Shown one piece after another: positions 1-64,000 of a DNA stretch of 64,000 bases (positions within the stretch are counted from its first letter, which is position 1; each line of letters opens with the position of its first letter). Position numbers and translations under genes: made by a program. The notes under the pieces are model-generated. The model ran no database searches. It was given only the letters and a program-made list of their open reading frames with translations, and was not told the origin of the DNA. Source of the stretch: Mycolicibacterium gadium (GTDB taxonomy: Bacteria; Actinomycetota; Actinomycetes; Mycobacteriales; Mycobacteriaceae); the NCBI RefSeq assembly GCF_010728925.1, contig NZ_AP022608.1, forward strand, positions 1,426,001 to 1,490,000. Direction: 5' to 3'.

Positions 1-1
1 A

Positions 2-784
2 GGCCGACCGTGGCAGGGCAGAACCACCGAGAAGCGCCGGGTCCTGTACGTCGCTGCCGAAGGAGCGTTCGGATTCAAGGGGCGTGTCGACGCCTGGGAA
101 CGGGGCTGGCAGACCAGCATCGGCGATGAGGACTTCGATCTTCTGCCGCGTCCGGTCAACCTCATGGACATTCGCGAGGTGAGAAATCTTGGTGCGCTGA
201 TCGAATGGGGCGGCTACAGCTTCATCACCATCGACACCCTGGCGCGCTGCACGGTCGGCGGAGATGAAAACTCCGCCAAGGACAGCGGGATCGTGATTGA
301 CCGGCTCTATTGGCTCCTCGACAAGACGCCGGGCCGTCGCGGTGTGGTGGGAGGTGTGCATCACACCGGCAAGGATGGCAAGACGCTTCGCGGATCGTCG
401 GCCTACGAAGCCGGGGTCGACACCGTCTATTCCGTGATCCGCGACGGCGGCGTGGTCACCCTCAACCGGGAGAAGCGCAAAGACGGTCCCGAGGCAGACC
501 GTCACGAACTAAAACTCGACCTCATTGACGGCTCCGGGAGCGGCACGATTTCGGCCGTAAAACTCGCCACCTGGGGGGTGGCGAGTACGGAGCGCGCACA
601 GACCCTTCTCGCCACCTTCCTCCAACATTTCGCCACCACCGGAGCGTCGAAAACCGAGCTACGGAAGGTGTCCGATCTGACAGATGGCACCTTCTACCGC
701 GCGGTCGGTGACCTGCTGCGATCCGGCGATCTCATCAACGATGGAACCGATCAGCGACCGTTCTATAAGGCGGTCGTGAAATGA
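2..784 (+). CDS. RepA-like AAA ATPase/helicase, 5' end cut by window
   Basis: The frame is open from the first bases, so the N-terminus and the Walker A loop lie outside the window. The visible 260 residues contain a hydrophobic strand ending in Asp (SFITIDT, about bases 218-240) that fits Walker B, then a segment rich in small residues with HHTGKDGKTLRGSSAYEAG (about 358-417) typical of RepA/DnaB-like plasmid and phage ATPases of the AAA_25 group. The C-terminal about 60 residues look like a winged helix. Its likely role is unwinding or initiation at the element's own origin; iteron-like repeats begin inside its 3' end and continue after it. The exact family is inferred. Confidence 0.7.
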   Translation, partial: GRPWQGRTTEKRRVLYVAAEGAFGFKGRVDAWERGWQTSIGDEDFDLLPRPVNLMDIREVRNLGALIEWGGYSFITIDTLARCTVGGDENSAKDSGIVIDRLYWLLDKTPGRRGVVGGVHHTGKDGKTLRGSSAYEAGVDTVYSVIRDGGVVTLNREKRKDGPEADRHELKLDLIDGSGSGTISAVKLATWGVASTERAQTLLATFLQHFATTGASKTELRKVSDLTDGTFYRAVGDLLRSGDLINDGTDQRPFYKAVVK

Positions 785-878
785 ATCTCGCCACCTCTCG
801 CCACTTTCTCGCCACCCCAGGCCACAAACTCGCCACCACCCCCCCTCTCTTAGGGGGTGGCGAGTGGCGAGTGGGCGA
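563..878. repeat. iteron-like CTCGCCACC repeat array
   Basis: The 9-mer CTCGCCACC, or its 8-mer core CTCGCCAC, occurs on the plus strand at 563, 608, 787, 797, 808 and 829, with a partial copy at 630. Inverse copies (GGTGGCGAG or GTGGCGAG) lie at 577, 856 and 864. The array covers the 3' end of the ATPase gene and the 203-base gap before the next gene. Short direct repeats next to a replication ATPase fit a replication origin. The gap has no other supported feature except the ribosome binding site before 988. Confidence 0.6.
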
Positions 879-987
879 AGTGCCCGGAGTCCGCAACGCG
901 TGCTGTTACAGCAGTCCAACAGCAGTCGAGCGGACAGGACACCCAAGCGGGGCAAATGCCACACCTGCGGAGAAGGGAACCACCAAC

Positions 988-1281
988 ATGACTCAGAAAA
1001 CCAACGTGCTTGTCCTCACCGACACCCCCGACCGGATCGACTACGCGAAGCTGCAAGCCGGATGGAAGCTGGCCCGTGACACCGGCACTGCCGTGATCCT
1101 GCATAACGTCTGCCATGAGTGCCCGTCGATCACTACGGTGCCGCCGGCACCGGCCGGACAGTCCGGCCGCGTCACCTTTGAACACGAGGACTGGTGTCCC
1201 GTCCTGGCGCACCATCAAGGCCGACAACTGACACCGGCCGAGCAGCGCCGCCACCGTCGATACATGGACGGCCGCGAATGA
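988..1281 (+). CDS. small Cys/His protein, paralogue of the gene at 1564
   Basis: 97 residues. The ATG at 988 follows a purine-rich site (ggagaaggga, near 969). The core holds CHECPSITTVPPAP followed by FEHEDWCPVL: a C-x2-C, a Glu-His pair and a further Cys, which suggests a small metal-binding fold. The same core recurs in the protein starting at 1564, so the two look like diverged copies separated by a zinc-ribbon gene. It is translationally coupled to the next gene by an ATGA overlap at 1278. Function unknown; such small basic proteins are common in actinophage early regions. Confidence 0.6.
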   Translation: MTQKTNVLVLTDTPDRIDYAKLQAGWKLARDTGTAVILHNVCHECPSITTVPPAPAGQSGRVTFEHEDWCPVLAHHQGRQLTPAEQRRHRRYMDGRE

Positions 1282-1577
1282 GTCGCTTCCCTTGGGGTGA
1301 TGGTCCCGCCCCACCTCAGTCATGCCACCGCTGCGGTCGCACTATCGGTAAACGCCGCCTCCACGGCCTATTCGAGGGCGGCCTGCTGCTCTGCACAAAG
1401 TGCTCGGTCCTCTCGGAGGGCAGCAAGTCGCTTCACACCGAGTACTACCCGGAATGCCCCCACGACTGGCACGACATGTACAGACAGGGCGGCCGTGCCG
1501 AATCAGCGTCGGTCATCCCGGCGACCCGTGCGGGCTGCACCGCACAGCCGAACGGAGCGACCGATGACCACGGCTGA
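1278..1577 (+). CDS. small zinc-ribbon protein
   Basis: 99 residues, starting at an ATG that overlaps the previous stop. CHRCG near residue 15 and CTKC near residue 40 form a typical two-knuckle zinc ribbon. The C-terminal part is low complexity and overlaps the next gene. It sits between the two paralogous Cys/His genes in one tightly coupled operon. A DNA- or RNA-binding role is inferred from the fold only. Confidence 0.6.
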   Translation: MSRFPWGDGPAPPQSCHRCGRTIGKRRLHGLFEGGLLLCTKCSVLSEGSKSLHTEYYPECPHDWHDMYRQGGRAESASVIPATRAGCTAQPNGATDDHG

Positions 1578-1845
1578 TCGGATCGACATCGACCGCTTGA
1601 ACGCCGCGCAGCCGTTCGCAGAAGCCCTCGGCTGCCCCGTCGTGGTGCGCAACGCGTGCCGCGACTGTCCCGCCATCGCGACGGTCCCGCCACCGCCGGG
1701 CCGCGTCAAGTTCGAACACGCGATCTGGTGTCCGGTCCTCGCCGCGAGTCAGAGCCGCCGGTTGACACTCGTCCAGCGCAAGCAGGCCGCCCGTTGGAAG
1801 ACCACGGGCGTCGACACTCTCGACCGTCGCGGACAGAAGCGGTGA
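1564..1845 (+). CDS. small Cys/His protein, paralogue of the gene at 988
   Basis: 93 residues. The core CRDCPAIATVPPPPGRVKFE, followed by His and WCPVL, matches the 988 protein residue for residue at the Cys, Pro and His positions. The gene starts inside the end of the zinc-ribbon gene and ends in a GTGA overlap with the next gene. Function unknown. Keeping two copies of the same small metal-binding protein in one operon suggests that they form a heterodimer or act on different partners. Confidence 0.6.
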   Translation: MTTADRIDIDRLNAAQPFAEALGCPVVVRNACRDCPAIATVPPPPGRVKFEHAIWCPVLAASQSRRLTLVQRKQAARWKTTGVDTLDRRGQKR

Positions 1846-2189
1846 AGCGACCGCACGATGCTGCGACCGAGTTGGCGCGCGTCATCAACGGATCGTTGGA
1901 GCTCACGGCCGCCGGGATCGCCATCCTGATAGACGTTCACCCGACCGCCGTCCAGAACTGGATGCGGCTCCATCCCGACGCAAAACCGCACGACCTCCCT
2001 GCCGGATGGCAACAGTCTGGCCGCCGCCGATCCAACGAGGCCCAGGCCCACACCGGCAGCCTCAACGTCACTGACGCCCTCGCGTATTGGGCCGACCGTG
2101 ACCTCGGAATGGACGTGGAGCTAGACCCCGAAACCGGAGGCTTGTGGCTGATCAACGAAACACCTGCGGACGGGGGCGGCCCCGCATGA
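1842..2189 (+). CDS. small putative HTH protein
   Basis: 115 residues from a GTG that overlaps the previous stop. The N-terminal half (ELTAAGIAILIDVHPTAVQNWMR) resembles a helix-turn-helix with a recognition helix around residues 35-42. The C-terminus is acidic. The ATGA overlap at 2186 couples it to the next gene. It is probably a DNA-binding protein of the element; target unknown. Confidence 0.5.
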   Translation: MKRPHDAATELARVINGSLELTAAGIAILIDVHPTAVQNWMRLHPDAKPHDLPAGWQQSGRRRSNEAQAHTGSLNVTDALAYWADRDLGMDVELDPETGGLWLINETPADGGGPA

Positions 2190-2599
2190 CGGGTCCGCCA
2201 GTGCCACCGGTGCAGGTGTGGCCGGGCGTCCTGGTCGTGTCGGGTTCAGCACTCGCAGACTTGTATTTTCTGGTGTCGAGTGGTGTCCGCGCTGCGGCGC
2301 GGAACGGGAAGGTAGACAGCAGATTTGAAGGTTTACGTCGAGCGATACGAGACGCCGACGTGTCGCCTACGCGCCAACGCGACACCGGTTCGGAGCCCGA
2401 TTCTGCAAACTGTCCGGGTGATGGAGACATCGCGGAACCCATCGGCACCGGCAAGGCGGCAGCCCTGCTCGGTATCGGAACGCGCACTATGCAGCGGCGA
2501 GCCCAGCAGGGCTTCTTTGGTGGTCGCCGGGTCGGTGGCCGGTGGGTGTTCGACAAAGCTCTCGTCGTCGCCGAAGCTGCGCACCGTAAACAAGTTTGA
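2186..2599 (+). CDS. excisionase/MerR-like HTH protein
   Basis: 137 residues. The C-terminal half carries a helix-turn-helix of the excisionase type: GTGKAAALLGIGTRTMQRRA, followed by a wing-like GGRRVGGRW and FDKALV. The N-terminal about 60 residues have no recognised fold. It could be a recombination directionality factor or a replication accessory protein. It is the last gene of the coupled run that began at 1278. Confidence 0.55.
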   Translation: MTGPPVPPVQVWPGVLVVSGSALADLYFLVSSGVRAAARNGKVDSRFEGLRRAIRDADVSPTRQRDTGSEPDSANCPGDGDIAEPIGTGKAAALLGIGTRTMQRRAQQGFFGGRRVGGRWVFDKALVVAEAAHRKQV

Positions 2600-2616
2600 G
2601 AGAAGGGTTGACCATC

Positions 2617-2793
2617 ATGGCAATTGACGATTCGTACCCGGAGGCGTGGCGGCCGCGAGGCACAGCGAAACCCGCACCTGAGTCTGAGTCTCCGGCGCGG
2701 GCGCTGGTCCTGGCCGTCGAGTCCTACATCGCCGCTCTTACCGATGACCAAGCGGCTGACCTGTGGGCACGTACCCGACCGGAAGGACGATAA
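2617..2793 (+). CDS. 58-residue acidic phage protein
   Basis: A good ribosome binding site (gagaaggg) lies 9-10 bases before the ATG, and the gene ends 2 bases before the next start. The protein is helical and acidic at its C-terminus (LTDDQAADLWARTRP). It has no recognised domain. Spacing and codon use support a real gene. Confidence 0.5.
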   Translation: MAIDDSYPEAWRPRGTAKPAPESESPARALVLAVESYIAALTDDQAADLWARTRPEGR

Positions 2794-2795
2794 CC

Positions 2796-3644
2796 ATGGC
2801 GATGAATGCTGGCGCGTCCCTACCCGCCGCCCGTCAACTCTGTGAGCAAGTCGCCGCCGCCGGTGGCGTCGTCCCACCCGTGCTCACCCAACTGCTCGAC
2901 GCGGTGACGCTGCTCGCCGAGCATCCCGCACCCCGCGATCCGGTGAAACCAATCGTCGCCGCAGCGGCCGCCGGTGAACTCACCGATGAGACGCTGACCG
3001 AACTGTTGGCCGCAGCCGCTAGGGATGCCGCCGCCGCCGACTACAGAGGTTCGATCCGTGCCCGTGTCGAGACCGCAGTCCTCGACCGCTTCCACCGTGC
3101 GCTAGTAGCCGGTGCAGCGGATGAAATTCTCGACAGTCTGCGCGAATCATTCACGGAGGCAGCAACACAACTCACAGACGCCCTCGCGACCGTCGACACG
3201 AGCGTAGATCCTCGCCAATTGGCGGATCAGGGCACCGCCGAAGAGTTGGCCGCATACCGTTCGATCCGCCCGGCCGTGCAACGCCTTGATGAGATCGCCT
3301 CCCTCGCAGCACTTTTCGGTCCGCGCAGTATCTCGTGGGCGGTGATCGACCAGCCCGACGTGATCGAAATGCGAGGCGTGGTCGATGAGGCGTTGATGAC
3401 GACCGACAGCGACCTCATGCAGGCCGGGGCGGCGTTCCGAGCGCGGAGAAGCGACATACGGTCAAGCCCCTGGTTGAGGCTGACACCCCGTCTAAACAGC
3501 ATCTCCCAGGCGAAAGAGCGGCTACGCCAGTTCGCCGAAACCGCTTGGGACGAACTGAACGCGAACCCGCCCGCCACGTTCGATGAGCGGGGTAACACGG
3601 TGCCGATACCCCGAACCAACCCGTACGAGGCTGTCGATGCCTGA
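2796..3644 (+). CDS. helical element protein of unknown function
   Basis: 282 residues, with GGAAGGA ahead of the ATG. Apart from a C-terminal tail it is predicted to be almost entirely helical, with alanine-rich N-terminal repeats (about 50-90) and no Cys. No enzymatic motif is visible. The last 8 bases overlap the next gene. By position and size it could be structural or a head-tail factor, but nothing in the sequence proves this. Confidence 0.55.
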   Translation: MAMNAGASLPAARQLCEQVAAAGGVVPPVLTQLLDAVTLLAEHPAPRDPVKPIVAAAAAGELTDETLTELLAAAARDAAAADYRGSIRARVETAVLDRFHRALVAGAADEILDSLRESFTEAATQLTDALATVDTSVDPRQLADQGTAEELAAYRSIRPAVQRLDEIASLAALFGPRSISWAVIDQPDVIEMRGVVDEALMTTDSDLMQAGAAFRARRSDIRSSPWLRLTPRLNSISQAKERLRQFAETAWDELNANPPATFDERGNTVPIPRTNPYEAVDA

Positions 3645-3828
3645 ACAGATCGCGTTCGACTACGACACAGAGGAACAGTGGCGGCCGATACCAGGGTGGG
3701 AGGGCTACTACGAGGCGTCCGACATGGGCAGGATTCAGTCAGTCGAGCGCACAGCGCGAATCAGGGGCGGAGGGACACGCACAGTGCCCGCCCAGATTCT
3801 CAAACTCCGTACGAGCTTAAGGCGGTGA
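3637..3828 (+). pseudogene. NUMOD4 fragment of an HNH homing endonuclease
   Basis: 63 residues containing a clear NUMOD4 motif (EQWRPIPGWEGYYEASDMGR, residues about 12-31). In intact homing endonucleases this motif is followed by an HNH nuclease domain of about 100 residues. Here the frame stops at 3826 and the tape-measure gene begins 25 bases later. I read it as the surviving 5' stub of an endonuclease gene, although a free-standing DNA-binding peptide cannot be excluded. Confidence 0.6.
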
Positions 3829-3853
3829 GTTAGCCATCCCCGCAATTGCCGAC

Positions 3854-6454
3854 GTGTACGTCAATATTCTGCCGTCGACTGAGAGAGTTGCCAGTGGCAT
3901 ACGTTCGGCTCTCCGTTCGGTCGATGATGATATGCGTCGCGCTGGTCAGCGGTGGGGCCGCGAGATTGACCGGGGCATCGGCGACCGCCACAAAATCGAC
4001 GTAGACGCTGACACTGCACAAGCCCGCCGCAAGGTCGCCGACCTCGACCGCGACATAAACAAGCGGCGGACCGTGGAAATCGACGTAGACGCCTCAAGGG
4101 TGGGTCCGGCGATGAGCGCGATGTCTGGGCAAGTCTCCGGGGTCACCGACTCGTTTACCGGGCTTGGGGCCGCGATCAGCGCACTCGGCAAGGTCGGCGG
4201 ACCTATCGTGATGGTCGGTTTGGCTGGTGCCTTGGTGGAGGTCGCCGGGGTGGCCGCCGCCGCCTCTCAAGCCTTGCTGGTGCTTCCGGCGGCAGCCGGT
4301 GCCGCCGGTGCCGCGTTCGGCACGCTCAAGCTGGGGATGATGGGCTTCACCGACGCAATGGAGTCCATTCGCGATCCGGAGAAGTTCGCCGCCGCGCTGC
4401 AATCCCTCGCCCCGAACGCGCAGCAGGCAGCGTTGGCGATACAGGCGATTCTGCCAGCGTTCGACCAACTCAAGAACGCCACGCAGGACGCCTTGTTCGC
4501 CGGTGTCGGGCCGACCCTGAACAACCTGGCCAACCAATTCCTCCCCCAGATTCAGCAGATGACGACGGGCATCGCCGGGGCGTTCAACACCGCCTTTCAG
4601 GGTGTCGCCGCCCAGTTGATGACACCCGAAACGCAGACAGCGATAACCACTTTCATGTCGAACGTGGTGACCGCATTCCAAGCACTGGCCCCGGCGGCGG
4701 CCCCGTTCACCCAAGCGATGGCGCAACTCATGTCGGTCGGTTCGACGTTCCTGCCGCAGATCGCAGGCGCGATAACCACTGTCGCCCAACAATTCTCTGC
4801 CTGGGTGAGCCAAAAAACGGCGACCGGCGAACTAGCGATGTGGCTCCAACAAGGCTTGGACACGGTAGGCCAGTTGGCCGGTCTGCTGCCGACCTTGGTG
4901 TCGGCGTTCTTCAAGCTCGCCCCCATCGGCGCGGCGATACTGCCTGACATCGCGAGACTGCTCGGCCATATTGAGGACATCATGCCGGTGATCGGCGCGG
5001 CCGCCGTGGCGTTGGGTCCGGCGTTCGGCGTGTGGGAGGCCGCGACACTGAGTGTCAAGGCTGCCGTGGATCTGGTGTCGGCGGCGTTCGACGTGATCCC
5101 CAGAGCGGTTGAGGCCGCAGTGAATTCGGCGATTGGCATACTGAACACGTTCACCGCAGCGATCAACAGGGTGCTGGAACCGATCCGGTCGATTGCCAAC
5201 CTCGCCGGGATCAGCATCGGCAACATTCCGGCCGTGGCGAACATCAACTTGAACGGCGGCGGCGGCGGTTCGACGCTGCCGACCCCGGCCCCCGGGCAAC
5301 CCCAGGCGGGCGGCGGCCCGAACGCTCAGCGGGAACGTCGGGGACTGCCGCCCGTGGCCCCCGCAGCGCCTGTCGTCCCGGCCTATCCGGCCTCTGGCTA
5401 CACGGTGCCGACACCGACACCGGCCGTGACACCGAGCAGCGCAGCCACCGCCACGACAGCGGCACCGGTCTACTCGGCGGCATCGCCGACCACAGGCAGC
5501 GGATTCAGCGACGAAGCTCTGCTGTCGATGGTTCCTTCCGGCCAGTATTCGCAGACCGGGTCAGCGGACCTGGCCCAAGGGCTCGGCGACTGCTCAAGCG
5601 CCGTCGAAGATCTGATAAACGTGTTGCAGGGCCGCCCCACAGCAGGCCGGTCCATGTCGACCGCCAACGCCGCAGAATGGTTAACCTCACGCGGATTCGT
5701 GCAGGGCACCGGCGGCCCCGGCGACTTCCGCGTCGGATTCGACGGCGGACACATGGAAGCGACACTCCCCGGCGGCACCAACTTCAACTGGGGTTCGTCG
5801 GAGGCGGCGGCGCGCGGCGGTCGCGGCGGTCGCGGCGCGAACACATTCCCCAACCAGTACTACCTGCCCGTCACGGCCAGCACAAGCAGCGCAAACCCGG
5901 CCGCTGCCGCCTACCCGCCCGGCATGCCGCACGGCACCCAAGAGTCACCGGTGGTGGTCACCCCCGCCAAATCGGCAAGCGGCGCACAACAACTGGGCGC
6001 TGATTTCATGGGCGGCCTACTCGAAATCTTCGGCCTCGACGGCACCCTGTTCAGCAACCCGGCCGAATTCGGGTTGATGAAATTGCTTCGCGGTGTCATG
6101 GGGCTGCGTCCCGCCGACAGTGGCGGCGGCAACGCGGCGGCCGCGATGGACGGCGGCGGCGGCGGGCTCAGCGGCCTGCTGTCCAGCATTCCGCAGCCTT
6201 TCGGCGCTCTCGGCGTGGTGCCCGAGCGCAACGCGCCCGGACAGTTCATGCCCGCGATGCCGGAATCGGACCAGGGCGGCGTCATCAGCCGCGCGTTCGC
6301 ACCAGCCGGAGCACCCGGCCCCGGCAACCAAATCGACAACAGCATCAACATCGTCAACCCTGTCGGCCCGCAACAGTTCCGGGAAGGGTTCGACGCCGCA
6401 CAGTCCGCCCAGTACCCGCGAATGAGGCAACCTTTGCGGAATTTACCGCGCTAA
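3854..6454 (+). CDS. phage tail tape-measure-like protein
   Basis: 866 residues from a GTG; no better start lies downstream of the preceding in-frame region. The N-terminus (VNILPSTERVASGIRSAL) and the alternating charged segment with repeated IDVDA (about 35-80) are typical of siphophage tape-measure proteins. Long hydrophobic alanine/glycine helices occupy about 100-450, then a Pro/Ala/Gly/Thr linker (about 470-560). A segment with DCSSAVEDLI near 577 resembles the peptidase-like domain carried by many actinophage tape measures. Tape length scales at about 1.5 angstroms per residue, so this would set a tail of roughly 130 nm. No chaperone frameshift pair, tail tube or baseplate gene lies beside it. 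Confidence 0.8.
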   Translation: MYVNILPSTERVASGIRSALRSVDDDMRRAGQRWGREIDRGIGDRHKIDVDADTAQARRKVADLDRDINKRRTVEIDVDASRVGPAMSAMSGQVSGVTDSFTGLGAAISALGKVGGPIVMVGLAGALVEVAGVAAAASQALLVLPAAAGAAGAAFGTLKLGMMGFTDAMESIRDPEKFAAALQSLAPNAQQAALAIQAILPAFDQLKNATQDALFAGVGPTLNNLANQFLPQIQQMTTGIAGAFNTAFQGVAAQLMTPETQTAITTFMSNVVTAFQALAPAAAPFTQAMAQLMSVGSTFLPQIAGAITTVAQQFSAWVSQKTATGELAMWLQQGLDTVGQLAGLLPTLVSAFFKLAPIGAAILPDIARLLGHIEDIMPVIGAAAVALGPAFGVWEAATLSVKAAVDLVSAAFDVIPRAVEAAVNSAIGILNTFTAAINRVLEPIRSIANLAGISIGNIPAVANINLNGGGGGSTLPTPAPGQPQAGGGPNAQRERRGLPPVAPAAPVVPAYPASGYTVPTPTPAVTPSSAATATTAAPVYSAASPTTGSGFSDEALLSMVPSGQYSQTGSADLAQGLGDCSSAVEDLINVLQGRPTAGRSMSTANAAEWLTSRGFVQGTGGPGDFRVGFDGGHMEATLPGGTNFNWGSSEAAARGGRGGRGANTFPNQYYLPVTASTSSANPAAAAYPPGMPHGTQESPVVVTPAKSASGAQQLGADFMGGLLEIFGLDGTLFSNPAEFGLMKLLRGVMGLRPADSGGGNAAAAMDGGGGGLSGLLSSIPQPFGALGVVPERNAPGQFMPAMPESDQGGVISRAFAPAGAPGPGNQIDNSINIVNPVGPQQFREGFDAAQSAQYPRMRQPLRNLPR

Positions 6455-6470
6455 ACGGAAGGCAAACCAC

Positions 6471-6683
6471 ATGACCGATTCATTCGACACCTACCCCGAT
6501 GAGTGGGCGATACAGCTAGCCACCCCACAACAACGCAGCGTCATCCGATCCGCTAGCGGTCAGTGCGAACTCAACTACACCGGCTGCACCGGCCGAGCAG
6601 TCACCACATCAGCGACCATCACAACCGACCCCGTCCACCAGCAGCGCGCAGCCTGCCAATCATGCAGCGACAGAAGGCGATGA
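6471..6683 (+). CDS. small four-cysteine protein
   Basis: 70 residues; the ATG follows CGGAAGG. Cys at about 28 and 34 and a CQSC near the end give a possible zinc site. The pattern resembles an HNH zinc scaffold without the central His/Asn. It overlaps the next start by 4 bases. Function unknown. Confidence 0.5.
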   Translation: MTDSFDTYPDEWAIQLATPQQRSVIRSASGQCELNYTGCTGRAVTTSATITTDPVHQQRAACQSCSDRRR

Positions 6684-6931
6684 CAATGCGCGTGACCAAG
6701 CTCTACCCCGAGTTAAGACGCAGCCTCACTGAGTACGACGTTGAGGAACTAGTCGCGCGGCTGCCCGAACTGCTCGCATACGGCGAACCAATCACCGTCA
6801 CCGACACCGGTCAGCAGCCCTGGGTGCTTGTGCCAGCCGAGTTCTACGACACCCTGATCGCGGCGTGGGCGGGCCTCAACAGTTGGATTGAAGCACGCCG
6901 CCAGCAGTCAGAACCCCTTCCGAAACTATGA
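6680..6931 (+). CDS. Phd/YefM-like small protein
   Basis: 83 residues, starting inside the previous stop (ATGA) and ending in another ATGA overlap. The central segment EPITVTDTGQQPWVLVPAEF and the following helix resemble the DNA-binding region of Phd/YefM antitoxins (a strand for repeated use of a site, then V-P-x-E). No toxin gene follows, since the next gene is an HNH protein, so an antitoxin role is only a guess. Confidence 0.4.
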   Translation: MTMRVTKLYPELRRSLTEYDVEELVARLPELLAYGEPITVTDTGQQPWVLVPAEFYDTLIAAWAGLNSWIEARRQQSEPLPKL

Positions 6932-7230
6932 GCACATGGGGACAACGAGGCGTACCCCGCCACAAACGCAGACGCATCCTCAACCGCGACCACCACGAAT
7001 GCCAACTCAGGCTGCCCGGCTGCCTCATCGACGCCACCGAGATAGACGACATCATCCCCGCCGCTGTCTCCGGTGTCTCACGCGCCGATGCACCAGACGA
7101 CAACCTGCAAGCCGTCTGCCACCAATGCCATGCAGCAAAGAGCGAGCACGAACGACGCACCGCCCACGCCGCCTACTACCAGCGTCGCCGAGAACGCCGC
7201 CAACACCTGAAACCACACCCCGGAGACTGA
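6928..7230 (+). CDS. HNH-family protein with altered catalytic His
   Basis: 100 residues. The zinc/beta-beta-alpha scaffold is complete: CQLRLPGC, then EIDDIIP, DNLQAVC and CHAAKSEHE. In active phage HNH nucleases of this type the second strand reads D-H-I-I-P; here the codon is GAC and the residue is Asp (bases about 7045-7050). HNH genes of this class usually lie beside the small terminase and help with genome packaging, and the gene at 7372 fits that position. The His-to-Asp change may reduce or abolish cleavage. Confidence 0.75.
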   Translation: MSTWGQRGVPRHKRRRILNRDHHECQLRLPGCLIDATEIDDIIPAAVSGVSRADAPDDNLQAVCHQCHAAKSEHERRTAHAAYYQRRRERRQHLKPHPGD

Positions 7231-7234
7231 AACG

Positions 7235-7390
7235 GTGGACGCTGAAACCCGTTGCGACACATGCCCCTGGGACACGACTCCGCCCTCAGGGTCGACATGC
7301 CCCTTGTCTCATAGCGGTGCAGACAGTGAGCATCGCAGCGTCAAAACCCACACCCGAAAGGAGGCTCACTCATGGCAGCATCCCGAGTGA
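7235..7390 (+). CDS. 51-residue CxxC peptide
   Basis: GTG start after GGAGACTGAAACG. The protein has CDTC at residues 7-10 and a third Cys near 22, then a basic His-rich tail. It overlaps the next gene by 19 bases in another frame, and the next gene's strong ribosome binding site lies inside it. Real-gene status is moderately supported by spacing only. Confidence 0.4.
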   Translation: MDAETRCDTCPWDTTPPSGSTCPLSHSGADSEHRSVKTHTRKEAHSWQHPE

Positions 7391-7707
7391 CTGCCGGTAA
7401 GCGCATTGTCCGCGTGCTGAACAAGTCGCTGCGCGACGGCACCGAATGGACCGAAGCTGAAACCCTGACACTGGGCCTGATCGAGGCGGCCGCCGACCGG
7501 CTGGCAGTGCTCAAGGAGCTTTTCGCGGCTGAGGTCGCGAAACCGGTGCAGTCCACGCGGAGGATCACAGAGGTGTCAGCGGAGCTGAGGCAGACCGAAG
7601 CCAGCGTTCAGAAGTGGATCGCGGCGCTTGACCCCGACATGGCGAGGCAGCCGAAGTCTCGGCGGCATCAGCAGGCGGCTTGGTCGCGGTGGCATGGCAC
7701 GGGTTAA
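7372..7707 (+). CDS. putative phage terminase small subunit
   Basis: 111 residues, with AAAGGAGG in front of the ATG. The helical layout and segments RRITEVSAELRQTEASVQKW and MARQPKSRRHQQAAWSRW resemble small proteins annotated as small terminases in mycobacteriophages, and it follows an HNH gene as such genes do. No large terminase follows, which is unusual. The call rests on context and general similarity. Confidence 0.45.
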   Translation: MAASRVTAGKRIVRVLNKSLRDGTEWTEAETLTLGLIEAAADRLAVLKELFAAEVAKPVQSTRRITEVSAELRQTEASVQKWIAALDPDMARQPKSRRHQQAAWSRWHGTG

Positions 7708-7969
7708 GGCCCGCAGCGCCGAGGCAGGGTTGCGTGAGTATCTGTTGGAGCGGGCGGTTGCGTTCCGTGATCGGTGCGGGCGGCTCAGTGATGAGGCTTA
7801 CGCCGAACTCAGTAAGCCGATAGATCAGCTTGTCGGTTGTGAGCCGTACCGGTTGCACGGCTGGGAACTGCCCGAAGGCCATCCCGCGCTGGCCGACTAC
7901 GGGCTGGGCGCTGATCTGCTGCTGGGCAGCGATGACCAGTTGCGGCTGCATGGGTCCTCTCTCGGATGA
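7694..7969 (+). CDS. small phage protein with disrupted 3' end
   Basis: 91 residues, overlapping the end of the previous gene. The C-terminal segment (LADYGLGADLLLGSDDQL) is repeated as a separate fragment at 8355-8432, beyond an opposite-strand gene. The last residues (HGSSLG) therefore look like read-through into inserted DNA rather than the original end. Function unknown. Confidence 0.5.
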   Translation: MARVKARSAEAGLREYLLERAVAFRDRCGRLSDEAYAELSKPIDQLVGCEPYRLHGWELPEGHPALADYGLGADLLLGSDDQLRLHGSSLG

Positions 7970-8306
7970 TTATTTCTCCACGGAGAAGTTCGTAGAGAAA
8001 CTGCGCTGCACCTAACGCTTCCAATACTTCTTCGTCGGTTAGGTTTTCGCCGTGTTCCGCAAGGGCTGCGGAACACTGTTGAATATCTTTCAAATACTTC
8101 GTCATGCTAGGCCGGTCCCGGTCATCCTCGGCGAGTCGCTTCTTCACGGCTTCGAGGCTGCGTACAAACTCGTCGCCTGTTGCCGTAACGGTCGGGGCGT
8201 TACGGTTCCGGTAGGCCCGCTGGCGGCAGGCTGACGAGCAGTAGGCGGCGGTGGACCGGGCCGACGAGAACTCGGCACCGCACTCGGTGCAGGTTGCGAT
8301 ACTCAT
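7809..8306 (-). CDS. zinc-finger cargo (moron-like) protein, fused tail
   Basis: 165 residues on the minus strand, against all neighbours. The N-terminus has C-x2-C (CTECG) and C-x3-C (CSSAC) followed by RQRAYRNRN, a zinc-ribbon type seen in small regulators. Helices follow to about residue 112. The remaining about 50 residues are simply the antisense of the gene at 7694, so the natural C-terminus has probably been lost. It looks like a self-contained gene inserted with its own promoter. Confidence 0.55.
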   Translation of the reverse strand: MSIATCTECGAEFSSARSTAAYCSSACRQRAYRNRNAPTVTATGDEFVRSLEAVKKRLAEDDRDRPSMTKYLKDIQQCSAALAEHGENLTDEEVLEALGAAQFLYELLRGEIIIRERTHAAATGHRCPAADQRPARSRPARDGLRAVPSRATGTAHNRQADLSAY

Positions 8307-8354
8307 TCCGTTAGCGTAACAGAGTGGTTGTTACGGTAACGGGATCGACCTGGG

Positions 8355-8432
8355 CTCGCCGACTACGGGCTGAACGCTGATCTGATGCTCACTGCCGATG
8401 ACGAGTTACTGCCGACCCGGAATCAGATATAG
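8355..8432 (+). pseudogene. detached 3' fragment of the 7694 gene
   Basis: Translates as LADYGLNADLMLTADDELL and ends PTRNQI before a TAG. It matches the C-terminal part of the protein encoded at 7694-7969 (bases about 7889-7945). This probably preserves the original 3' end, separated by the insertion that carries the minus-strand zinc-finger gene. Confidence 0.6.
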
Positions 8433-8710
8433 GGGTCGAGGCGGTGACGCCACGCGACTCGCTCGTCATCACGGTCAAGCCATGTGATTTCCAACTCCGG
8501 CTGCGTCGTGAGGCCGACGCGATTGAGCCTGATCTGAAAGGATTCACCGTTCGCGACGGACGGCACGCATCGAACGTAGCTCTTGCCGTTGCGGTCGAGC
8601 ATCGCGCGGAACGCTTTGACTTCAACGTCGCGCGCATCGGCTCCGGTGCGATTCGTCAGACAGAAGAGAATGCCGCTCACATGGTCGAGGGGCCAGAGGT
8701 CAATCTCCAC
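8423..8710 (-). CDS. hypothetical beta-rich protein
   Basis: 95 residues if started at the GTG at 8710; the frame stays open further upstream but without a convincing start. Alternating hydrophobic strands (LWPLDHVSGILFCLTN, ELEITWLDRDD) suggest an immunoglobulin-like or jelly-roll fold. No known domain is recognised. The opposite-strand frame is also open but has less natural composition. Confidence 0.4.
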   Translation of the reverse strand: MEIDLWPLDHVSGILFCLTNRTGADARDVEVKAFRAMLDRNGKSYVRCVPSVANGESFQIRLNRVGLTTQPELEITWLDRDDERVAWRHRLDPYI

Positions 8711-8766
8711 GTCCGCGACGCTAACAGGTGAACCCGGCCCGGCCCACGCCTTGTCACGACGTTGTC

Positions 8767-9012
8767 TCAAGTGTGTTCGGTGTAGATGCCGTCGACAGTT
8801 AGCCCGGAGGCCCGCATTTGCAGCAGGCCGTCTACGTGGCGGCGGGCGGCGGTCTCGGTGTAGTGAGACTGCCGCAGTTCGGTCGGTTTCCCGCTCCGCA
8901 GTTCGGTCCATTCGGTGCGCCAGAGCACGGTGCCTGGGTGGGACGTGTGGTCGCCGGGGGTGGGCTCGGTGGTCCGGGTCAGTGCTACCCGTGTCACGCG
9001 CTTGACGATCAC
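8767..9012 (-). CDS. hypothetical protein at the element's end
   Basis: 81 residues from the GTG at 9012; an ATG at 9090 would give 107. The C-terminal half (RQSHYTETAARRHVDGLLQM) reads like a small phage-encoded protein that handles sequence-end DNA or a host factor, but no family is recognised. It is the last gene before the tRNA-Val that probably marks the integration site. Confidence 0.4.
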   Translation of the reverse strand: MIVKRVTRVALTRTTEPTPGDHTSHPGTVLWRTEWTELRSGKPTELRQSHYTETAARRHVDGLLQMRASGLTVDGIYTEHT

Positions 9013-9151
9013 CAGGGCAACGGTAGAAGCACGCACCGACACGGCAAGGGGCGGTGCGCAGGCAATGCGGGCGAATGACGCGTTTGGCATGTATTTGGCA
9101 CGCGTTGCACGCAGTGTCTTGAAAACATGGTCTGAAATGGGCTGATACTTG

Positions 9152-9223
9152 TGGTCCCGACTGGGATCGAACCAGTGACCTTCCGCGTGTGAGGCGGACG
9201 CTCTCCCCCTGAGCTACGAGACC
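9152..9223 (-). tRNA. tRNA-Val (CAC)
   Basis: Read on the minus strand this gives a full cloverleaf: 7-bp acceptor GGTCTCG/CGGGACC, D arm GCTC/GAGC, anticodon stem TCCGC/GCGGA with loop CTCACAC, and T arm ACTGG-TTCGATC-CCAGT, with discriminator A. CCA is not encoded. The phage-like element lies directly beyond its 3' end, as expected when a tyrosine integrase uses the 3' half of a tRNA gene as attB. Confidence 0.95.
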
Positions 9224-9361
9224 GGGGAGCTCGACCGAAGGTCGAACGAGGTCGAAGATTAGCACGGTCGCGGCTTTCGGCCCGAATTCCTTTTCGCAAT
9301 GGGCGTCCCAGCATTTCACCGTTCGTCGCCCCCTCCCGCGTTGCCGGGCTATCGTCGCGCC

Positions 9362-9892
9362 GTGGCCCCACCTGGCAGACCTCCGACATCCGCAGTTGCC
9401 AGTGCGGTCGCCTTGCTCGTCGTTTCCGGGTGCACCAACTCCTCCAGTCCTGAGGCCACAAGCTCCTCGTCGGTGGCGGCACAGGCGTCCGTACCCCAGT
9501 CCGCCCCGCCGACGTCGACAGCCAAACCCAAGCCGGTGGACCGAGAGGTTTCCGAGTTCACCGGGTTCATCTCCCCGACCGGCAATGTCGCCTGCATGAT
9601 CGTCATGGACCTGGCCCGCTGCGACATCATCGACCGGGACTGGTCACCGCCGCCTCGCCCTGCGGATTGCGAGTTCGACTACGGACACGGGATCGAGATC
9701 GTCGCCGGCCAACCAGCTTCCTTCGTATGCGCCGGTGACACCGTCTTCGGCGCCGACGAGGTGCTGCCGTACGGCGATGCGATCACCGCGGGCCCGTTGC
9801 GGTGCGAAAGCGCGGACTCCGGTATCACGTGTCGCGACGCCGACACCGGACACGGCTTCACGATTGCGCTCGATGCCTACCAGCTGTTTTGA
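9362..9892 (+). CDS. secreted lipoprotein
   Basis: 176 residues from the GTG at 9362. A hydrophobic stretch ends in a lipobox (VVSGC), followed by a Ser/Thr/Pro linker (to about residue 65). The mature domain has paired cysteines and the segments NVACMIV, SFVCAGD and GITCRD. Mycobacterial lipoproteins of this layout are common and mostly uncharacterised. A degraded copy of its C-terminal half lies immediately downstream. Confidence 0.75.
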   Translation: MAPPGRPPTSAVASAVALLVVSGCTNSSSPEATSSSSVAAQASVPQSAPPTSTAKPKPVDREVSEFTGFISPTGNVACMIVMDLARCDIIDRDWSPPPRPADCEFDYGHGIEIVAGQPASFVCAGDTVFGADEVLPYGDAITAGPLRCESADSGITCRDADTGHGFTIALDAYQLF

Positions 9893-10073
9893 CGCAGGCC
9901 ACGTTCGTTGTGCGGGCGACACCGCGATGACGACGGGTAACCCTTTGGCGTTCGGCGACAAGATCGTTGCGGGTTCAATCGAGTGCTCGAGCGCCCCGTC
10001 GGGCATCACCTGCTGGGATTTTCAGTACGGCGGAGAGTTCTCGCTCTCCCGCGAGGCCTACCATCTGGGGTGA
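9893..10073 (+). pseudogene. fragment of a duplicated lipoprotein gene
   Basis: A frame open from about 9893 encodes VRCAGDTAMTTGNPLAFGDK and later SGITCWDFQYGGEFSLSREA. This aligns with the last about 60 residues of the lipoprotein just upstream (CAGD, GD-I-AG, SGITC, AY at the end). There is no start, signal peptide or ribosome binding site, so it is a remnant of a tandem duplication. Bases 10074-10164 hold nothing else I can identify. Confidence 0.7.
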
Positions 10074-10164
10074 CACAAACGGTTTCGAAGCAAGGGATTT
10101 GTGGTGTCTTGCTCGGGTCGACTATTGTCGTCCTTCGCGACGGGCGGCACGCCGTTCGTGGCGT

Positions 10165-10237
10165 GCGGATGTAGCGCAGTTGGTAGCGCATCACCTTGCC
10201 AAGGTGAGGGTCGCGGGTTCGAATCCCGTCATCCGCT
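10165..10237 (+). tRNA. tRNA-Gly (GCC)
   Basis: Acceptor GCGGATG/CATCCGC, D arm GCGC/GCGC, anticodon stem TCACC/GGTGA with loop TTGCCAA, T arm GCGGG-TTCGAAT-CCCGT, discriminator T. CCA is not encoded. First gene of a Gly-Cys-Val cluster. Confidence 0.96.
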
Positions 10238-10265
10238 CGAAGGGTGCAGTGGCATCAACCCCCGC

Positions 10266-10336
10266 GGTGGAGTGGCCGAGTGGTGAGGCAACGGCCTGCA
10301 AAGCCGTGCACACGGGTTCGATTCCCGTCTCCACCT
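10266..10336 (+). tRNA. tRNA-Cys (GCA)
   Basis: Acceptor GGTGGAG/CTCCACC, anticodon stem ACGGC/GCCGT with loop CTGCAAA, T-loop TTCGATT, discriminator T. It lies 28 bases after tRNA-Gly and 16 before tRNA-Val. Confidence 0.95.
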
Positions 10337-10352
10337 CCAACGAGGTTTCCCG

Positions 10353-10424
10353 GCGCGATTAGCTCAGCGGGAGAGCGCTTCCCTGACACGGAAGAGGTCA
10401 CTGGTTCAATCCCAGTATCGCGCA
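10353..10424 (+). tRNA. tRNA-Val (GAC)
   Basis: Acceptor GCGCGAT/ATCGCGC, D arm GCTC/GAGC, anticodon stem CTTCC/GGAAG with loop CTGACAC, T arm ACTGG-TTCAATC-CCAGT, discriminator A. CCA follows directly at 10425-10427, so it is encoded here, unlike the other three tRNAs. Confidence 0.96.
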
Positions 10425-10428
10425 CCAC

Positions 10429-10455
10429 ATAGCCGCTGTTCAGCGGCTATTTTTT
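10429..10455 (+). terminator. intrinsic terminator of the tRNA cluster
   Basis: A perfect 9-bp stem ATAGCCGCT/AGCGGCTAT with a 4-base loop is followed by five T residues. It ends the tRNA-Gly-Cys-Val transcript. Confidence 0.9.
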
Positions 10456-10557
10456 CGCCCGTGTGCTGGGCTTTTAGAAACTTCCAAGGTCTACCGTGAA
10501 GACTCAGCCCGCTACGGGTGTCAGGCGATACCGGGCTGCAACGAGAGGCACAGCGCT

Positions 10558-10854
10558 ATGAAGGCAACAAAGAGAATCGCGGTCGCAGGCGCCATATCAG
10601 GCGTAATGGGTTTGGCCGCAGTCGGATTCGGGTCGGGTGCGGCGTATGCCGACCCCGACATGGATGACATTGCACCCCTCATTCCCGGAGGGCTCAGCGA
10701 GGACTGGCAGTCCTATCTGCCGCTGCTCGACAACGTCGCCGACGTCGGCAGCATCGCCGGCCTCGGAGAGCTCGGCAACATCCCGGTCCTCGGCGACATC
10801 GGCAACATCATTCCCGCACAGGATCTTCTGGGACTCGCCGCGGGGCTGGGTTAG
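10558..10854 (+). CDS. small secreted protein
   Basis: 98 residues; the ATG follows a GAGAGG-like site. A classical signal peptide (residues 1-31, cleavage after AAYA) is followed by an acidic mature protein built from short G-x-I/L-G-repeating hydrophobic units (GSIAGLGELGNIPVLGDIGN). No cysteines. Such small exported proteins are numerous in mycobacteria; function unknown. Confidence 0.7.
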   Translation: MKATKRIAVAGAISGVMGLAAVGFGSGAAYADPDMDDIAPLIPGGLSEDWQSYLPLLDNVADVGSIAGLGELGNIPVLGDIGNIIPAQDLLGLAAGLG

Positions 10855-10873
10855 ACAGCCACGCGCAACAGAC

Positions 10874-10909
10874 GCCGGCCCGCTACTACCCCCCGAGTGG
10901 CGGGCCGGC
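10874..10909. terminator. GC-rich hairpin after the 10558 gene
   Basis: Perfect 10-bp arms GCCGGCCCGC (10874-10883) and GCGGGCCGGC (10900-10909) begin 19 bases after the stop codon. There is no T-tract, as is usual for mycobacterial terminators. Confidence 0.5.
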
Positions 10910-10985
10910 CCATGTTCCAAGAAAGATCCAAGGCCGACGACCGATGCTGATGGCAGTCAGTAAGCCAACTCGTCGGGAGCAAGTC

Positions 10986-11165
10986 ATGAGCATCAGGCAC
11001 GCCGCCGCAGCCACCGCAGCCGTCGCATTCGTCGGGTTCGGCGCATTCGCGTCGGCTCTGACCTCGAGCGAGTCGGCCGCCACCAGTACGACACCTGAGA
11101 TGGCCAGCGTCCACTCCTGGGGCGAACTTTTCGCGCCTGCCCCGCAGGATGAAATCAACCGCTGA
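10986..11165 (+). CDS. small exported peptide
   Basis: 59 residues from the ATG at 10986 (CGGGAGCAAGTC in front). A positively charged start and an Ala/Val/Phe-rich core (residues 6-24) form a signal peptide or membrane anchor; the rest is a short Ser/Thr-rich tail ending in DEINR. Function unknown. Confidence 0.5.
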   Translation: MSIRHAAAATAAVAFVGFGAFASALTSSESAATSTTPEMASVHSWGELFAPAPQDEINR

Positions 11166-11370
11166 GCACCGCACACTCGCCCAGCCATTCCCGCACCGTT
11201 TCCGTGCGCAACGAAAGTTGCGCCGCACGGGGATTTTGGCCGGTCGCCGCCCGTAAAGCTAGGCAATACGGTTTGCCCTGGTGATTAGGCTCGCAGTGTT
11301 CGGGCTATCTAATTTAATGGGCCTTCCGCCTTGCATCCAATTCGCACACCCGGCGCAGGTGGCTGGCCCA

Positions 11371-11403
11371 GCGAAGCCCCCGCGCTGGGGTCGGGGGCTT
11401 CGC
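11371..11403. terminator. 11-bp hairpin in the 11166-11465 gap
   Basis: GCGAAGCCCCC (11371-11381) pairs perfectly with GGGGGCTTCGC (11393-11403). It is the only clear structure in the 300-base gap after the 10986 gene. No T-tract follows, so it could be a terminator or a repeat-type palindrome. Confidence 0.4.
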
Positions 11404-11465
11404 ACCCAAAGGCACCGATTCCTCACCTGGGTGTCGCCAAGCCGCGGTGTGGGTACCTACCAGGC

Positions 11466-11609
11466 ATGGCGAGTGAAGCGTTGTTCGCGACTGCGGGTCT
11501 TTTCGGACTGTTTGTCGCCATGTTGTCGGGAGCGTTGTGGGACTCACCTCTGACGACGGCGCCGATCCGCCGTTATCGTTCACAGGGCCGGCACTCGATG
11601 CCTCGGTGA
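11466..11609 (+). CDS. possible 47-residue membrane peptide
   Basis: ATG at 11466. Residues 4-22 (EALFATAGLFGLFVAMLSG) would span a membrane once; the tail is basic. There is no strong ribosome binding site, so the call is tentative. Confidence 0.3.
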   Translation: MASEALFATAGLFGLFVAMLSGALWDSPLTTAPIRRYRSQGRHSMPR

Positions 11610-11711
11610 CCGGCCTCTGACGCGTCCGTCATCGAGGCGAAAGCACTCGTGCATCTCGGGCACCGATTACGCTCTGAATGCCAACCCATCAAGACGACCA
11701 AGGGGTGGGAA

Positions 11712-12131
11712 TTGATTCGCGAGTTCATCGCCGCCGCAGCGATCGCCGGCGCTGCCATCAGCGCTGCTCCGCTGGCTGCCGCCGACAACCTGGCCTATCC
11801 CGACACCCCTGGGCGCTATCCGTCTGATGTGCCCGGCATGAACTACGACGCGCACCTCACCGCGCCGTGCACCAACCTGGAGCGGTTCACGTTCGGTCGC
11901 GGCCCCGGCGGCGAAGTCCTGCAGTGCCGTTGGATCGAGAACCAGTGGCCGCCCATCTACACCGGCTTCTGGGTCGCCACCTATGAGCTGTTCGGCGTGC
12001 AGGAAACCGGCGCGCCGTGCCCCAAACCCCAAGCGGCAGCGCAACATCCCGACGGACGTCCGATGCTGTGCCTGGGCGCTCGGGGGTGGCAGCCCGGAAT
12101 CTTCACCCGCGAGGGCTTTTTCCCGAGGTAA
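11712..12131 (+). CDS. secreted protein with conserved Cys
   Basis: 139 residues from TTG at 11712, preceded by GGGTGGGA; a longer frame from 11649 adds a charged stretch before the signal peptide and is less likely. The signal peptide (residues about 4-23) ends in LAAA. Four cysteines in the mature part (APCTN, LQCRW, APCPK, MLCLG) probably form two disulfides. Small exported mycobacterial protein of unknown role. Confidence 0.6.
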   Translation: MIREFIAAAAIAGAAISAAPLAAADNLAYPDTPGRYPSDVPGMNYDAHLTAPCTNLERFTFGRGPGGEVLQCRWIENQWPPIYTGFWVATYELFGVQETGAPCPKPQAAAQHPDGRPMLCLGARGWQPGIFTREGFFPR

Positions 12132-12141
12132 ACGAGAGCAG

Positions 12142-12516
12142 TCAACCGCGCAGCGTCTCGCTCGGCGAGTTGCCGAACCTACGCTTGTACATACTGCTGA
12201 ACCGCCCCGCATGCCCGAACCCCCACCGGCCCGCGATGGCCATCACGGTGTCGACCGACGGGTCGGCGGCTTGCAATTCGCGGTGCGCCCTATTGAGTCT
12301 CAGCCCACGCAGATACTCCAGCGGCGTCGCGCCGACATAGCGCCGGAACGTGTACTGGACGGATCGCGGTGTGACGTTCACTGAAGCCGCGATGTCGCTC
12401 AGCGTGATATCGCGATGCGCGTTCTCGTGGATGAATGCCATCGCCTGCCGCAGTAGTACGGGCTTGGTGGTCGTCGGGTCGACTGGTTCAGTGGACATTT
12501 CGCTTTCAGTGGACAT
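12142..12516 (-). CDS. AraC-family regulator, DNA-binding domain only
   Basis: 124 residues from the ATG at 12516; a second ATG at 12498 lies in a near-exact repeat of the first. The protein consists almost entirely of the two-helix-turn-helix AraC domain (ITLSDIAASVNVTPRSVQYTF and GRWGFGHAGRFSSMYKRRFG). The usual N-terminal sensor domain is absent. It is divergent from the SRPBCC gene at 12591, which is its likely target. Confidence 0.85.
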   Translation of the reverse strand: MSTESEMSTEPVDPTTTKPVLLRQAMAFIHENAHRDITLSDIAASVNVTPRSVQYTFRRYVGATPLEYLRGLRLNRAHRELQAADPSVDTVMAIAGRWGFGHAGRFSSMYKRRFGNSPSETLRG

Positions 12517-12523
12517 TTCGCTC
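12490..12523. repeat. tandem 18-base repeat at the AraC gene start
   Basis: CAGTGGACATTTCGCT occurs at 12490-12505 and again at 12508-12523. Each copy contains an ATG for the minus-strand gene, giving the duplicated N-terminus MSTESEMSTEP. It may be a replication slip that created two alternative starts. Confidence 0.7.
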
Positions 12524-12590
12524 GAACTATTACCCGCATACTTAGCCCTAAAACGGGCTCGACACAGATCACACCTGAGACGATCGAGCG

Positions 12591-13079
12591 ATGACCGAAC
12601 GTATCGAGGTGTCACGCACCATCCCCGCCCCCGCCGCCGACATCTTCGCTGTGTTGTGCGACCCGCAGGGCCACGTCGCAATCGACGCCACCGGGATGCT
12701 GCAGGACGCTGACGGCGATCCCGCCCGCGCGGTCGGCGACAGCTTCGTCGTACACATGGATCGCGAGGCGCTCAATGACTATCCGCTCGGCAAGTACGAC
12801 GTCACCGTCTCCATCACCGAGTTCGAGCAGGACCGGCTGATCGCGTGGACCATCTTCGGTCAACTCAAGCCGGATATCGGGCATGTCTACGGCTACCGCT
12901 TGGAGCCGGTCGAGGGCGGAACGTTGGTGACGTCGTTCTACGACTGGTCGAACATCGACCAGCATTGGCGCGATGCCAACATCTTTCCGATTGTTTCGGA
13001 GCTCGCGTTGCGCGGCACCCTGGGCATCCTCGATCGCACGGTCAGACGCGGCTACCCCAAGGCGTCAACCAAAGGTTGA
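12591..13079 (+). CDS. SRPBCC/polyketide-cyclase-like protein
   Basis: 162 residues. The start RIEVSRTIPAPAADIFAVLC (strand, then helix) and the closing long helix are typical of the START/SRPBCC fold that binds hydrophobic ligands. No catalytic residues can be assigned. The gene is divergent from the AraC-type regulator with about 75 bases between, and the first clpC2 operator overlaps its last bases. Confidence 0.75.
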   Translation: MTERIEVSRTIPAPAADIFAVLCDPQGHVAIDATGMLQDADGDPARAVGDSFVVHMDREALNDYPLGKYDVTVSITEFEQDRLIAWTIFGQLKPDIGHVYGYRLEPVEGGTLVTSFYDWSNIDQHWRDANIFPIVSELALRGTLGILDRTVRRGYPKASTKG

Positions 13080-13080
13080 C
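13064..13080. promoter_or_regulatory. palindromic operator 1 upstream of clpC2
   Basis: GTCAACCAAAGGTTGAC is a perfect 7-3-7 inverted repeat. Together with the site at 13091 it suggests cooperative binding by a helix-turn-helix dimer, most simply the product of the following gene. Confidence 0.7.
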
Positions 13081-13090
13081 GAAAGCCAGC

Positions 13091-13109
13091 CGTCAACCTA
13101 GCGTTGACG
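13091..13109. promoter_or_regulatory. palindromic operator 2 upstream of clpC2
   Basis: CGTCAACCTAGCGTTGACG has 7-base arms around a 5-base centre and shares the GTCAAC/GTTGAC half-sites of operator 1. It ends 2 bases before the ATG, so occupancy would block transcription or initiation directly. Confidence 0.7.
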
Positions 13110-13111
13110 CC

Positions 13112-13837
13112 ATGACCGAGCCTTCGAAGATCACCAACCCCGTCCGCCTCGACGACCTCATCCACGTCATCAAGAAGGTGCACGACGAACCGCTCGAGCA
13201 ACTCACCGACGCAGTACTGGCCGCCGAGTCCCTCGGCGAGATCGCCGACCACCTGATCGGCCACTTCGTCGATCAGGCCCGCCGGTCGGGGGCGTCATGG
13301 ACCGAGATCGGCAAGTGCATGGGTGTGACCAAGCAGGCCGCCCAGAAGCGGTTTGTCCCCAAGACTCCCAACGACGCCGACGCGCTCGATCCCAATAACG
13401 GCTTCAGCCGGTTCACCCCGCGCGCACGCAACGTCATCGTCGAAGCCCAGAACAAGGCCCACGAAGCGCGCAACAGCGAGATCACCCCCGACCACCTGCT
13501 GTTGGCGATGTTCGTCGATCCCGACGCACTCGCGGTGAAGCTGCTCGCCGGCCAGGCCGTCGATGCCAGCAAGGTCAGCACGGCGGTGTCGCTGCCCTCG
13601 GCCGCCGACGGCGAGTTGCCCGCGCTGACGCCATTCGACGGCGCGGCGAAGAAGGTGCTCGAATTGACGTTCAGGCAGGCACTTCGCCTGGGCCACAACT
13701 ACGTTGGCACCGAGCACATCGTGCTCGCCCTGCTCGAGGCCGAGGACGATGACGGCCCACTGCACCGCTTGGGCGTTGACCGTGCGCGCTTCGAAAACGA
13801 CCTGACGACCGCGCTGGAGCCGTTCACCAAAAGCTGA
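13112..13837 (+). CDS. clpC2: ClpC2-like protein: HTH plus Clp N-domain, no ATPase
   Basis: 241 residues from the ATG at 13112. An HTH (WTEIGKCMGVTKQAAQKRF, residues 63-81) is followed by a double Clp amino-terminal repeat: FTPRARNVIVEAQNKAHEA near 100 and LELTFRQALRLGHNYVGTEH near 190. There are no Walker motifs. This is the architecture of mycobacterial ClpC2, which has been described as autoregulated and as binding the same N-domain ligands as ClpC1, such as cyclomarin. The paired palindromes just upstream fit autoregulation. It opens the block colinear with M. tuberculosis Rv2667 onward. Confidence 0.88.
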   Translation: MTEPSKITNPVRLDDLIHVIKKVHDEPLEQLTDAVLAAESLGEIADHLIGHFVDQARRSGASWTEIGKCMGVTKQAAQKRFVPKTPNDADALDPNNGFSRFTPRARNVIVEAQNKAHEARNSEITPDHLLLAMFVDPDALAVKLLAGQAVDASKVSTAVSLPSAADGELPALTPFDGAAKKVLELTFRQALRLGHNYVGTEHIVLALLEAEDDDGPLHRLGVDRARFENDLTTALEPFTKS

Positions 13838-13872
13838 TCTCACAACGCGCAGGGTCGCGACGTCTACAGAAT

Positions 13873-14355
13873 GTGAAGGTGCGCCCGTTCGAAGAGGTAG
13901 TCGCCGAACACGGCGCGACGGTGCTGCGGGTGTGTCGTGCCGTGGTCGGACCTCTGGACGCCGAGGACGCCTGGTCGGAAACCTTCCTTTCGGCGCTGCG
14001 GGCCTACCCGAAGCTCCCCGCCGACGCGAACGTCGAGGCGTGGCTGGTGACCATCGCGCACCGCCGTGCACTCGACGTGGGACGCGCCCGCAGCCGACGG
14101 CCGGTGCCCACCGACACCCTGCCCGAGCACCCCACACCGCACGCCGACCCGGCGACCCGAGACCCCGACCTGTGGGCGGCGCTACGACAACTGCCGACCA
14201 AGCAACGCCAGGCCGTCGCCTACCACCACATCGCCGGCCTGCCGTTCGCCGAGATCGCCCCACTACTCGACAACTCCCCCGACGCCGCCCGGCGCGCTGC
14301 CGCCGACGGCATCAAGACGCTGCGAAAAATCTACTCGAAGGACGAAATACCATGA
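13873..14355 (+). CDS. ECF-type sigma-70 family factor
   Basis: 160 residues from GTG. Region 2 (VVAEHGATVLRVCRAVVGPL then DAEDAWSETFLSALRAYPKL) and region 4 (LPTKQRQAVAYHHIAGLPFA and EIAPLLDNSPDAARRAAADG) are clear. No anti-sigma gene is adjacent. The stop overlaps the start of an alkyl-DNA repair gene, so the two are translated together and probably respond to the same damage. Confidence 0.88.
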   Translation: MKVRPFEEVVAEHGATVLRVCRAVVGPLDAEDAWSETFLSALRAYPKLPADANVEAWLVTIAHRRALDVGRARSRRPVPTDTLPEHPTPHADPATRDPDLWAALRQLPTKQRQAVAYHHIAGLPFAEIAPLLDNSPDAARRAAADGIKTLRKIYSKDEIP

Positions 14356-14945
14356 GCACCAATATCTTCGACGAACTGCATGCCGATGAAGACACGATGT
14401 CCCGGTTGCACACCCGGCTAGAACAGGCGGCAGAAGCCGACGGGGCGCTCGACGTCGCCTACCGCACGATCGACACCCCGGTCGGCACGCTCCTGCTGGC
14501 CGCGACGTCGGTCGGCCTGGTTCGCGTGGCATACGACATCGAGGGCCACGACGCGGTCCTCAACCGGCTCGCCGACGCCGTGAGCCCCCGGATTCTGCGC
14601 TCTCCATTGCGACTCGAGGACGTTGCACGGCAGATCGATGAGTATTTCGCCAAGCGCCGCACCGCTTTCGACGTCCGGGTCGATCTCCGGCTGGCCGACG
14701 GCTTCCGGCGCGATGTCGTCGAGCACTTGCGCGACATCGGTTACGGCCGCCGGGAAAGCTATGCGACCGTCGCCGCGGCGATCGGCCGTCCGCGCGCGGT
14801 CCGCGCCGTCGGCACAGCCTGCGCCCATAACCCGCTCCCGGTGGTCATCCCCTGTCATCGCGTCGTGCGCTCCGACGGGTCGGCGGGTCTGTACGTCGGC
14901 GGGCCTCTGGCCAAATCGACACTGCTCGAACTCGAAGCCGGCTGA
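14352..14945 (+). CDS. ogt: methylated-DNA-[protein]-cysteine methyltransferase
   Basis: 197 residues, ATGA overlap with the sigma factor. The active-site motif PCHRV (residues 167-171, acceptor Cys168) and the preceding RAVRAVGTACAHNP helix-turn-helix are intact. The enzyme removes O6-alkyl groups from guanine by suicidal transfer to the Cys. The N-terminal about 30 residues before the usual methyltransferase start are extra. Pairing with an ECF sigma factor suggests an adaptive response to alkylation. Confidence 0.9.
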   Translation: MSTNIFDELHADEDTMSRLHTRLEQAAEADGALDVAYRTIDTPVGTLLLAATSVGLVRVAYDIEGHDAVLNRLADAVSPRILRSPLRLEDVARQIDEYFAKRRTAFDVRVDLRLADGFRRDVVEHLRDIGYGRRESYATVAAAIGRPRAVRAVGTACAHNPLPVVIPCHRVVRSDGSAGLYVGGPLAKSTLLELEAG

Positions 14946-14981
14946 GGGAATGAACCGGCACCCTCAGCCGTAGGACATCGC

Positions 14982-15404
14982 ATGAAGCTCAACGACGCCG
15001 CCCGCCAGCTCATCGGGGCGGGCACCGACGCGATCTTGGTTACGCTCAACCCCGACGGCAGCCCGCAGGTCTCCACGATCTGGATGGCGCTGGAGTCGAC
15101 GCCCGACGGCGACGAGCTCGTCTCGGCCCACCTCAACGAATACCGGAAGACCCGCAACGTGCGCCGCGATCCGCGCGTGGCGGTCACGATCCTGGGCCCC
15201 GAGCGGCCCGGGCAACTCAGGGATTATCTGGCGGTCACCGGAGTGGCGCGGATCGTCGAAGGCGGCGCTCCGGAACTGCTCAAGCAGCTGGCCAAGGTGA
15301 TGTTGGGCAGCGACGAGCACTTCCCGCCGCCCAACGCGCCGGCCGGACTGCTCACGCGGGTCCGCATCGAGAAGATCGGCGGCTCGGGGCCGTGGGTGTC
15401 CTGA
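14982..15404 (+). CDS. PPOX-class (pyridoxamine oxidase-like) flavin/F420 protein
   Basis: 140 residues. The split-barrel pattern is clear: AILVTLNPDGSPQVSTIWMA at the N-terminus, YRKTRNVRRDPRVAVTIL in the middle and a C-terminus ending GPWVS. Mycobacterial members of this length often use F420H2 or bind F420 or haem products. The substrate cannot be read from the sequence. Confidence 0.8.
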   Translation: MKLNDAARQLIGAGTDAILVTLNPDGSPQVSTIWMALESTPDGDELVSAHLNEYRKTRNVRRDPRVAVTILGPERPGQLRDYLAVTGVARIVEGGAPELLKQLAKVMLGSDEHFPPPNAPAGLLTRVRIEKIGGSGPWVS

Positions 15405-15444
15405 AGCGGCTGTAACACGTTTCAGTCTGTGAAATCATGCGTGC

Positions 15445-15960
15445 ATGCGTCGCTGGTTCGTCCTCCTTGCCGCCATGTTGGTGACCCTCGCCGGCCTCGC
15501 GGCCGCGCCCGCCCAGGCTGCGCCCGACGAGGCGGAGTCCGTGCCCTCGCCCATCGGCCGGCTCGGAGAGACGCTGCAGATCAACTTCGAGGGCCTGGTT
15601 GCCAACATCACCGTCAACAGCCTGGCTCCCTCACCGATCCCGCCCGGATTCGGCTACCCGCCGCGAGCACCCCGGTATGAGGTGTGGCGCGCTCAGATCA
15701 CCGTCAACCCCGTCAAGGTGCCTACGCCCTACGCCCAAGCGATCACGTATCAGTTCCGTGGCGTCACCGCGACGGGAGACTCCTACGAGCCGCGCAACAC
15801 CGACGCACCAGACTCGCTGACACTCGCGCTGATGAACGCTCCGGCCGGTTCTACCGTCAGCGGTGGGGTCTGGTGGGACTGCTATCGCGACCTCATCTCC
15901 AACGTCATCCTGCTCGACAAGGTCACCGGGCAACACCTTGCGCAGTGGAATGTGGCCTAG
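15445..15960 (+). CDS. exported protein, Rv2668-like
   Basis: 171 residues. Signal peptide residues 1-26 (cleavage after AQAA), then a beta-rich mature domain (LQINFEGLVANITVNSL, YEVWRAQITVNPVKV). Its position between clpC2 and a GNAT gene matches Rv2668 of M. tuberculosis, a conserved exported protein of unknown function. Confidence 0.75.
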   Translation: MRRWFVLLAAMLVTLAGLAAAPAQAAPDEAESVPSPIGRLGETLQINFEGLVANITVNSLAPSPIPPGFGYPPRAPRYEVWRAQITVNPVKVPTPYAQAITYQFRGVTATGDSYEPRNTDAPDSLTLALMNAPAGSTVSGGVWWDCYRDLISNVILLDKVTGQHLAQWNVA

Positions 15961-15963
15961 GTA

Positions 15964-16455
15964 TTGCACTTTGACGTGACCCCGGCCGTCGTGGCCGATC
16001 TTCCCGAACTCGTCGACGTCGCCGCGCGAACGTTTCCGCTGGCGTGCCCTCCATCGGTGAGCGTCGACAACATCGCCGCGTTCATTGACGAGAACCTGTC
16101 CGAGGACCGGTTTCGCGGATACCTCGCCGATCCTGATCGGGCAGTGCTCGTCGTCCGTGAGGAGGCGCGAATGGTCGGCTACGCCATGCTGGTTCGCGCC
16201 GACGACGGCATCGAACTCTCGAAGATCTACGTGCTGCCGGGCAGCCACGGCGCGGGCGCCTCTGCGTCGCTGATGGCGGCCGCGTTGAGTACCGCCAAAG
16301 AACTGGGCGCCGAGTCGGTGTGGCTCGGTGTCAACCAACAAAACGAACGCGCCCAACGCTTTTACGCCAAACAGGGGTTCACCATCACTGGAACCCGCAC
16401 GTTTCAGCTCGGCGAGAGCGTCGAAAACGACTACGTGATGGTCCGACCCGTCTGA
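15964..16455 (+). CDS. GNAT acetyltransferase, Rv2669-like
   Basis: 163 residues from a TTG. The acetyl-CoA-binding segment (KIYVLPGSHGAGASASLMAA) and the C-terminal NERAQRFYAKQGFTITGTR are diagnostic of the GNAT fold. Substrate unknown. The 3' end overlaps the convergent zapE gene by 25 bases. Confidence 0.85.
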   Translation: MHFDVTPAVVADLPELVDVAARTFPLACPPSVSVDNIAAFIDENLSEDRFRGYLADPDRAVLVVREEARMVGYAMLVRADDGIELSKIYVLPGSHGAGASASLMAAALSTAKELGAESVWLGVNQQNERAQRFYAKQGFTITGTRTFQLGESVENDYVMVRPV

Positions 16456-17468
16456 CCCGCTGCCGTCAAGGCAAGCAGTCGTGATGTCGCGCGTAGATAC
16501 TTCTTACGGAACCCGCCCGCGAGCATCTCCTCGCTGAAGACGGCGTCCATTTTCGACCCGGACGCGACGACCGGAATGCCCGCGTCGTAGAGCCGGTCGG
16601 TCAGCGAAACCAGTCGCAATGCAACGTTCTGGTCGTCGATCCCATGCACGCCCGTGATGAACACCTCGGACACACCTTCGATCAGCGTCAGATACCGCGA
16701 CGGGTGCATGGTGGCCAGATGGGCGCACAGCGCGTCGAAGTCGTCCAGCGTCGCACCCGGGGTGCGTGCCGCACGGGTCGCAACCTCGTTGTCGCTCAAC
16801 GGTTCCGGAGCAGCAGGCAGATCGCGGTGCCGGTAGTCGGGTCCGTCGATCCGCACCGTCGTGAAAATCGCTGCGAGGGTGTTGATCTCGCGCAGGAAGT
16901 CCTGTGCCGCGAACCGTCCCTCCCCCAACTGCTCGGGCAGCGTGTTCGACGTGGCCGCCACCGACACCCCGCGCTCGACGAGTTGTGACAGCAGCCGCGA
17001 GATCAGCGTGGTGTTTCCCGGATCGTCGAGTTCGAATTCGTCGATGCACACGACGACGTAACCGGCCAGCAGCTCGATGCATTCGACGAAGCCGAAAACG
17101 CTCGCCAACTGCGTCAACTCGCCGAACGTCGCGAATGCCTTGGGTTCAGGCAGCTCGTAGTACGACGACGCCAACAGGTGGGTCTTCCCGACGCCGAAGC
17201 CGCCGTCGAGATAAATCCCGACGCCGGGCAGCACCTCACGTCTGCCGAACAACTTCTTCTTGCCGGCCCGTCGCTCGACCGCCTGCGCGCAGAATTGTCG
17301 GCAGACCTGCACCGCCGCGGCCTGCGTCGGCTCGGCAGAATCGGGGAGATAGGTGTCGAAGCTGACGTCGGCGAACGTCGGCGGCGGGGTCAGCTGAGCG
17401 ATCAACCGATCCGGCGTGACCTTGGGATGCCGGTCGATTAAATGACCGACATCGACGGACCCCTGCAT
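16431..17468 (-). CDS. zapE: AFG1/ZapE-family ATPase
   Basis: 345 residues. Walker A GGFGVGKTHL (89-98) and Walker B VVVCIDEFEL (138-147), followed by DPGNTTLISRLL and the sensor-1 region VAATSN, identify the AFG1/ZapE group. In proteobacteria ZapE acts at the division septum; its role in mycobacteria (Rv2670c) is not established. Its ATG overlaps a plus-strand ATG in the palindrome CATG at 17466-17469. Confidence 0.85.
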   Translation of the reverse strand: MQGSVDVGHLIDRHPKVTPDRLIAQLTPPPTFADVSFDTYLPDSAEPTQAAAVQVCRQFCAQAVERRAGKKKLFGRREVLPGVGIYLDGGFGVGKTHLLASSYYELPEPKAFATFGELTQLASVFGFVECIELLAGYVVVCIDEFELDDPGNTTLISRLLSQLVERGVSVAATSNTLPEQLGEGRFAAQDFLREINTLAAIFTTVRIDGPDYRHRDLPAAPEPLSDNEVATRAARTPGATLDDFDALCAHLATMHPSRYLTLIEGVSEVFITGVHGIDDQNVALRLVSLTDRLYDAGIPVVASGSKMDAVFSEEMLAGGFRKKYLRATSRLLALTAAGQTGRTIT

Positions 17469-17502
17469 GCACGCACCCTATCGACGTGTTGCAATGCTGT
17501 TC

Positions 17503-18285
17503 ATGGCCGATACCACCGCCGGCGTGCAATTCACCGCGTTAGGACCCGACGGTCCCGCGATAGACGGCGCCGACGGCCGGCTGTCCGACTTCTACGCGTA
17601 CCCCGACGATCTGCAAACGTGCTGGGTCCGCGGCAACATGATCGCCAGCCTCGACGGGGGCGCCACCGCCGACGGCAAGGCCGGCGGTCTGGCCGGGGCC
17701 GGTGACCGCAGTATGTTCGCCCTCATGCGCCACAGCGCGGACGTCATCCTGGTCGGTGCCGCCACCGTGCGGATCGAGAACTACTCCGGCGCCCAGGTGC
17801 CACTCGCCGCGCGCAACGCACGGCAACGCCGCGGACAAAACGAAGTGCCGCCCATCGCTGTCGTCACGCGCACCGGCGTTCTCGACCCCGACGCCCTGTT
17901 CTTCACCCGCACCGAGGTGCCACCGCTGATCCTGACGTGCGCCGACTCCGTCGACGACACCCTTCGGCGGCTGGGTACGGTGTCCGAGGTGCTCAACGCG
18001 TCCGGACCACGATCCGATGCCGTCGACGGCGCCACCGTCCTGAAGCTCCTCGCCGAACGCAAGCTGTTCCGCGTGCTCACCGAGGGCGGCCCGCTGCTGC
18101 TCAGCCAGTTGATCGAGGATGACCTGCTCGACGAACTCTGCCTGACGTTGGCGCCCATCCTGATCGGCGGCTCCGGCAGGCGCATCGCGGCGGGCGCCGG
18201 CGAGGTGCACGCCAACATGCGGCCCGCACACCTGCTGTCCGACGACGAGGGCTACCTCTACACCCGCTACGTTCGGGCACGCTGA
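17503..18285 (+). CDS. ribD: RibD C-terminal domain reductase, Rv2671-like
   Basis: 260 residues if started at 17503 (two more ATGs lie upstream at 17467 and 17492). It is a dihydrofolate-reductase fold of the RibD C-terminal family: WVRGNMIASLDGGATADGKA, DVILVGAATVRIENY and the C-terminal LTEGGPLLLSQLIE and DELCLTLAPILIGG. There is no deaminase domain. The M. tuberculosis homologue has been linked to reductive steps that can substitute for dihydrofolate reductase and to p-aminosalicylate resistance. Confidence 0.82.
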   Translation: MADTTAGVQFTALGPDGPAIDGADGRLSDFYAYPDDLQTCWVRGNMIASLDGGATADGKAGGLAGAGDRSMFALMRHSADVILVGAATVRIENYSGAQVPLAARNARQRRGQNEVPPIAVVTRTGVLDPDALFFTRTEVPPLILTCADSVDDTLRRLGTVSEVLNASGPRSDAVDGATVLKLLAERKLFRVLTEGGPLLLSQLIEDDLLDELCLTLAPILIGGSGRRIAAGAGEVHANMRPAHLLSDDEGYLYTRYVRAR

Positions 18286-18334
18286 CGCACCAGGAGCCGT
18301 TGGGCAACGAGGATCCACCACGGATATCAGTACT

Positions 18335-19909
18335 GTGGTCGGCATGCAGCGGCGTCGTCCGATACGGGTGTTGGGCACCTCTGCGCTCGTGGTATCGGTT
18401 TTTCTTGCTGGTTGCGCCCCTGGTCTGGCGGCCAATCCGCGCTTCGCCACCGATTCCGGTGCACAACCGCAGGGTCAGCCGGAGACCACCAGGGCGCCCG
18501 AGGGCCCACCACCGATCGAGCCACCCAAGAACGATCTGTCGTGGCGTGACTGCACCTCGCGGATCTCGTCCGACGCATCGGTCCCCCCGATCGCCGGGGT
18601 GAAGTTCGATTGCGCGACCTATGACGCCGAACTCGACCCGATCAAGGGCGCCACGGGCACGATCAGCATCGGTGTGGTCCGCGCGACCACCGACCAAACC
18701 CCCGCCGACGCCGGACCGCTGGTGATGACGACGGGTTCGGATCTGCCGACGTCGATGCAACTGCCGGTCTGGCTCACACAGTCGGGTGTCAACGTGCTCA
18801 AGACGCGGCCCGTCGTGGCGGTCGACCGGCGCGGCATCGGAATGTCGGGCGCGCTGGACTGCCGCGATCTTTACGAACGCAATGCGATGCTCGATCAGGC
18901 CCAGTTCCAGCCGGGCGACGACCCCGTCGCCAATCTCGGCGAGATCACCCAGGCCGCGACGACGAGCTGCACCGACACCATCGCCCCTGGAGACTCGGCC
19001 TACGACAACTCGCACGCCGCCGAGGACATCGAGCGACTCCGAAGCACCTGGGACGTACCGACGTTGGCGCTGTACGGCATCGGCAACGGCGCCCAGGTGG
19101 CGTTGGCCTACGCGGGCAGCCACCCCAACAAGGTGGCCCGGCTGGTGCTCGATTCCCCACTTCCGCTCGGCATCGCCGCCGAAGCCGCGATGGAACAGCG
19201 CGTGAAGGGCGAACAATCCGCACTCGATGCGTGGGCCGCGCAATGCGTGGCGATCAACTGCCCGCTGGGTGCTGACCCCAAGGCTGCCGTGACGGCGGTG
19301 CTGAACCAGGTGCGCGGGTACAACTCCAACGACGGATCGGTGGCCACCGTCGCCGACGCGATCGCCACCGCGCTGGCGTACCCACGTGGCGACCGCGTGG
19401 CCGCTACCAACAGGCTCGCCTCTGCGGTCGCCGGCGCCCGCTCCGGGGATTGGAGCGCCATGAACGCCCTGGTCACTGAGGCCGAGGCGGTGCGCGGCAC
19501 CGACGGCCAGTTCGTCAACAGCTGCAGCGACTCACTGAACCGGCCCACCCCCGACCGGGTCCGCGAACTCGTAGTGGCATGGGAGAAGATCTACCCGCAG
19601 TTCGGCCAGGTCGGCGCGCTCGATTTGGTGCAATGCCTGAACTGGCCCAGCGGCGCGGCCCCGGAGGAGCCGACGAATCTCAAGACTCCCGTGCTGCTGT
19701 TGGGCGGCCAGCACGATCCGATCGTCGGCAACGAGGGCGTGGCCGCCGTCGCGGCGACCGTGATCAACGCCGGCGCGGCCAACAGGCGGGTGATGTGGCA
19801 GGGCATCGGCCACGGGGCGGCTGTCTACTCGCCCTGCGCACTGACGCCGGTGACCGGCTATCTGGACAGCGGCAGGCTGCCCGAGACCGACACGTTCTGC
19901 CCCGCCTGA
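18335..19909 (+). CDS. alpha/beta-hydrolase-fold lipoprotein lacking the catalytic Ser
   Basis: 524 residues from GTG (an ATG at 18344 is equally possible). A lipobox (VFLAGC) ends the signal peptide, then a Pro-rich linker. The fold follows the TAP-like secreted hydrolases (Rv2672 position, Hip1/CaeA relatives). The Asp region (LLGGQHDPIVG) and His region (WQGIGHGA) are present. The nucleophile elbow, however, reads LYGIGNGAQVALAYA where active relatives have G-x-S-x-G, so Gly replaces Ser. It may be a non-catalytic binding protein. Confidence 0.8.
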   Translation: MVGMQRRRPIRVLGTSALVVSVFLAGCAPGLAANPRFATDSGAQPQGQPETTRAPEGPPPIEPPKNDLSWRDCTSRISSDASVPPIAGVKFDCATYDAELDPIKGATGTISIGVVRATTDQTPADAGPLVMTTGSDLPTSMQLPVWLTQSGVNVLKTRPVVAVDRRGIGMSGALDCRDLYERNAMLDQAQFQPGDDPVANLGEITQAATTSCTDTIAPGDSAYDNSHAAEDIERLRSTWDVPTLALYGIGNGAQVALAYAGSHPNKVARLVLDSPLPLGIAAEAAMEQRVKGEQSALDAWAAQCVAINCPLGADPKAAVTAVLNQVRGYNSNDGSVATVADAIATALAYPRGDRVAATNRLASAVAGARSGDWSAMNALVTEAEAVRGTDGQFVNSCSDSLNRPTPDRVRELVVAWEKIYPQFGQVGALDLVQCLNWPSGAAPEEPTNLKTPVLLLGGQHDPIVGNEGVAAVAATVINAGAANRRVMWQGIGHGAAVYSPCALTPVTGYLDSGRLPETDTFCPA

Positions 19910-19944
19910 TCCCTCGGTCCAACGGGGTCGGGTACGGTTCGCTG

Positions 19945-21216
19945 GTGCGTGATCTTGTCCTGGCCGCCTTCCGGCCCCGCACCTCCCCGCCGAGTCTGGC
20001 GACGGTGTTGCGGTCGATCCTGTGGCCGCTGGCCATCCTGTTCATCATTCATCGCAGCTATGTCCTGGCCACCAACGGCTACATCACCGACGACTACGGA
20101 CCGGTGTACCGAGCCGTCGTGAATTTCAAGATGGGCTGGGACATCTACAACGAGAACTTCAACCACGTCGACCCGCACTATCTCTACCCGCCCGGCGGCA
20201 CGCTGATCATGGCGCCGTTCGGCTATCTCCCCGTCGACGCGTCGCGATATTGGTTCATCACGTTCAACACCATCGCGATCATCCTCGCCGCGTACTTCTT
20301 GATTCGCCTGTTCGGATTCAAATTCGACTCGGTGGCACTGCCCGCTCTGCTGGCGGCGATGTTCATCAGCGAAAGCGTCGTCAACACACTGGTTTTCGGC
20401 AATATCAACGGCTGCCTACTTTTGCTCGAGGTGCTGTTCTTCCGATGGCTGCTCGACGGTAATCGCAATCACGAGTGGCTGGCCGGTACGGCTATCGGCT
20501 TGACTCTGGTCGTGAAACCGCTGTTGGCACCGCTACTGTTGCTTCCGCTGTTGAACCGCCAGTGGCGGACGTTGATTCCCGCTTTCCTGGTGCCGGTTGC
20601 ATTCAATGTTGCTGCATGGCCGCTGGTCAAAGATCCGATGAGCTTCGTCACCCGCACCGCCGCGTACATATTCACCACGCGCGATTACTTCAACAGCTCG
20701 ATCGCCGGAAACGGTCTCTATTACGGGTTGCCGTTCTGGCTGATCATCCTGCTGAGGTTGGCCTTCGTGGTGCTCGCGGTGCTGTCGCTCTGGCTGCTCT
20801 ACAAGTACTACCGGACGCGCGATCCGCTGTTCTGGATGCTGACCTCGTCCGGCGTCCTGCTGATCACGTCGTTCCTGGTGCTGTCGCTGGGTCAGGGCTA
20901 CTACTCGATGATGCTGTTCCCTTTCCTGATGACCGTCGTGCTGCGCAACTCGGTGTTGCGCAATTGGCCCGCGTGGGTGGCGATATACGGCTTCATGAGC
21001 GCAGACCGGTGGCTCCTCGGACACTGGCCGACCACGGGCCGCTTCCTCGAATACATGAAGTTCACCTACGGCTGGTGCCTGATGCTGATCGTGGTGTTCT
21101 GCGTGTTGTATTTCCGCTACCTGGACGCCAAGTCCGAGAACCGGCTGGATGACGGTATCGACCCGGTCTGGATGAAGGATCCGGCGAAAGAGCCGACTCC
21201 CGCGCAGAGCGGATGA
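19945..21216 (+). CDS. aftC: alpha-1,3-arabinofuranosyltransferase AftC
   Basis: 423 residues from the GTG at 19945. It is a GT-C fold enzyme with about 10 membrane segments. The first periplasmic loop carries the catalytic-type acidic pair (ITDDYGPVYR, near 45). AftC adds alpha-1,3 branches to arabinan of arabinogalactan and lipoarabinomannan. The Rv2672-aftC-msrB order matches M. tuberculosis, which supports the assignment within GT87. Confidence 0.85.
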   Translation: MRDLVLAAFRPRTSPPSLATVLRSILWPLAILFIIHRSYVLATNGYITDDYGPVYRAVVNFKMGWDIYNENFNHVDPHYLYPPGGTLIMAPFGYLPVDASRYWFITFNTIAIILAAYFLIRLFGFKFDSVALPALLAAMFISESVVNTLVFGNINGCLLLLEVLFFRWLLDGNRNHEWLAGTAIGLTLVVKPLLAPLLLLPLLNRQWRTLIPAFLVPVAFNVAAWPLVKDPMSFVTRTAAYIFTTRDYFNSSIAGNGLYYGLPFWLIILLRLAFVVLAVLSLWLLYKYYRTRDPLFWMLTSSGVLLITSFLVLSLGQGYYSMMLFPFLMTVVLRNSVLRNWPAWVAIYGFMSADRWLLGHWPTTGRFLEYMKFTYGWCLMLIVVFCVLYFRYLDAKSENRLDDGIDPVWMKDPAKEPTPAQSG

Positions 21217-21329
21217 CGTCGCACTATTCGGCGCTCGGGCAGCCAGGAGCCATCGCTTCCAACGTAATGCAGCGAAAGTACGAGTGAACCTCTGCATTTC
21301 GGCGAAAGCGAACGCGCTAGCGTGGAGGC

Positions 21330-21743
21330 ATGACGACACCGGCCCCCAAGCTTCAGCTCTCAGACGACGAGTGGCGCAAGAAGCTCAACCCAGAGGAGTT
21401 CCACGTCCTCCGCGAGGCCGGCACCGAGCGTCCCTTCGTCGGTGAATACACCGACACCAAGACCGAAGGCGTGTATCAGTGCCGGGCCTGCGGTGCGGAA
21501 CTGTTCCGCAGCAGCGAGAAGTTCGAATCCCACTGCGGCTGGCCGTCATTCTTCGATCCGGCGAATTCCGACGCGGTGATCCTGCGCTCCGACGACAGCC
21601 TGGGCATGCACCGCGTCGAGGTCATCTGCGCCAACTGCCACAGCCACCTCGGCCACGTCTTCGAAGGCGAGGGTTACCCCACGCCGACCGATCAGCGCTA
21701 CTGCATCAACTCGATCTCACTGCGGCTGGTACCCGCCGAATAG
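21330..21743 (+). CDS. msrB: peptide-methionine (R)-S-oxide reductase
   Basis: 137 residues. Two zinc CxxC pairs (CRACG, CANCH), the conserved GWPSFFDP and the catalytic Cys in RYCINSISLRL are all present. It reduces methionine-R-sulfoxide in proteins. A promoter-like TAGCGT and a GGAGG ribosome binding site precede the ATG. Confidence 0.95.
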   Translation: MTTPAPKLQLSDDEWRKKLNPEEFHVLREAGTERPFVGEYTDTKTEGVYQCRACGAELFRSSEKFESHCGWPSFFDPANSDAVILRSDDSLGMHRVEVICANCHSHLGHVFEGEGYPTPTDQRYCINSISLRLVPAE

Positions 21744-21747
21744 CGCC

Positions 21748-22059
21748 CTACGCGGGGTAGACCCCGAACTCGGCCGCGTCGGCGGTGTCCGCCACACACT
21801 GGAACAGCAACGGCGCCGTCATCGCATTTCCGGAATAACAGGTGAACGGCCCGATCGTCTGAAACTTGTCGCCGTACAGGTCGTACTGAGCGGCAAAGTC
21901 CGCCGCGGTGATGCAGTCGATGTCACCGGCGGTGATGACGATGGCCTGCCCGTTGGACGGCGCGCAGTGTTCCCCGCCCGGCGGTTGAGCGACCGCACTA
22001 GGTGCCAACACAAGCGCGGCGATCGGCAATGTCGCGGCAACCAGGGCTTTGATGCTCAT
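21748..22059 (-). CDS. small secreted protein with four Cys
   Basis: 103 residues from the ATG at 22059. The signal peptide (about 1-25) ends in AVAQ. The mature part has Cys at HCAP, DCIT, TCYS and QCVA. This pattern occurs in small exported mycobacterial proteins of unknown function. It is convergent with msrB, 4 bases away, and downstream of the malic enzyme gene across a long hairpin. Confidence 0.65.
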   Translation of the reverse strand: MSIKALVAATLPIAALVLAPSAVAQPPGGEHCAPSNGQAIVITAGDIDCITAADFAAQYDLYGDKFQTIGPFTCYSGNAMTAPLLFQCVADTADAAEFGVYPA

Positions 22060-22082
22060 AGACCCATGATGACGGGCGTGCG

Positions 22083-22140
22083 CCGAGACTGCTGGCAGAT
22101 CGCGATTTCGAGGAATTTCGCGATCTGCCCGCAGTCTCGG
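22083..22140. repeat. long imperfect palindrome (hairpin)
   Basis: Two 23-base arms, 22083-22105 and 22118-22140, match with one mismatch around a 12-base loop. Outer arms are CCGAGACTGC/GCAGTCTCGG, inner arms GGCAGATCGCGA/TCGCGATCTGCC. It lies between the malic enzyme stop and the start of the secreted-protein gene on the same strand. It could terminate the first transcript or be a dispersed REP-like repeat. Confidence 0.75.
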
Positions 22141-22151
22141 CCGCAAGAGGG

Positions 22152-23807
22152 CTATGTCGACGGGTATTCGGGAATCCAGCGCACCTCGTCGATACGCGCC
22201 GCCAGTTCCTCGTCGCTACGCTTCGGTGCCACACCATCCGCGACGGCCTGTCGCCCGACCGCGAGCGCAATGCGCACCGCGATGTCGGGAACTTCCGACC
22301 ACGCGGGCAGCAGCGGCTGACTGGGATCGGCAAGGGCGGGCGACGCGTCACCGAGGCTCGCGGCCGCCGCCCGCATCATGTCGTCGGTCACCCTCGTCGC
22401 CTGCGCGGCCGTCACCGCCAATCCCATCGCGGGGAAGATGTACGCGTTGTTGCACTGCGCCACCGGGCGCTCGACGCCATCGCGCACCAACGGTGCAAAC
22501 GGTGAACCGGTCGCGATCAATGCCCGCCCGTCGGTCCACGCATCCAACTCGGCCGGATGCGCCTCGGCCCGACTGGTGGGGTTGGACAACGGGAAGATGA
22601 TCGGCCGCTTGGTCTTGGCCGCCAGCTCACGCACGATGTCTTCGGTGAAGGCACCGGCAGCAGTCGAAAGTCCCAGCAGCACACCGCAATCAACGTGGTG
22701 CACGACGTCGGCCAGCTGCGCGGGTCCCGACAAACCCCAAGCCGCGACGCTGTCGGCCGGCTGTGCAAATGCGCGCTGCCCTTCGGAAAGATCGGTGCGG
22801 TCGTCGGTGAGCAGTCCCACGACGTCGACGACCCAGATCCGCGAGGCCGCTTCCTGCTCGGACAGGCCCTGCGCGACCATCTCCCGCTTGACCATGTTCA
22901 GGACGCCGATTCCAGCCGAACCCGCGCCCAGCATCACGACCTGTTGCTGCGACAGCGGGCGGCCCGCGATGTTCGCCGCACCATGCAGCGCTCCGAGTGC
23001 GACGGCGGCGGTGCCCTGAATATCGTCGTTGAAGGTCAGCAGCTTGTCGCGGTAGCGCTCCAAGATCGGCTGCGCGTGCGCGGTCGCGAAATCCTCCCAC
23101 TGCAGCAGCACATCGGGCATCTCCTGGTGCACCGCGGTCACGAATTCGTCGATGAAATCGAAATACTCGTCCTCGCCGATCCTTCGGTGCCGCCAACCCA
23201 GATACTGCGGGTCCTCCAGCAACTCGACGTTGTCGGTGCCCACATCGAGGACGATCGGCAGGGTGCGCGCCGGGTCGATGCCGCCGATGAGCGTGTACAG
23301 CGACAGCTTGCCGATCGGGATGCCCATACCGCCGATGCCCTGATCGCCGAGTCCAAGGATCCGTTGACCGTCGGTCACCACGATCACGTCGACATCGCGT
23401 CGGCCGATCGGCCGGTTCCGAAGTATCTCGCGCAGATATTCGCGGTCCGGATAGGACACGAACAGACCGCGCGGCTTGCGATAGATCTTGCTGAACCGCT
23501 GGCATGCCTCGCCGACCGTCGGGGTGTACACGATCGGCATGGTTTCGGCGATGTGGTCGTGCAACAAGCGATAGAACAGCGTTTCGTTACGGTCCTGCAG
23601 GGCCCGCAGATAGATGTGCTGGTCCAGACCCTCACGGCGAGTGCTGAATTCGCGCCAGCTGTGCTCGACCTGTTCATCGAGCGTTTTCTCCGCTGTCGGA
23701 AGTAGGCCGAGTATTCCGTACTTGCGGCGCTCGGCGTGGGTGAAGGCGGTGCCCTTCGTGGTGAGCGCGTCAAAAAGCCTGTCCTGGCCGGTTTTTGCCT
23801 CAGACAA
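22152..23807 (-). CDS. mez: NAD-type malic enzyme
   Basis: 551 residues, full length for the family. Characteristic segments: MPIVYTPTVGEACQRFS, VVTDGQRILGLGDQGIGGMG, the metal/active site FNDDIQGTAAVALG and the dinucleotide-binding VVMLGAGSAGIGVLNM. It converts malate to pyruvate and CO2, linking the TCA cycle to gluconeogenesis or lipid synthesis. It takes the place occupied by other genes in the M. tuberculosis order, so it is a local insertion or rearrangement. Confidence 0.92.
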   Translation of the reverse strand: MSEAKTGQDRLFDALTTKGTAFTHAERRKYGILGLLPTAEKTLDEQVEHSWREFSTRREGLDQHIYLRALQDRNETLFYRLLHDHIAETMPIVYTPTVGEACQRFSKIYRKPRGLFVSYPDREYLREILRNRPIGRRDVDVIVVTDGQRILGLGDQGIGGMGIPIGKLSLYTLIGGIDPARTLPIVLDVGTDNVELLEDPQYLGWRHRRIGEDEYFDFIDEFVTAVHQEMPDVLLQWEDFATAHAQPILERYRDKLLTFNDDIQGTAAVALGALHGAANIAGRPLSQQQVVMLGAGSAGIGVLNMVKREMVAQGLSEQEAASRIWVVDVVGLLTDDRTDLSEGQRAFAQPADSVAAWGLSGPAQLADVVHHVDCGVLLGLSTAAGAFTEDIVRELAAKTKRPIIFPLSNPTSRAEAHPAELDAWTDGRALIATGSPFAPLVRDGVERPVAQCNNAYIFPAMGLAVTAAQATRVTDDMMRAAAASLGDASPALADPSQPLLPAWSEVPDIAVRIALAVGRQAVADGVAPKRSDEELAARIDEVRWIPEYPST

Positions 23808-23830
23808 CGGGGTCCTTCCGCCGGAGCCGG

Positions 23831-24526
23831 TTACGGGAGTCTGGTGACCAACTCTTCCACGCTCACCCGCGGACCGGTGAAGAACGGAGTCTCTTCGCGA
23901 GTGTGGCGCCGGGCGTCGGTCGCGCGCAATTCACGCATCAGGTCCACGATGCGATACAGCTCGGGCGCCTCGAAGGCCAGGATCCACTCGTAGTCCCCCA
24001 GCGCGAAAGCGGGCACCGTGTTCGCGCGAACGTCCTTGTACTCCCGGGCGGCCATCCCGTGCTCGGCCAGCATCTTGCGGCGCTCGTCGTCGGGCAGCAG
24101 GTACCACTCCAGCGACCGCACGAACGGATAGACACACACATATGCGCCCGGATCCTCGCCGGCCAGGAATGCCGGAATGTGGCTCTTGTTGAATTCGGCG
24201 GGCCGGTGCAACGCGACGCTGCTCCACACGGGATCGCTCGCTCGACCCAGCGTGGTCGTGCGGCGAAAATCCGAGTAGGTGGCCTGCAACGCCTCGACGG
24301 TTTCGGCGTGGGTCCAGAACATGAAGTCGGCGTCGGCCCGCATGCCGGCGATGTCATAGATCCCGCGTACCACGACACCCTTGTCTTCCTGCTGTTTCAG
24401 GAAGGTCGCCGTCTCGTCGACGATGCCGGCGCGCTCGTCGCCCAATTCGCCCGGCTCCACAGAGAACACCGAGAACATCAGGTAGCGGACGGTGGAGTTG
24501 AGCGCGTCGTAGTCGAGCTTGGCCAT
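23831..24526 (-). CDS. hemQ: coproheme decarboxylase (chlorite-dismutase fold)
   Basis: 231 residues. Ferredoxin-like repeats with [17 protein letters not shown] and the His/Tyr-bearing region [20 protein letters not shown] match actinobacterial HemQ, which decarboxylates coproheme to haem b with peroxide. It is transcribed with hemY and hemE, which together give the coproporphyrin-dependent pathway. Confidence 0.9.
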
Positions 24527-24551
24527 GAGACCTATCGTGCCACGCGCGGGC

Positions 24552-25922
24552 TCAGGCGTTATTCGTCGCTCTCGCGACGGTGACCAGCGACGCAGCCGCC
24601 CTGGTCGCTGCGGCCACGCACGCAGGCACGCCGATGCCGTCCAGGTAGGCGCCGGCCACGGCCAAGGTCGGCGGCAGGCCGGCCCGCAGCTCGGCGACCA
24701 GTGCGCCGTGCCCAGGCCCGTACTGCGGCATCGCGTCGATCCACCGCTGGACGTGACAGTCCTCGGGATCCGTCGTCACCCCGAACACCGTGGCCAGATC
24801 CTGCCCCGCCCACGCCAGCAGGTCTTCGTCACCCGCACTTCGGGCCAGATCGTCGCCGAACCTGCCGTACGACAAACGCACCAGCTCGACGTTGCCGCGT
24901 CGGCCCCACTTCTGCGTCGACAGGGTAATCGCCTTGGCGCGCAACCGTTCTCCCCCGGCCACCAACACCCCGGACTGTTGCGGCACCGGCGTGCCACCAG
25001 GCAGTGCCAACGCCACCAGCGCACTCGACGCCACCCCGATGCGTCGTGCCGCCGCGGCGGTGCGCGGGGCAACGCCTTCGGCAAGGCGGGCGAGCCGCGG
25101 TGCGGGTACGGCCAACACCGCCGCGTCGGCGTGGTGGCGCACACCCTCGTCGTCGACGATTTCCCAGCCACGCGAAGATCGGTCGACCCGCTCGACGGTG
25201 ACCTGAAGCCAGCGGATACCCGCGCGCCGGACCAGCTCGTCGACCAGCACCGCGTAGCCGCCCTCGATCGCCCCGAACACCGAGCCCGACGCCACCGAGG
25301 GACCCGAGGCCGCCAGCGCGTCACGCACCGCGTCCGTCAGACTGCGCGCTCCGCGGTCCAGCGCCGCCGTCAGCGCCGGCAGAGCCGAACGGACGCCGAT
25401 GGTGGCCGACGACCCCGCGTACACACCTGCCAGTAGGGGATCTACCGAGCGGGCTACCACCTGGTCCCCGAAGCGGTCCCCGACCAGCTCGGCGACCGAG
25501 GGGTCGGCGCCGGGACGCCAGCGCAGCGGCCGCGCTCGTTCGTCGCGAATCCGGGCCAGCGTCGCGTCGTCCACGAGGCCGGCCAGCGCTCCCGGATGCG
25601 CCGGAATGCCCTGCAGTGTGCCCGTCGGCAACGGATGCAGATGTCCCTGGCTGTAGATCAGCGGCCGCGCCCCCGTGGTGCCGATCTGTCTTCCGCTCAG
25701 GCCCAGCTCGGCCAACAGTGCCGGCACCTCGGGTCGGCGGGCGACGAACGCCTCCGCGCCGACGTCCATCAGCTGGCCGCCGATCCGCTCGGTCCGCAGC
25801 ACACCGCCGAGTCGGTCGGCCGGGTCGAACAACGTTATCGACGCGGCGGGCCCCGCCGCCACCCGCAGCCGATAGGCGGCGACAAGGCCTGAAATACCCC
25901 CGCCGACAACGCAATACGACAT
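24552..25922 (-). CDS. hemY: coproporphyrinogen III oxidase (HemY type)
   Basis: 456 residues starting [20 protein letters not shown] at 25922, a clear FAD Rossmann motif; the frame is open much further upstream but that part overlaps hemE. The C-terminal [14 protein letters not shown] and [15 protein letters not shown] are the second FAD-binding region. It oxidises coproporphyrinogen III to coproporphyrin III. The gap to hemE is 2 bases. Confidence 0.9.
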
Positions 25923-25924
25923 GC

Positions 25925-26974
25925 TCACAGCGAATGCACCAACGAGACCAGGTCCGTGATCACGCCGGGGTCGGTGGGCGGCAGCACGCCGTGGCCGAGG
26001 TTGAAGATGTGGCCGGCGGCGCCGGCGTCGATGGCGCGACGGGCGTCCTCGACGACGGCTCGCGCCGCCCGTTCGACGACCGGCCAGCCCGCCAGCAGCA
26101 CGACCGGATCCAGGTTTCCCTGCAGTGCCGTGTTGGGCGGAACCCGTGTCGCGGCGTCGGCCAGCGAGGTGCGCCAGTCGACGCCGACGACGGTGGCCCC
26201 GGCCTCGCCCATCGCACCGAGCAGTTCGGCGGTGCCCACGCCGAAGTGGGTCATCGGCGCACCGGCGCCCGCGAGTGTCGAGAACACCCGTGAACTGTGC
26301 GGCAGCACGTACGTGCGGTAATCGGCCAGCGAGAGCGTGCCGGCCCACGAATCGAACAGCTGGATGGCATCCACACCGGCGCTGACCTGCGTCTGCAGGA
26401 AGGCGATGGTCACATCGGTCAGCGCCGTCATCAGCTCGTGCCAAGTGTCGGATTCGCCGAGCATCATCGCCTTGGTGCGCTCGTGGTTGCGGCTCGGGCC
26501 GCCCTCCACGAGATAGGACGCCAGCGTGAACGGCGCTCCCGCGAAACCGATGAGCGGGACATCACCAAGCTCGGCGGTCAGCTGCGTGATGGCGTCGGCC
26601 ACGGGTGCAACCTGCTGCGGCTCAAGCGGTTTGATGGCGTTGACATCGCCGATGGTGCGCACCGGGTGTTCGATCACCGGTCCGACGTCGGGCACGATGT
26701 CGAGCTCGATGCCCGCGGCCCGCAGCGGCACGACGATGTCGGAGAACAGGATCGCGGCGTCCACGCCGTGCCTGCGAACCGGCTGCAGGGTGATCTCGGT
26801 GATCAGCTCCGCGTCGAAGCAGGCCTGCATCATGGTGTTCTTCGCCCGCAGCGCCCGGTACTCGGGCAGCGAACGTCCGGCCTGCCGCATGAACCACACC
26901 GGCACGCGGCTCGGCTTGCGGCCTGAAGCGGCGGCGAGATAGGGCGAGTCGGGCAGGTCGCGGCGGGTAGTCAT
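25925..26974 (-). CDS. hemE: uroporphyrinogen decarboxylase
   Basis: 349 residues from MTTRRDLP (26974), which matches the mycobacterial HemE start; an ATG at 26992 would add 6 residues. [16 protein letters not shown] and [17 protein letters not shown] are the substrate-binding signatures, and the Asp in [14 protein letters not shown] is conserved. It produces coproporphyrinogen III, the substrate of the downstream hemY product. Confidence 0.95.
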
Positions 26975-27164
26975 CGTGTCCAATGCTGCCATGCGCGCCC
27001 CGTAACCCCCCAATTCGCGCTGCGGCGACCCCCGCCTTCGCTCTCTGGACAGGTGGGGCCGTGGGTGGGCACAGCAAACAACGCCTGACCACGGGAGATC
27101 CCCTCACCGGGCAAAATCGGCGCGCCTGCGCACACGCCTGGCCAAATGGGGCTAGCTTCGAACG

Positions 27165-27746
27165 GTGACCACCGCCGAACCGGCTCAATTTCGCGAAGCG
27201 GTGGCGGCGATGAATGCCACCACCGTCCGGGCGGAGATCGAACTCGGCCCGATTCGCCCGCCTCAGCGGCTGGCGCCGTACAGCTATGCGCTGGGCGCGG
27301 AGGTCCGCCATCCCGAGACGGCCATCGTTCCCGAACGCTCCGAGGGCGACGCGTTCGGACGGCTGATCCTGCTGCACGACCCTGAGGGCGCCGAAGCGTG
27401 GGATGGCACGATGCGTCTCGTGGCCTATATCCAGGCGGACCTGGACTCCAGTGAAGCCGTCGACCCGCTGCTGCCCGAAGTCGCGTGGAGCTGGCTCGTC
27501 GACGCCCTGGAATCGCGGGCCGAGCACGTCACCGCATTGGGTGGCACCGTCACCGCGACCACGTCGGTGCGCTACGGCGACATCTCCGGTCCCCCGCGCG
27601 CCCACCAGCTGGAACTGCGGGCGTCGTGGACGGCGACCACCCTAGAGTTGGGACCACATGTCGAAGCGTTCTGCGAGGTGCTCGAGCACGCCGCCGGCCT
27701 GCCGCCGTCAGGTGTCACCGACTTGAGCTCCCGCACGCGCGCCTGA
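27165..27746 (+). CDS. DUF3000 protein, Rv2680-like
   Basis: 193 residues. A conserved actinobacterial protein always found beside ribonuclease D (4 bases to the next start). The motif IRPPQRLAPYSYALGAEV and the acidic TMRLVAYIQADLDS are seen. It has no known activity; the tight linkage suggests a role with the RNase. It is divergent from hemE across about 190 bases. Confidence 0.75.
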   Translation: MTTAEPAQFREAVAAMNATTVRAEIELGPIRPPQRLAPYSYALGAEVRHPETAIVPERSEGDAFGRLILLHDPEGAEAWDGTMRLVAYIQADLDSSEAVDPLLPEVAWSWLVDALESRAEHVTALGGTVTATTSVRYGDISGPPRAHQLELRASWTATTLELGPHVEAFCEVLEHAAGLPPSGVTDLSSRTRA

Positions 27747-27749
27747 CGT

Positions 27750-29045
27750 ATGGCCGACCCCCAGGAGGCCGGCCCCGAGTCGGGCTCGGAGGATGAGCCG
27801 GAAGCCACACCGCTGCTGGCGCCGCGCGACGGCGTGCCCGACCTGTCGGTCAGCGCACGCGATATCGAAAAGGCCGCCGAGCTGTTGGCGTCCGGCGAAG
27901 GACCTTTCGCGGTCGACGCCGAACGCGCCTCAGGCTTCCGCTACTCGAATCGCGCCTACCTGATCCAGATTCGTCGGGCCGGTGCTGGCACGGTGCTGAT
28001 CGACCCGGTCAACCACGGCGGTGATCCCGTCGCCACGCTGGCTCCGGTCGCGAAGGTGCTGACCACCGACGAGTGGGTGCTGCACGCGGCGGATCAGGAC
28101 CTGCCCTGCCTTGCCGAGATCGGGATGCGGCCGACGAAGCTCTACGACACCGAACTCGCGGGCCGCCTCGCCGGCTACGACAAGGTGAACCTCGCCACGA
28201 TGGTGCAGAAGCTCCTCGGTCTGCAGTTGACGAAGGGCCACGGCGCCGCGGACTGGTCGCAGCGGCCGCTGCCGCACGAGTGGTTGAACTACGCGGCGCT
28301 GGACGTCGAAGTGCTGCTCGACCTGCGCCACGCGGTCGCCGCTGTTCTCCAGGAGCAGCACAAATCCGACTGGGCCGCAGAGGAATTCGAGTATCTGCGG
28401 ACGGTCGTGGCCATGCCGACGCGCCGGGACCGCTGGCGGCGCACGTCGGGCATCCACAAAATCCGGGACGGACGCGCACTGGCGGCGGTCCGCGAACTGT
28501 GGACGACGCGCGATCACATCGCGCAGCGCCGTGACATCGCGCCCGGACGCATCCTTCCCGACGCGGCGATCGTCAATGCCGCCACCGCCGACCCTGACAC
28601 GGTCGAAAAGCTCACCGCCCTACCGGTGTTCGGGGGCTCACGGCAACGACGAATGGCTCATGTATGGCTGGAGGCGCTCGCGCGTGCGCGCACCACCGAC
28701 GACCCGCCGACGTCGCAGGAACCGTCCACCGGTCCCCCACCTGCTTCGCGATGGGCGCGCCGAAAGCCCGAAGCCGCGGTCCGACTGGAGGCGGCACGGT
28801 CCGGCATCATCGAACTGTCGCAGCGTATTTCGGTGCCGACCGAGAACATCATCACCCCGGAGATCGTGCGGCGGTTGTGTTGGGATTGGCAGCCGTTGTC
28901 ATCACGCGAAGCGACGGAGGCGGCGATCGACGGTTTCCTGCGAGAGGCCGGGGCACGGCAGTGGCAGCGCGACCTCGTCGACCCCGTGCTGACCGACGCC
29001 CTGTACCCCGACCCCGCCACCTCTGACGGCGAGGCGACTAGCTGA
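27750..29045 (+). CDS. rnd: ribonuclease D family 3'-5' exonuclease
   Basis: 431 residues. DEDD motifs: FAVDAERASGFRYS (Exo I), VLHAADQDLPCL (Exo II) and LNYAALDVEVLLDLR (Exo III). An HRDC domain follows near 225-300 (LAAVRELWTTRDHIAQRRDI). It trims tRNA and other RNA 3' ends. The 3' end overlaps the convergent hydrolase by 8 bases. Confidence 0.9.
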   Translation: MADPQEAGPESGSEDEPEATPLLAPRDGVPDLSVSARDIEKAAELLASGEGPFAVDAERASGFRYSNRAYLIQIRRAGAGTVLIDPVNHGGDPVATLAPVAKVLTTDEWVLHAADQDLPCLAEIGMRPTKLYDTELAGRLAGYDKVNLATMVQKLLGLQLTKGHGAADWSQRPLPHEWLNYAALDVEVLLDLRHAVAAVLQEQHKSDWAAEEFEYLRTVVAMPTRRDRWRRTSGIHKIRDGRALAAVRELWTTRDHIAQRRDIAPGRILPDAAIVNAATADPDTVEKLTALPVFGGSRQRRMAHVWLEALARARTTDDPPTSQEPSTGPPPASRWARRKPEAAVRLEAARSGIIELSQRISVPTENIITPEIVRRLCWDWQPLSSREATEAAIDGFLREAGARQWQRDLVDPVLTDALYPDPATSDGEATS

Positions 29046-29946
29046 CCCGGTCGACGTGGGCCAGGAAGTGCTTCAGCACCGCGTCGGGGGCTTCGATCTG
29101 CGGCCAGTGACCTATGTCGTCGGCGAGCATCACCACGTCCGCGTCGGGGATGACCTCGGCATACCGCCGAGCCATATGGGAACCGGAATTGGGGTCGATG
29201 GGCCCGTCGATGAGCCGCATCGGCACCGCGGTCTCCCGCATGGCGCGCACCCAACGATTGCGGTGGGTGTACCGGTCGGCCAGGAACCGTCCGACCTTGT
29301 GCATCACCCGCTTGCCGTCGTTGTATTCGAGAATCTCGTGGAATCGGTCCATCAACTCGCGTGAGGGCTTGGTGTTGGGGCCGAACATCTCGTTGATCGT
29401 CGGCTCCACGATCCGTCGCGACAGCGGGTTGCCCTGCAGGGGACTCATCAGGTCGCCGAGCGGTGTCCCCGACATCAGCTTCTGCATGGTGCGCGGTGTG
29501 TAGGTCTCGTTGAACATTCCGCCGTTGAGCCAGGTGATCGACTGGTAGCGCGGCGATCCATACGCGTGCTGACCGAACTCGCTGCGGGCCAACAGCTCTT
29601 GGCCGACAGAGTCGCCGAGGTCGTGCGCGAGCAGGTGGCAGACCTCGACGTTCAAATGGTCGAGCAGTGCCTCGTGCACGTCCGCGTGATCAAGCACCGA
29701 ATAGCCGTAGGCGACGGGTTTGGCCGAGAAGCCCATGCCGATCATGTCGGGTGCGACGACGGTGAACCGCTCGATCAATGCGGGCCAGATCAGCGACCAA
29801 TCCGACGAGTTGAACGGGTAGCCGTGGATCGCCAGCAGCACGGGTGCCCGGCCGATCGGCGGCCCGTCGACCCGGTAGAAGATATCGAAGCCCAGATAGT
29901 CGAAGTACCGGCCGGCAGCCTTCCAGCGTTCGAGTTCAGCATCCAT
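29038..29946 (-). CDS. alpha/beta hydrolase with Asp nucleophile
   Basis: 302 residues. The oxyanion segment AIHGYPFNSSDW and the nucleophile elbow HDLGDS (Asp as nucleophile, as in epoxide hydrolases, haloalkane dehalogenases and MEST-like proteins) are clear. Cap-domain helices lie at about 130-220 and the C-terminal His is in DDIGHWPQIE. The substrate cannot be decided, but the Asp nucleophile argues against an esterase. Confidence 0.8.
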   Translation of the reverse strand: MDAELERWKAAGRYFDYLGFDIFYRVDGPPIGRAPVLLAIHGYPFNSSDWSLIWPALIERFTVVAPDMIGMGFSAKPVAYGYSVLDHADVHEALLDHLNVEVCHLLAHDLGDSVGQELLARSEFGQHAYGSPRYQSITWLNGGMFNETYTPRTMQKLMSGTPLGDLMSPLQGNPLSRRIVEPTINEMFGPNTKPSRELMDRFHEILEYNDGKRVMHKVGRFLADRYTHRNRWVRAMRETAVPMRLIDGPIDPNSGSHMARRYAEVIPDADVVMLADDIGHWPQIEAPDAVLKHFLAHVDRVS

Positions 29947-30012
29947 GACCAGACTCTGTCACGAGCCTGTCGTGACTTCAGGACCCGGCCCGCGTGCCCT
30001 AATGTCGACTCG

Positions 30013-31683
30013 GTGAGCTTGCTCCTCGGGCCGACGCTGCGCCACGTCTCGGACACGACCGCCCTGGTGTGGGTACAGACCGAAAACGCGGGCACCGTCG
30101 ACGTTCTGGGCTCTTCGGCGCCGACGTTCGAGGTGCAGGGCCATCACTTCGCACTCGTCACGGTCACCGGGCTGAAGCCGGACAGCGTGACCGAGTACCA
30201 GGTGACGTTCAATGGGGAGACGGTATGGCCGCTCACCGACCCGGCCTTCTCCGAGTTTCCACCCAGCGTCATCCGGACCCGGGGCCCCGATACGGCGCAC
30301 CGATTGCGCGCGATATTCGGGTCGTGTCGTTACCCCAAAACCGAAGTGAAGAAGATCGAGTCCAAGATCAAGCACGACGCGCTCGATTCGTACGCGTCGC
30401 GGATGGCCGTGCGCCCGATCGACCAGTGGCCGGACGCCCTGATCCTGCTCGGTGATCAGCTCTACGCCGACGAACTCCCGCCCGACGAGCAGCGCCGTGT
30501 CAACAAGCGCCGCGCCCGGCTCCACCGAAACGGCAATCGTCCGCCCGACGAAGTGGTCAGCTTCGCGGAGTACGAACGGCTGTACCGCCATTCCTGGGGC
30601 GACCCGGAGATCAGGTGGCTGATGTCCACCGTGCCCACGGCGATGATCTTCGACGACCACGACATCCGCGACGATTGGAACACCTCGGCGTCCTGGCGCG
30701 TCAGTATGGCCAAGGAGCCGTGGTGGCAGGACCGGATCCGCGCCGGACTCGCGTCCTACTGGGTGTACCAACATCTGGGGAACCTGAGCCCGGACGAGCT
30801 GGCCGGCAACGAGGACTACCAACGCCTGCTGGCCATAGAAGGCGACACATGGTCGCATCTCGCCGAGCTTGCCGGCCGGGCCGACCGCGAGATCGAGGCG
30901 CACAAAGGCATTCGGTTCAGCTACCGATGGGATCTCGGACGGACTCGGCTGATCATGATCGACTCACGGAACGGGCGCATTCTGGAATCCGGTGAACGCA
31001 TGATGATCGGCGAAGACGAATTCCGGTGGGTCGAGGCCAAGGCCGAGGAGCATCCCGAGCAACTGGACCATCTGATGCTGGCCTCGTCGGTGCCATGGTT
31101 GATGCCGCCCGCGATAGGTGATCTGGAGACGCTCAACGAAGAGGCGGCAGACCGACCGGGCAGGCGCGGTAAGATCGGCGAGTTTTTGCGCAGGGCAGGC
31201 GATTTCGAACATTGGCCGGCGTTCTACAAGTCCTTGGTGCGGCTGGCGGAGATGATCACGAGGATCGCCAACCATCCTGACCGGCCCGCGACCATCAGCG
31301 TGCTGTCGGGCGACGTCCACCACAGCTACGCCGCGCGCGCCCGACTCGATGGCCTGTCGCCGAGCGGGTCGGCGGTACATCAGCTGGTCTGCTCTCCTGT
31401 GCACAACTACGTGCCGCTGTTCGTCAAACCCGCGTTCGCGTTGGGCTGGACCCGACCCGCTGCTGCGTTCACGCGATGGTGGGTGCGCCGCCACGGCGTC
31501 GAGTCACCACCGTTGACGTGGACGAACGTGTGTGGGCCCTTGTTCGGGAATACGATCGCGACCCTCGAGATCGACGGTCGCAGCGCTGAGGTGTTTTTCG
31601 AACAGCCGCGCAGGACAACGTCTTTGGAAGAAGTGGGCCGCGTCTCACTGATAGCGGGCACCTCGCTCCCGAAGAGGCGCTAG
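30013..31683 (+). CDS. PhoD-like metallophosphatase
   Basis: 556 residues from the GTG at 30013; the open frame extends upstream, but that portion is antisense to the hydrolase gene. An N-terminal beta-sandwich (1-95) precedes [28 protein letters not shown] and [13 protein letters not shown], the metal ligands of the PhoD fold. No signal peptide is evident, so it may be cytoplasmic. It converges on dxs with a 4-base overlap. Confidence 0.82.
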
Positions 31684-33596
31684 TCGAAACGTTCGCTGAC
31701 TTCGCGGTCGGGTGCCACCGCGGAGCCCTGAGCCGCCACCCAGCCGGTGATCTGGCGCGCGATGTTGCGGTCGGTCAGTCCGACGTCGGCGAGCACCTCA
31801 CCGCGCGATGCGTGTTCGAAGAACTCCTGAGGCAATCCAGCGTCGCGGCAGGGCACGTCGATCTCTGCCCGGCGCAGCGCCGCCGATACCGCCGATCCGA
31901 TTCCACCCTGCACGCCGTTGTCCTCGATGGTGACCACCAGCTTGTGCGCGGCCGCGAACTCACCGAGGGCGGCAGGCACCGGAAGGACCCACCGCGGGTC
32001 CACGACTGTGACCCCAATGCCCTGGTTGCGAAGCCTTTCCGCGACCGCCAACGCCATCGCCGCGAACGGGCCGACGGCCACGATCAGCACGTCGTCGGAC
32101 AGGCCGTCGGCCGGGGCCGCGAGCACATCGATGCCGCCACGGCGTTCGACCGCCGGAATATCTTCGCCGACATCGCCTTTCGGGAACCGAATGGCGGTCG
32201 GCCCGTCCTTGATGTTGAGCGCTTCGCCGAGTTCCTCACGCAGTCGGGCGCCGTCGCGCGGGGCGGCCACCCGCATGCCCGGGACGATGCCCAGCATGGA
32301 CAGGTCCCAGATGCCGTTGTGGCTGGCACCGTCAGGACCGGTGACGCCGGAGCGATCAAGAACCATCGTGACGGGCAGCTTGTGCAGCGCGACGTCCATC
32401 ATGACCTGGTCGAACGCGCGGTTGAGGAACGTCGAGTAGATCGCCACAACCGGGTGCATGCCACCCATCGCCAGACCCGCGGCCGACGTCATCGCATGCT
32501 GCTCGGCGATGCCGACGTCGAAGAACCTGTCGGGGAACCGTTTCCGGAAATCGGATAGACCGGTCGGGCCGGGCATCGCAGCGGTGATGGCCACGATGTC
32601 GCGCCGCCGGGCGGCATAGCCGATGAGTGCGTCGGAGAACGCCGACGTCCATCCGGGCCCCGGCACCGACGTGGCCAGCCCCGTCTCGGGATCGATGACG
32701 CCGCAGGAGTGCATCTGGTCGGCTTCGTCGTTCTCGGCGGGGGCGTACCCCATGCCCTTGCGGGTGACGACGTGCACGATAACGGGCGCATTGAAGCCGC
32801 GCGCGTGGCGCAGTGCGCTCTCCACCGCATGCTCGTCATGACCGTCGATCGGGCCGACATACTTGAGGCCGAGGTCGGTGAACATCACCTGCGGCGAGAG
32901 CGCGTCTTTGATCCCGGCCTTGATGCTGTGCATGCACTGGTAGCAGATCTCGCCGATGATCGGCACCTTCTGGACGGCCTTGCGGCCCTCCTCGAGCACG
33001 CGCTCGTACCCGGGCTGCAGGCGAAGCCCGGCCAGGTGTTCGGCGAAGCCGCCGATCGTGGGCGCGTAGCTGCGGCCGTTGTCGTTGACGATGATTACGA
33101 CCGGGCGCCGGGACGCGGCGATGTTGTTCAGCGCCTCCCAGCACATGCCGCCGGTGAGGGCGCCGTCCCCGACGACGGCAACCACGTGACGGTTGCGGTG
33201 CCCGGACAACTCGAAGGCCTTGGCCAGTCCGTCGGCGTACGACAACGCCGAGCTGGCGTGGCTGGACTCGACCCAGTCGTGCTCGCTCTCGCTGCGCGAT
33301 GGATAGCCCGACAGGCCGCCCTTCTTGCGCAGTGTGTCGAAATCATGACAGCGACCCGTCAGCATCTTGTGGACGTAGGACTGGTGTCCGGTGTCGAAGA
33401 TGATCGGATCGTGCGGCGAGTCGAACACCCGATGCAGCGCAAGCGTGAGCTCGACCACACCGAGGTTCGGGCCGAGGTGTCCGCCGGTTGCAGCGACCTT
33501 GTGAATCAGGAATTCGCGGATTTCCTGCGCCAGCTCACTCATCTGCGACTGGGTCAAGTGCTGCAGATCAGCGGGGCCGCGGATCTGTTCAAGCAT
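31680..33596 (-). CDS. dxs: 1-deoxy-D-xylulose-5-phosphate synthase
   Basis: 638 residues, the normal size. TPP-binding [17 protein letters not shown], the conserved [16 protein letters not shown] and the transketolase regions [18 protein letters not shown] and [20 protein letters not shown] are intact. It makes DXP from pyruvate and glyceraldehyde-3-phosphate, the first step of the MEP isoprenoid pathway. It corresponds to dxs1 (Rv2682c). Confidence 0.96.
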
Positions 33597-33605
33597 CCCG
33601 TCAGT

Positions 33606-34907
33606 CTACGCACCGGGTTCGGTGCGGTCCTGCCGAGACGCGTAGACATCGGGCACACCGTCAAGATCGTGGTCGGCGGTCTCCATTTCATGAATGCGCC
33701 GATACGCCGCGTTGCGGCTCAACAACACCGCGGATGCCAGTACACCTGCGACAACAGACCCGACCAGGACGCCGATCTTGACGTCGTCACCGGCCGGGGT
33801 GCCGTGCCCGAACGCCAGCTCGCCGATTAATAACGAAACTGTGAACCCGATCCCGGCCAACAGCGACACGCCGAGGACATCGCGCCAGGCGAGGTCGTCG
33901 TCGAGGTTCGCGCGGGTGAACTTGGCCAGCAGGAACGCGGTGCCCCACACGCCCAGCGGCTTGCCGATCACCAGCCCCGCGATGACCCCGTACGTGACGG
34001 GATGCGTCAGCGCCGACCCGAAGCCGGACCAGCCACCGACCGTGACACCGGCGGCGAAGAACGCGAACACGGGCACCGCGAAACCTGCGGAGACTGGACG
34101 CAGCCGATGCTCGAAGTCCTCGGCGGACGCATGGCGGCCCAGCACCGGCACGGTGAAGCCCAGCACCACGCCGGCGACGGTGGCGTGCACGCCGCTGGCA
34201 TGCACCAGCGCCCACGTCGCCACCGCGAGCGGGACCAGCAGCCACCAGTGCCGCATCCCGCGCTGGACGGCGAGGGCGAACAATCCGCCCGGCACCAGCG
34301 CCAGCGCCAGCGCCCCCGGCGAGAGGTGGTCGGTGTAGAAGAAGGCGATCACGATGATCGCCAACAGGTCGTCGACCACCGCCAAGGTGAGCAGGAAGGT
34401 GCGCAGCGCGCTCGGCAGGTGGGTCGACAGCACCGCCAGCACTGCGACCGCGAACGCGATGTCGGTGGCCGTCGGCACCGCCCACCCGACGACGTTCTCC
34501 GGGTGTCCGGCCGCCAGGTTGACGCCGATGAAGATCGCGGCGGGCACCGCCATGCCGCCGACGGCGGCGAGGATCGGCAGCGCGGCTCGGCTCGGGTCTC
34601 GCAGATCTCCGGCAACGAACTCGCGTTTGAGTTCCAACCCGACGACGAAGAAGAAAATCGCCAGTAATCCGTCGGCCGCCCAGGCGGACAAACTCAGCTG
34701 CAGGTGCAGCGATTCGGGCCCGAACGTGAATTCCGAAAGCGCGTCATAGCCCTGCGACCACGGCGAGTTCGCCCACACCAGCGCTGCGCCCGCCGCGAAC
34801 AGCAGCAGGACACCGCCGACAGTTTCCGTGCGAAGGATTTCGGCGAGCCGCTGAGTTTCGGGCCAGCTGCCCCGAGTCAGCAGACGCCGGCTCAGTCGAT
34901 TGATCAC
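33606..34907 (-). CDS. nhaA: Na+/H+ antiporter NhaA
   Basis: 433 residues from GTG at 34907 behind GGAGGAGG. About 12 membrane segments. The signature [20 protein letters not shown] and the ion-binding region [19 protein letters not shown] (paired Asp) are present. It exchanges Na+ or Li+ for H+. The leader carries the 17-nt element shared with both ABC operons of the neighbouring region. The gene is not part of the M. tuberculosis gene order here. Confidence 0.93.
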
Positions 34908-34920
34908 CCGGTGCCTCCTC

Positions 34921-34978
34921 CTGGTCGCGGTTCACCGACTGCCGACCAGACTTCCCGGCACACCTTGGGACAACCCTA
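34921..34978 (-). promoter_or_regulatory. leader of nhaA with shared 17-nt element
   Basis: Read on the minus strand: -10 box TAGGGT (34978-34973), 14 bases, element CCGGGAAGTCTGGTCGG (34958-34942), then CTGGTCG of the element can pair with CGACCAG at 34927-34921, just before the GGAGGAGG site. The alternative 4-bp stem GCCG/CGGC closes an 11-base loop. Start codon 34 bases beyond the element. Confidence 0.65.
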
Positions 34979-35035
34979 TGCCATGGCCCGATGCCCGGCG
35001 CGGCAACCAATCTGGTGTCCATGTGCAGGCGCGAG

Positions 35036-35089
35036 TACAGTCCTCGCCAGGTGCGCCGGGAAGTCTGGTCGGCTGTCAGTTGACCGACC
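35036..35089 (+). promoter_or_regulatory. leader of the 35102 ABC operon with shared 17-nt element
   Basis: -10 box TACAGT (35036-35041), 14 bases, element CCGGGAAGTCTGGTCGG (35056-35072). Its GGTCGG (35067-35072) can pair with CCGACC (35084-35089), directly upstream of the GGAAGG ribosome binding site. Start codon (GTG 35102) 29 bases beyond the element. Confidence 0.65.
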
Positions 35090-35101
35090 CTGGAAGGCCC
35101 G

Positions 35102-36022
35102 GTGTATGCCATGTCATCCGCGTCTGCGCGCGCCAAATCCGACGACGCCCTTCGAACCGAGGGACTGACCAAACGTTTCGGTTCAATCGTTGCGGTCGGC
35201 GACCTGAGTCTTGCCGTCTTGCCAGGGGAAGTCTTCGGCTTTCTCGGCCCGAACGGTGCAGGCAAATCCACCACGATCCGCCTGCTGCTCGGCCTGATCC
35301 GACCCACCGCAGGCACGGTGACGATCTTCGGTCACCCCGCCGACGATGTCCGTATCGCCCATCGGCACTTGGCGTACGTACCCGCCGATGTCGCGCTGTG
35401 GCCGACGATGACCGGCGCTGAGATCCTCGAGTTGAGCGCCAACATCGGTCCCGAGATCGACGCGGAGTACCGGGCGGAGCTCGTCCAGCGTTTCGCACTT
35501 GACTTGGATCAGAAGGGCAAGACCTACTCCAGCGGCAATCGGCAAAAGGTCGCGATCGTCGCCGCCTTTGCCACCCGGGCGCCGTTGTTGGTGCTTGACG
35601 AGCCGACCAGTGGCTTGGACCCGTTGATGGAGCGCGAATTTCGGCGTTGTGTCATCGAGGCCCGCGAGCGGGGCCAGACGGTGTTCCTCAGCTCTCATCA
35701 ATTGGCCGAAGTCGAGGCACTCTGCGACAGGGTGGCCATTCTGCGGAACGGGCGGCTCGTCGAGATCGACTCGATCGCAGAGTTGCGCCGACTGCGCCGA
35801 ACATTCATCGAAGTCACCTATCGCGATGCAGAACCGCAGTTGACAGGCGTGCCCAATGTGAGCAACCTCGAGCGACTTGACGGAAAGCGTCTGCGGTTCA
35901 ATGTGTCAGGGTCACCTGCATTGGCACTCCGCGCGCTTGCCGCGGTCGACATCACGGCCATCGCGATGCACGAACCGACGCTCGAAGAAATCTTCCTGGA
36001 CTACTACGGGAAGACATCGTGA
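35102..36022 (+). CDS. ABC exporter ATP-binding subunit
   Basis: 306 residues from GTG at 35102 (best spacing to GGAAGG; an ATG at 35111 is possible). Walker A GPNGAGKST, the signature region YSSGNRQKVAI (degenerate LSGGQ), Walker B LLVLDEPTSGLDP and the H-loop LSSHQ. It belongs to the drug/tetronasin exporter class. The stop overlaps the permease start. Operon of two genes. Confidence 0.93.
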   Translation: MYAMSSASARAKSDDALRTEGLTKRFGSIVAVGDLSLAVLPGEVFGFLGPNGAGKSTTIRLLLGLIRPTAGTVTIFGHPADDVRIAHRHLAYVPADVALWPTMTGAEILELSANIGPEIDAEYRAELVQRFALDLDQKGKTYSSGNRQKVAIVAAFATRAPLLVLDEPTSGLDPLMEREFRRCVIEARERGQTVFLSSHQLAEVEALCDRVAILRNGRLVEIDSIAELRRLRRTFIEVTYRDAEPQLTGVPNVSNLERLDGKRLRFNVSGSPALALRALAAVDITAIAMHEPTLEEIFLDYYGKTS

Positions 36023-37650
36023 TGACCACGACCCTTGCCGTCCGCCGTGCCCGCATTCACCGCGCGCCGGCCGGCCGAGCGATCATTGGCCTCGCCATCC
36101 GACAGGTGCGGCGCGGCACACTGCTGGTGGGCGGTGTCTGCGCGGGAATGTCCGCCGTGGTGGCCATCCAATATCAGACCACGTTTTCGAGCGAGATCAA
36201 TGAAGGCGCACTGCGCGCGTTGGCGGAAAACCCAGCCATACGAGTGCTTTTCGGAACTCCTCTGGCGCTGGATGATCCGGGAGGGTTCACAGTGTGGCGC
36301 ACCGGCACACCGGTGCTCATGCTGGCCGGCGTGTGGATCATGCTGACCGCTGTCCGGGTTACGCGGGGCGAGGAGGATACCGGGCGCTGGGATCTGTTGC
36401 TGTCCGGGCGAATTCGCAGAGCAGACGTCCTCTTGCGCTACCAACTGGTTCTGGCCGGCGCAGCGTTGACGATCGCCTGCGGAGTCGGCGTCGGAATGGC
36501 CGTCGCGGGCACGGACGCCCACGGCGCAATCATCTACGCCGCCGCATTGTTCGGTGCGACGATGACGTTCGCCGGGCTCGGGTTTCTGTCGGGGCAGATG
36601 ATGCCGAGCAGGTCTTCGGCCGCCGGCCTCGCCGCAGGCCTTCTGGGATCAGCTCTGTTGGTACGGATGCTCGCCGATGGAGTATCGACTCTGGCATGGT
36701 CGGCATGGATCAGCCCGCTGGGTCTCATCGCTCGGGCGGCGCCATATGCCGAGAACCGAATCGCTCCGCTGTTGGTGCTGGCGGGCTATGCGGTCGTGCT
36801 GATGGTGGGCGCAGTCGCGGCCGCGTGTCACCGCGATCTCGGCGCCGGGCTGGTTACTGTCTCGGCGCAACGTTCGGGGCGCGTGGGCCTACTCGGGTCG
36901 TTGACGGGTTTCGCAGCGCGCCGCGCCCTGCGTCCCACGGCCGGGTGGGCCGCGGCGATAGGCACTTACTTCGTGATCGTCGGAGCGTTGATCGCCTCGA
37001 TGCTCGACTTCTTCGAAGCGAATCCGCGGTTCGCTGAATTAGCCGCGGCGGCGGGTTTCGCGGGCCTGAACACGGCGGAGGGTTTTGTCGCCGCATTGTT
37101 CAGCCTGATGACGATCGCGACGGGGTTGTTCGCGGTGGCGCGGCTTGCGGCCTTCGTCAATCACGAGACAGCACGGCTGTGGACCATGTCGTTTGCCTCG
37201 CCGTGCTCTCGTGAACGCTTGCTGGGCACTGAGATAGCAGTTACCGCAGTTGGATTGGCGTTGTTGCACCTCGTCGCAGCAGCGGCCGTATGGAGTGGGG
37301 CTGCGCTCACCGGCGCCCCACTGCGGATCGGCGATGCACTGGCAGGCGCCCTCAACACCGCCCCCGTTGCGTGGCTGGCACTCGGCGCGGCGGCCCTAGC
37401 CGTCGGCTGGCTCCCGTCGGCGGTGGGCGCCGTGGGTGCGCTGCCTGTGGTCGGGGGGTTTCTGCTCAACGTCATCGCCGAAAGCATGCGGGCTCCGGCG
37501 TGGGTGCTGAACATCTCGCCGTATGTGCATATCGCGGCGGTGCCGTCGGCTTCACCCGAGGTTCTGGCCACGATCACGTTCCTGGTTGTCGGAGGAGCGC
37601 TTACGGCAGTGGGAATCGCGGGCTACCGCCGGCGCGATTTGACCTCCTGA
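36019..37650 (+). CDS. ABC exporter permease, tetronasin/TnrB-like
   Basis: 543 residues, starting at GTG 36019 or ATG 36022. About 12 predicted membrane helices in two halves, with a loop near residue 110-135 (VRVTRGEEDTGRWDLLLSGR), the coupling segment of this family. Pairs with the ATPase just upstream to export an unknown hydrophobic compound or antibiotic. Confidence 0.85.
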   Translation: MMTTTLAVRRARIHRAPAGRAIIGLAIRQVRRGTLLVGGVCAGMSAVVAIQYQTTFSSEINEGALRALAENPAIRVLFGTPLALDDPGGFTVWRTGTPVLMLAGVWIMLTAVRVTRGEEDTGRWDLLLSGRIRRADVLLRYQLVLAGAALTIACGVGVGMAVAGTDAHGAIIYAAALFGATMTFAGLGFLSGQMMPSRSSAAGLAAGLLGSALLVRMLADGVSTLAWSAWISPLGLIARAAPYAENRIAPLLVLAGYAVVLMVGAVAAACHRDLGAGLVTVSAQRSGRVGLLGSLTGFAARRALRPTAGWAAAIGTYFVIVGALIASMLDFFEANPRFAELAAAAGFAGLNTAEGFVAALFSLMTIATGLFAVARLAAFVNHETARLWTMSFASPCSRERLLGTEIAVTAVGLALLHLVAAAAVWSGAALTGAPLRIGDALAGALNTAPVAWLALGAAALAVGWLPSAVGAVGALPVVGGFLLNVIAESMRAPAWVLNISPYVHIAAVPSASPEVLATITFLVVGGALTAVGIAGYRRRDLTS

Positions 37651-37671
37651 GTTGGCATTCGCATCTCGTCA

Positions 37672-38415
37672 TCAGGTGTTCTTGGCGACGAATCGTCGGA
37701 AAAGTGGCCACGCGATGGCCACGTTGTAGATCACGCCGGCCAGCACGTACGGCCACCAGGTTCCATGCGCACTGGCCACCCAGAACGCTTTGGCCGCCCA
37801 ATACGGCGGGAGCACGCCGAATGCCAGGTTCCACGCAGAGTCGATGAACCACGGCAGACACGGCAATCCGGCGATGAGCATGCCGAGGGCGCGAACCATG
37901 GCGATGCCTTGGATCTTGTTGCCCGCGACGGCCACGATCACCAACAGTGTGACGACCGCTGACAATCCGGCGAGCAGGCCGATCGGTATCAGGATTGGGA
38001 TCAGTCCGGGTTGGAGTATCCCGCTGAGCGACATCGTCGCCACCACGTAGACAGTCGTCACCACCATCACCGTGCCGGCACGGTAGGTGAAGTACGTCGA
38101 CAGCGGCACCGGCGTCACTCGCAGCGCGCTCATCGTGCCTGCGTCGACCTCATCGAGAACGAGGAATGCCCCGAGTCCCCCGGCGATGATGATGCTTGTC
38201 AGCAGTAAGAAGGCGGTGAGAACGAGCGGATAGTACGGAACCAGATCGAAGTCGTACCTAGCCGCGAGCATGTCGGTGAACAACGGGACGAGTATGACGA
38301 CTCCGACCGTCCAGATGACGGGCGCCAAAACGATCATGACCAGCAGCGGATCACGGTGGGTACCGCGAAAATCGTTGCGGCCGAAGGCTGCCAAAGCTTT
38401 GCGGGACGTCGTCAT
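37672..38415 (-). CDS. ABC-2 type permease, Rv2686c-like
   Basis: 247 residues with six membrane segments. The segment LVLDEVDAGTMSALRVTPVP is the conserved ABC-2 coupling helix region. Its ATG overlaps the stop of the second permease. Last gene of the ATPase-permease-permease operon that corresponds to Rv2688c-2686c of M. tuberculosis, which has been linked to fluoroquinolone efflux. Confidence 0.85.
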   Translation of the reverse strand: MTTSRKALAAFGRNDFRGTHRDPLLVMIVLAPVIWTVGVVILVPLFTDMLAARYDFDLVPYYPLVLTAFLLLTSIIIAGGLGAFLVLDEVDAGTMSALRVTPVPLSTYFTYRAGTVMVVTTVYVVATMSLSGILQPGLIPILIPIGLLAGLSAVVTLLVIVAVAGNKIQGIAMVRALGMLIAGLPCLPWFIDSAWNLAFGVLPPYWAAKAFWVASAHGTWWPYVLAGVIYNVAIAWPLFRRFVAKNT

Positions 38416-39128
38416 CACTCGCCCCCAGCCTTGGCGATCACGCAGCGGCCGAACAGCGCCTTGGCGCCCACGTACAGCACCGCCACGCTGACGACGGGAT
38501 ACAGCACCGCGTAGGTGAACTGCCACGCCGACAACGTCACCTGATCAAAGGCCTGGCCGAGCAGCAGCAGAGGTCCGAGAGTCGGAATCGCATAGAGCGC
38601 CGGGTTCTCCCACACCCCGGAGTAGTACAACGCCGGCAGTCCTGTCATCACTGCGAGTGGAACAGTCGCCGACATGAACCAATCGCTGACCGACGAAAAT
38701 GGCAGCGAGGTGATGAAACCGACGAGCAGGTTCAGCAGCGTGCCGAGCACCACGCCGGCCAGCAGTGGCAGCGGACGATAGGACAGTCCGTGCGCCACCG
38801 TCACAACCACGAACGCGACAAGAACCGAAACAAGCGATAGCACAGCGAGTTTGGCGCTCAGGTACTCCCAAAATCGTAAGGGCGTCGAAATGACGGCTCC
38901 GAGTGTGCGCTCCTGCTTCTCGAAGAACACTGAGCCGCCGATGAAGAAAAAACCGATGATCGCGATGTCGCCCAAGAGGACGTACGGCTCGACGATCAGC
39001 CGCAGGTCATATGACATAGGCAGCAGCACCGTCAGCCAGATGAGTCCGGAGAAGACCGCCGCATGCAGGAACTTCTGCCTGATCTGAAGTGTGACCTCGA
39101 GTCGCAGTGTGCTCAGCAACCGCGTCAC
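38415..39128 (-). CDS. ABC-2 type permease, Rv2687c-like
   Basis: 237 residues from a GTG that overlaps the ATPase stop. Six membrane helices; EKQERTLGAVISTPLRFWEY is the coupling region. It forms a heterodimeric pore with the next permease. The overlaps on both sides show strict translational coupling. Confidence 0.85.
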   Translation of the reverse strand: MTRLLSTLRLEVTLQIRQKFLHAAVFSGLIWLTVLLPMSYDLRLIVEPYVLLGDIAIIGFFFIGGSVFFEKQERTLGAVISTPLRFWEYLSAKLAVLSLVSVLVAFVVVTVAHGLSYRPLPLLAGVVLGTLLNLLVGFITSLPFSSVSDWFMSATVPLAVMTGLPALYYSGVWENPALYAIPTLGPLLLLGQAFDQVTLSAWQFTYAVLYPVVSVAVLYVGAKALFGRCVIAKAGGE

Positions 39129-40027
39129 GTCAGCTGCCTTCCGGTGGTTTCGACGAACACGTCGTCGAGCGTGGCCTCCTTGCTGTGAATGGTCTCCACC
39201 TCGCGCCCGCGTAGCAGGGCATGGAAGGCGGGATCGTCGGCCAGCCGATCCATATCGAAGTCGGCTGCCTCGAACGTGCCGTCGACTCCGCGATAGGTCA
39301 CCCGCACTTGTCGCTGGCTTCGGGCTACCTTGAGCTCGGTGGGCGTATCGAGAGCGACGATGCGCCCATCGACAATGAAAGCGACTCTGTCGCACAGCTC
39401 GTCGGCAGTCGACATGTCGTGAGTGGTGAGAAAAACGGTGCGCCCCCTGGCCTTGAGCGCCAGGATCATGTCCTTGACCTTACGTGCGTTCACGGGGTCC
39501 AGGCCCGATGTGGGCTCGTCGAGGAACAACAACTCGGGGTCGTTGAGTAGCGAACGCACAAACGTCAAACGCATCTGCATTCCTTTGGAGTACTTGCCGA
39601 CTCGGAGTTTCGCGTGTTCTGCCAACCCGACGGCATGCAATAGCTCCAAGGGGTCCAGCGTGTCGACGTCGTACAAGGACGCGAAAAACTTCAAATTCTC
39701 GAGCCCGGTGAGCTTCTGATAATGGTTCGGCAGCTCGAAGGACACGCCGATGCGCTGGTAGTAGTCGGGACCCCAGGCCCGCGGTTCCCTGCCCCAGACC
39801 GCAGCTTCACCCCCGTGGCCGCCGAGCAGCCCGATCAGAAGTTTTTGTGTCGTGGACTTACCCGCTCCGCTCGGACCCAGGAATCCGAAGATTTCTCCCC
39901 GCCCCACCGAGAAGTCGATCCCGCGGACCGCCGGCTCGGCGCTCTTCGGATAGGCGAAGGTCAGTCCGCGGACGCGAATGACCTCAGCTGTGGCACTGCA
40001 TGCGGCGGTCGGCGGGCTGGTCTGCAT
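39125..40027 (-). CDS. ABC exporter ATP-binding subunit, Rv2688c-like
   Basis: 300 residues from the ATG at 40027, preceded by AAAGGGAG. Walker A GPSGAGKSTT, signature YSKGMQMRL, Walker B LLFLDEPTSGLDP, H-loop LTTHD. The leader holds the shared 17-nt element, and its promoter overlaps that of the divergent MarR gene. Confidence 0.93.
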   Translation of the reverse strand: MQTSPPTAACSATAEVIRVRGLTFAYPKSAEPAVRGIDFSVGRGEIFGFLGPSGAGKSTTQKLLIGLLGGHGGEAAVWGREPRAWGPDYYQRIGVSFELPNHYQKLTGLENLKFFASLYDVDTLDPLELLHAVGLAEHAKLRVGKYSKGMQMRLTFVRSLLNDPELLFLDEPTSGLDPVNARKVKDMILALKARGRTVFLTTHDMSTADELCDRVAFIVDGRIVALDTPTELKVARSQRQVRVTYRGVDGTFEAADFDMDRLADDPAFHALLRGREVETIHSKEATLDDVFVETTGRQLT

Positions 40028-40029
40028 CG

Positions 40030-40097
40030 GGTCGCTCCCTTTCACGCACGGATATGAAACTTCCGACCAGACTTCCCGGAGCGCCGCCATCACTATA
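40030..40097 (-). promoter_or_regulatory. leader of the Rv2688c-like operon with shared 17-nt element
   Basis: Minus strand: -10 box TATAGT (40097-40092), 12 bases, element CCGGGAAGTCTGGTCGG (40079-40063). GGTCG of the element (40068-40064) can pair with CGACC at 40034-40030, between the ribosome binding site and the ATG. The outer stem pair is T-A here instead of G-C, a compensatory change. Confidence 0.65.
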
Positions 40098-40109
40098 CTG
40101 AAGTTTCAG
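40094..40109 (+). promoter_or_regulatory. marR promoter and operator
   Basis: -10 box TATACT (40094-40099) overlaps the palindrome CTGAAGTTTCAG (40098-40109). The half-site GAAGTTTC recurs inverted as GAAACTTC at 40056-40063, in the leader of the divergent ABC operon. The layout suggests that the MarR product controls itself and the exporter. Confidence 0.55.
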
Positions 40110-40137
40110 AAAATTCAGAAGTCTGTAGAGGAGATCC

Positions 40138-40590
40138 GTGTCCAGCCCCGCTGACCTGCAGAGGGCAGCCGAAGAGCTTGCCCTCGTGTTGACGAATCAC
40201 GGGCTGCAGCGGATGACGGCGAGGGTTCTTGCGACGCTGCTGTTCACCGAACAACCGAGCTTGACCATGAGTGAACTCGCTGAACAGCTACGCGCGAGCA
40301 ATGGCGCGATCTCCACCGCGATCAAGATGTTGAGCTCGGTGGGTCTGGTCGAGCGACAACCGGCGCCGGGCAGCCGCCGCGAACATTACCGCCTGCGTGA
40401 CGACGCATGGACCGTGCTGTACACCAACCAGAACGCCGTACTCGCGGCGATGAGAAGTGCCGCCGAGGCGGGAATCGAGGCGACGGCGGCGGACAGTCTC
40501 GCCGGCCGACGCCTGGCCGAGATGCGTGACTTCTACGACTTCTTGCTCGCCGAGATTCCGGCCCTGCTGGAACGGTGGCGTGCAAAGTAG
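40138..40590 (+). CDS. MarR/GbsR-type winged-helix regulator
   Basis: 150 residues from GTG after GAGGAG. The winged helix is in LTMSELAEQLRASNGAISTA and VGLVERQPAPGSRREHYRL. Long flanking helices serve dimerisation. It is divergent from the exporter operon and has a palindrome over its own -10 box. Ligand unknown; drug or lipid sensing is typical. Confidence 0.88.
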   Translation: MSSPADLQRAAEELALVLTNHGLQRMTARVLATLLFTEQPSLTMSELAEQLRASNGAISTAIKMLSSVGLVERQPAPGSRREHYRLRDDAWTVLYTNQNAVLAAMRSAAEAGIEATAADSLAGRRLAEMRDFYDFLLAEIPALLERWRAK

Positions 40591-40617
40591 GCGCCCGCGA
40601 GGATTTGTCGGATAGCT

Positions 40618-41088
40618 TTGAGCCTCGTGATCATCGAACGGCAGAACATCGTCGATGCGCCCGTCGAGCGGGTGTGGGCCCGTGTGGTCACACCCGAGGG
40701 CATCAATGACGAACTGCGGCCGTGGATGACGATGTCGATGCCGCGCGGCGCGAAAGACCACACCGTGGAGACCGTGCCCATCGGAACCCCGATCGGTCGC
40801 TGCTGGATGCGACTGTTCGGCGTGTTGCCATTCGACTACGACAACCTGATGATCGCTGAACTACGGCCGGGCCGCGGATTCGACGAGCAGTCGACGATGC
40901 TGTCCATGCGCAGCTGGCGCCACGAACGCACGCTGCATCCCGATGGGGACACGAAAACCGTTGTGCGAGATCGTCTCACCTTCGAGCTGCGCACTCCCCT
41001 GCGGGTGCTGACACCTGTAATCGGCGCCGGGATTCGCGCGCTGTTCGGACATCGACAGCGACGGCTGCAGCGGTATTTCGATAGCTGA
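40618..41088 (+). CDS. SRPBCC-family protein
   Basis: 156 residues from TTG (GTG at 40627 is an alternative). NIVDAPVERVWARVVTPEGI and the C-terminal long helix (RALFGHRQRRLQRYF) define the START-like fold. Probably cotranscribed with the regulator, 27 bases upstream. Ligand unknown. Confidence 0.75.
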   Translation: MSLVIIERQNIVDAPVERVWARVVTPEGINDELRPWMTMSMPRGAKDHTVETVPIGTPIGRCWMRLFGVLPFDYDNLMIAELRPGRGFDEQSTMLSMRSWRHERTLHPDGDTKTVVRDRLTFELRTPLRVLTPVIGAGIRALFGHRQRRLQRYFDS

Positions 41089-41119
41089 TCGGCTCGCGGC
41101 CCGGAGCATGGCAGCGGCG

Positions 41120-42361
41120 TCAGCGTGTCAGCACGGCGACGCATTCGACGTGGTGAGTCAAGGGGAACGAGTCGAACACCCGCAGATCTTCGACGGCGTA
41201 TCCGTGGCCGCGGTACAGCCCGATGTCGCGGGCGAACGAGGCGGCCTCACAACCGATGTGAATCACCCTCGGCACCTCGGCGTCGGCCAGCAGGTCGATC
41301 ACCTCGCGGCCGGCTCCCGTTCTCGGCGGGTCCAGCACCGCGACGTCGGCTCTCCCCCGCTGACCGGTCAACGCCCTTCTCACGGAGTCGGTGACGACGG
41401 AGACCCATCCCAGGTCGGCCAACGCCGCGCGCGCCGAGCGTGACGCCCCGCGCGACGTGTCGACGGTCAGGACCCTCCCGGTGTCGCCGACGGCCTGCGC
41501 CAGCGTCGCCGCGAAAATCCCTGCCCCGCCGTACAAATCCCATGCCGTCATGCCCGGGCGCAGTTGAGCCCATTCGGTCACCAGCTCGGTGTAGACCCGC
41601 GGGGCGTCGCGGTGCGCCTGCCAGAACGCGGTCACCGGTACCCGCCACACGCGGTCCCCGACGCGCTGCACCGCCTCGTACTCGCCTTCGATGGCGTGCG
41701 TGGCGGACTTGCGGCCCTCACGCGGACCCGACTGCACGACGTGGCGGTCACCATCGTCGTCGACGGCGACGTGGACATGGGCACCGTGCGGCCAGACCCA
41801 GTCGTTGACACCGTCGAGCATGCCCGCCGGCAGCTGCGCACAATCGAGATCGGTGACCAGCTCGGCGCTGTGGTAGCGATGAAATCCCGCCTTGCCCCGC
41901 GCAGAGGTGTCCAATCGCACGCGGGTTCGCCAACCGGTGACCCCGCCCTGACCCACCGGCTCGGCCACCGCGACGGCCTCGTCGCGCCATGCATATCCGC
42001 CCAGCCGCACCAGCTGATTGGCGACGACCGCACCCTTCAGCCGCCGCGCCGCAGCCGGATCGGCAAAAGCCAGATCGCAACATCCGGCACCGTCCACCCC
42101 GGCGATCGGGCAGATCGAGGCGACCCGGTCGGCAGACGGATCGATGACCTCGACAACGTCGGCGTGCCAATATGATCCGCGATCCGAGGCGCCGTCCCTG
42201 ATCCGGACGCGGACGGTCTCACCGGGCAACGCGTAGCGCACAAACACCACCCGCCCTTCATGGCGCGCGACACAACTGCCGCCGTTGGCAGGCGGCCCCA
42301 CGGTCAAGGTGAGTTCGGTCGGCGAGCCGGGTGGCCCGCCGACCCTTTCGTCGCCGCTCAA
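41120..42361 (-). CDS. TrmA/RumA-type 23S rRNA or tRNA uracil-5 methyltransferase
   Basis: 413 residues from TTG overlapping the permease stop. An N-terminal TRAM domain (about 1-70) is followed by a segment with SAM motif I AWDLYGGAGIFAATLAQAVG, the DPPRTGAG motif and a C-terminal catalytic-type Cys/Glu region (HIGCEAASFARDI). Corresponds to Rv2689c. Cysteines of an Fe-S site are partly present near the N-terminus (SICPIAG, GCCDLAF). Confidence 0.85.
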   Translation of the reverse strand: MSGDERVGGPPGSPTELTLTVGPPANGGSCVARHEGRVVFVRYALPGETVRVRIRDGASDRGSYWHADVVEVIDPSADRVASICPIAGVDGAGCCDLAFADPAAARRLKGAVVANQLVRLGGYAWRDEAVAVAEPVGQGGVTGWRTRVRLDTSARGKAGFHRYHSAELVTDLDCAQLPAGMLDGVNDWVWPHGAHVHVAVDDDGDRHVVQSGPREGRKSATHAIEGEYEAVQRVGDRVWRVPVTAFWQAHRDAPRVYTELVTEWAQLRPGMTAWDLYGGAGIFAATLAQAVGDTGRVLTVDTSRGASRSARAALADLGWVSVVTDSVRRALTGQRGRADVAVLDPPRTGAGREVIDLLADAEVPRVIHIGCEAASFARDIGLYRGHGYAVEDLRVFDSFPLTHHVECVAVLTR

Positions 42362-44355
42362 TCCAGAAAGCCCCTGCGTGCGTCGCCGGGAGCGGACTGT
42401 GGCGCCAGCGTTTTCAGGCGCTCCGACGAACTTAATTGCCACGGAACCGATGTCACCATCACGTTAGGCTCGAACAACAGCCTGCCCTTGAGTCGTAGCG
42501 CGCTCTGGTTGTGCAACACCTGCTCCCACCAGTGGCCGACCACGTACTCGGGGATGAACACCGTCACGACGGTGCGCGGTGACTCCTTGCTGACCCGCTT
42601 GACGTAGTCGAGCACGGGGCGGGTGATCTCTCGGTACGGCGAGGCGATCACCTTCAACGGCGTGCTGATGTCGCTGCCCTCCCATTTGTGCACCAGCGCA
42701 CGCGTCTCAGCGTCGTCGACGCTGACCGTGATCGCCTCGAGTACGTCGGGGCGGGTGGCCCTGGCATAGGCCAGTGCCCGCATGGTCGGCAGGTGCAGCT
42801 TGGATACCAGCACGATCGCATGGTTGCGACTCGGCAACACCATGCCGTCGGCCTCTTCGGCCTCTTGCGCCTCCAGTTCGCGCGCCACGGTGTTGTAGTG
42901 CTTGTGAATGGCTTTCATGATCACGAACAAACCACCCATCGCAAGAATGGCGATCCAGGCACCGACGAGGAACTTCGTCACCACGACGATGATCAGAACC
43001 GTTCCCGTGCAGAGCAACCCGATGAAGTTGATGATTCGGGAACGCTTCATCTCGGCACGGGCGGAGGGCTCGGTCTCGGTGCGCAACAGCCGCGTCCAGT
43101 GGCGCACCATCCCAATCTGGCTGAGGGTGAAGGATACGAAGACCCCGACGATATACAACTGAATGAGCGCGGTGACCTCGGCCCGGAACGCGACGATGAA
43201 TGCGATGGCGGCGAGTGCGAGAAACAGGATGCCATTGGAGAACGCCAGCCTGTCGCCGCGGGTATGCAACTGTCGGGGCAGGAAACGATCTTGCGCCAGA
43301 ATCGATCCCAGAACCGGGAAGCCGTTGAATGCGGTGTTGGCCGCCAGCACCAGGATCAGCGCCGTGACGCCGGCAATCAAGTAGAGCCCGATCGGAAAAT
43401 TGTGGAAGACCGCGTCGGCGAGCTGAGTGATGAGGGTTTTCTGGTCATAGTCGGGCGGGGCACCGACGAGTTGTTCACCGGGGCGCTCTGCGATCTGCGC
43501 ACCCGTTGCCTTGGCCAGCATGATGATGCCCATGAACATCGAGATGGCGATCGCGGCCAGCAGCGCCAGCGTCGTTGCCGCGTTACGCGACTTCGGTTTC
43601 CGGAACGCCGGCACGCCATTGCTGATCGCCTCCACGCCGGTCAACGCGGCACTCCCGGAGGAGAACGCCCGCGCCACAAGGAAAACCAGCGCGAAACCGA
43701 GGATCTCGCCGTGCTCAGAATGCATCTCGAAGCCCGCCGACTCCGCTTGCAGTGGTCGACCGAGCACATAGATCTGAAAGAATCCCCAGCCGAGCATGAC
43801 GTATATGCCGAACATGAAGGCATAGGTGGGGATCGCGAACGCGGTGCCGGACTCCCGAACGCCACGCAGGTTGATCGACGCCAACAGCAGGATCGCGATG
43901 ACGGCGAACAACACCTTGTGCTGACCGACGAACGGCACGGCCGACCCGATGTTCGACATTGCCGAGGCCATCGATACCGCCACCGTCAGTACGTAGTCGA
44001 CCAGCAGCGCGCTCGCGACCGTCAGGCCCGCGGTCGGGCCGAGGTTTGTGGTGACCACCTCGTAGTCGCCACCGCCCGACGGGTAGGCGTGCACGTTCTG
44101 CCGATAGCTGGCGATCACGATCACCATCACCACCGCAACCGCTAGTCCGATCCAGGGCGCCATCGAGTAGGCCGCCAGGCCCGCGACCGAGAGCACCAGA
44201 AAGATCTCCTCCGGCGCATAGGCGACGGAGGACATGGCGTCGGAGGCGAACACCGGCAGGGCGATCCGCTTGGGCAGCAGGGTGTGCGACAGCTTGTCGC
44301 TGCGGAACGGACGGCCCAGAACCAGCCGCCGCGTGACGGTCGAAAGCTTTGACAC
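42358..44355 (-). CDS. APC-superfamily permease, Rv2690c-like
   Basis: 665 residues from the GTG at 44355 (VSKLSTVTRRLVLGRPFRSD). Twelve membrane helices with the APC signature SSVAYAPEEIFLVLSVAG, then a cytoplasmic C-terminal domain of about 170 residues rich in VVTVFIPEY-type strands. It resembles K+ or amino acid transporters regulated by a universal-stress-like domain. It is divergent from the TrkA-like ceoB gene, which supports a K+-linked role. Confidence 0.8.
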   Translation of the reverse strand: MSKLSTVTRRLVLGRPFRSDKLSHTLLPKRIALPVFASDAMSSVAYAPEEIFLVLSVAGLAAYSMAPWIGLAVAVVMVIVIASYRQNVHAYPSGGGDYEVVTTNLGPTAGLTVASALLVDYVLTVAVSMASAMSNIGSAVPFVGQHKVLFAVIAILLLASINLRGVRESGTAFAIPTYAFMFGIYVMLGWGFFQIYVLGRPLQAESAGFEMHSEHGEILGFALVFLVARAFSSGSAALTGVEAISNGVPAFRKPKSRNAATTLALLAAIAISMFMGIIMLAKATGAQIAERPGEQLVGAPPDYDQKTLITQLADAVFHNFPIGLYLIAGVTALILVLAANTAFNGFPVLGSILAQDRFLPRQLHTRGDRLAFSNGILFLALAAIAFIVAFRAEVTALIQLYIVGVFVSFTLSQIGMVRHWTRLLRTETEPSARAEMKRSRIINFIGLLCTGTVLIIVVVTKFLVGAWIAILAMGGLFVIMKAIHKHYNTVARELEAQEAEEADGMVLPSRNHAIVLVSKLHLPTMRALAYARATRPDVLEAITVSVDDAETRALVHKWEGSDISTPLKVIASPYREITRPVLDYVKRVSKESPRTVVTVFIPEYVVGHWWEQVLHNQSALRLKGRLLFEPNVMVTSVPWQLSSSERLKTLAPQSAPGDARRGFLD

Positions 44356-44431
44356 GAGTGCCAAGGGTAAGCCCAGAGGGGAATGGTTGTAGCGTTCCGA
44401 GTGCGCAGGTTCGACCGGAAGGGACCAACAG

Positions 44432-45106
44432 GTGCGAGTAGTGGTGATGGGATGCGGCCGCGTCGGCGCTTCGCTGTCCGACAGTCTGGCCCGCATAGGC
44501 CATGACGTCGCGGTCATCGATCGGGACAGCACCGCGTTTCACCGACTGTCCCCGGAGTTTCCGGGTGAGCGGGTGCTGGGCATGGGATTCGACCGTGACG
44601 TGCTGTTGCGGGCGGGTATCGAGGACGCCGGTGCGTTCGCCGCCGTGTCGTCCGGCGACAACTCCAACATCATCTCCGCGCGCGTGGCCCGCGAGACGTT
44701 CAGCGTCGAGCGCGTGGTCGCCCGTATCTACGACGCCAAACGCGCCGCCGTGTACGAGCGACTGGGCATTCCCACCGTCGCCACCGTGCCGTGGACGACC
44801 GATCGGCTGCTCAACGTGCTGACGCGCGAAACCGAGACCACCAAGTGGCGCGATCCGTCGGGCAACGTCGGCGTGACCGAGCTGGCGCTGCACGAGGAAT
44901 GGGTGGGGCGACGCCTGACCGACCTCGAAACGGCCACCGGCGGCCGAGTCGCGTTCCTGATCCGCTTCGGCGAGGGCTACCTGCCCGACACCAAGACCGT
45001 CGTCCAGGCCGGCGATCAGGTGTTCATGGCCGCCATCGCCGGACACATCGCGGAGGCGCTGGCCATCGCCGCGCTGCCGCCCAGCGAGGACGTCGAGGCG
45101 CCATGA
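44432..45106 (+). CDS. ceoB: TrkA-family K+ regulatory protein CeoB
   Basis: 224 residues from GTG. RCK/TrkA_N Rossmann motif MGCGRVGASLSDSLARIGHD with the acidic adenosine-binding residues DRD, then a TrkA_C domain from about 140. It overlaps the paired gene ceoC by 4 bases. The two probably form a heteromeric ring gating potassium uptake; the divergent permease may be the pore. Confidence 0.9.
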   Translation: MRVVVMGCGRVGASLSDSLARIGHDVAVIDRDSTAFHRLSPEFPGERVLGMGFDRDVLLRAGIEDAGAFAAVSSGDNSNIISARVARETFSVERVVARIYDAKRAAVYERLGIPTVATVPWTTDRLLNVLTRETETTKWRDPSGNVGVTELALHEEWVGRRLTDLETATGGRVAFLIRFGEGYLPDTKTVVQAGDQVFMAAIAGHIAEALAIAALPPSEDVEAP

Positions 45107-45768
45107 GGGTCGCCATAGCGGGGGCGGGCGCGGTCGGACGTTCGATCGCCAGGGAACTCGTCGACAGCCACGAGGTCACCCTGCTCGAACGCAACCCCGA
45201 CCACATCGACGTCGACGCGATTCCCGCCGCACAGTGGCGCCTCGGCGACGCCTGCGAGCTGACCGTGCTGGAGTCGGTGAGCCTGCACGAATTCGACGTC
45301 GTGATCGCCGCCACGGGCGACGACAAGGTCAACGTGGTGGTCAGCCTGCTGGCCAAGACCGAGTTCGCCGTGCCGCGGGTGGTTGCCCGCGTCAACGACC
45401 CGCGCAACGAGTGGCTGTTCGACGAGAGCTGGGGCGTCGACGTGGCGGTGTCCACACCGCGAATGTTGGCCTCCCTGGTGGAGGAAGCCGTCGCCGTCGG
45501 CGATCTGGTGCGGCTGATGGAGTTCCGCAAGGGTCAGGCGAACCTGGTGGAGATCACGCTGCCCGACGACACGCCGTGGGGCGGTAAACCCGTCAAGCGT
45601 CTCGAGCTGCCGCGCGACGCGACTCTGGTGACGATCTTGCGTGGTCCGCGGGTGATCGTGCCCGAGGGCGACGAGCCGCTGGAAGGCGGCGACGAGCTGC
45701 TGTTCGTCGCGGTCACCGAGGTCGAGGATCGACTGCAGGAACTCCTGCTCAATCCCGAGGCGCGCTGA
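45103..45768 (+). CDS. ceoC: TrkA-family K+ regulatory protein CeoC
   Basis: 221 residues. AGAGAVGRSIARELVDSHEV with LLERNPDH is the NAD-binding site, TrkA_C at the end. Overlaps ceoB upstream and the convergent MFS gene by 20 bases downstream. Matches Rv2692. Confidence 0.9.
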   Translation: MRVAIAGAGAVGRSIARELVDSHEVTLLERNPDHIDVDAIPAAQWRLGDACELTVLESVSLHEFDVVIAATGDDKVNVVVSLLAKTEFAVPRVVARVNDPRNEWLFDESWGVDVAVSTPRMLASLVEEAVAVGDLVRLMEFRKGQANLVEITLPDDTPWGGKPVKRLELPRDATLVTILRGPRVIVPEGDEPLEGGDELLFVAVTEVEDRLQELLLNPEAR

Positions 45769-47248
45769 CCGAGCGCGGCGGGTAGGCAGGCGGCGGGGTC
45801 GCCCTGTCGTAACACGGTGCCGTCGACTCCGGCGAGACGCGGCCGAGATCGCCCTGATCATTGCGGATACCCACCGCCGAGATCACCGCGGCGAGCGCAA
45901 AGAGTCCCGCCGTCACCAGCATGCCCTGCCGGAAACCAGCGAAATCGACTGCGCCGCCGATGATTACACCGGTGAAGGCGATCGCGACCAGACCCGAGAT
46001 CCGCGATACCGCGTTGTTGATCGCCGAGCCGATGCCGCTCTGCGCAGGGTCGACAGCGGACAGGATCGCCGCGGTGAGCGGCGACACGGTGATCGTCAAC
46101 CCAAGGCCGAACACCACCAGCCCGGGCAGCAACTGCGTCCAGAAGTCGAACGGCTCAGCCGCCCGCGACATCAGCAGATAGCCGATCGCGGCGATCAGCG
46201 GCCCGATCGCCATGAACAGTCGCGGACCGTGGAGCCCGGCCAGCGTGCCGAACCGGCGCGCGAGCAGAAACGACAGCACCGGGACCGGCAGAGTGGCCAG
46301 TCCTGCCTCCGTCGCCGAAAGGCCTGCCGTCTCCTGGAGGAACAGCCCGACGACGAGCATGCCGAGTGAGACGCCGGCGTACAGGAACACCGTGGCAAGG
46401 TTTCCGACCGCGAAATTGCGGGCAGCGAAGATGTGCAGCGGCATCATCGGATCGGGTGTTCGCCACTCCCACAACGGGAATGCCATCAGGCAGGCGATTC
46501 CGACCGCCAAGGCGACGACGACCGCAGTATGTGAGAAGCCCAAGCGCTGCCCTTCGATCAGGGCGTACACCACGCCCGTCAGTCCGGCCGCGTTCAGCCC
46601 CGCTCCGACGACGTCGACGCGCGTCGACCGACTGGATGCGGTGAACTCCCCCGACGGCAACCTGGTCGTGAGATACAGCGTGATTGCCAACGGCACGAGG
46701 TTGACTCCGAAGATCCACCGCCAGTTCAGCGCGTCGACCAACACGCCACCGAGCAGTGGGCCGACCACAAAAGCCGTTCCGGTCCAAGCGGTCCAGGTTC
46801 CGATCGCGCGGGCCTGCGCCGACCCGGAGAAGCGAGCGTTGATCATCGCGAGCGAACTGGGCACCAGGAACGCCGCGCCGATGCCCTGCAGGCAGCGGGC
46901 GGCGACGAGCACCCAGCCGGTGGGCGCCAACGCACACAACACCGAGGAGACCGCGAAAATCATGAGTCCCGCTCGCAACACCGCCAGGCGGCCGTACTGG
47001 TCGGAGATGGCTCCCGCGACGAGGATCAGCGCGCCGAGGGTGAGCAGATATCCGTCCACCACCCACTGCTGCAGCGCCAGGCCGGCCAATTCGGTGCGCG
47101 CGAAATCACGCGCGATGGCGGGCAGCGCCAGGTTGACCACGGACCCGTCGAGAAACGCGACGAACGACGCCAGCACCGCGACCGCGACGAGCGATCTATC
47201 GGTGTCGTCGGTGCGACGCGGGCTCGGATCGTCAGGCTCAGTGGGCAT
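45749..47248 (-). CDS. MFS exporter, DHA2 (14-helix) type
   Basis: 499 residues. DGSVVNLALPAIARDF (motif D1) and QWVVDGYLLTLGALILVAGA, ISDQYGRLAVLRAG (motif A) and GAAFLVPSSLAMINARF mark the EmrB/QacA drug-exporter group. Substrate unknown. The start overlaps the end of the DUF3159 gene by 11 bases. Confidence 0.88.
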   Translation of the reverse strand: MPTEPDDPSPRRTDDTDRSLVAVAVLASFVAFLDGSVVNLALPAIARDFARTELAGLALQQWVVDGYLLTLGALILVAGAISDQYGRLAVLRAGLMIFAVSSVLCALAPTGWVLVAARCLQGIGAAFLVPSSLAMINARFSGSAQARAIGTWTAWTGTAFVVGPLLGGVLVDALNWRWIFGVNLVPLAITLYLTTRLPSGEFTASSRSTRVDVVGAGLNAAGLTGVVYALIEGQRLGFSHTAVVVALAVGIACLMAFPLWEWRTPDPMMPLHIFAARNFAVGNLATVFLYAGVSLGMLVVGLFLQETAGLSATEAGLATLPVPVLSFLLARRFGTLAGLHGPRLFMAIGPLIAAIGYLLMSRAAEPFDFWTQLLPGLVVFGLGLTITVSPLTAAILSAVDPAQSGIGSAINNAVSRISGLVAIAFTGVIIGGAVDFAGFRQGMLVTAGLFALAAVISAVGIRNDQGDLGRVSPESTAPCYDRATPPPAYPPRSVSAPRD

Positions 47249-47954
47249 CCGGCTGCGTCACGCCCGGATTCTCGCGCTGCATGTCTTCCGGAAGGACTTC
47301 GGCCGCTTCGGCGTCTGGGGCCTCGGCGTGGATCGCGCGTTGTGCCGCCCGAATGGCCAGATAGGTCACCAGCGCCGCCACCGCGGTCAGCGGCCAGCCC
47401 ATCGAGATGCGGGCGACGCCCAGCCAGCCTGTCTGATCGGCGTCGTATAGGTGGTGCTGCACGACGAAGCGGGACGCGAAGACGAGCACCCACACCATTG
47501 TCGCGATGTCGAACGCGCGCACCGCCTTGCGCACGCTGCGCCAATCGCGGTCGTGGTCGTTGACCCAGCCCCACACGTAGCCGACGACGGGACGGCGAAT
47601 AAGCACCGACAGGGCGAAGACGGACGCCCAGATCAGCGATGACCAAATACCAAGCAGGAAATAGCCTTTGGACTCACCCATGAAGTAGGCGATTCCGGCG
47701 CAGACCCCAACGCCGATGAAGCCGGAGATCGCCGGCTGGGTCGACTCGCGCCGCACCAGCCGCCACACCAGGATGACGGCGGCGATGGTCAGGGCCGAGT
47801 AGACGGCCGCGGTGAGCCCGAAGAACTGCGACACCGGAACGAATGCCACGACCGGCAGCGAGGAGTAGATCAGGCCGCTGACGCCGCCCATTTGCTCGAG
47901 GACGGCGTGTGCCTTGCTGGAACGCTTCCCCGGTTCGGTTCCGGGGTCACTCAC
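47238..47954 (-). CDS. DUF3159 membrane protein, Rv2693c-like
   Basis: 238 residues from the GTG at 47954, overlapping the previous stop. Five or six membrane helices (SGLIYSSLPVVAFVPVSQFF and others). Conserved beside the OB-fold gene in mycobacteria; function unknown. Confidence 0.8.
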   Translation of the reverse strand: MSDPGTEPGKRSSKAHAVLEQMGGVSGLIYSSLPVVAFVPVSQFFGLTAAVYSALTIAAVILVWRLVRRESTQPAISGFIGVGVCAGIAYFMGESKGYFLLGIWSSLIWASVFALSVLIRRPVVGYVWGWVNDHDRDWRSVRKAVRAFDIATMVWVLVFASRFVVQHHLYDADQTGWLGVARISMGWPLTAVAALVTYLAIRAAQRAIHAEAPDAEAAEVLPEDMQRENPGVTQPDAH

Positions 47955-48322
47955 TTTTGGATCTCGTAGTGCGGGTTGTAGATCGCCTTGGTGCCGTTGT
48001 CCAATTTGCCGACCCGACCGTGGACCTTGAGAGTGCGACCCGATTCGATGCCGGGGATCCGGCGCTGGCCGAGCCAGACCAGCATCACGGTGTCGGTGCC
48101 GTCGAACATCTCGGCTTTGACCCCGCCCGCGCATCCCTTGCCGTTGCATTCGACGCTGCGCAGGGTGCCGATCATCGTGACTTCCTGGCCGCGTTGACAG
48201 TCGATCGCCTTGGAGGCGCCGGTGTTGGCCGCTTCGTCGGACAACTCTTCAACGTCGAGCTGTTCCGGGGCTTCAGTCAGCCGCCGGGTCAGTCGGCGTA
48301 GGTACCCTTCGGCCGTAGCCAT
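47951..48322 (-). CDS. OB-fold nucleic-acid-binding protein, Rv2694c-like
   Basis: 123 residues. An OB barrel from about 45 (EVTMIGTLRSVE to RTLKVHGRVGKL) with a CNGKGC insertion between strands. Usually annotated as an OB-fold, RecG-like or single-strand-binding protein. Coupled to the membrane protein downstream. Confidence 0.8.
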   Translation of the reverse strand: MATAEGYLRRLTRRLTEAPEQLDVEELSDEAANTGASKAIDCQRGQEVTMIGTLRSVECNGKGCAGGVKAEMFDGTDTVMLVWLGQRRIPGIESGRTLKVHGRVGKLDNGTKAIYNPHYEIQK

Positions 48323-48458
48323 GGCCTCTCCTGAACGTTCTGCAGATCTACCGTTGATCTATACCCCGAACAACGCCACGGTAGACCTCTTGGTTCCGAT
48401 CTGCCACGCAGGGCGGGTCGACGCGCCGATCAGGCAGTTCGAAGGGCACGATCGTGTG

Positions 48459-49157
48459 ATGAGCGTCATTCTCCGCGGCGTCACGACGGTGCTCCTGCCC
48501 GGCACCGGATCCGACGACGACTTCGTCTATCGGGCGTTCTCGGATGCCCTGCACGGCGAGGGCGCAGTCGTGGTCACCCCCAAACCTCAGCCGCAGCGAT
48601 TGGTCGACGGTTACCGCGAGGCATTGGACAACGCGGCGCGCACGGCCCCGATCGCCGTCGGCGGTGTGTCCATCGGCGCCGCGGTCGCCGCTGCGTGGGC
48701 GCTTGCTCATCCCGGCCGCGCGGTGGCGGTCCTCGCCGCCCTGCCGGCCTGGACGGGCGCGCCCGACACGGCTCCGGCGGCGATAGCTGCACGCCATTCC
48801 GCGAGTGTGCTGCGGCGCGACGGGCTGGCCTCGGCCACCGCTCAGATGCGCGCGGGCAGCCCGCCGTGGCTGGCCGACGAGCTGACCCGCTCGTGGGTCG
48901 GCCAGTGGCCGGCGCTGCCCGACGCGATGGACGCCGCGGCAGCCTTTGTCGCGCCGACGTGCAGCGAGTTGGAGAAGCTGGCGGTCCCCATGGGGATTGC
49001 CGCGGCGACGGACGATCCAGTGCACCCCGTCGAGGTGGGCGTCGAGTGGATGACGGCGGCTCCGCGCGCTTCGTTGCGCACGGTCACGCTCGACGAGTTG
49101 GGCGCCGACCCCGCGGTGCTGGGCGCGGCTTGTGTGTCCGCGCTGCTGGAGGCGTGA
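48459..49157 (+). CDS. alpha/beta hydrolase, Rv2695-like
   Basis: 232 residues from the ATG at 48459 (the longer frame overlaps the divergent promoter). Nucleophile elbow GGVSIGAA fits G-x-S-x-G; PGTGSDDDFVY forms the oxyanion loop; Asp and His are in DDPVHPVEVG. Intracellular; substrate unknown. Confidence 0.72.
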   Translation: MSVILRGVTTVLLPGTGSDDDFVYRAFSDALHGEGAVVVTPKPQPQRLVDGYREALDNAARTAPIAVGGVSIGAAVAAAWALAHPGRAVAVLAALPAWTGAPDTAPAAIAARHSASVLRRDGLASATAQMRAGSPPWLADELTRSWVGQWPALPDAMDAAAAFVAPTCSELEKLAVPMGIAAATDDPVHPVEVGVEWMTAAPRASLRTVTLDELGADPAVLGAACVSALLEA

Positions 49158-49215
49158 CTCTCTGCGAATCGGGCGCGCAAACGCACCCCCACGGTCGGCT
49201 GGCGCGCCGAATTCG

Positions 49216-49962
49216 CTAGCCGCCGGTGATGGTCCGCAACTGCTGCATGGCAGAACCCTGTTCGCTGCGACGCGCGGCCGGCGTCGGCGCCTCGGGCGGT
49301 TGCCCGCCGGCCTGCTGCGCCTGCTGAGCAGCGGCCCGTTCGGCGGCGGCGCGCAGCTGGTTCGCCATCGGTTCGGGCAACTCGACAGGCAGCGGGGTGC
49401 GCACCGGCAGCGGGGTGTCGCCGCGGCGAACCACCGTGTCGGCCAAGGCGTCTCGCGCCTGCTTCGCCAGCGCCTCGGCGTTCTCCTCCGGCCCGTTGAC
49501 GACGCACCGGATCATCCAGCGATAGCCGTCGATGCCGATGAACCGCACGACACCGGCCCCCTGCGGACCCGATGCCGCACCGACGACCTCGCGGCCCCAC
49601 CGGCCGTCCTTGATCGACACCTGGGCGGAGTCCTTGCGCAGCGATTCCGCCAATTCACCGGCGACCTCACGCCACAGGCCGGCGGATTTCGGGGCAGCGT
49701 AGGCGGCGACGGTGAATCGGCCGTTGGGCGTGACGACCCACACCGCACTGGGCACACCCTGCGGGGTTAGCTCCACCTGCACCTGTCCGGCCTCGGGCAG
49801 CGGAATCAGCACCGAGCCCAGGTCCAGACGTCCTTCCGCTGCGACCGCCGGGTCGTCGAAGTCGTCGATGTCGAACGGTCCGTCCGGCTCGACGTCGGTT
49901 TCGGTCACCGAGGTGACCTCATCGCCACTGTCACTGCTGTCTTTCTGCCTACCGAATGCCAT
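49216..49962 (-). CDS. DUF3710 protein, Rv2696c-like
   Basis: 248 residues from MAFGRQKDS at 49962. Acidic N-terminus, central domain with WVVTPNGRFTVAAYAAPKS and a Gln/Ala-rich C-terminal tail. Conserved in actinobacteria next to dut, 1 base apart. Function unknown. Confidence 0.78.
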   Translation of the reverse strand: MAFGRQKDSSDSGDEVTSVTETDVEPDGPFDIDDFDDPAVAAEGRLDLGSVLIPLPEAGQVQVELTPQGVPSAVWVVTPNGRFTVAAYAAPKSAGLWREVAGELAESLRKDSAQVSIKDGRWGREVVGAASGPQGAGVVRFIGIDGYRWMIRCVVNGPEENAEALAKQARDALADTVVRRGDTPLPVRTPLPVELPEPMANQLRAAAERAAAQQAQQAGGQPPEAPTPAARRSEQGSAMQQLRTITGG

Positions 49963-49963
49963 T

Positions 49964-50428
49964 TCACAAACTCGCATGTCCGCCGGAGGAACCGTGGCCA
50001 CCGTCGCCACGGGAGGTGTCTGCCAAACCAGCCTCGTCGAACGACGTCACCTCGACCAGGGCGGGCAGTTCGACTCGCTGGACCAATAGCTGTGCGATCC
50101 GGTCTGCGCGGTGTACGACGATGGGTTCGGCAGGGTCGAGATTGATCAGTGACACCTTGATCTCGCCGCGGTATCCGGCGTCGACGGTGCCGGGGCTGTT
50201 CACGATCGAAAGTCCAACGCGGGCAGCCAAACCCGAGCGCGGATGGATCAGTCCGACCATTCCGTGCGGGATGGCGACGGCGATGCCGGTCGGCACGAGC
50301 GCACGCTGACCGGGAGCCAGTTCGACGTCGATGGCGCTGTACAGATCCACCCCCGCGTCGCCCTCGTGGGCGCGACTCGGCATGGGCAGATCGGGGTCCA
50401 GGCGCACGACCGCGAGAGTGGTGGACAC
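49964..50428 (-). CDS. dut: dUTP diphosphatase
   Basis: 154 residues from GTG at 50428, the usual mycobacterial length. All five trimeric dUTPase motifs are present: [33 protein letters not shown] and the C-terminal [11 protein letters not shown]. It hydrolyses dUTP to dUMP and keeps uracil out of DNA. Confidence 0.96.
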
Positions 50429-50453
50429 GACGTCAGAGATTACTCTTGGCCGC

Positions 50454-50933
50454 GTGTCCGACACGCGCGCCACGTCCCAAACCGTCCGCTATCGCGAACG
50501 GCTGATGGTGCCGTGGTGGTGGTGGCTGCCCGGCCTGGGATTGGCGGCGCTGATCGGACTGGAGGTCAACCAGGGTGTGCCCGCGATTCCCGTTTGGCTG
50601 CCCTACGCCGTATTGCTGCCGGTCGCGGCGGTGGCGCTGTTGATGTTGGGCAGCACGCAACTGCGCGTGGTCGCCGGCGAAGGCGAAACCGAGCTGTGGG
50701 TCGGTGACGCACATCTACCCGTCGGCGTCATCTCCAGGTCTGCCGAAGTTCCGCGCAGCGCGAAATCGGCGGCATTGGGCCGTCAGCTGGACCCGGCCGC
50801 CTACGTCGTGCACAAGGCGTGGATAGGGCCGATGGTTCTGTTGGTTCTCGACGACCCGGATGATCCGACGCCGTATTGGCTGGTGAGCTCGCGCCATCCC
50901 GACCGAGTGCTGGCGGCCCTGCGTAGTTCGTGA
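50454..50933 (+). CDS. DUF3093 membrane protein, Rv2698-like
   Basis: 159 residues from GTG. Two membrane helices (about 17-36 and 45-65; WWWWLP at the start of the first), then a soluble domain with [19 protein letters not shown]. Divergent from dut with 25 bases between. Function unknown. Confidence 0.78.
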
Positions 50934-50938
50934 AGCCG

Positions 50939-51241
50939 TCAGGCGGCGCAATCGGTGCAGATCATCACGCCGTTCTTCTCGCTGGCGAGCCGACTGCGGT
51001 GATGGACCAGGAAACAGCTCGAGCAGGTGAACTCGTCAGCTTGCTTGGGGATGACGCGAACCGACAACTCCTCGCCGGACAGGTCGGCACCGGGCAGTTC
51101 GAATGATTCGGCGGATTCGGATTCGTCGACGTCGACAACCGCGGACTGGGCCTCGTTACGCCGCGCCTTGAGCTCCTCCAGCGAATCTTCCGAAACGTCA
51201 TCGGTTTCGGTACGCCGGGGGGCGTCGTAATCGGTAGCCAT
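50939..51241 (-). CDS. DUF4193 zinc-ribbon protein, Rv2699c-like
   Basis: 100 residues. Acidic N-terminal half, then CSSC and CTDC zinc knuckles (about 74-77 and 95-98) with HHRSR between. Highly conserved in mycobacteria; role unknown. It shares an intergenic region with cei that contains a perfect CRP-type site. Confidence 0.85.
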   Translation of the reverse strand: MATDYDAPRRTETDDVSEDSLEELKARRNEAQSAVVDVDESESAESFELPGADLSGEELSVRVIPKQADEFTCSSCFLVHHRSRLASEKNGVMICTDCAA

Positions 51242-51335
51242 TTCCTGTCCCCTCCATCAAACCTTGCAGCAGTGCTTTGTACCAGCGTCGAACGCATCCA
51301 CCAAACGATTCGTGCCCGGAATGAAACACGTTGCA

Positions 51336-51353
51336 CTGTGATTTACATCACAG
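51336..51353. promoter_or_regulatory. CRP (cAMP receptor protein) binding site
   Basis: CTGTGATTTACATCACAG is a perfect palindrome containing TGTGA-N6-TCACA, the consensus for mycobacterial CRP. It lies 52 bases before the cei start and 94 before the DUF4193 start, so either promoter could be controlled. Confidence 0.8.
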
Positions 51354-51405
51354 TCACTAGGATGCCACCTCAAGGTCGCAGCGACGGGACCTCTAGAGTG
51401 CTCTC

Positions 51406-52062
51406 GTGGTCGCGCAAATCACCGAGGGTACGGCATTCGACAAGCACGGCCGCCCGTTCCGGCGGCGCAATTACCTGCCGGGCATTCTGGCGCTCGTCGC
51501 CCTGTCCGTCGTGACGCTGACGATCTGGGTCATCGCCCTGAACCAGCCGGTCGCGGTGGAGGAGACCGCCGCGTGCAATCCCCCGCCGCCGCCGGCCGAC
51601 GCGAACAACCCGCCGCCGGCGCTCGGCCGGCAGATCACCCGTAGCGAGATGGTCGACGTCACCCCGGCCAAGCTCGCCGACACCAAGATCAGGGTGCTCA
51701 ACGCCAGCGGGCAGGGCGGCCAGGCCGCCGAGGTGGCCGGCGCACTACGCGATCAGGGCTTCGCCGAGCCGACGGCGGCCAACGACGCCGTGTATGCGAG
51801 CGCCCGACTGACATGCCAGGGCCAGATTCGGTTCGGGCCCTCGGGCCGGGCGGCCGCGGCCGCCGTCTGGCTCGTCGCGCCGTGCACCGAACTGTTCGAA
51901 GACGAGCGCACCGATGACACCGTCGACCTGGCGATCGGCACCGAGTTCACCGAACTGAGCCACAGCGACGACATCGACGCCGTGCTGGCCAGCCTGCGCC
52001 CCGACGCGACGCAGACAGCCGATACGGCTCTGCTTGAAAAGATTCACTCCAGCACCTGCTAG
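51406..52062 (+). CDS. cei: cell envelope integrity protein Cei (LytR_C domain)
   Basis: 218 residues from GTG. One membrane helix (about 25-47), a Pro-rich linker, then a LytR C-terminal domain (about 90-180: IRVLNASGQGGQAAEVAGAL). Matches Rv2700. Converges with suhB. The CRP site upstream suggests cAMP-linked control. Confidence 0.85.
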   Translation: MVAQITEGTAFDKHGRPFRRRNYLPGILALVALSVVTLTIWVIALNQPVAVEETAACNPPPPPADANNPPPALGRQITRSEMVDVTPAKLADTKIRVLNASGQGGQAAEVAGALRDQGFAEPTAANDAVYASARLTCQGQIRFGPSGRAAAAAVWLVAPCTELFEDERTDDTVDLAIGTEFTELSHSDDIDAVLASLRPDATQTADTALLEKIHSSTC

Positions 52063-52101
52063 GGCAGGTAACTTCCCGGCGCTCAACGGGTTTGGGTAAA
52101 G

Positions 52102-52956
52102 CTAAACCGCACCCGCCCGGTACAGCACAGCCGCAAGCTCGTCGGAGATGCCTGGTGCGCACGCGATGATCAGGCCGGGTGTGCCGTCGCTGGCCGGCAG
52201 CCGCAGCGTCGCCCCCGCCTCTGCGGCGATCAACGCGGCCGCGGCCCAGTCCCACACATGCACGCCGTCTTCGTAGTAGGCATCCAGACTGCCGGCCGCC
52301 ACCATGCAGAGATCGAGCGCGCACGACCCGAAACGACGGATGTCGCGGACGGCGGGCAGCACCGCGGTGAGGACTTCGGCCTGCCTTGTCCGCTTCTCAG
52401 AGGCATACGAAAACCCGGTGCCCACCAACGACATCGACAGTTCGTTGGCGGCGCTGGCCCGAAGCCGCGTCGTCGTTCCCCCGTGTTGCAGGCCGGCGCC
52501 GTGACCCACGGCAGCGGAGTACAGCGCGCCGGTGGCGACATTCACGACCGCCCCGGCCACCGATGCTCCGCCGCGTTGGACGCCGACCGAGACCGCGTAT
52601 GCCTCGAGGCCGTACACGAAGTTCACGGTGCCATCGATCGGGTCGAGCACCCACGTCAACCGTCCGTCGTTCGTTCCGCCCTGCTCCTCACCCATCACGG
52701 GTTCCCCCGGACGCAGGACCGCCAGCCTGTCGCGCAGCAGCGCCTCGGTTTCGGTGTCGACAACAGTGACCGGGTCGGTCGGCGTGCTCTTGGCCTGCAC
52801 CGGTGAACCGGTGCTCTGATCGCCGAAAACCTCGGCGCGGCGCGCACGCACGAACGCGGCCGCCTCGGTGGCCAGTTGCTCGGCTACCGAGCGCAGCAGA
52901 ACGGGATCGGTCAAGGATTCCCGGCCCGCCGGGGTGTCGTTTTCGACCACCCGCAC
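52102..52956 (-). CDS. suhB: inositol-1-monophosphatase family enzyme SuhB
   Basis: 284 residues. Metal ligands GEEQGG (89-94; the Glu-Glu pair) and DPIDGTVNF (105-113), and the C-terminal VWDWAAAALIAAEAGATL. Hydrolyses inositol monophosphate, feeding phosphatidylinositol and mycothiol synthesis. Rv2701c position. Confidence 0.92.
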   Translation of the reverse strand: MRVVENDTPAGRESLTDPVLLRSVAEQLATEAAAFVRARRAEVFGDQSTGSPVQAKSTPTDPVTVVDTETEALLRDRLAVLRPGEPVMGEEQGGTNDGRLTWVLDPIDGTVNFVYGLEAYAVSVGVQRGGASVAGAVVNVATGALYSAAVGHGAGLQHGGTTTRLRASAANELSMSLVGTGFSYASEKRTRQAEVLTAVLPAVRDIRRFGSCALDLCMVAAGSLDAYYEDGVHVWDWAAAALIAAEAGATLRLPASDGTPGLIIACAPGISDELAAVLYRAGAV

Positions 52957-53108
52957 ATCGCAACACAGTCCGGCAACACGCGGGGACCCTGTTCGCTATC
53001 CGGTTGCGCGACTGGGCCGGCGCGTTATCAAGGGATCGCCCATGAGTTTTACCAAGCCACTAAGGTGTGTGGCGCATCGCAGTGCCGGGCCGATCCAGAG
53101 GAGCGCCG

Positions 53109-53915
53109 ATGACAGCCAACGATTCAGCCGCAGAAGCGGCGGCCACCGGCGCGGGCCAACGGCGCGGGTTCGGCATCGATGTCGGCGGAAGCGGCGTCAA
53201 GGGCGGCATCGTCGACCTCGACACCGGTCTGCTGATCGGAGACCGCTTCAAGCTCGAGACCCCGCAACCGGCCACCCCCGAAGCGGTCAGCAAGACCGTC
53301 GCCGCCGTAGTCCGCGAGTTCGGTTGGACCGAGAAAGTCGGGGTCACCTATCCGGGTGTCGTGACCGACGGCATCGTGCGCACCGCCGCCAATGTGGACA
53401 AGGGCTGGATAGGCAGCAATGCCAGCGAGTTCTACAGCAAGGCACTCGGCGGCCAGCAGGTGACCGTGCTCAACGATGCCGACGCGGCCGGGCTGGCCGA
53501 AGAGAGGTTTGGCGCGGGCCGGGACAACACCGGCGTCATCGTGCTGCTCACCTTCGGCACCGGCATCGGCTCGGCCGTGATTCACAACGGCGTACTGCTG
53601 CCCAATACGGAGTTCGGTCACCTCGAGGTCGGGGGCAAGGAGGCCGAGCATCGCGCGGCGTCCTCGGTCAAGGAAAAGAAGGATTGGAGCTACGAGCGCT
53701 GGACCCAAGAGGTGACAAAGGTCCTGGTAGCGATCGAAAACGCAATCTGGCCGGACCTGTTCATCGCCGGCGGCGGCATCAGCCGGAAAGCCGACAAATG
53801 GATTCCGCTGCTGCAGAATCGCACGCCGGTGGTGGCGGCAGCGCTGCAGAACACCGCAGGCATCGTCGGCGCCGCGATGGCCGCTGCGGTCGACGTCACA
53901 GCTACCGGCAAGTAG
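53109..53915 (+). CDS. ppgK: polyphosphate glucokinase
   Basis: 268 residues from the ATG at 53109. GIDVGGSGVKGGIVDLDTG (phosphate 1), VTYPGVVTDG, LLTFGTGIGSAVIHNG (phosphate 2) and the ROK-like region are clear. It phosphorylates glucose using polyphosphate or ATP. Divergent from suhB, followed by sigA. Confidence 0.93.
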   Translation: MTANDSAAEAAATGAGQRRGFGIDVGGSGVKGGIVDLDTGLLIGDRFKLETPQPATPEAVSKTVAAVVREFGWTEKVGVTYPGVVTDGIVRTAANVDKGWIGSNASEFYSKALGGQQVTVLNDADAAGLAEERFGAGRDNTGVIVLLTFGTGIGSAVIHNGVLLPNTEFGHLEVGGKEAEHRAASSVKEKKDWSYERWTQEVTKVLVAIENAIWPDLFIAGGGISRKADKWIPLLQNRTPVVAAALQNTAGIVGAAMAAAVDVTATGK

Positions 53916-53970
53916 CCACGCCGAAACCATCGAATTTGCCGCTCAAGGCGGCAGTGGCACACACTGTCGT

Positions 53971-53976
53971 TACAAT
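53971..53976 (+). promoter_or_regulatory. possible sigA promoter -10 box
   Basis: TACAAT lies about 140 bases before the sigA start. No convincing -35 is visible, as is common in mycobacteria. The rest of the 200-base gap shows no other clear element. Confidence 0.45.
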
Positions 53977-54116
53977 GGACGACGGCGGCCGTAGCCCGGA
54001 TAGCGGCGAGATCAAACCGCCGATACTCGACAGCCGACATTTTTCGATGGCGCATGACCCCAGCCTGCGTTGGGATCCGCACTGCCCACCGGAACGAAGT
54101 ACGACGAAAGGGTGAC

Positions 54117-55664
<1,548 letters not shown>

Positions 55665-55672
55665 GCAACACG

Positions 55673-55688
55673 CCCGTTTCGGGTCTTT
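55673..55688 (+). terminator. short terminator after sigA
   Basis: CCCG-TTT-CGGG followed by TCTTT, 9 bases after the stop codon. A weak stem; it separates sigA from the integrated element. Confidence 0.4.
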
Positions 55689-55746
55689 ACCAGCGAAAAC
55701 GCGCAGTTCGCCGCTTAGCACACAGCTGCCAGTTAAGGTATTGGGC

Positions 55747-55806
55747 ATGCCAAGTAGCTGCCCCGTACCTGCCCACACCCGCCTGGCGGTGCCCTGTGGC
55801 CGCTAA
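55747..55806 (+). CDS. possible 19-residue leader peptide of the integrase
   Basis: ATG at 55747 with AAGG eight to nine bases upstream encodes MPSSCPVPAHTRLAVPCGR and stops at 55806, 10 bases inside the integrase gene in another frame. The integrase GTG has no clear site of its own, so its translation could depend on ribosomes reading the leader. Confidence 0.35.
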   Translation: MPSSCPVPAHTRLAVPCGR

Positions 55807-56710
55807 GCGCACTCCCCCGCCGCCACCCGACTTGCAGCCACTGGTGGCCAGCTGGGAGCTGGCACTGCGCAGCGACCGCAAAAGCCGCGAGACCATCAAG
55901 AGCTACCTGGCTGGCGTCAACCAGTTCCTCGCCTGGTGTGATGCCGAGGGCCAGGTGCCCGAGCTGACCAAGCCGCTGGTCCGCGCCTTCGTGGCACACC
56001 TGTTGGAGCAGGGTGCTGAACCGGCAACGGCGCGAGCGCGGCAGCTCTCACTGCGCCGCTTCTCCGCATGGCTTGAGGAGGAGGGCGAGATCGACAGCGA
56101 CCCGCTGCTGGGGTTGAAGGCACCCAAGCTGGACACGAAGGTGACGCAGAGCTTGGACGACGAGCAGGTGCGCGCCCTCGTCAAGGCGTGCGCGGGCAAG
56201 GAGTTGCGCGACCGGCGCGACGAGGCGCTGGTGCGGCTGATGGTCGAGACGGGCATGCGGGCCGGTGAGGCGGTGGCGCTGCGCCTCGACGACATCGACT
56301 TGGTGCGCGGGGTGGCGATGGTGGTGCGCGGCAAGGGCGGCAAGGGTCGCCTGGTGCCCTTCGGCGCACAGACGGCGCGGGCCATCGACCGCTACATGCG
56401 ACTGCGCCGCGCCCACCTGCGGGCCGACACCGCCGACTTGTGGCTGGGCGAGCGGCAGAAGGGGTTCAGCTACTACGGGTTGCACGCGGCGCTGCGCGAC
56501 CGGGCGGCCAAGGCGGGCCTGGTGAGCTTCCACCCCCATCTGCTACGCCACACCGCCGCATCGCGGTGGCTGGCCGCCGGTGGCAGCGAGGGCGGTCTGA
56601 TGGCCGTGGCGGGGTGGACCACCCGCGACATGATCGACCGGTACACCCGCAGCACCGCCGCCGAGCGCGCGGCAGCGGAAGCCCGCAGCCTCGGCCTGGG
56701 CGACCTGTAG
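55796..56710 (+). CDS. int: tyrosine recombinase (integrase)
   Basis: 304 residues from GTG. N-terminal SAM-like core-binding domain (about 14-100). Catalytic residues: Arg in TGMRAGE (about 152-158), Lys in KGGKGRLV, HLLRHTAAS (His-x2-Arg-His, about 248), Gly-Trp in AGWTT and the nucleophile Tyr in RYTRS (about 282). It integrates the element that follows. Att site not identified. Confidence 0.93.
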   Translation: MAAKRTPPPPPDLQPLVASWELALRSDRKSRETIKSYLAGVNQFLAWCDAEGQVPELTKPLVRAFVAHLLEQGAEPATARARQLSLRRFSAWLEEEGEIDSDPLLGLKAPKLDTKVTQSLDDEQVRALVKACAGKELRDRRDEALVRLMVETGMRAGEAVALRLDDIDLVRGVAMVVRGKGGKGRLVPFGAQTARAIDRYMRLRRAHLRADTADLWLGERQKGFSYYGLHAALRDRAAKAGLVSFHPHLLRHTAASRWLAAGGSEGGLMAVAGWTTRDMIDRYTRSTAAERAAAEARSLGLGDL

Positions 56711-56936
56711 CCACTCAACACGCGGTGTACCTACCCCCAGTTTTAGCTGGTGCCGCTGCGCTAAGCCGCAGCTGAACCACGCCCAGCGCGCTTGGCATCG
56801 CCTGTGGCGCAATGCTTCTCACCAGTCGCCGCCCGCACCGTGTACTAGCCTGTGCCTGCCAGCACAACTACATACCGCCAACCGCCAAGACCGCGTCATG
56901 CGCAACGCCAGCCCACAAGGGGCCGTCAACGACACG

Positions 56937-56994
56937 GGGCCAGCAGGGAGACCTGACTGGCCCTTTGTCTTTGGCCAACCCCTAGGAGGGCCAA
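56937..56994 (+). promoter_or_regulatory. two hairpins before the 56995 gene
   Basis: Hairpin 1: GGGCCA (56937-56942) with TGGCCC (56958-56963), containing CAGG-GAGA-CCTG with a GNRA tetraloop, then TTTGTCTTT. Hairpin 2: TTGGCC (56971-56976) with GGCCAA (56989-56994), which encloses the AGGAGG ribosome binding site and ends at the GTG. This looks like control by termination or by sequestering the site. Otherwise the gap after the integrase (56711-56994) holds nothing recognised. Confidence 0.55.
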
Positions 56995-57315
56995 GTGTCA
57001 ACCGGCACACCAGAAATGACGCCGCCAGGCGACCCGCTGGAGGCCAAGACGGGGCTACCCGCCGAACAGCGGCGCGCCCGCGCACAGATCGCAGCGCACT
57101 CACGCTGGTCTCGCACCACCAACCGGACGGCGGCCACCGCAGCGGCGCGCGGCGCGCAGCTGCGCAAGCTCGAAAACCAGGTAGACCCCAAGCGGGAGCT
57201 GTCGCCTGAGTTGCGCGGCAAGCTGGTGGAGAACGCCCGCCGCGCGCAGATGATCAGCATGGCCTACGCCAGCGCCAAAGCCCGCCGCCAGCGCAAGGCA
57301 GGCGGTGCCCGGTGA
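56995..57315 (+). CDS. small basic helical protein of the element
   Basis: 106 residues from GTG. An Ala/Arg-rich helix (RRARAQIAAHSRWSRTTNR) and KLVENARRAQMISMAYASAK. Such proteins recur in actinobacterial phage-like elements, without known function. It is the first of a chain of GTGA or ATGA overlaps. Confidence 0.55.
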   Translation: MSTGTPEMTPPGDPLEAKTGLPAEQRRARAQIAAHSRWSRTTNRTAATAAARGAQLRKLENQVDPKRELSPELRGKLVENARRAQMISMAYASAKARRQRKAGGAR

Positions 57316-57425
57316 CCGCCGCTGCGGACACCTGGGCCAGGCACTGGCTGAGTGTGGTCGTCGGTGAGCGCCCGCCGCGAAAGCAGCCACCAGCGCACTT
57401 GCGCACAGGCGGTGGCGCCGGGTGA
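57312..57425 (+). CDS. 37-residue coupled peptide
   Basis: Starts with GTG inside the previous stop and ends in GTGA shared with the next gene. The double overlap supports translation although the peptide (TWARHWLSVVVGERPPRKQP) has no known fold. Confidence 0.45.
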   Translation: MTAAADTWARHWLSVVVGERPPRKQPPAHLRTGGGAG

Positions 57426-57907
57426 CACAACCACCTGCCGCCCGGCGGTCCACGGGCTCGCAGCTGCAGCGCAACCCGATACGGCGCCTAGGTGGCAGGC
57501 CGACTCGCGGCTGCACCCTGGTGCCCGACGAATTGATCCGACACGGCGTACCCGAGATCAAGGCCGAGGGGCTGGCGGTCATGGTGCTGCTGCTGTCGCA
57601 CGCCAATGGCTGGGAAACGTCGGCAGTAGAGATGAGCCACCAACTTGGCTGGGGTGAGAACCGGCGCCGCGTCCGCGCCGCCTTGGAGCGCCTGGTGAAG
57701 GCGCGCCGCCTGGTGATCCGCGAGCACCGCCGCGACGGCGGCGGTCGGCTGTGCCAGGAGTACATCTTCCACGCGGACGCGCGGCGATTCAGCGAAGAGG
57801 AATGGACCATGTGGGCGGCGCCAATTGTGTTGCCCGCCCACTGCAAGGGGTGCACCAATACGGTGCAGGGCGCCTGCACCGAAACGGTTCAGGGTGACGC
57901 CCCATGA
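57422..57907 (+). CDS. winged-helix replication-type protein
   Basis: 161 residues from GTG. VPDELIRHGVPEIKAEGLAV, ETSAVEMSHQLGWGENRRRV and RAALERLVKARRLVIREHRR form a winged-helix domain (about 35-105) of the type found in small replication initiators and phage regulators. The C-terminus (VQGACTETVQG) is encoded by the first repeats of the dyad array, so the protein probably binds a site within its own gene. Confidence 0.6.
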   Translation: MTQPPAARRSTGSQLQRNPIRRLGGRPTRGCTLVPDELIRHGVPEIKAEGLAVMVLLLSHANGWETSAVEMSHQLGWGENRRRVRAALERLVKARRLVIREHRRDGGGRLCQEYIFHADARRFSEEEWTMWAAPIVLPAHCKGCTNTVQGACTETVQGDAP

Positions 57908-58026
57908 GTGGCTGCGAAGGCTGCACCGAAGTGGTGCAGGCGGCCTGCACCACTTGGGGTGCAGGGTCATGGGGTGGAGGCCTGCACCAACGGTGGTGCA
58001 GCCCCCCTGCACCACCGTTGGTGCAA
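57850..58026. repeat. six dyad (iteron-like) repeats CCTGCACC-N-GGTGCAGG
   Basis: Imperfect palindromes at 57850, 57873, 57920, 57944, 57981 and 58006, each 20-22 bases, for example CCTGCACCAACGGTGGTGCAG at 57981. They fall into three pairs with 23-25 bases between starts in a pair and 61-70 between pairs. The array spans the end of the winged-helix gene and the beginning of the next frame. It resembles a replication origin or a cooperative operator. Confidence 0.8.
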
Positions 58027-58227
58027 CAAAGGAAACAAACCAAGGTAAGAGACCTACCCAACGCAAACTCCTCCTTCGTCGGAGTTCACGTTGGCCGTAA
58101 ACCTGGTGGTTGCTTCGTGTGGGTGGTTGACCACAACGCAAGTCGAGCACGCAACCGCCAGACCGCGCGCGCGGAGACACGGTGCGGCCTGCCGCCTGAG
58201 CCACGCAGCTGTGAGCTAACGCCATGA
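57904..58227 (+). CDS. uncertain frame over the repeat array
   Basis: 107 residues, joined by ATGA overlaps at both ends, which argues for translation. The first about 40 residues are imposed by the repeats (CEGCTEVVQAACTTWG). The middle (FVGVHVGRKPGGCFVWVVDH) looks more natural. Function unknown; it may exist mainly to carry translation through the array. Confidence 0.4.
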   Translation: MSGCEGCTEVVQAACTTWGAGSWGGGLHQRWCSPPAPPLVQQRKQTKVRDLPNANSSFVGVHVGRKPGGCFVWVVDHNASRARNRQTARAETRCGLPPEPRSCELTP

Positions 58228-58628
58228 GGCGCTGCCGGGACTGCAGCACGCGGCTGCGTCGCGATAACAAGACCACCCGCTGCGCGGAGTGCCGCCTGGT
58301 GCGCCGCAACGAGCGGCTGACCACACCGGCCATGGCCGAGCGCCGTGACGCACTGCTGCGGACCGCCGCCATAGCGCGCCGCACGGCCGAACTGGATGCC
58401 GAAATCGACGCCGACAGAGAGGGATCACCGATGACCGCACGTGACGACCAGCTGGGCCTGGACACAGAGCAAAATCCTGGCACGGGCAAGTGGCGGTTCC
58501 TGTGGACCAGCCCGCACGCTGCCAGCGTGATCGGCCTGTTCTCGCACGACACGGAAGCGGCGGCGCGCCAGGAGGGCCGGGCGTTCGTGCGGCGCCAGCA
58601 GCGGGCAGCCCGGCGGGGCAAGCGGTGA
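58224..58628 (+). CDS. zinc-ribbon protein of the element
   Basis: 134 residues. CRDC and CAEC at the N-terminus make a zinc ribbon (residues 4-7 and 20-23), then a charged helix, then a second half (GKWRFLWTSPHAASVIGLFS) resembling a small binding domain also hinted in the 61510 peptide. Coupled by overlaps to both neighbours. Confidence 0.55.
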   Translation: MRRCRDCSTRLRRDNKTTRCAECRLVRRNERLTTPAMAERRDALLRTAAIARRTAELDAEIDADREGSPMTARDDQLGLDTEQNPGTGKWRFLWTSPHAASVIGLFSHDTEAAARQEGRAFVRRQQRAARRGKR

Positions 58629-59299
58629 GCGTCAACGCTGGCGGCCCAGCGGAGCAGCCCGAGGGTGGCAGCACCGGTCTGGCCGGCGGTCACCGCAGAC
58701 GGGAAGTGGCAGCAGCACTGCAGGTTGCCTGCCCTGTCCCGACGTGCGGTGCGCAGCCGGGCCAGCCGTGCACCATCCGGCGCCATCATGGCCCCGATGC
58801 GCGCCACCGTGCCCGCATCGAGGTGGCCAGGCCCAGGAAGCCGCAGCCCGCACCGTGGCCCGTCGATGGGGCTGGGCTGCTGCTGTTGTGTCAGCAGTGC
58901 TGGCAGGAGATTTCGGGAGACGGTTACGCCACCGCCAACCACCGCGCGGCCTTCATGCGCGGCAAGGCCCTGCTGGCGTGGCGGCGGGACAACCCCGGCG
59001 TAGACGTACGGCGCGGCCCGGCCCCGGTGCCGTGGCGGCTGGTCCACCGGGCTTGCGACAACGGTCGCCGTGACGACGACTTCCGCATCGACGCGCGGTA
59101 CCTGCGCAATGCCTGCCAGCTGCTGCACCTGAGCGTACGGCTGACCGGCAAGCAGTGGGTGCCGAACACCGACTGGGCCGCGCTCGTCGCGCACATCATG
59201 CGCGCCTCAGCAGCCCCGGAACCAGAAACGGCGGCGGCAGCCCAACGCCGCGCCGAGGCCGCCAAGCGCGCTGTGCCGCAGGAGGATCAGGACGGCTGA
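58625..59299 (+). CDS. zinc-finger protein of the element
   Basis: 224 residues from GTG. CPVPTCGAQPGQPC followed by HARH-type His/Arg residues is a zinc finger common in actinobacterial phage proteins. A second Cys pair (LLCQQCW) is near 105 and a C-terminal domain follows (YLRNACQLLHLSVRLTGKQW). Probably nucleic-acid binding. Confidence 0.55.
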   Translation: MSVNAGGPAEQPEGGSTGLAGGHRRREVAAALQVACPVPTCGAQPGQPCTIRRHHGPDARHRARIEVARPRKPQPAPWPVDGAGLLLLCQQCWQEISGDGYATANHRAAFMRGKALLAWRRDNPGVDVRRGPAPVPWRLVHRACDNGRRDDDFRIDARYLRNACQLLHLSVRLTGKQWVPNTDWAALVAHIMRASAAPEPETAAAAQRRAEAAKRAVPQEDQDG

Positions 59300-59580
59300 T
59301 GGCCACCAACGACGTTGCGCCGCCACCACCGGAGGACACGCACGACGAATGCGGGTATGCGGCAGCTGCTTCCGGCCCCGTAGCGCTTATCTGCAGCGTC
59401 AAACGCAGCTACACCACCCGGTCAGACATCTCGTTCTACGCCACCGAGGCCCAAGCCCGCGCCGCCGCCGCGCACTGCCGCGACGACACCAGCGTCGGCC
59501 ACACGATCATCGCTACCAGTCCCGGCGGTGGTTATGCGAGCACCACCCTGGCCCAACCCACCAAGGAGAACCATGACTGA
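59299..59580 (+). CDS. hypothetical element protein
   Basis: 93 residues from the ATG that overlaps the previous stop (TGATG). Low-complexity start (PPPPEDTHDE), then strands (VALICSVKRSYTTRSDISFY). No family recognised. The start of the next gene lies 8 bases before its stop. Confidence 0.45.
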   Translation: MATNDVAPPPPEDTHDECGYAAAASGPVALICSVKRSYTTRSDISFYATEAQARAAAAHCRDDTSVGHTIIATSPGGGYASTTLAQPTKENHD

Positions 59581-60043
59581 CGAACCGGTGCCGGGCCTGC
59601 AACAGCTGCCCGCCGAGGCGCTGCACCAACTGGCCGCCGAGTTCAGCATGCTGGCCCAGCTGCCCACCGCCCGCACCGCCGCCGCGTGGGCTGACGGCTG
59701 GTGCTGGCGCATCGACCGGCCCATGGGCCTGGACGACCGCGCCGACCTACAGCCGCCCGGCCTGGACACGTTGCGGGTCGGCGAGCTAGTCGTGTTGCGT
59801 GACCACTTCGGGCAGTCCCGCTGGTGCTGCTCGCCCACGCCCGGCCTGGCCGCCTGGTGCCGCCAGCTGGTCGAGGCTTTGGTGGACGAGTTCGACCGGC
59901 GCGTGTGGGTGCGGGCCAACGAGGAAGCGCGCTTCCAGATCATTGCGGCTGAGGAGAACCGGCGGGACCGCGAGGGCAAGGCGCCGCCCGACCTGCGGGG
60001 CCTGCCTACCTGGAAGGAGATCAGCAGCCCACCCGATGCGTGA
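59573..60043 (+). CDS. hypothetical element protein
   Basis: 156 residues, AAGGAG before the ATG. Helical, Trp-rich (WADGWCWRIDRP), with a long C-terminal helix VWVRANEEARFQIIAAEENR. No family recognised. Last gene before the promoter region of the capsid operon. Confidence 0.5.
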   Translation: MTDEPVPGLQQLPAEALHQLAAEFSMLAQLPTARTAAAWADGWCWRIDRPMGLDDRADLQPPGLDTLRVGELVVLRDHFGQSRWCCSPTPGLAAWCRQLVEALVDEFDRRVWVRANEEARFQIIAAEENRRDREGKAPPDLRGLPTWKEISSPPDA

Positions 60044-60146
60044 ATTGTGAAGCGCGCTGGGCACTTACAGCGACGCGCCGCGCCAACGCCGCTGCTGGAC
60101 GCTTGTCGGCGGGCGGGCGTACGATCCGACACCAGCAGTTCGCCGT

Positions 60147-60252
60147 GAGTGGCTCGGCACGGGTAAAGCGGCGGCTGCGACACTTCGCCGCTGAGTGGCT
60201 CGGCACGGGTAAAGGCGGCGGCAGCAGGCCCGAGTGGCTCGGCACGGGTAAA
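60147..60252 (+). repeat. three 21-base direct repeats upstream of the capsid gene
   Basis: GAGTGGCTCGGCACGGGTAA plus A occurs identically at 60147-60167, 60193-60213 and 60232-60252 (spacing 46 and 39). They lie in the 290-base gap before the capsid gene. Multiple identical sites ahead of a late operon suggest binding by an activator or repressor. Confidence 0.85.
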
Positions 60253-60270
60253 GGCAGCCTGCGACCCATC

Positions 60271-60294
60271 GTCTACATACGTTGCGCGGCAACG
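60271..60294 (+). promoter_or_regulatory. capsid promoter -10 region and palindrome
   Basis: A TACATA-like -10 (60275-60280) is followed by the perfect palindrome CGTTGC-GCG-GCAACG (60280-60294), which would lie at or just after the transcription start. It would suit a repressor operator. Confidence 0.4.
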
Positions 60295-60334
60295 TGATTC
60301 GGTCGCGCACGCCTTACCCGAAGGAGACAGCCAC

Positions 60335-61507
60335 ATGGCTGGATTGCAGGAGCAGCTGGCCCGCTTGGAGCAGCTGCGCGAACAGGCCGCCGCCAAGCGG
60401 GAGGCCATCCTCGACAAGGTCGAAGCCGAAGGCCGCGACGAACTCACCGTCGAGGAGACGACCGAGTTCCGGCAGCGCACCGGCCACATCGCCGAACTGG
60501 ACGGCCTGATCGCTGAGCAGCGCGCCGAACTGGAGCGCAGCGGCAAGCTCGACCCCGACACGCAGCGCGTGCGCCAGGCATCGGGCGCCGATGGCGGCGC
60601 TGGCGCAACCGAGGCGCAGGCGTGGGCGCAGCGCGCCGCCCAGGCGGTGCACGCCATGGGCGGTGAGGGCCGCGCGCTCGTCAGCGGTGCGGTCGACGTG
60701 CCGCGCCTGGTCGAGCCCAACGTCACGCCGCTCGCCCGGCCCACCCGGCTCATCGACCTGCTGGTCAACCGCAAGCAGCTGGAGGGCAACGCCTTCGAGT
60801 ACTTCCGGCAGACAGTGCGCATCAACAACGCCGCGCCGGTGCCCGACAACGCACTCAAGCCCACCAGCGTGCTCACCACCGAGGCGGTGCAGGACCGTGC
60901 CCGCGTCATCGCCCACCTGTCCGAGCCAGCACCCATCAGGCTGCTGCAGGACGTCGAGGGCCTGCAGGTGTGGCTGGCCAGCGAGATGGCCGAGGGCGTG
61001 CTGGACGCGCTGGAGCGCCAGATCATCCGCGGTGACGGCACGGGGGAGAACGTGGCCGGCGTCCTGTCCGTCGCGGGCACCGTGCCGGTCGCCTTCGCCA
61101 CCGATGCGCCCACCACGCTGCGCAAGGCACTCACCACCATGCAGACAGCAGGCGAGACGCCCAACGCGGTGGTGCTGCACCCCAGCGACGCTGAGGCTGT
61201 AGACCTTTCGCGCTGGGGAGCGAACGGCGGCTACCTGCTGCCCAACGCGTTCAGCGGCGCACCCGGCGGCAACGTATTCGGCGGCCCCGAGATCCAGCGC
61301 GTCATCAGCCCAAGCATCCCGGCAGGCACGGCGCTGCTGGGCGACTGGCAGCAGGTGCAGCTGTACGTGCGCGAGCAGGTCAACGTGCTGCTCGACATGT
61401 CCGGCGACCTGTTCACGCACAACCAGTTCATCGCCCGTGGTGAGGGCCGCTTCGGCATCGGGGTGCTGCGGCCTTCGGCGTTCGCGGTAGTTGACCTGAC
61501 GGCGTAG
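60335..61507 (+). CDS. HK97-fold major capsid protein
   Basis: 390 residues, GAAGGAG before the ATG. N-terminal coiled coil (about 4-75) acts as delta/scaffold domain. The HK97 core follows (about 95-390): LARPTRLIDLLVNRKQ, FEYFRQTV, APIRLLQDVEGLQVWLASEM, AEGVLDALERQIIRGDGTGE and GDWQQVQLYVREQVNVLLDM. No maturation protease, portal or large terminase gene is nearby, so the element either relies on a helper phage or makes capsid-like shells. Confidence 0.9.
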   Translation: MAGLQEQLARLEQLREQAAAKREAILDKVEAEGRDELTVEETTEFRQRTGHIAELDGLIAEQRAELERSGKLDPDTQRVRQASGADGGAGATEAQAWAQRAAQAVHAMGGEGRALVSGAVDVPRLVEPNVTPLARPTRLIDLLVNRKQLEGNAFEYFRQTVRINNAAPVPDNALKPTSVLTTEAVQDRARVIAHLSEPAPIRLLQDVEGLQVWLASEMAEGVLDALERQIIRGDGTGENVAGVLSVAGTVPVAFATDAPTTLRKALTTMQTAGETPNAVVLHPSDAEAVDLSRWGANGGYLLPNAFSGAPGGNVFGGPEIQRVISPSIPAGTALLGDWQQVQLYVREQVNVLLDMSGDLFTHNQFIARGEGRFGIGVLRPSAFAVVDLTA

Positions 61508-61509
61508 CC

Positions 61510-61671
61510 ATGCCCACCGATGACGGCCTGACGGCGGTGCCGACTGGTACCGGCCGGTGGCGCTGGACGTGGCGCGCACCGTGGGGCGCCGTGCACCAGG
61601 CGCAGCGCACCAACAAGACGGAGCAGGCCGCCCTGGCTGCCGGGCGTAAGTGGCTGCGGGCACAGCAGTGA
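61510..61671 (+). CDS. 53-residue basic Trp-rich peptide
   Basis: ATG two bases after the capsid stop, ending in GTGA shared with the next gene. RWRWTWRAPWGAVHQAQRTN and a basic helix. Coupling suggests translation; function unknown. Confidence 0.45.
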   Translation: MPTDDGLTAVPTGTGRWRWTWRAPWGAVHQAQRTNKTEQAALAAGRKWLRAQQ

Positions 61672-61853
61672 CGGCCAGCCCGTGGGACGACGACGGCACC
61701 GGCGAGTGGCTAACCGTCGAGGACTGCGCCCGGCGCATGCGGGTGAGCCAGGACCAGGTGCTCGACATGGTGCGGCGCCGCGTGCTGCGCACCCGCCACC
61801 AGTGGGGCGTGACGCTGGTCCAACCGGCCATCGTCAGCGGTGCTGTCGAGTAA
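61668..61853 (+). CDS. excisionase-like HTH protein
   Basis: 61 residues from GTG. WLTVEDCARRMRVSQDQVLD and MVRRRVLRTRHQWGVTLVQP form the MerR/excisionase helix-turn-helix with wing. It could direct excision with the integrase at the other side of the element. Confidence 0.6.
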   Translation: MTASPWDDDGTGEWLTVEDCARRMRVSQDQVLDMVRRRVLRTRHQWGVTLVQPAIVSGAVE

Positions 61854-61900
61854 TGAGCTTGCCGTGGCGGTAGGACTCGCGATGGCGGACGATGAGACTC

Positions 61901-62170
61901 ATGCGCGTCGAACTGCTGACCTCACCAGGCTGCCCGAACGCCGAGCAGGCCAGGTCGGTTATCGAACACTGCCTCGGCGCGCTCGGCATCCAAGCGCCCA
62001 TCATCGACCGCGTGGGGCACTACCCGTCACCCACCGTGCTCGTCAACGGCGTCGATGTGATGCGGCCAGACTCTGCCCCGCCCAGCGGGGATGCGTGCCG
62101 CTTGGACCTGCCGACCCACGAACGTGTACGGGACGCATTACGGGCCGCCAGCGCACGTCCAACTGGGTAA
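61901..62170 (+). CDS. thioredoxin-fold protein with CPNA motif
   Basis: 89 residues. VELLTSPGCPNAEQARSVIE, then PIIDRVGHYPSPTVLVNGVD (cis-Pro loop) match the thioredoxin-like proteins that often accompany alkylmercury lyase (MerB) genes in actinobacteria. Only the first Cys of the pair is present in the CPNA motif. No merB is found here, so it looks like stray cargo. Confidence 0.6.
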   Translation: MRVELLTSPGCPNAEQARSVIEHCLGALGIQAPIIDRVGHYPSPTVLVNGVDVMRPDSAPPSGDACRLDLPTHERVRDALRAASARPTG

Positions 62171-62462
62171 GCGTGGGAGTGGGTGCAGGGTCCAGGCCGA
62201 CGGCGCGCATCGCAGCCACCCCGACACCGTGCTGTGCGGCCCACACTGGCCGAACCGTAGGCCCCTACAGTGCCGAGCCAACCGGGCCGCGCAGCACGGC
62301 CAACCACACCAGGCAGCACCCGAACGAGCGGCAGCGGTGACCACAGCGACCGCACGACAGCGGCCCGCAGCACCGGCCCCGGGCATAGCCCCCACGAAAG
62401 TTCGCCAGCCGCCCAGCGCCCGAGCCTCCCGGATCGGGTTTTCTACCCCCGGCGCAAAGTGA
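62124..62462 (+). CDS. doubtful frame, possible zinc-finger peptide
   Basis: 112 residues from GTG in the 464-base stretch between 62170 and 62635. The part GCRVQADGAHRSHPDTVLCG has Cys/His spacing that could bind zinc, but the remainder is low-complexity Ala/Pro/Arg, and there is no ribosome binding site. Other frames are also open. Confidence 0.25.
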   Translation: MYGTHYGPPAHVQLGKRGSGCRVQADGAHRSHPDTVLCGPHWPNRRPLQCRANRAAQHGQPHQAAPERAAAVTTATARQRPAAPAPGIAPTKVRQPPSARASRIGFSTPGAK

Positions 62463-62512
62463 ACGCGCGAATGGCGCTGCGGCACGGCGCCACCCGGTTC
62501 CAAGCGGGGCCT

Positions 62513-62589
62513 AGATCAGCTGTGATCTGCGCGAATCGTCGTGGCAACCGGGTCAGTCGTGGCGAGAAGCGTTCACCGCGTAAGTGAAC
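62513..62589. promoter_or_regulatory. two palindromes before the 62635 gene
   Basis: AGATCA-GCTG-TGATCT (62513-62528) and GTTCAC-N7-GTGAAC (62571-62589) lie 107 and 46 bases before the start at 62635. These are candidate operators of an element regulator. Confidence 0.4.
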
Positions 62590-62634
62590 ACCCGGCGCGT
62601 GGCCGGTTCGGGGTGTGTACGAGGGAGGGCAGGG

Positions 62635-62934
62635 GTGCCGAGGCTCTACGACGACGCCGCGCGGGCGGCGCGTGATGCGCAGCTGCTGCGGCTGTACCTC
62701 GCGGGCCACAGCTACCGCGCAATGGCGGCGCAGCCCGGCCTGGGCCTTTCTCTGCGCGGTGTGGTGAAGGCGGTGCGGCGGCAGCTGGCCGCCGGGGTGG
62801 ACCCGGCCACCGCGACGGCTGTCTTCGCTGCCGCGTACCGGGCTGCGTGCGATGGTGACCTGTTGGGCGCGCAGGCGCTGCGTCGCGTGACGGCGCTGGC
62901 CGGTAGCGGCATGCAGCCAGAGGTTGTCAGCTAA
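62635..62934 (+). CDS. small HTH protein, possible terminase small subunit
   Basis: 99 residues from GTG behind GGAGGGCAGG. LYLAGHSYRAMAAQPGLGLS and LRGVVKAVRRQLAAGVD form an HTH-like N-terminal half, with a helical C-terminus. Phage-like elements of this size often place a small terminase near the capsid gene, but the evidence here is only fold and context. Confidence 0.45.
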   Translation: MPRLYDDAARAARDAQLLRLYLAGHSYRAMAAQPGLGLSLRGVVKAVRRQLAAGVDPATATAVFAAAYRAACDGDLLGAQALRRVTALAGSGMQPEVVS

Positions 62935-63224
62935 CGACGGTGCAGAACCTGGTCCACGACTTCGGCGTCCAGTGGGCTGGTGTTCATCGGCGGCCGGTCG
63001 TAGTTGGGGTGCAGGGTGCGCAGTGCCTGCCCCTTGGCGTGCACGGCTTTGACGGTGCGGCCCAGCTGCTGACCCAGACGGGTGCACGTGGCCGTGTCGA
63101 GGGGCTGCCAGTCGTGGGCGGCCAGCCACTCGGCCACCACCAGGGTGTCGGCCTTCGCCCACCTCTGGCGCGGTGCTGGCCCCACCATGTCCTTGCAGGT
63201 GGGGTCTGGTTGGGTGCGCTTCAT
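62931..63224 (-). CDS. minus-strand HTH protein, possible element repressor
   Basis: 97 residues from ATG 63224. AEWLAAHDWQPLDTATCTRL and GQQLGRTVKAVHAKGQALRT look like a SANT/Myb-like or phage HTH. It is the only supported gene on the opposite strand in the element, converging on 62635 with a 4-base overlap and divergent from 63429. Immunity or excision control is plausible. Confidence 0.5.
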   Translation of the reverse strand: MKRTQPDPTCKDMVGPAPRQRWAKADTLVVAEWLAAHDWQPLDTATCTRLGQQLGRTVKAVHAKGQALRTLHPNYDRPPMNTSPLDAEVVDQVLHRR

Positions 63225-63428
63225 CAAGTTGTCCTAACTCGTGGTTGCTGTTTTCTGTCTAGCCGCGCTGCTGCAGCACTTCAATTCCTAGCGCAAAGCG
63301 CGCTGGGCAGTTGCGGCGCGGCACCGCCGATTTCGCCCGCTCACGAGGCACGATGATGGTGGCGGTGTAGCGCCAGGTTGGACCGCGCGCCCACGACGGG
63401 CGGTACCCACGCGACGAGAGCCAGGCAG

Positions 63429-63896
63429 ATGCCGAAACGCAGCCCCTGGGCGAGCTACCACAAGCGACAGCGGCAGATCGACTCCAAGGTCTTCGACATC
63501 GTGCTGTCCGCGAGCCACCCCTGCACCTGCGGCCACGTGCAGGGCTTCCACTGGAACACCGACGACGGCGAGAACACCGGCAAGTGCGTTGACGCCGAGT
63601 GCCCGTGCGAGGCGTTCGATGAGGACACGTTCGCGGCGGCGCAACTGTCCGCCGGGGTGCTGCCCACCACCACTGCTGCTGCCGCTGAGCAGGACGACGC
63701 CGAGGACGACGCCTTGCGGCGGGCCATGCGCGCCGAGGAGCAGCGGGAGGTCAGCGCCGAGGAGGCATGGGACCGGGCGGTGCACGCGGATCGGCCGCGA
63801 CCAACCGGCAAGCCTCGGCGCGACACCAAGCAGGACCCGGCGGTGCTCGACGCATTGCGCGAACTCAACGGCAGTCCCGACGATCTCACGGGCTAA
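63429..63896 (+). CDS. Cys-rich element protein
   Basis: 155 residues. CTCGH, CVDAECPCEAF give a zinc-binding N-terminal half (about 32-62); the C-terminal half is Ala/Glu/Arg-rich helix. Divergent from the 62931 gene. No family recognised. GC content drops just after its stop, which may mark the border of the element. Confidence 0.5.
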   Translation: MPKRSPWASYHKRQRQIDSKVFDIVLSASHPCTCGHVQGFHWNTDDGENTGKCVDAECPCEAFDEDTFAAAQLSAGVLPTTTAAAAEQDDAEDDALRRAMRAEEQREVSAEEAWDRAVHADRPRPTGKPRRDTKQDPAVLDALRELNGSPDDLTG

Positions 63897-63971
63897 AGCA
63901 CGCCACCCTGGCTACCGAAAACGACGAGAAGCTCTCTTCCTAACATCGCCCTTAACAGATATCATCGTCCA

Positions 63972-64000
63972 ATGACGATCAATCGCGAGGGCAATACCGC
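63972..64000 (+). CDS. start of an unidentified gene, cut by window end
   Basis: An ATG at 63972 begins MTINREGNT and runs off the window. The preceding about 75 bases are AT-richer than the rest. Too short to identify. Confidence 0.25.

Follow-up and report, generated by a model that had tools for sequence, protein, structure and literature searches.

A 24-nt element stands before nhaA and before two ABC exporter operons in the window (the whole 64,000-nt stretch of Mycolicibacterium gadium DNA analysed here). Judged from its sequence, it seems to be a hitherto undescribed genetic switch, and one that would be remarkably small. Our favoured reading, held with somewhat more belief than doubt, is that it acts in cis as a novel regulatory RNA, a riboswitch candidate whose sensor would be unusually small. 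As far as a literature search shows, no known RNA answers the question of how Actinomycetota sense Na+ and alkaline stress; an RNA that precedes antiporter genes would be a direct and testable answer.

An earlier note on this DNA had described an identical 17-mer, CCGGGAAGTCTGGTCGG, at three positions, and all three exact copies were found where it had placed them (Table 1). With up to three mismatches allowed, these remain the sole matches in the window (0.44 expected; none of 100 shuffles contained three). They are also the sole exact copies in the 5.96-Mb genome, in which the three next-best matches each have two mismatches. The 17-mer itself therefore stands, and the conserved unit proved to be longer: it spans 24 nt, with six extra bases (GGYGNG) at the 5' end. 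Rfam matches to mir-584 and MIR7724 merely reflect the inverted pair of elements and score under the gathering scores of those families.

Table 1. Positions of the elements, promoter-like boxes, competing segments and genes in the window
Feature	Position	Strand	Basis
nhaA, Na+/H+ antiporter	33606..34907	-	PF06965 (E 9.5e-132); TIGR00773 above its cut-off
CGACCAG, can re-pair with CTGGTCG of the nhaA element	34921..34927	-	Read from sequence; in minimum-energy fold
24-nt element GGTGTGCCGGGAAGTCTGGTCGGC before nhaA (17-mer 34942-34958)	34941..34964	-	Exact copy; also matched in own genome
-10-like box TAGGGT of nhaA	34973-34978	-	Read from sequence
-10-like box TACAGT of first ABC operon	35036..35041	+	Read from sequence; spacing statistic
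24-nt element GGTGCGCCGGGAAGTCTGGTCGGC before first ABC operon (17-mer 35056-35072)	35050..35073	+	Exact copy
CCGACC, can re-pair with GGTCGG of the first ABC element	35084..35089	+	Read from sequence; in minimum-energy fold
ABC transporter ATPase, DrrA-like	35102..36022	+	PF00005; best NCBIfam model drrA, under its cut-off
543-aa partner of the ABC ATPase, probably a permease (from position)	36019..37650	+	No Pfam or NCBIfam match
Third ORF of FLQE-type operon	37672..38526	-	ORF list; no Pfam match
ORF with FLQE3-type permease	38415..39395	-	PF24686 (E 2.5e-108), residues 91-322
ABC ATPase of FLQE-type operon, most likely start ATG 40027	39125..40027	-	PF00005; start read from sequence
CGACC between Shine-Dalgarno and start, FLQE-type operon	40030..40034	-	Read from sequence
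24-nt element GGCGCTCCGGGAAGTCTGGTCGGA before FLQE-type ABC operon, outer stem pair T-A (17-mer 40063-40079)	40062..40085	-	Exact 17-mer copy; pair change counted
-10-like box TATAGT of FLQE-type operon	40092-40097	-	Read from sequence; spacing statistic

The three copies in the window can form the 4-bp stem with an 11-nt loop that had been described for them, and the outer stem pair varies as reported (G-C, G-C and T-A). Across all sites the consensus is GGNG-N-(GCCG)-GGAAGNCUGGU-(CGGC)-N, about 24 nt in length, with a nearly invariant 11-nt loop; because the sites were mostly located with consensus-derived patterns or models, this invariance is overstated. Compensatory changes occur in three of the four stem pairs (17 double-changed cells of 340, in an alignment that retains the doubtful rows L386, L388 and L389; none of 500 shuffles), and an earlier alignment of 53 rows had 7 such cells. 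The pair adjoining the stem exchanges U.G for C.A wobbles at 214 of 277 sites, compared with 118 after shuffling, and no other column pair has mutual information as high. Two versions of one stem pair coexist within a single genome. The earlier note had staked its proposal on covariation in homologues, and this covariation is present. Because of the compensatory changes and the wobble exchange, we conclude from the sequence comparison that the element acts as RNA. An alternative hairpin, GCCGG-GAAGU-CUGGU, showed zero compensatory changes. An upstream peptide (GTG-TGC-CGG-GAA..) was also rejected: the GTG is not conserved (base -4 is T at 256 of 307 sites), and the single free base of the core falls at a second codon position.

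The boxes TAGGGT, TACAGT and TATAGT, previously proposed as -10 sequences, lie 14, 14 and 12 nt before the 17-mer, and the start codons of nhaA, the first ABC operon and the FLQE-type operon follow it by 34, 29 and 35 nt, respectively, all as read from the sequence. TANNNT occurs at this fixed spacing from the element at 218 of 307 sites, compared with 5 at a control offset. Because of this fixed spacing, the element can be placed at the 5' end of the transporter transcripts, as the earlier reading had it, and would lie within the first 25 nt of each mRNA. A scan of positions 34880-35140 of the window for terminators and strict sigma-70 promoters returned neither.

The 24-nt form GGNGNGCCGGGAAGNCUGGUCGGC occurs across Actinomycetota and in Chloroflexota. 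In Actinomycetota it was detected in 371 of the order's 397 genomes when a lenient threshold (E ≤ 1) was used, and in at least 96 of 148 genomes of the class at E ≤ 0.01; in Chloroflexota, 21 of 47 genomes of one class have it. Copy number per genome ranges from 1 to about 12. The Chloroflexota counts exclude L404, which is chance-like, and L391, an actinobacterial locus. At 307 distinct sites, the downstream gene encodes NhaA or a CPA-type antiporter in 206 cases and an ABC ATPase in 19; antiporters and other transporters of cations (sodium, potassium and protons) together form the majority, while a minority of the downstream genes lack any obvious tie to ions. Placement upstream of transporters had been set as a check on the proposal, and the element does precede ion transporters in two phyla. 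The tally of the element against NhaA came to at least 28 of 56 (seven partial NhaA rows were left out and two more were seen separately), and the second CPA query was a putative CPA-type protein. A filters-off scan for a diverged element at 14 NhaA loci that lack it gave a best match of 15.2 bits (E 0.35), which is at chance level. Phage origin was likewise discarded, with no exact matches among viral contigs.

Besides direct binding of a ligand that changes expression, two features are expected of a riboswitch: a conserved RNA structure in the 5' leader, and an expression platform that excludes the conserved fold. The first is indicated by the covariation together with the leader position derived from the -10 spacing. 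The second is seen in Chloroflexota, in which a leader arm can pair with GGNGNGCCGGG to form a U-tailed, terminator-like stem; the 5' arm of the element lies within such a stem in 15 of 37 non-redundant leaders (shuffled mean 1.2). Judged from sequence, this stem appears to be the clearest expression platform. Because its own 5' arm also builds the terminator-like stem, the hairpin should be an antiterminator in Chloroflexota.

In Actinomycetota there is a competing pairing without a clear output. CGACC, which the earlier note had pointed out, is present in all three window leaders (with a 7-bp match, CTGGTCG/CGACCAG, for nhaA) and is the most enriched pentamer in the leaders. In folding predictions for Actinomycetota leaders, GGUCG:CGACC re-pairing reaches 0.83, compared with 0.645 when the spacers are shuffled. 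Of the switch by two mutually exclusive pairings that had been suggested, the competing pairing is thus upheld; simple opening and closing of the Shine-Dalgarno sequence is not. Predicted Shine-Dalgarno pairing is 0.564 when the leader folds freely and 0.620 with the hairpin forced, which is the wrong direction for unmasking, and 123 of 206 leaders have no CGACC ahead of the Shine-Dalgarno sequence. For two of the three leaders in the window, the predicted fold is no better than that of shuffled sequences. Because forcing the hairpin in the full leader costs about 10 kcal/mol in these predictions, the hairpin would need to act during transcription. Terminator arms were found in 0 of 306 Actinomycetota leaders, and arms without a T tract are rarer than in shuffles (47 vs 80). 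The idea that the 5' GGNGNG generally pairs with leader sequence was rejected: such pairing is not enriched in Actinomycetota, and no terminator arm was found there.

A mechanism consistent with these observations is as follows. The first 24 nt or so of the mRNA, with its start placed as above, would fold into the hairpin. The later leader would then compete for it, either through CGACC, which could re-pair with GGUCG in many Actinomycetota, or through the terminator arm in Chloroflexota. If the hairpin is held, the terminator would be blocked and the gene would be on. An alkali cation, most probably Na+ or Li+, or else a high pH inside the cell may stabilise the nascent hairpin, so that efflux would be switched on; we infer this signal from the position of the element at the head of cation/proton antiporter genes in the two phyla. 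With such antiporters as the dominant partners, an alkali ion or pH would fit better than a drug. In the window, nhaA and the two ABC exporters would come under one signal. More tentatively, and as a proposal that we find attractive but would not yet back, a 24-nt RNA anchored at the transcription start may be a principal sensor of alkali ions or alkaline pH in Actinomycetota and in part of Chloroflexota, with terminator output in one phylum and another output in the other. It might then control a wide ion-homeostasis regulon (antiporters, Mrp, Trk, H+-pyrophosphatase, DUF2254 and NfeD), to which exporters and modifying enzymes would have been recruited in some genomes. Uncharacterised genes, such as the DUF2254 and NfeD partners and the FLQE-type ABC operon, would thereby be grouped with ion homeostasis.

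A hairpin of 24 nt with 4-5 bp is small for an aptamer, which counts against a riboswitch, and no natural aptamer as small as 24 nt is known to us. The earlier impression that no RNA family matches the element agrees with Rfam scans, which gave no family match for it apart from the sub-threshold mir-584 and MIR7724 hits noted above. The model for Li+-I (nhaA-I, RF03057) had no match above its cut-off in six element-bearing genomes (best 24.5 bits vs 37, not at the element), nor did that for Li+-II (nhaA-II, RF03038), whose one weak match (24.5 bits vs 70.4) lay elsewhere; these models have 55 and 84 positions, respectively, compared with 24 nt for the element. Permissive scans with all of Rfam gave no match to Na+-I (DUF1646 motif) at the element. 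Li+-I and Li+-II riboswitches resemble the element in being RNA leaders, often upstream of nhaA, and turn expression on with an alkali ion (PMC9646797), and the Na+-I riboswitch resembles it in lying upstream of cation transporter genes and in having a terminator stem that competes with the sensor (PMC9337991). No description of the element was found in a search of open-licence literature that included passages of PMC9646797, PMC9337991, PMC12892944, PMC3765725, PMC2864571 and PMC8632094.

The main rival to a riboswitch, which we regard as rather unlikely, is that a regulatory protein binds the hairpin in the RNA. In that case the protein, rather than the RNA, would sense the ion or stress and would keep the hairpin from giving way to the terminator or to pairing with CGACC. 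The precedent is the RAT antiterminator hairpin, bound by proteins of the LicT/BglG type, which is about 30 nt long and shares sequence with a terminator's 5' arm, so that the two structures are mutually exclusive. Such a protein would be suited by the shortness of the hairpin, by its invariant loop and by the overlap of its 5' arm with a terminator-like stem, and all copies in a genome could share it. However, RAT hairpins precede other genes and have a cognate protein, whereas we know of no LicT-type protein that binds this element, and with the element upstream of the same transporter families in two phyla, one would be required in both.

The remaining explanations are far less probable than either a riboswitch or a protein-bound hairpin. 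The fixed place at the presumed transcript start would suit a constitutive stabiliser or translation enhancer that protects the mRNA 5' end or tunes initiation without sensing, but the near-invariant loop, the strong preference for antiporter genes and the mutually exclusive terminator-like stems of Chloroflexota point to regulation, and we consider it improbable. More improbable still is a DNA operator to which a transcription factor would bind at the start site, with the arms GCCG/CGGC as its half-sites. It would account for the fixed distance to the -10 box, and the arms are also a DNA dyad with the sole freely variable base at its centre. DNA base symmetry does not, however, explain the conservation: GGA and GGT, the central trinucleotides, never vary yet are asymmetric, U.G is exchanged for C.A rather than following Watson-Crick symmetry, both stem versions occur in one genome, and the terminator arms are complementary to the element. 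Least credible is a target of a conserved trans-acting small RNA, which would explain why many mRNAs share a long and almost unchanging stretch but not the compensatory changes inside it; when both strands of the own genome were searched, no additional 17-mer copy with less than two mismatches turned up that might act as antisense, though a short seed is possible.

In the FLQE-type operon, the ATPase gene most likely starts at ATG 40027 rather than at GTG 40093 of the ORF list, because the latter lies upstream of the element. The first ~90 residues of the permease ORF in this operon lie outside its PF24686 match and overlap the ATPase gene.

The three copies of the 17-mer that the earlier note had reported in the window were each recovered at exactly the positions claimed, with no other exact copy in the 5.96 Mb genome, and the adjacent genes were identified as nhaA and two ABC ATPases by Pfam and NCBIfam. 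The nhaA and first ABC copies form an inverted repeat and face each other across a common divergent promoter region (window 34941-35073). The only Rfam matches at this place were sub-threshold miRNA models fitting the inverted pair (mir-584 among them); the nhaA-I and nhaA-II families and the other Rfam families gave no match there.

Over 307 distinct sites, the consensus of the element is GGNGNGCCGGGAAGNCUGGUCGGC. This set includes one Chloroflexota site (L192) and 39 loci of the named-genome scan that are present without a listed name. Within the 17-mer, a single loop base is freely variable (T 245, C 50, A 6, G 6), but because most sites were found by patterns or models derived from the consensus, this invariance is partly selected. 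A TANNNT box begins 18 to 20 nt 5' of the first C of the 17-mer at 218 of the 307 sites, compared with 5 at a control offset. Transcription starting approximately 7 nt past this box would fall on or beside the GG of GGNG, and we infer that the transcript begins there.

The element is a conserved RNA hairpin. Its stem (GCCG/CGGC) is paired in 98.8% of cells across 85 distinct rows, and a stem pair is broken in 3 of 403 sites of fetched loci, which were picked without scoring the stem columns. Two-sided changes occur in three of the four stem pairs: G-C to A-U and U-A, C-G to U-A and G-C (the G-C version of this second pair depending on a single doubtful site, L388) and C-G to U-A. Double-changed cells number 17 in these rows compared with 1.2 in shuffles (0 of 500 shuffles), and fall to 7 or fewer when the partners are slid along. 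The 53 rows available prior to the addition of Chloroflexota gave the same three pairs (7 cells, 0 of 500 shuffles). The pair just outside the stem has the top mutual information among all column pairs; among 277 non-redundant sites it takes the form U.G or C.A 214 times, where shuffling gives 118, and is Watson-Crick 15 times, where shuffling gives 109. U.G and protonated C.A wobbles share one geometry, which suggests a preference for a wobble at this pair. We consider it very likely that the element is a real cis-regulatory RNA. A DNA operator would hardly allow both versions of one stem pair to coexist within single genomes, as they do in G472, G526 and the window.

Sequences that compete with the hairpin were found downstream. 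In leaders of the first site set, the most enriched pentamer is CGACC (82 of 193, compared with 13.6 in shuffles), the exact complement of GGUCG in the element. It lies between the element and the Shine-Dalgarno sequence in 83 of 206 leaders (12, 4 and 3 for three control words), and 98 to 109 of 192 leaders contain Watson-Crick matches of at least 5 bp to the GGUCG stretch, compared with 51 to 65 in dinucleotide shuffles. When 193 non-redundant leaders were folded by partition function, with dinucleotide-shuffled spacers as the control, re-pairing of GGUCG was 0.83 versus 0.645 (p 2e-20) and the hairpin 0.006 versus 0.041. Forcing the hairpin, however, raised pairing of the Shine-Dalgarno sequence from 0.564 (free fold) to 0.620, so these pairings leave exposure of the ribosome binding site unexplained. 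Of the three window leaders, that of the first ABC operon is more stably folded than its shuffles (z -3.3) and the other two are not (z -0.5 and -0.3). A terminator using the element's 5' arm was found at 0 of the 306 sites outside Chloroflexota (2 in one shuffle), and arms lacking a T stretch were rarer than in a shuffle (47 versus 80).

In Chloroflexota, a stem of 7 to 11 bp can form between the 5' arm of the element (e.g. GGAGUGCCGGG) and a later arm (e.g. CCCGGCACUCC) leading into a run rich in T. Such terminator-like stems occur at 20 of 43 sites (15 of 37 when non-redundant), compared with a mean of 1.2 and a maximum of 4 in 500 shuffles. As GCCGGG is common to both structures, hairpin and terminator-like stem are predicted to be mutually exclusive, which makes it likely that the gene is on when the hairpin is formed. 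One exception is L403, where the terminator-like pairing runs through the 3' half of the element. The frames read 3' of the 43 sites include many PF00999 or NhaA antiporters, DUF2254 proteins, a few P450s and others that are different or unclear; six were confirmed by Pfam (PF00999 twice, NhaA, DUF2254, P450 and a CitMHS transporter).

Gene classes 3' of the 307 distinct sites, as assigned by tblastn
Class	Sites	Remark
NhaA	162	
CPA-type antiporters	44	36 from a PF00999-confirmed query, 8 from another query without Pfam confirmation
ABC ATPase	19	
CBS-domain protein	12	
Smaller classes	25	
Unassigned	45	

Pfam analysis of representative downstream genes identified Proton_antipo_M (Mrp-like), TrkH, TrkA_N, Na_Ca_ex, Cation_efflux, H_PPase, Cation_ATPase, CitMHS, DUF2254, NfeD, Band_7 and STAS, and further glycosyltransferase, LCM methyltransferase, P450, acyltransferase, SpoIIE, hydrolases, DUF998 and PPDK_N; some representatives had no match. 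In one sample of genomes of the taxonomic class, the element lies upstream of at least 30 of 56 near-full-length NhaA matches (28 + 2). Where the NhaA match sits in an open frame longer than 600 aa, the element is mostly absent (15 cases, against 3 that have it), as for the second NhaA of the window genome (G000:C1:4813999-4815192, a 653-aa open frame). In both phyla, the element precedes genes for DUF2254 membrane proteins (identified by Pfam at L375 and L423 and by eye at L377 and L380), which suggests that these proteins act in ion or pH homeostasis. The Li+-I, Li+-II and Na+-I riboswitches act at genes similar to those of the element (PMC9646797, PMC9337991). The Streptomyces coelicolor NhaA SCO3564 is reported to take part in responding to alkaline stress (PMC12892944). 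We infer that the element switches and senses, and we lean slightly towards its sensing an ion or pH directly; a protein that binds the hairpin is the less likely alternative. No description of the element was found in the open-licence literature searched. In the window (40138-40590), the FLQE-type ABC operon and a MarR-family gene are divergently oriented, and TTCAG/CTGAA words between them could be a MarR operator, so that the operon may be under an additional control.

The exact 15-mer core was found in 33 of 61 genomes (the window genome and relatives; 0 of 61 for a reversed control pattern). The covariance model R1, built from 32 sites, was run on the order at E≤1, where it matched 371 of 397 genomes in 80 of 85 genera; some of the weakest matches at this permissive threshold are probably chance. 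In the class, searched at E≤0.01, it matched 96 of 148 genomes. For the phylum, a second model, R2, was applied at E≤0.05 and matched 59 of 198 genomes, 42 of which lie outside the class. In Chloroflexota, R2 matched 13 of 151 genomes (one at chance level) and, at E≤0.02, 21 of 47 genomes of one class. The viral contigs searched gave no exact match. A scan of named genomes gave at least 119 stretches with the element; the 80 matches listed include Streptomyces, Arthrobacter, Micromonospora, Geodermatophilus and Amycolatopsis. Repeat searches of three genomes gave 11 or 12 copies in each, some of them in clusters. In some genomes, clustered copies lie a few kb apart (L323, L324 and L279-L281) and precede glycosyltransferase, methyltransferase, ABC and other genes, beside antiporters; one idea is that these clusters serve an ionophore response.
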